This document shows positions 1-13,221 of a stretch of DNA of 13,221 bases, one piece after another; the first letter of the stretch is position 1; each line of letters begins with the position of its first letter. A program made the translations under genes and the position numbers. Source of the DNA: DATKZS01 sp035527835 [NCBI: bacterium] (GTDB lineage: Bacteria > RBG-13-61-14); the NCBI GenBank assembly GCA_035527835.1, contig DATKZS010000110.1, forward strand, positions 1-13,221, written 5' to 3'. The notes below the pieces were generated by a model, which saw nothing but the letters and a program-made list of their open reading frames with translations, was not told the origin of the DNA and made no database searches.

Positions 1-1112
1 TTTACAATCAGCTGGATGGAACCGCCATCCTTTTTAAGAACCTTCAACTATGGATGGGACAGCCTCAAGAAGCAAGACGAGGTTTCAAGGCTATTGAAGG
101 CGAGTTAATAAAAAAAGCCGAAGAAAAGATAGCGAGCATCGCTAGCACTCAACTTCCGACGTTGGGAGAGACACCTCAGGAGCGGGAAGCCAGAGAGAAC
201 TTCAATCGAGGTGTGGAGGCCTATGAAAATTCCGAATTGAATCAAGCTATTGAATGCTGGACAAAAGCCATTGAGATAAATCCAAAAAATGCTAAAGCAT
301 ACAGCAACCGCGGAGTGGCCCGGACAGACTTAGGTGACCATGCGGGAGCGATAGCCGATTTTGATAAGGCCATTGAGATCAATCCCAAAGCTGCCCAAAT
401 ATACTTTAACAGAGGCTCGGCCCGGGGAAAATCAGGGGACTATGCAAAAGCGATATCCGATTTTGATAAAGCCATTAAGATCAATCCGAAGGATGCCAAC
501 GTATACTGGAACCGCGGCTTGGCCCGGGGAAAATCAGGAGACCATACGGGAGCGATAATCGATTATGATAAAGCTATTGAGATCAATCCCAAATATGTCG
601 AAGCATACTATAACAGAGGCGTGACCCGAGGCAAATTAGGAGACCATGCGGGAGCGATAGCCGATTTTGATAAGGCCATTGAAATCAATCCGAAAGACGC
701 CAAAGCATACTGTAACCGCGGAGTTGCCCGGACAGAATCAGGAGACCATGCGGGAGCGATAGCCGATTATGATAAAGCCATTGAGATCGATCCAAAAGAT
801 GGTAACGTATATTATAACCGCGGTGTAAACCGAGAGAAATCAGGAGACCATGCAAGAGCGATAGATGAATATAATAAAGCCATCGAGATCAATCCAATAC
901 ATGATAAAGCATACTATAACCGCTCCTGCATCAGAGCCCACTTGAAAGAGGTTGATCTTTGCGCCGAGGATTTGAAGAAGGCGATTGAGCTGGATGGGAA
1001 GCATTTGGAGATGGCGCGGAGGGACAAGGATTTTGACGGGGTGAGGGGGGAGGCGGCGATTGAGGCGGTGTTGGGCAAGGCGCCTTATGAAGTACAGGGA
1101 TCGTCGAAGTAG
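1..1112 (+). CDS. TPR-repeat protein, 5' end outside window
   Basis: This is the C-terminal part of a tetratricopeptide-repeat protein. TPRs are helical-hairpin scaffolds for protein-protein contact; no enzymatic domain is visible. The reading frame is open from position 3 through the left edge with no stop, so the ATG at 54 need not be the start, and I treat the gene as 5'-truncated by the window. Counting from the ATG at 54, eight consecutive 34-residue units run from about residue 50 to 321. They follow the pattern YNRGxARxxxGDHAGAIADFDKAIEINPK and are nearly identical in units 2-7. The last unit is degenerate and is followed by a tail of about 30 residues (MARRDKDFDGVRGEAAIE), the kind of end common in such proteins. 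The array is AT-rich, while the last 150 bases are strongly GC-rich. The next gene is about 150 bp away behind palindromes, so no operon partner is visible. Function is unknown. Confidence 0.9.
   Translation, partial: YNQLDGTAILFKNLQLWMGQPQEARRGFKAIEGELIKKAEEKIASIASTQLPTLGETPQEREARENFNRGVEAYENSELNQAIECWTKAIEINPKNAKAYSNRGVARTDLGDHAGAIADFDKAIEINPKAAQIYFNRGSARGKSGDYAKAISDFDKAIKINPKDANVYWNRGLARGKSGDHTGAIIDYDKAIEINPKYVEAYYNRGVTRGKLGDHAGAIADFDKAIEINPKDAKAYCNRGVARTESGDHAGAIADYDKAIEIDPKDGNVYYNRGVNREKSGDHARAIDEYNKAIEINPIHDKAYYNRSCIRAHLKEVDLCAEDLKKAIELDGKHLEMARRDKDFDGVRGEAAIEAVLGKAPYEVQGSSK
201..1016 (+). repeat. Eight 102-bp TPR-coding tandem units
   Basis: The units repeat in phase with the codons every 102 bases. 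Units 2 to 7 (about 303-914) are similar at the DNA level, not only in protein. Recurring strings include GACCATGCGGGAGCGATAG and AAAGCCATTGAGATCAATCC. The first and last units have diverged. The internal similarity suggests recent duplication or gene conversion, so copy number may vary between strains and short-read assembly may collapse it. Confidence 0.85.
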
Positions 1113-1129
1113 TGGCGGTGGCGGGAATC

Positions 1130-1143
1130 GCGACTGAAGTCGC
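1130..1143. repeat. Short palindrome GCGAC-TGAA-GTCGC
   Basis: This is a perfect 5-bp stem with a TGAA loop, 18 bases after the TPR stop codon and followed by TCCTACAA. I recall this CGACTGAAGTCGCTCCTACA type of string as a dispersed intergenic element in many environmental bacteria; that is memory, not a search. No T-run follows, so it is not a standard terminator. Confidence 0.6.
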
Positions 1144-1155
1144 TCCTACAATAGA

Positions 1156-1212
1156 GGTGGGACCGACACTCTGGTCGGCACGAAGGCCGGGGACAGGAGT
1201 GTCCCCGCCACC
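1156..1212. repeat. Dispersed palindromic element, copy 1
   Basis: The outer ends GGTGGGACCGACACTC and GAGTGTCCCCGCCACC form an imperfect 57-bp inverted repeat. Two smaller hairpins lie inside: CCGAC/GTCGG near 1163-1178, and a perfect GGGGACA-GGAG-TGTCCCC at 1189-1206. A second copy of the right half, GGGACAGGAGTGTCCCC followed by GCCACC, occurs at 3744-3766, also in an intergenic gap. I infer a non-autonomous palindromic repeat of the genome. Confidence 0.7.
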
Positions 1213-1232
1213 GTGGGGGTGGGATGACTCGC

Positions 1233-1260
1233 TTGCTTTTCATTCACCGTGAAATAGAAT
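1233..1260 (+). promoter_or_regulatory. Possible promoter TTGCTT-16-TAGAAT
   Basis: The -10-like TAGAAT (1255-1260) matches TATAAT at five of six bases. The -35-like TTGCTT (1233-1238) is weak, and the spacer is 16 bp. It lies just upstream of the antitoxin-like gene. If transcription starts about 7 bases past the -10 box, only about 4 bases precede the ATG at 1271. Confidence 0.3.
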
Positions 1261-1270
1261 AGTGGAAGAG

Positions 1271-1753
1271 ATGGGGATCGAGGAACGGATAATCAGTGAA
1301 TGGCTTGGGGCACGGTCCACGCGGGAGTTGAAGCTTTTGGCGGTGCGGCTGGTGGAGGAGAGGTTTGACCCTGGCCGGCTGGCGGAGCTGGCGGCGAAGA
1401 AAGCGGGGGCGAACCGGCTGGGCTACTTGGCGGATATGAGCGCGGGGGCGGCGGAACTCGCGGGCCGGGCGGAGGCAGAAGCGCAGTTGAGAAAGCTCGC
1501 ATCGAGGCTTATAGGGGGCCGCTATCATTGGACGCACCTCAATCCCACCACTCCGGCGTTTGGGCGGAGGATAATCCGGACGGGTCCGCAGCGTGCGTTG
1601 AATATAAAATGGCGGGTTTGGAGCACGGTTGCCGAGCGGGACGTGGCCGATTGGCTTAATCTATATTCCGGCGTCAGGGATCATGACCAAAGACAAATGG
1701 CTCACCAAAGAGGACGTTCTCTCCATTCTGCGGAAGATAGACCGGGAACTTGA
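1271..1753 (+). CDS. AbiEi-like antitoxin, N-terminally reduced
   Basis: This encodes 160 residues from the ATG at 1271; a GTG at 1262 would add three. I read it as the C-terminal domain of a type IV AbiEi-family antitoxin. Two stretches fit that family: FDPGRLAELAAKKAGANRLG (compare the RRLGYLLE signature) and a later LNPTTPAFG followed by IKWRVWST, which resembles the LDPS-x-P...W-x-V-x-N block. Family members normally start with a winged-helix DNA-binding domain, which is missing here, and an in-frame TGA at 1250 blocks any longer version. The final 24 residues overlap the next gene by 71 bp in another frame. Together with the downstream nucleotidyltransferase this looks like an AbiE-type pair, possibly decayed or a domain-reduced variant. 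The family call is from remembered motifs. Alternatively it is an unrelated hypothetical protein. That it is coding is likely; its function is tentative. Confidence 0.5.
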   Translation: MGIEERIISEWLGARSTRELKLLAVRLVEERFDPGRLAELAAKKAGANRLGYLADMSAGAAELAGRAEAEAQLRKLASRLIGGRYHWTHLNPTTPAFGRRIIRTGPQRALNIKWRVWSTVAERDVADWLNLYSGVRDHDQRQMAHQRGRSLHSAEDRPGT

Positions 1754-2231
1754 GGGCCTGCCGCGGAGCATCAAGCTGTACTGCGTGGGAGGGACGTATC
1801 TTTCGTTGTCCGACGTGAAGGGCGCGTCGAAAGACCTGGACTTTATCTTATCGCGCCGGGATTTCCGGGCCATCAGCGGGATCGCCAGCGAGATTGAGAT
1901 CAAGGACAGGGTCAGGCTGGATTTATTTCCCGACGGCGAGATGAAGGGATACCAATTGATCGGCTATGAGGCCCATGCTCAAAAAGTACCATTGTCATTC
2001 GACCACATAGAGGTTTACCAGCCTGATCTGGTGGACTTCGTGCTGACCAAGGCCATTGCGGGCAGGGCGGAAGATTACGAAGATATTGCCAGACTGGTCA
2101 AGGACAAGCGCCAGGTCCCCCGAACCAAACTATCTGCCAGGTTCAAGGAGCTTAAATTCTCCCCCGACGAGGAAGCCGAGATCAAACGGAAATTCCATGC
2201 GTTCATCAAAGACTTCTACAGAAGTAAATAG
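1683..2231 (+). CDS. DUF6036/MNT-like nucleotidyltransferase (toxin candidate)
   Basis: This encodes 182 residues with a nucleotidyltransferase-fold signature: VGGTYLSLSDV at residues 35-45, then KDLDFIL at 50-56 with paired acids D51 and D53. This is the GG...DxD arrangement of AbiEii/MNT/DUF6036 proteins. Known relatives transfer nucleotides onto RNA or protein and are often the toxin or modifying partner of a toxin-antitoxin pair. I chose the ATG at 1683 because an AGGG lies just upstream and the protein begins sensibly (MTKDKWLTKEDVLSIL). The longer ATG at 1629 only adds residues that shadow the upstream gene. The 71-bp overlap with the AbiEi-like gene implies translational coupling. The stop is 66 bp before the next gene's start. 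Activity and target cannot be read from the sequence. Confidence 0.7.
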   Translation: MTKDKWLTKEDVLSILRKIDRELEGLPRSIKLYCVGGTYLSLSDVKGASKDLDFILSRRDFRAISGIASEIEIKDRVRLDLFPDGEMKGYQLIGYEAHAQKVPLSFDHIEVYQPDLVDFVLTKAIAGRAEDYEDIARLVKDKRQVPRTKLSARFKELKFSPDEEAEIKRKFHAFIKDFYRSK

Positions 2232-2297
2232 CATTGCTCCTCAGCCATCCGCTTGAATATTGTCCGTGAATTCTTGGGAGAAAGAGAGGATAAGGCC

Positions 2298-3647
2298 ATG
2301 ATGAAAAAGGTCCTGTTATTGGCGGCGCTGGTGATATCTGCCGGCGCGTTTGTGGTCCATGCGGCGGGGGAGAAGGCGGAGGGGTGGGCGTGGTGGCAGC
2401 GGCCGGGGCTGGGGATTCAGTATCAGATCGAGCAGCGGCCGGGGTGGGTGTGGATGCGGGACTTTGTGAAGTTCAACGAGGCGATGAGCGATGACGATGG
2501 CCGGCTCAAGTTTGACGGTCCGTTTTGCAAGGTTTCCGAGTTCCTGGACCTGTCGGAGCGGGCGGGTGTTGATTTTCACTTGTTCGAGGTGAAGTGGCAC
2601 GACGGGATCTGTTACTTCAACACCAAGCTCACTGACTGGAAGACGCCGATGGATTACGCGGGCCAGTTCGCGGAGCAGAGCCGGGCGGCGGGCATCCCGT
2701 TCATGTTTTATTACTCGACGATCTTCGACCACAACCCGATCTTCGACAAGATTCAGCCGAACCGCAGCAGCACGTTCTCGTTGATGGGGACGGTGCCGGG
2801 CGATGTTTACACGGATTTTCTGGCGGGCCAGTTCACGGAGCTGATCGAGCAGTATCATCCGGACGGGTTGTGGCTGGACTGGTGGACGAGCTGGCCGGAC
2901 CGGAGCGCGCCGTTCAGTTTGGACTTTCTCAGCTCGCACTACCCGGAGCTGGTGGTTACGTGCAATGCGTCGAACGGCATGCCGGGCGCGGCCGGGAAGC
3001 TGAGCTACACCTCGGGCGAGGCCCACGGCCTGAACCGGACGCGGCTGGAGTTCGACAGCCTGACCAATTTCGTGACCAGCCTTTCGGGGAACGCGTGGAA
3101 AATGGCGAACGATTACCGGCGCGGCTTCGATCATCCGTGGGAGCTGATCTCTCCGTGCGGCCGGAACTGGCAGGACATCCGGCTGCGCGATGACCCGGAC
3201 CTGCTGGTGCGGATCTCGGCGGTGGTGATGGCGAACGGGGGCCGGAGCCTGATCGGGGTGGGCACGGAGCTTTCCGGCTCGGTGATCCCGGACCACGTAC
3301 GGCAGATGGAACGGATCGGGGAGTGGTACAGCCCAAGGAAGGCGCTGTTCACGGATGCGGTCGCGCTCAAGTACGCGGGTGACCGGCCGCCGGGAGTCAG
3401 CGGTTACTCCAAGGATTTCGGCGCGGTAGCCACGAGAATCGGCGGCGACCATCTTCTCCATCTCATCAACTTCACTGGCGGCGGAGGCCCGGTGACGCTT
3501 GAGCTCACGGGCTCTCCGTGGCAGGGCGCGGACAATGCGTATCTTGAGCCGTCGCACGAAGAGGTCTCAATTTCCGGGGGCCGGATCACGTTGAGCAAAG
3601 ATCAGATTGATCCGATAGACACGATCCTGAGGTTCGAGGCGAGATAG
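2298..3647 (+). CDS. Secreted GH29-like (alpha-L-fucosidase-like) protein
   Basis: This encodes 449 residues. The start is one of two adjacent ATGs (2298/2301), both placed after GAGAGGA; the upstream in-frame start at 2253 lacks this. Residues 1-23 form a Sec signal peptide (KK, a hydrophobic core, then VHA-A). The rest resembles the (beta/alpha)8 barrel of GH29 fucosidases. Residues 97-107 (EVKWHDGICYF) match the fucosidase K-H-H-D-G-F block, with W replacing the first His. FMFYYSTIFDH at 136-146 is a strand of that barrel, and GLWLDWW at 190-196 carries D194 at the expected nucleophile position. A C-terminal beta domain (about 385-449, HLLHLINFTG) follows. The likely role is periplasmic or extracellular glycan hydrolysis. 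The sequence is divergent, the acid/base residue is not obvious, and the substrate is unproven. It may be a standalone gene; it converges on the antiporter gene. Confidence 0.7.
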   Translation: MMKKVLLLAALVISAGAFVVHAAGEKAEGWAWWQRPGLGIQYQIEQRPGWVWMRDFVKFNEAMSDDDGRLKFDGPFCKVSEFLDLSERAGVDFHLFEVKWHDGICYFNTKLTDWKTPMDYAGQFAEQSRAAGIPFMFYYSTIFDHNPIFDKIQPNRSSTFSLMGTVPGDVYTDFLAGQFTELIEQYHPDGLWLDWWTSWPDRSAPFSLDFLSSHYPELVVTCNASNGMPGAAGKLSYTSGEAHGLNRTRLEFDSLTNFVTSLSGNAWKMANDYRRGFDHPWELISPCGRNWQDIRLRDDPDLLVRISAVVMANGGRSLIGVGTELSGSVIPDHVRQMERIGEWYSPRKALFTDAVALKYAGDRPPGVSGYSKDFGAVATRIGGDHLLHLINFTGGGGPVTLELTGSPWQGADNAYLEPSHEEVSISGGRITLSKDQIDPIDTILRFEAR

Positions 3648-3694
3648 AGCGGCCGGGCATTACAGGCCGAGGCCTGATGCTTTCATTGATAGGC

Positions 3695-3720
3695 GGGGCC
3701 CGACACTCTTGTCGGGCCCC
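3695..3720. terminator. Strong hairpin between convergent genes
   Basis: GGGGCCCGACA-CTCT-TGTCGGGCCCC is a perfect 11-bp stem with a 4-base loop, lying between the ends of two convergent genes (3647 plus, 3783 minus). A smaller hairpin, CAGGC-CGAG-GCCTG (3663-3676), precedes it. No T-run follows on either strand, so a terminator role is inferred from position and stem strength only. It is also the left half of a dispersed palindrome. Confidence 0.45.
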
Positions 3721-3767
3721 GTCTGCATACTTTAGGGGCGCGTGGGACAGGAGTGTCCCCGCCACCA
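3695..3767. repeat. Dispersed palindromic element, copy 2
   Basis: This has the same architecture as 1156-1212: a hairpin containing GACACTC, a short spacer, then GGGACA-GGAG-TGTCCC (3744-3759) and CCGCCACC. GACACTC and GAGTGTC in the two halves can also pair with each other. The left hairpin here is longer and perfect. Two copies in 13 kb, both intergenic, support a genome-wide repeat family. Confidence 0.65.
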
Positions 3768-3782
3768 TGGCGGCATTGTCCG

Positions 3783-5771
3783 CTATTTACCACTCCCATT
3801 AATAACGCTTCGGATCATTTGCGCGGCGGCGGAGATTTTATCGGGCGGGCCGAAGAGGAAAAGCACGTCGCCGGGCGCGATGATAATGTCTCCGGCGGGA
3901 TTGGTCACGGTTTGATTTTTACCGCGGACGGCCAGGACGGTGGCGCCGCATTTTTTTCTCAAGTCGAGCATAGCCAGGGACTTGCCGATGATGGAGGAGT
4001 CAGGGGGCACGCGTACGGCGCTGACTTCGACGTCGGGCAGCTCGGCGCGGAGGTCCAGATCGGTCGGCGCGGGCGAGAGGGATCGGAGCATCTCGTAGCC
4101 CTCGGAGCGCACCCTGGCGGCGAGCTTCTCGATCTCGTCGCGGGGGATGAGGTATCGGGCGAGGACGCGGGAGAAGATTTCGACGGAGGTCTCGAATTCC
4201 TCGGGGATGACCTCGTGGGCGCCGAGCTTTTTGAGCGGCTTGATCTCCTGGACGTAGCGGGTGCGGACGATGAGGTGGAGTCGTGGGTTAAGGCTCAGGC
4301 CGGCGGCGGCGATGGCGCGGGTGGCGGTTGCGTCGTTGATCGCGATGACGGCGATTTTCGCGTTTTTAAGTCCGGCGGCTGCGAGCACGGCGTCGCGGGA
4401 GGCGTCGCCGTAATGGATGGGCTCGCCGCGGGCGCGCTCGGCGCGGACCGTCTCCGGGTTCATCTCGATGATGACGTAGGGGATGCCGGCGAGCCTGGCC
4501 GCGCGGGCCACGTTCCTGCCGTTGACACCGTATCCGATGATGACGAGGTGTTGGGCCAGTCCGGGCGGGGCCGCGGGCCCGGCGATCCCGGAGCCGCTTT
4601 TCAATTTTTCGGGCCAGGGGAGAAGGAGCAGGGCGTCCGCGATCCGTGGCGCGTAATGGATGGCGAGGGGCGCGAGGCCCATGCTGATGACGGCGCAGGC
4701 GAGGAACCACTGATAGAGGTCGTCGCTGATGAGTCCGTGCTGGAGTCCGATGCGGGAACAGATGAAGGAGAATTCTCCGACTTGGGCCAGGGCGAGGCCG
4801 GCGAGGGCCGCGGTTTTGAGGGGCAGGCGCAGGGAGACGGCGGCGACGCCGGCGAGCACGGCCTTGAGTCCGAGGATGGTGAGGACGGCGGCGATGATGA
4901 GCAGGGGCCGGGCCCAGAGGATGGCCGGATCGAGCAGCATACCGATGGAGATGAAGAAGAAGCTCAGGAACACGTCGCGGAAGGGCAGGATGTTGCCGAG
5001 CGTCTCATGGTTGTATTCGGACTCGGAGACGATGAGTCCGGCAAGGAAAGCTCCCAGCGCCAGGGACATGCCGGCGCTGTAGGTTAGCCAGGCGGCGGCC
5101 AGGCAGATCAGGATGATGGTGATGATGAAGACCTCGCGGCTCCTGGTGCGCGCGGTCTGGTACAGGAGATAGGGGACGATCCATTTAGCGGAGGCGATCA
5201 CCAGGGCGAGGATCATAATGACCTTGGCCCCGAGCATGAACAGAGACTGATGGCCCCCGGTCTTTCCGGCCAGGAAAGGAATGAGCAGTATGACGGGGAC
5301 GACGATGAGGTCCTGGAAGATGAGGACCGCGAGCACGGCGCGTCCGTGGGGGCTTTCCAGCTCGGCCCGGTCCTGGAGGGTTTTGAGGACGACGGCGGTG
5401 CTGCTCATGGCGAAGAGGAATCCCCAGAACACGGCCTCGGCGGGAGGTCGGCCGAGCAGTCGTGCCAGGCCGTAACATGCCGCGGCGGTCAACAATACCT
5501 GCGCGCCGCCTCCCCAGACGACCAGCTTCCTGATTTTGAGGAGGCTGCGCATGGAGAACTCGACGCCGATGGTGAAGAGCAGGAGCACGACGCCGATCTC
5601 GGCCAGGGTGTCCACTTCATGGACCGAGCTGATGAGCCCGGCCCCGCGCGGCCCGGCCACGACGCCGGCGATGACCAGGCCGATGATGGAGGGCACGCGC
5701 AAGCGGCTGCACGCGAGCAGCGCCAGGACGGAGAGCGCTAAAATGATAATTATGTCGCTCAGCAGCGCCAT
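3783..5771 (-). CDS. CPA2 cation:proton antiporter, Kef/YbaL type, with RCK domains
   Basis: This is a 662-residue inner-membrane antiporter that probably exchanges K+ or Na+ for H+. Residues 1-385 contain about a dozen hydrophobic segments with family marks: GVEFSMRSLL near 69-78, STAVVLKTLQD near 124-134 and FQDLIVVPV near 152-160, whose Gln-Asp pair sits at the ion-binding position. Residues 405-530 are a TrkA-N (RCK) domain with the nucleotide-binding GYGVNGRNVA (413-422) and YGDASRDAVL (454-463). About 577-656 is a TrkA-C regulatory domain (GDVLFLFGPPDKI). The length and domain order are normal for the group. The start ATG is preceded by AGGA about 9 bases upstream. It lies 16 bp after the acyltransferase-like gene, so the two are probably co-transcribed. 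Ion specificity cannot be told. Confidence 0.93.
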   Translation of the reverse strand: MALLSDIIIILALSVLALLACSRLRVPSIIGLVIAGVVAGPRGAGLISSVHEVDTLAEIGVVLLLFTIGVEFSMRSLLKIRKLVVWGGGAQVLLTAAACYGLARLLGRPPAEAVFWGFLFAMSSTAVVLKTLQDRAELESPHGRAVLAVLIFQDLIVVPVILLIPFLAGKTGGHQSLFMLGAKVIMILALVIASAKWIVPYLLYQTARTRSREVFIITIILICLAAAWLTYSAGMSLALGAFLAGLIVSESEYNHETLGNILPFRDVFLSFFFISIGMLLDPAILWARPLLIIAAVLTILGLKAVLAGVAAVSLRLPLKTAALAGLALAQVGEFSFICSRIGLQHGLISDDLYQWFLACAVISMGLAPLAIHYAPRIADALLLLPWPEKLKSGSGIAGPAAPPGLAQHLVIIGYGVNGRNVARAARLAGIPYVIIEMNPETVRAERARGEPIHYGDASRDAVLAAAGLKNAKIAVIAINDATATRAIAAAGLSLNPRLHLIVRTRYVQEIKPLKKLGAHEVIPEEFETSVEIFSRVLARYLIPRDEIEKLAARVRSEGYEMLRSLSPAPTDLDLRAELPDVEVSAVRVPPDSSIIGKSLAMLDLRKKCGATVLAVRGKNQTVTNPAGDIIIAPGDVLFLFGPPDKISAAAQMIRSVINGSGK

Positions 5772-5787
5772 GTTTTATTTCCTGACC

Positions 5788-6495
5788 TCATGAGCCGGCG
5801 GGGGGCGCTTCGAGGTAGGGCTTGGCAATGAGGTCCTGGGGTATCTGGGAGGGGTCCTCCATCCAGAGCTTGAACTTTTTCAGGAAGGGCTCGAACTGAT
5901 TGATATTGCCGAAGGCGTGGGGGGCGCAGAACATACAGGTCACGGTCTCGCCGTAGGGGATGGCGAGGCACATGGTTCGGTAGTGGGCGCCGAAGAAGAT
6001 GACCTTTGTTCCCAGGCCCTTGAGCGGGTTCCTGGAGACCATGAGGGCGTAATTGTTCTTGGTCTCGCGGTAGGCGAATAAGTGATAGGCCAGCCACACG
6101 GCGAGGCGGGGGGTATGGTTGGCGAACCATTTGACGAGCGGCTGCCAGGACTCGCGGATGTTGCGCTCCTCGAACTTGCCGTTCTTCTCGCGGATGGCGA
6201 TGTGCTCGAGCATGTCGGCGCCCGGGTGCACGGGCCGGACGTAGCCGGCCGGGTAGCGGCTGGGATAGGGCTTTCCGTTCAAGGCGAGCATGTACTGGGG
6301 CAGGAATTCGGTGGAGAGGCGGGTGGCGATTTTCATGGTGAGCTGGTTCGAGCGCTGGCCGGCTTTTTTGCAGAACTCGATGAACGGCTTCACGTTGACC
6401 TCGAAGAGGATGTCGAGCTCGTAGCCGCGCTTCAGGTACCAGTAATACTCGACGGCGCCGAAGGGCTCGCCTTGCCAGGGATGTCCGGGAAACAT
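5788..6495 (-). CDS. CAT/2-oxoacid dehydrogenase E2-like acyltransferase-fold protein
   Basis: This encodes 235 residues. I chose the ATG at 6495 because GGAGG lies 5 bases upstream; a longer in-frame start at 6516 has no such site. The protein looks like the catalytic fold of chloramphenicol acetyltransferase and 2-oxoacid dehydrogenase E2. It has an early VEYYWYLKRGYELDI, a central NQLTMKIATRLSTEFLPQYM, and a C-terminal CAPHAFGNINQFEPFLKKFK at 190-209. That last block aligns with the family's HxxxDG motif, but here it reads H-A-F-G-N-I: H193 is kept while the Asp-Gly is replaced by Asn-Ile. Lipoyl and subunit-binding domains are absent, so this is not a complete E2. It may be an atypical acyltransferase or a non-catalytic relative. 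It precedes the antiporter gene by 16 bp. A GCCCC/GGGGC hairpin (6510-6525) lies just ahead of the ribosome-binding site. Confidence 0.65.
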   Translation of the reverse strand: MFPGHPWQGEPFGAVEYYWYLKRGYELDILFEVNVKPFIEFCKKAGQRSNQLTMKIATRLSTEFLPQYMLALNGKPYPSRYPAGYVRPVHPGADMLEHIAIREKNGKFEERNIRESWQPLVKWFANHTPRLAVWLAYHLFAYRETKNNYALMVSRNPLKGLGTKVIFFGAHYRTMCLAIPYGETVTCMFCAPHAFGNINQFEPFLKKFKLWMEDPSQIPQDLIAKPYLEAPPAGS

Positions 6496-6564
6496 GGTGT
6501 CCTCCAAAGGCCCCAAGGGAGGGGCTAATTAAACGCCAAGTCGCCAAGGTCGGAAAGAGAATTT

Positions 6565-6642
6565 TTTTGACGGGATAAACAGGATTCGTGGGATTTAAAT
6601 CTCTTCTCTTCCATCCTGAAAATCCTGTTGATCCTGTCAAAA
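6565..6642. repeat. Inverted repeat with 22-bp arms
   Basis: The left arm TTTTGACGGGATAAACAGGATT (quoted in pieces TTTTGACGGGAT / AAACAGGATT) at 6565-6586 and the right arm AATCCTGTTG / ATCCTGTCAAAA at 6621-6642 are reverse complements at 20 of 22 positions, around a 34-base loop. It lies in the 238-bp gap upstream of the acyltransferase-like gene. The adjoining AAACGCCAAG/TCGCCAAGG string (6531-6549) is itself a short direct repeat. I recall this GACAGGAT...ATCCTGTC form as a dispersed element in environmental bacteria. A TATAAT on the minus strand (6645-6650) sits beside it without a clear -35 box. Confidence 0.75.
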
Positions 6643-6733
6643 GAATTATAGCTGAAGATCAGCCCGCATCGTCGCTGGGATGGCGATGCATATAGAGTAT
6701 CGCGGAATAATCGGGGTCAGTCAATCCGGTCGC

Positions 6734-7582
6734 TCAGAGGGCGGGGAGCTTGCGGTAAAGGAGGAAGCGGTAGGACTTGGAGACGGCAAAGGTCTTGGCG
6801 TTGCGCTCTCCGCTGAAGTATTTGTGGTTCAGCTTCTCGATCCTCTTCTTGTATTTCCAGGCGATGAAGCGGGCGATGAGTGGATGGTTGGCCCGCGCGT
6901 AGTATTCGATGAGGTCGCGGATGGGAATGCCGACGTTGTCGAGCATGTCTCTGACCAGGTCGAGATTGGGTGCGGCCTGGGCGGTGAGGTCCACGTCGGC
7001 GACGGGTTGGAGGGGGAGCTTGGCGATCTCGCGGTAGAACTTGGAGAGCTTGTGGCCGCCGTGCAACGCGCTCTTGACCTTGGCCTCGGTCTTGAAGAAG
7101 TCGCAGATGAGGAGGTGGCCGCCGGCGTTCAACAGCTTCATGGTTTTTGGGAGGGCGGCGGCGAGCTTGACGTATTGGAAGCTCTCGCTGAACATGACGA
7201 GGTCATAGGTTTTTCGGGGTTCGATGTCCTCGTAGCATTGCTCGATGATTTCGCAGCCGCCGTTGAGGCGGGCTTGGGCCTGCTTGGTGAGGAGCGGGCT
7301 CGGCGAGACGCAATCCACCTTGTAGCCTTTGTCAAGAAGCTTGGAAGCGAGGACGCCGGCGCCGCAACCGACGTCGAGGATGGTGGAGGCGCCTTGCGGG
7401 ATCCTGGAGATGATGAACCGGGAGTGATTTTCCTGGGCGATGGGGAAATTGGCGGCGTTGACCTCCATGCCCTCGGTCCACAAGCCGTAGTGCAGGTCTT
7501 CGGTCTTGAGGAAATATTTCCCGAGGATCAGGAAGAACAAGAGGCCGGCCTCTTTCGAGTCCACTTTGCGGAGGTCATTCAT
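6734..7582 (-). CDS. Class I SAM-dependent methyltransferase
   Basis: This encodes 282 residues. I start at the ATG at 7582, which follows AAGGA about 8 bases upstream. The longer frame to 7822 adds an Arg/Ser/Ala-rich stretch that reads as non-coding. Motif I, ILDVGCGAGVL, is at 68-78 and is followed by the acidic turn KVDCVSPSP at 88-96. Asp127 and the YDLVMFSESFQYV strand are at 126-138, and GGHLLICDFF at 154-163 is the motif III region. HYGLW at 31-35 resembles the N-terminal mark of the cyclopropane-synthase/tocopherol-type methyltransferases, so a small lipid or quinone-like acceptor is possible. The C-terminal third (after 165) is basic and aromatic and gives no clue. It is separated from hsp20 by about 200 bp, and its acceptor is unknown. 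Confidence 0.88.
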   Translation of the reverse strand: MNDLRKVDSKEAGLLFFLILGKYFLKTEDLHYGLWTEGMEVNAANFPIAQENHSRFIISRIPQGASTILDVGCGAGVLASKLLDKGYKVDCVSPSPLLTKQAQARLNGGCEIIEQCYEDIEPRKTYDLVMFSESFQYVKLAAALPKTMKLLNAGGHLLICDFFKTEAKVKSALHGGHKLSKFYREIAKLPLQPVADVDLTAQAAPNLDLVRDMLDNVGIPIRDLIEYYARANHPLIARFIAWKYKKRIEKLNHKYFSGERNAKTFAVSKSYRFLLYRKLPAL

Positions 7583-7713
7583 CAGATCATCCTTTGTTGC
7601 TGCCCTGGCTCTGGAGGTCGGACCTTGAAAGTGGCCTTGCCTGCTGCCAAGATGATCGCGGATTTCAGGAGGAAAAGCAAAAGATAGCGGCAACCAAGCG
7701 CCGCCCCTGGAAG

Positions 7714-7732
7714 CGCCGCCGGCCTGGCGGCG
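7714..7732 (-). terminator. GC hairpin downstream of hsp20
   Basis: CGCCGCC-GGCCT-GGCGGCG is a perfect 7-bp stem 50 bases after the hsp20 stop, in the gap before the methyltransferase. No T-run follows in the minus direction, so it may be a factor-assisted stop, an RNA-stabilising hairpin, or chance in GC-rich DNA. Confidence 0.35.
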
Positions 7733-7781
7733 TAACAACAAGAGAAGATGGCGGCGGGACGCAGGTGTTACGCGGTTCGGA

Positions 7782-8210
7782 TCAGCCCTTGACCTCGATG
7801 CACTTCCGGCTGTTTTCCTCACTCTTGGGAATGGTGACCTCGATCACTCCATCCTGGTACTGGGCCTCGATGGCCTCGCAGTCCACATTGTAGGGGAGCG
7901 AGAACACGCGCTCGAACGGGCCGTAGGTGCGCTCGACGTGGTGGTACTTGCGCGACTGTTCCATCTTGCGGGCCGGCCGCTCGCCGCTGATGACCAGGTG
8001 GCGGTCGCGGTACTCGACCTTGATCTTGTCCGGATTGATGCCCGGCACCTCGGCCTTGATAACGAAGGACCCGCTGGTCTCGTAGATGTCCACCGCCGGC
8101 GACCAGGCCGACCCGGGCGACTCGGTGATCCCGAATTCCGGGCCTTCCCCGAACAGCTCCTGGTGCAGCGAGATCAGGTCCTGCAACGGATCCCATTTAT
8201 TGTAAGGCAT
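7782..8210 (-). CDS. Small heat-shock protein, Hsp20/alpha-crystallin family
   Basis: This is a 142-residue ATP-independent holdase that keeps unfolding proteins soluble for the DnaK system. The alpha-crystallin domain spans about residues 36-130: SPAVDIYETSGSFVIKAEVP at the start, VEYRDRHLVISGER in the middle, and DGVIEVTIPKSE at 120-131, the family's final strand. The C-terminal IEVKG contains the IxI/V-type assembly motif. The ATG at 8210 follows AGGGAG about 7 bases upstream. The longer frame to 8255 runs into the palindrome and is rejected. The length is typical of the class. It lies 140 bp behind dnaK on the same strand and is probably in one transcript with it, with paired hairpins between them. 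Confidence 0.95.
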   Translation of the reverse strand: MPYNKWDPLQDLISLHQELFGEGPEFGITESPGSAWSPAVDIYETSGSFVIKAEVPGINPDKIKVEYRDRHLVISGERPARKMEQSRKYHHVERTYGPFERVFSLPYNVDCEAIEAQYQDGVIEVTIPKSEENSRKCIEVKG

Positions 8211-8221
8211 GGCAAACTCCC

Positions 8222-8350
8222 TTTGGAGTGCGGCGGCACATGACGCCGCTTTCATTAGCCCTTCAGATCACGGCCAGACTAATCATAACTCCCGATGCGA
8301 ATCAAGTCATCAAGCTTAATGAAAGCGCTGTCATGCCAGCGCACTCCAAA
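8222..8350. repeat. Pair of opposed REP-like hairpins between dnaK and hsp20
   Basis: The two ends of the dnaK-hsp20 gap are related in inverted orientation over about 36 bases. Arm 1 (8222-8258) reads TTTGGAGT, then hairpin GCGGCG-8 nt-CGCCGC, then TTTCATTA. Arm 2, read from 8350 back to 8315, has the same flanks around GCGCTG-6 nt-CAGCGC. Both stems are perfect 6-mers despite differing in sequence. Arm 2 begins at the base next to the dnaK stop codon, and arm 1 abuts the hsp20 ribosome-binding site. This is the layout of a paired REP (BIME-like) element, possibly modulating stability or translation of the two halves of the transcript. Confidence 0.8.
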
Positions 8351-10252
8351 TCAGTTCGAGTCCTCATACTCGGCGTCAATGACCTCGCCTTCCTTGGCGC
8401 CTTGCGGGCCTTGCGGTTCGGGTCCGGGCGCGGCCCCGGGCGCGGGCCCGGCGGTCTGCTGCTTATACAGAACCTCGGCGATCTTGTGGGAGGACTGGAG
8501 GATGCGCTCGGCGGCCTGCTTCATGGCCTCCGCGTCCTCCCCCTCGAGCGCCTTCTTGCCGTCGGCGATGGCGGACTCGACCGCGCCGGCGTCGGCCTCG
8601 GGAATCTTCGCTCGGTTCTCGTTCAGGATTTTCTCGGTGTTGTAGATCACGGAGTCGAGGTGGTTCCTGGCCTCGACGGCCTCGCGGCGCTTTTTGTCCT
8701 CGTCGCCATGGGCCTCGGCGTCCGTGACCATGCGCTTGATGTCGTCGTCGTTGAGGCCGGAGCTCGCGGTGATGGTGATGTTCTGGACCTTGCTGGTGGC
8801 CATGTCCTTGGCCGAGACGTTGACGATGCCGTTGGCGTCAATGTCAAAGGCGACCTCGATCTGGGGCAGTCCGCGCGGCGCAGGCGGGATGCCGACGAGG
8901 TGGAAGCGGCCGAGGGTGCGGTTCTGCGCCGCCATTGGCCGCTCGCCCTGCAGCACGTGGATCTCGACGGAGGTCTGGTTGTCGGCGGCGGTGGTGAAGG
9001 TCTCGGACTTGCGGGTGGGGATGGTGGTGTTGCGGGCGATCAGGGTGGTCATCACGCCGCCCAGGGTCTCGACGCCGAGCGACAGCGGGGTCACGTCGAG
9101 GAGCAGGATGTCCTTGACCTCTCCGCCGAGCACTCCGGCCTGCACCGCGGCGCCGGCGGCCACGACCTCGTCCGGGTTCACCGTCTTCTTCGGCTCCTTG
9201 CCGAACAATTCCTTGACCAGGTTCTGCACCCGCGGGATGCGGGTCGAGCCGCCCACCAGCACGACCTCGTCAATCTGCTCCGGCTTGAGCCGCGCGTCGG
9301 CGATGGCCTTCTCGCACGGCCCCTTCGAGCGCAAGATGATGTCGTCCACCAGTTGCTCGAACTTGGAGCGAGCGAGCTTGATGGTGAGGTGCTTGGGCCC
9401 GGAGGCGTCGGCGGTGAGGAAGGGCAGGTTGACCTCGGACTCCATGGTGGTGGAGAGCTCGATCTTGGCCTTTTCCGCCGCGTCCTTCAAGCGCTGCATC
9501 ACCATCTTGTCCTTGGACACGTCAATCCCCGACTCCTTCTTGAACTCGGCTACCAGCCACTCCATGATGCGGTGGTCTATGTCGTCGCCGCCCAGGTGGG
9601 TGTCGCCGTGGGTCGCCTTGACCTCGACCACGTTGTCGCCCACTTCCAGAATGGAGATGTCGAACGTGCCGCCGCCGAAGTCGTAGACCGCGATGGTGGC
9701 GTTCTTCTTCTTGTCCAGGCCATAGGCCAGGGCGGAGGCGGTGGGCTCGTTGATGATGCGCTTGACGTCAAGTCCCGCGATCTTGCCCGCGTCCTTGGTC
9801 GCCTGCCGCTGGCTGTCGTTGAAATAGGCCGGGACCGTGATCACGGCCTCCTTCACTTCCTCGCCAAGGTAATCCTCGGCCGCTTTTTTAAGCTTCTGCA
9901 GGATCATGGCCGAAATCTCGGGCGGAGAGAATTTCTTGCCTCGGACCTCCACCCGCACGTCGCCGTTCGACTCCTGCGTCACCTTGTATGGGACCAGCTT
10001 GATCTCCTGGCCGACCTCCCCGTAGCGCCGGCCCATGAACCGCTTGATCGAATAGACCGTGTTCTCCGGGTTGGTGATGGACTGGCGCTTGGCGATCTGA
10101 CCGACCAGCCGCTCGCCCTCCTTGGTGAACCCTACGACGCTGGGCGTGGTCCGGCCGCCTTCCTCGTTCGCAATGATCTTCGGATCGCCGCCCTCCATGA
10201 CCGCAACCACCGAGTTGGTCGTGCCCAGGTCAATACCGATAATTTTTCCCAT
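8351..10252 (-). CDS. dnaK: Chaperone protein DnaK (Hsp70)
   Basis: This is a 633-residue cytosolic ATP-dependent chaperone. The ATPase domain is complete: phosphate-1 loop GIDLGTTNS at 6-14, [12 protein letters not shown] at 189-200 and [10 protein letters not shown] at 331-340. The interdomain linker [13 protein letters not shown] is at 381-393. The substrate-binding beta domain runs to about 500 and the helical lid to about 600. A Gly/Pro/Ala-rich tail then leads to the usual acidic end EVIDAEYED. The segment around 74-95 is the insertion typical of Gram-negative-type DnaK. The ATG at 10252 follows CAGGAGG 8 bases upstream; the longer frame to 10288 reads through that site. It is upstream of hsp20. 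No grpE or dnaJ lies alongside, so its cochaperones must be encoded elsewhere. Confidence 0.98.
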
Positions 10253-10330
10253 TACCTTAGCCTCCTGAAAAACTTCATTGATCCTCAATAACTAATTGAC
10301 GCACCTTGGCCCCCAATAACTACTGCCGAC

Positions 10331-10358
10331 AAAATAAGCACTAACCAAAAAAAGTCAA
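10331..10358 (-). promoter_or_regulatory. Candidate dnaK promoter TTGACT-16-TATTTT
   Basis: On the minus strand, TTGACT (10358-10353) and TATTTT (10336-10331) are 16 bp apart, about 80 bases ahead of the dnaK start. The -35 box matches at five of six bases and the -10 box at four. Another TTGACC lies further upstream near 10400. It looks like a housekeeping-sigma promoter; I see no evident heat-shock operator. Confidence 0.4.
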
Positions 10359-10544
10359 CATTAAAAAGCAAATTATGACGACATTTTTTAGTGATTGGTC
10401 AAATTTTTTCAGGCCGGCCCAAGCTCAATTATGGAAGATGCTTCAGAAACGCATGACCGAGCCATGATTTTTCGAAAAGATCTGTGAATAATTATATTAA
10501 ATTACAATAAGTTAAACATCACATCGCCTAACGGACCCAGGTCT

Positions 10545-10593
10545 TCAAACCCCAAACCTCAAACCCCAAACCTCAAACCCCAAACCTCAAACC
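10545..10593. repeat. Seven tandem heptamers YCAAACC
   Basis: There are exactly seven 7-base units, alternating TCAAACC and CCAAACC (T,C,T,C,T,C,T), ending 3 bases before the dgt stop codon complement. On the dgt sense strand this is GGTTTGR x7, a G-rich telomere-like run placed in the 3' untranslated region, with enough GG pairs to fold as a two-tier quadruplex. Confidence 0.9.
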
Positions 10594-10596
10594 TCT

Positions 10597-11670
10597 TTAG
10601 TACGCCCATGGCCTCGGCACGAACAGGTCATCGAAGATGTGCAGGGCATAGGAGTCGGACATTCCGGCGATGAAGTCGCGGGCCTCGATCTCGATGTCGT
10701 ACTTGAACTCCTTTTTGTCGGTTAGCCTCCTTAGCTGGTCCGGGTTTTTGACAAGATAGTGGTAGAGCTCCTGGATGACGTGGCGCGACTTGCGGAACTC
10801 GCGCTGCACTTCGTCGTTCTCGTACACGCGCTCGAAGAGCCAGGCTTTCAGCTTTTCCGTGGCCGTGAGCAGCTCGCGGCTCATGGCCAGCGCGTTCTTG
10901 CCCTGCTTCGCGGTTTCCACGACAATGTCGGTGACCATGTTGTTGATGCGCCGGGAGTGGGACTTGCCGAGCGTCTCAATCAGTTCGCGGGGCACTTCGG
11001 AGGCCTTGATCAGTCCGGCGGCGATCGCGTCCTGCAGATCGTGGTTGGTATAGGCCACGATGTCGGCGATGCGAACTACCTTGCCTTCCAGGGTGGCGGG
11101 CTGGTCCGCGGAGCGCGAGGGGATGACCGGGTTGTCGCGGCCCTTCGAGTGCTTGAGGATCCCGTCGCGGACCTCCCAGGTGAGGTTGAGTCCCGCTCCC
11201 TCGTAGGCCAGCTCGTCCACCACCCGGAGCGACTGCTCCCAGTGGTGGAAGCCGCCGGGCACGACCTCGTCGAGCGCGAACTCGCCGGCGTGGCCGAAGG
11301 GGGTATGGCCGAGGTCGTGGCCCAGCGCGATGGCCTCGGTCAGGTCCTCGTTGAGCTGCAGGGCGCGGGAGATGGTGCGGGCGATCTGGCTGACCTCGAT
11401 GGTGTGGGTCAGCCGGGTGCGGTAGTGGTCGCCCTTCGGCGCCAGGAAAACCTGGGTCTTGTGCTTGAGGCGCCGGAAGGCCTTGCAATGAATGATGCGG
11501 TCGCGGTCACGCTGGAACGCGGGCCGGACGTGGCAGGGCTTTTCCGGCCTGAGCCGCCCCTTGGATTCGTCGCTCTTCGCGGCCAGCGGTGAAAGCACCT
11601 GGTGCTCCAGCCGCTCCTGCCGCTCCCGGATCGTCAGCGGCGCGCCGGCGTCTTTTTCCTTGTCAGCCAT
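10597..11670 (-). CDS. dgt: dGTPase-family HD hydrolase (dNTP triphosphohydrolase)
   Basis: This encodes 357 residues from the ATG at 11670. The enzyme family hydrolyses dGTP, and often other dNTPs, to the nucleoside plus triphosphate, tuning DNA precursor pools. The HD metal site is complete: RLTHT (H89), GHDLGHTPFGH (H118, D119) and RIADIVAY (D203). The family block RRLKHKTQVFLAPKGDHYRT is at 66-85. The length fits the shorter class of bacterial dGTPase-like proteins rather than the 505-residue E. coli enzyme. Other starts upstream (ATG 11682, TTG 11694) overlap the predicted promoter. No Shine-Dalgarno is seen before 11670, and the -10 box ends 10 bases ahead of it, suggesting a leaderless message. 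It stands alone, with heptamer repeats directly after its stop. Confidence 0.93.
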   Translation of the reverse strand: MADKEKDAGAPLTIRERQERLEHQVLSPLAAKSDESKGRLRPEKPCHVRPAFQRDRDRIIHCKAFRRLKHKTQVFLAPKGDHYRTRLTHTIEVSQIARTISRALQLNEDLTEAIALGHDLGHTPFGHAGEFALDEVVPGGFHHWEQSLRVVDELAYEGAGLNLTWEVRDGILKHSKGRDNPVIPSRSADQPATLEGKVVRIADIVAYTNHDLQDAIAAGLIKASEVPRELIETLGKSHSRRINNMVTDIVVETAKQGKNALAMSRELLTATEKLKAWLFERVYENDEVQREFRKSRHVIQELYHYLVKNPDQLRRLTDKKEFKYDIEIEARDFIAGMSDSYALHIFDDLFVPRPWAY

Positions 11671-11680
11671 GGGCGCGAAC

Positions 11681-11708
11681 ATTCTATCACGCAACCTGAC
11701 AAGGTCAA
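11681..11708 (-). promoter_or_regulatory. Candidate dgt promoter TTGACC-16-TAGAAT
   Basis: On the minus strand, TTGACC (11708-11703) and TAGAAT (11686-11681) each match the sigma-70 consensus at five of six bases with 16-bp spacing. The predicted start falls near 11674, about 4 bases before the ATG at 11670. Confidence 0.5.
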
Positions 11709-11724
11709 TTTTTTATGGTTTCCG

Positions 11725-11810
11725 CACCCCGCAAGGGGTGAAATATGAGTAGCCGCAGGTGAAACCTGCGGGACCGGGCCACACCAGATACCCCGACCCT
11801 GAAGGGGTCG
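11725..11810. repeat. Cluster of three small hairpins
   Basis: Three perfect stems lie in 86 bases: CACCCC-GCAA-GGGGTG (11725-11740), CCGCAGGT-GAA-ACCTGCGG (11753-11771) and CGACCC-TGAAG-GGGTCG (11794-11810). They sit between the divergent dgt and lipoprotein promoters. The loops are all short and purine-rich, resembling the TGAA loop at 1130-1143. I infer dispersed palindromic units stacked side by side. Confidence 0.7.
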
Positions 11811-11874
11811 AACCACAGACAAGCGCGAAGTCTTTCCTCTTCTTTTTTCCTTTTTACTTTCTTCCTTCCCGGAC

Positions 11875-11904
11875 TTGACATCCGATATTCGCCCGGCTGA
11901 TAAT
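11875..11904 (+). promoter_or_regulatory. Strong sigma-70-type promoter TTGACA-18-GATAAT
   Basis: TTGACA (11875-11880) is a perfect -35 box. GATAAT (11899-11904) matches the -10 box at five of six bases, with an 18-bp spacer. The predicted start near 11911 gives an 18-base leader containing AGGAGG before the ATG at 11929. A 40-base run that is nearly all pyrimidine (about 11831-11870) lies directly upstream. Confidence 0.75.
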
Positions 11905-11928
11905 GGGACCTATGCAGGAGGGAAAGGC

Positions 11929-13131
11929 ATGGACCCAAGGACCCTGAGGCTTGTTATACGCGCGGCCCTGATCATATTGCTCTGCTCCATCGTCCCCGGC
12001 TGCTTCCGGGACTGCGCGCAGGAGGACACCGCCGTGTACCTGTGCGCCGACTTTGACGGCGACGGCTACGGCGCCATGTACCCCGGCGAGCAGCTCGGCA
12101 TAAACTACCCCCGCCCCAAAGTCGTCTGCGGCCAGGCCAAGGACTGCGACGACCACGACCCCGATAACTGGTCCGCGTGCACAACCTGCCAAGACCAGGA
12201 CGGAGACGGATGGTACGGCGCCTGCAACGTGTACGCGGGCATCAACGGCCCCGACTGCGACGACTCCGACCCCGACAACTGGATCTCCTGCGCCACCTGC
12301 GCCGACAACGACGGCGACGGATGGTGGGGAGTGTGCGACAATTATGACGGCCGTAACGGCCCCGACTGCGACGACGCCGACCCCGACAACTGGCTCTCCT
12401 GCGCCGCCTGCGTTGACTCCGACCTCGACACCTGGTTCATCGGCTGCGACGCCTACACAACCCGCAACGGTGTGGACTGCGACGACGGCGACAGCCTGAC
12501 CTATCCGGGGGCGGAGGAGATTTGTGATGGGTTGGATAATGATTGCGATGGTATAAGTGATGGAGGAGTAGAAACTTTCGCCAAGATCGGTCAAGAGCTC
12601 AGAGTGACCCAAGCCGAAAATAATAGCTGGGCTCCCTCTCTTTCCTGGACTGGCTCCGAGTTCGGGGTGATCTGGGAGGATAATAGAGACGGGAACAATG
12701 AAATCTACTTTGCCCGGATCAGCGCGGCTGGGGCTAAGATCGGCACAGACCTCCGGGTGACCAGCGATGCGAGTGATAGCTTGAATCCATCTCTTACTTG
12801 GACAGGATCAGAATTCGGGGTGATCTGGGAGGATTTTCGGGATGGAAACATTGAAATCTACTTTGCCCGGATCAGCGCGGCGGGAGCCAAGATCGGCTCA
12901 GACCTCCTGGTGACCAATAACGCGGGTTGGAGTTATTTTCCATCTCTTTCCTGGACCGGTTCTGAGTTCGGGGTAAGCTGGGCTGATGACCGAGACAATG
13001 CTAGTGAAATTTACTTTGCCCGGATCAGCGCGGACGGGGCCAAGATCGGGACCGACATTCGGCTCACCAGCACTATATACCCTAGGAGCCTGTCGGAGAA
13101 AAAATTTCTCCGCCTCGATAACGATTCATGA
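11929..13131 (+). pseudogene. Metal-binding-motif lipoprotein with propeller-like repeats, truncated by IS
   Basis: The frame gives 400 residues, but the last 15 or so are read from an insertion sequence; the native part ends near residue 385. The ATG at 11929 follows AGGAGG. Residues 1-25 are a lipoprotein signal ending in a VPGC lipobox (Cys25). Residues 40-211 are Cys-paired calcium-type loops: DFDGDGYG, then DCDDxDPDNW three times with DxDGDGW between them, then PGAEEICDGLDNDCDG, the signature of 'putative metal-binding motif' (MopE-like) surface proteins. From 221 there are three full 51-residue repeats (PSLSWTGSEFGVIWEDNRDG, then NEIYFARISAAGAKIG) and the start of a fourth. These look like beta-propeller blades, of which more would be expected. 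G+C and third-base C drop sharply near 12510. It is probably exported to the cell surface, with an unknown ligand, and now broken. Confidence 0.8.
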
Positions 13132-13137
13132 TACAAT
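13132..13137 (+). promoter_or_regulatory. Possible -10 box of the IS
   Basis: TACAAT matches TATAAT at five of six bases and ends 6 bases before the transposase ATG. No convincing -35 box is present 16-18 bases upstream. Confidence 0.3.
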
Positions 13138-13143
13138 GTCCCC

Positions 13144-13221
13144 ATGATGGACAAAAAATTCAAAGCGTGCAACCGGGAGCAGATGTATCTTCTGCCGCCT
13201 TCGCTTCAGGAATGGCTGCCG
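13144..13221 (+). CDS. Transposase, N-terminal fragment (IS1182-like), runs off window
   Basis: 26 codons are visible from the ATG at 13144 (a second ATG is at 13147), in frame to the right edge. The stretch REQMYLLPPSLQEWLP matches the start of IS1182-family transposases, whose N-terminus typically has a LLPPSLxDWLPxxHLA block; the catalytic DDE core would lie beyond the window. No Shine-Dalgarno is seen. It sits 60 bases inside the inferred element end. The family assignment rests on this one motif. Confidence 0.7.
   Translation, partial: MMDKKFKACNREQMYLLPPSLQEWLP

What the first reader, a model, noticed from the sequence alone, without database searches (positions are those of the whole stretch)
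8222..8350. Opposed hairpins between dnaK and hsp20 show compensatory base changes
The two arms share identical flanks (TTTGGAGT and TTTCATTA), but the stems differ: GCGGCG/CGCCGC against GCGCTG/CAGCGC. Both changed pairs (G-C to C-G, C-G to T-A) keep perfect pairing. Two compensatory double changes within one element argue that the folded form, not the sequence, is maintained, in DNA or in the dnaK-hsp20 mRNA. The arms touch the dnaK stop and the hsp20 ribosome-binding site.
Basis: seen in the sequence. Interest (0 to 1): 0.7.

Follow-up and report, generated by a model that had tools for sequence, protein, structure and literature searches.

The report
Mobile REP hairpin pair beside dnaK
The two opposed hairpins between dnaK and hsp20 are a pair of REP elements, short repeated DNA hairpins of a known kind that small transposases are thought to move, here in an apparently undescribed variant.

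Summary
Window 8222-8350 carries two opposed hairpins with identical flanks and perfect but different stems, filling all but 11 bp of the dnaK-hsp20 gap. It is not peculiar to dnaK: it is a REP doublet (REPIN type, feet outward) of a dispersed family, with 7 to 147 copies in each of eight genomes and 349 matches in 25 of 199 genomes of one phylum. A covariance model built without the window finds both arms at 48.8 and 40.5 bits. With the stem left free, 33 of 35 copies make six pairs, using six stems; inner pairs covary. One clade of REP-associated tyrosine transposases carries such hairpins at its flanks: 7 of 10 clade loci match the model, against 0 of 66 loci of other Y1 transposases. So the folded form is maintained, most likely as the transposase's single-stranded DNA substrate. 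The two compensatory changes were probably not made here: the same two stem types occur paired in other genomes. What seems new is the foot, GGAG(T) instead of GT[AG]G, and its spread over several phyla. An mRNA role at dnaK-hsp20 is untested.

The parts
8222..8257 (+). left REP unit: foot TTTGGAGT (8222-8229), stem GCGGCG/CGCCGC (8230-8235 with 8244-8249), loop GCACATGA, tail TTTCATTA
   Evidence: (40.5 bits)
8258..8316 (.). 59-bp spacer between the two REP units
   Evidence: 15 feet-out doublets of other genomes have gaps of 14-122 bp
8317..8350 (-). right REP unit, read on the minus strand: foot TTTGGAGT (8350-8343), stem GCGCTG/CAGCGC (8342-8337 with 8330-8325), loop GCATGA, tail TTTCATTA
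   Evidence: (48.8 bits)
8351..10288 (-). dnaK (HSP70); its stop codon TGA is 8353-8351, directly against the right REP unit
7782..8210 (-). hsp20 (start MPYNKW); GGGAG at 8217-8221 is a likely ribosome-binding site next to the left REP unit

Best explanation
The element is a REP doublet (REPIN / BIME type): two short palindromic units in opposite orientation, each with an unpaired conserved foot TTTGGAGT outside and a GC hairpin inside. It is a non-autonomous mobile repeat. A REP-associated tyrosine transposase (RAYT, TnpA-REP; HUH, Y1) of one clade recognises the foot and the fold in single-stranded DNA, presumably during replication, and moves or copies the doublet to gaps beside genes. Because the fold and only some of its bases are read, stem subfamilies with different but complementary bases arise and persist; this doublet carries one unit of each of two subfamilies. 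Shown: repeat family, conservation of the fold by covariation, feet-out doublets, association with one RAYT clade, all in other genomes. Inferred: recognition, cleavage and mobility; that the window's own genome has such copies and such a RAYT; that there is no dnaK-specific role.
For: Copies with the stem left free: 35 in 8 genomes, 33 with all six pairs, six different stems; 501 matches of GGAGTGCGN{8,20}CGCTTT in those 8 genomes against 3 of the reversed control. 349 matches in 25 of 199 genomes of the phylum of G002, 1 reversed control. Covariation on 64 distinct copies: 63 cells changed on both sides, shuffled mean 20.3, 0 of 500 shuffles; score 0.278 against 0.100, slid structures at most 0.159. 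Window arms found by a model made without them. Neighbours within 150 bp: 15 feet-out, 0 feet-in, 3 same-strand, among the 150 of 349 rows that were listed. 9 of 65 elements lie inside an ORF of 200 aa or more, background coverage 0.71. Five RAYT genes with GGAGT hairpins at their flanks in four genomes, 4 of 5 above the NCBIfam cut-off for REP-associated tyrosine transposase; best PDB match of their profile is TnpA-REP 4er8. Independent test: a profile of these five finds five more strong members in 199 genomes, of which 4 have model matches beside them and the fifth a GGAGT hairpin pair with another stem. In all 7 of 10 clade loci against 0 of 66 other Y1 loci. Nine of the ten form one supported group in a tree of 46 Y1 proteins (96/87).
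Against: No whole genome is held for the window, so copies and a RAYT in its own genome are unseen; the window has no RAYT. The foot is GGAG(T), not the canonical GT[AG]G. The first five RAYTs of the clade were picked out because of their flanking hairpins, and two of them (L095, L105) have atypical hairpins that the model does not find. Of the 25 genomes with the element, only 4 (G033, G051, G071, G112) gave a strong RAYT of this clade, G196 a fragment; 21 had no strong member. In G071 the commonest listed stem (11 of 20) has a G-A mismatch at pair 5. Two pairs in G007 are feet-in (C10, C76). The predicted minimum-energy fold of the whole element pairs the two arms with each other rather than forming two hairpins. 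No transposition event was observed.
Confidence: 0.92

Rival explanations
1. The hairpins are an RNA element of the dnaK-hsp20 transcript (attenuator, processing site or 3' stabiliser that sets the dnaK:hsp20 ratio), kept for that function.
For: They lie exactly between stop and ribosome-binding site; strong predicted RNA fold; both arms were listed as terminator-like, the right arm on the sense strand; a distant locus, L123, has a T-run terminator in the same gap; the Parachlamydiales genome G005 has a doublet of the family about 75 bp past the dnaK stop.
Against: In 2 of 17 dnaK loci hsp20 follows dnaK, with gaps of 47 and 49 bp and no such element. The T-tract TTTCATTA is weak. The family is dispersed beside many genes and goes with a transposase clade. 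Elements of the family are often close to stops anyway: 19 of 43 distances are 20 bp or less.
Confidence: 0.1
2. The doublet is kept as one long hairpin or cruciform (arm pairs with arm), with the two short stems incidental.
For: Minimum-energy folds of RNA and DNA pair arm with arm; REPINs were described as long hairpins (PMC3116915, passages).
Against: Where the two arms of a doublet differ, local pairing is kept in 30 of 34 cells and arm-to-arm pairing in 2 of 34, over 12 doublets including the window; arm-to-arm pairing cannot exceed half there by construction, but local pairing need not have been kept. Single units and same-strand units also occur.
Confidence: 0.06
3. Two unrelated chance hairpins or a recent local inverted duplication.
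For: Short elements; only two copies in the window.
Against: The model scores, the copies in other genomes and the same arm combination in other genomes.
Confidence: 0.01

Closest known systems
GTAG-tagged REP elements, HH dimers (PMC3733652; abstract, passages and sections 5 and 16 read)
   Same: Short palindrome, most stems 6-9 bp, with a conserved unpaired tetranucleotide at one end; dimers with the tag outside, most 20-100 bp apart; subfamilies with alternative complementary stem bases; predominantly downstream of coding regions; RAYT genes flanked by the repeat; reported in the PVC superphylum too.
   Different: Foot here is GGAG followed by T, where the sections read list GTAG and variants GYAG, GYRG, GTRG, GTMG, GTGG. 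The consensus figure could not be seen.
REPINs and their RAYTs (PMC3116915; passages)
   Same: Inverted REP doublets over-represented and outside genes, with compensatory changes and linked RAYTs.
   Different: Described there mainly in Pseudomonas fluorescens, with other sequence; excision was not tested here.
TnpA-REP of E. coli (PMC8266576, passages) and the solved TnpA-REP 4er8
   Same: HUH-Y1 protein, profile match 1.5e-08; reads foot and an irregular hairpin in single-stranded DNA.
   Different: E. coli TnpA-REP tolerates no change in GTAG in that work (its group 3 relatives are less strict); the clade here goes with GGAG.
TnpA-Y1 subclasses 2.2-2.8 and class 3 (PMC6006769; passages and sections 12, 25, 26)
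   Same: The five RAYTs of alignment A1 have NHYH and Y-[VT]-x-x-N-[PA], like subclass 2.8 (NHYH, YIHYNP), which the paper says has relatives in unrelated phyla.
   Different: Subclass 2.8 REPs have GT[AG]G feet there; subclass 2.6 and class 3 have atypical feet but other protein motifs. Subclass membership was not tested here.

Membership tests
REP element (RAYT-associated) | 20-40 bp palindrome able to form a stem-loop | tested here: met
   Arms of 36 and 34 nt with perfect 6-bp stems; -8.9 and -7.1 kcal/mol as DNA.
REP element (RAYT-associated) | many copies, mostly outside genes | tested here: met
   In other genomes: 501 matches in 8 genomes, 349 in 25 of 199; 9 of 65 inside ORFs of 200 aa or more. 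In the window's own genome not testable.
REP element (RAYT-associated) | conserved GT[AG]G tetranucleotide at the foot | tested here: not met
   Searched by stem and tail only, 315 matches in six genomes; in the 30 loci fetched, 35 copies have G 34, G 34, A 34, G 28, T 34 of 35 at -5 to -1, i.e. GGAGT. A conserved foot yes, the canonical letters no; hence filed as a variant, not as a GTAG REP.
REP element (RAYT-associated) | flanks a RAYT gene (REPtron) | tested here: met
   In other genomes: model matches at 7 of 10 clade loci and 0 of 66 other Y1 loci; GGAGT hairpins of other shape at the remaining three, L095, L105, L153. Not present in the window.
REPIN / HH dimer | two units inverted, foot outside, short spacer | tested here: met
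   Window: feet out, 59 bp apart; 15 of 18 close neighbours in the listed rows have this orientation; two feet-in pairs in G007.
REPIN / HH dimer | moved by the RAYT | not testable with these tools
   No experiment possible; no empty and filled site of the same place compared.
RAYT (TnpA-REP) for the flanked genes | HUH motif, catalytic Tyr, REP-RAYT profile | tested here: met
   NHYH and Y-x-x-x-N in all 5 of alignment A1; NF047646 above cut-off in 4 of 5, the fifth 70.1 against 80 bits.
Intrinsic terminator | GC hairpin followed by a run of T | tested here: inconclusive
   Both arms listed by a consensus scan of 7700-10700, 5 found against 2.8 expected in shuffles; the tract is only TTTCATTA.
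Any Rfam family | match above the gathering score | tested here: not met
   0 matches in the window.

The most novel reading that the evidence does not exclude
A separate lineage of RAYT-REP systems that reads a GGAG(T) foot plus a hairpin with a frequent G-A mismatch above pair 6, instead of GT[AG]G, spread over Acidobacteriota, Verrucomicrobiota, Planctomycetota, Chlamydiota and Hydrogenedentota (by the labels of the bins) through horizontal transfer, in which stem bases diversify together with the transposase and two-stem (asymmetric) doublets move as a unit.
Probability: 0.5. Interest if true: 0.5.

Novelty: new variant of a known kind. Interest (0 to 1): 0.35.

Why it matters
It explains an odd hairpin pair at a heat-shock locus as a mobile repeat, and indicates that RAYT-REP systems in poorly studied phyla use a different foot. 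Natural sets of stem variants, several inside one genome, beside a RAYT clade give a ready series for testing how such transposases tell foot, stem and loop apart.

Tried and rejected
A dnaK-hsp20 RNA regulator: not excluded, but the family is dispersed and goes with a transposase clade. Long arm-to-arm hairpin as the kept form: disfavoured by local pairing at differing positions. Rfam and tRNA scans of the window: nothing. Viral-contig scan with one pattern: 0. Plasmids: one match of 22 bases, E 0.4. E. coli genomes: no match at E 0.1. Naming the organism: DnaK identity is 69-72% in the ten best of 199 genomes of the phylum of G002, best full-length 66% in the phylum of G007 (one partial hit 70% over 478 aa), 59-64% in five Hydrogenedentota, Chlamydiota and Planctomycetota bins; so probably Acidobacteriota, not established, and other phyla were not tried. 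The 20 loci of the best Y1_Tnp hits were looked at first and have no such elements; the flanked RAYTs were among 26 further Y1 loci fetched (two of which repeat places). In one search several other loci showed a lone GGAGT or GTAGT hairpin of other sequence, taken as chance; the model finds none of them. Literature: 'GGAG' with 'REP sequences' and 'tyrosine transposase', 0 papers; 'TTTGGAGTGCG', 4 papers, unrelated by title; 'GGAGTGCG', 375 papers of which 20 titles were seen, none on REPs; three topic searches, listings and abstract openings only; passages of PMC2817692 with no GGAG foot. Most subscription journals are not in that library.

Dropped before counts: of 349 matches only the 150 listed were analysed; 19 of these with a core other than 18 nt were left out of the pair statistics. 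Of 315 matches only those in the 30 loci returned were read. The tree kept 46 of 70 loci with a hit (25 bits or more, at least 110 aa, distinct). Alignment A2 read L150 on the wrong strand and was not used. A first hsp20 translation was out of frame and was redone. Within-genome shuffle tests gave 0 to 41 of 2000 shuffles as high in six of nine genomes (G059 0, G033 0, G205 5, G083 12, G017 16, G051 41) and no excess in G071 (287), G140 (2000) and G076 (540).

Full report
Observation. The gap between dnaK and hsp20 (both on the minus strand) consists of two opposed hairpin units at 8222-8257 (+) and 8350-8317 (-), 59 bp apart, plus 11 bp with the likely hsp20 ribosome-binding site. Folding beats all 200 shuffles as RNA and as DNA.

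Copies elsewhere. A scan of the genome collection for TTTGGAGTGCG-N{8,20}-CGCTTTCATTA gave 34 stretches, in records labelled Parachlamydiaceae, Parachlamydiales, Thermoguttaceae, Hydrogenedentota, Verrucomicrobia and Acidobacteria. All 34 titles are of metagenome-assembled genomes, so labels and bins may err. In eight genomes behind them, a pattern that leaves the stem free (TTTGGAGTN{12,26}TTTCATTA) has 35 matches; 33 make six Watson-Crick pairs directly after the foot, using six different stems, one makes five and one does not belong. A looser tail gives 501 matches, 7 to 147 per genome, against 3 for the reversed pattern. In the phylum of the Acidobacteria bin 25 of 199 genomes have 349 matches with one reversed control; in the phylum of the Verrucomicrobia bin 16 of 115 genomes; in the phylum of a Thermoguttaceae bin 2 of 119, one of them with a single match whose inner stem does not pair. 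Searches used patterns that fix the outer three pairs.

Covariation. Of the 150 listed rows, 131 have an 18-nt core, 64 distinct. Counted on these, pair 4 is GC 33, CG 24, AT 2, unpaired 5; pair 5 is TA 22, CG 19, AT 7, GC 2, wobble 3, unpaired 11; 63 cells change on both sides, against a shuffled mean of 20.3 (0 of 500), and the covariation score is 0.278 against 0.100, and at most 0.159 for slid structures. Shuffles do not remove relatedness. Within single genomes there is an excess in six of nine tested and none in G071, G140 and G076; in G071 the commonest listed stem has a G-A mismatch at pair 5. Pair 7 is unpaired in 27 of 64, in 21 of them G-A, as it is in both window arms. A covariance model made from these 64 copies, none from the window, finds the window arms at 48.8 and 40.5 bits; the next match scores 9.7.

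What the two compensatory changes mean. The two stem types of the window, GCGGCG and GCGCTG, both recur in other genomes, and doublets that pair one of each are seen in G033:C23:935460/935503 and G209:C9:53068/53119, drawn from two different phyla. The likeliest history is therefore a doublet made of two existing subfamilies, not two substitutions in this copy. Subfamilies with alternative complementary stem bases were already described for GTAG REPs (PMC3733652, section 5). Where the arms of a doublet differ, local pairing is kept in 30 of 34 cells and arm-to-arm pairing in 2 of 34 (12 doublets; the second number is at most half by construction).

Organisation. Close neighbours are feet-out in 15 of 18 cases and never feet-in in the listed rows; but G007 has two feet-in pairs. 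Of 72 sites in fetched loci, with ORFs of 150 aa or more called by length only, 27 lie between tandem, 8 between convergent and 4 between divergent ORFs, 11 inside one, and 22 at locus edges or far from an ORF; 19 of 43 distances to a stop codon are 20 bp or less. The window's position, against a stop codon, is thus usual.

Transposase. Among 26 further Y1 loci fetched from the first eight genomes, five have a gene of about 180 aa with GGAGT hairpins at its flanks; two of the five (L095, L105) have hairpins of atypical shape or orientation. Four of the five pass the NCBIfam cut-off for REP-associated tyrosine transposase; the profile's best match in PDB is TnpA-REP, 4er8. These five were chosen by their flanks, so the fair test is what their profile finds next: in 199 genomes it finds five strong members (E below 1e-49), in G071, G051, G112, G033 and G082. 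Four lie in genomes with the element (P = 0.0009) and have model matches beside them; the fifth, in G082, is flanked by an inverted hairpin pair with the same GGAGT foot but another stem. In all, model matches lie at 7 of 10 clade loci and at 0 of 66 loci of other Y1 transposases, two of these 66 being repeats of the same place. In a tree of 46 Y1 proteins the nine clade members other than that of G082 form one supported group, which mixes bins labelled Chlamydiota and Planctomycetota families with genomes of the phylum of G002. Most element-bearing genomes (21 of 25) showed no strong RAYT of the clade, which could be loss, incomplete bins or movement by another enzyme.

Foot. Searched by stem and tail without any head, six genomes have 315 matches. 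In the 30 loci returned, 35 copies agree with GGAGT at -5 to -1 in 34, 34, 34, 28 and 34 of 35, after a TTT run. REP feet in what I read are GT[AG]G, with variants GYAG, GYRG, GTRG, GTMG, GTGG (PMC3733652, section 5) and CnGA for class 3 (PMC6006769, passages). E. coli TnpA-REP tolerates no change in GTAG, group 3 enzymes are less strict (PMC8266576, passages). So the foot looks new to the literature searched, within a known kind of system.

Mechanism. Most likely a RAYT of this clade reads the foot and the fold of a single strand and mobilises the doublet; the hairpin is kept because the enzyme needs it, while its bases may drift in complementary pairs. A role in the dnaK-hsp20 message is possible as a side effect; in 2 of 17 dnaK loci hsp20 follows dnaK without the element. 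Steps shown and inferred are marked in Best explanation.

Limits. No genome is held for the window and its source is unknown; DnaK identity points to the phylum of the Acidobacteria bin among those tried.

Noticed in passing
window 10545-10593: Perfect 14-bp tandem repeat TCAAACCCCAAACC, 3.5 copies, in the gap upstream of dnaK.
   Followed up: no
window 6560-6586 and 6621-6647: 27-nt inverted repeat, 89% complementary, 34 nt apart, with CAGGATT / AATCCTG words.
   Followed up: no
L088 1215-1312 (G005:C12), also L118: In the Parachlamydiales bin SW_13 a doublet of the same family (foot TTTGGGAGT) lies about 75 bp past the dnaK stop. Chance or a favoured spot; not tested.
   Followed up: partly
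L123 3430-3478: In one dnaK-hsp20 locus the gap holds a GC hairpin followed by eight T, a likely terminator, where the window has the REP doublet.
   Followed up: partly
L150 1112-2453: The RAYT of G051 sits between arrays of elements of two stem types (GCGCAG and GCGGCG) on opposite strands.
   Followed up: no
L153 1394-2088: The RAYT of G082 is flanked by an inverted pair with foot GGAGT but stem GCAAAAC/GTTTTGC: the stem may diversify with the transposase.
   Followed up: no
G033:C23:1573218-1573747: The clade RAYT is split over two reading frames although the genome has at least 41 copies of the element.
   Followed up: no
G007:C10:21010-21106 and G007:C76:9434-9530: Doublets in the opposite, feet-in orientation in the Verrucomicrobia bin AV47.
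   Followed up: no
window 264-923 and 12142-13072: Long in-frame tandem repeats in a TPR gene (102-bp units) and in a gene with a MopE metal-binding motif (111- and 153-bp units).
   Followed up: no
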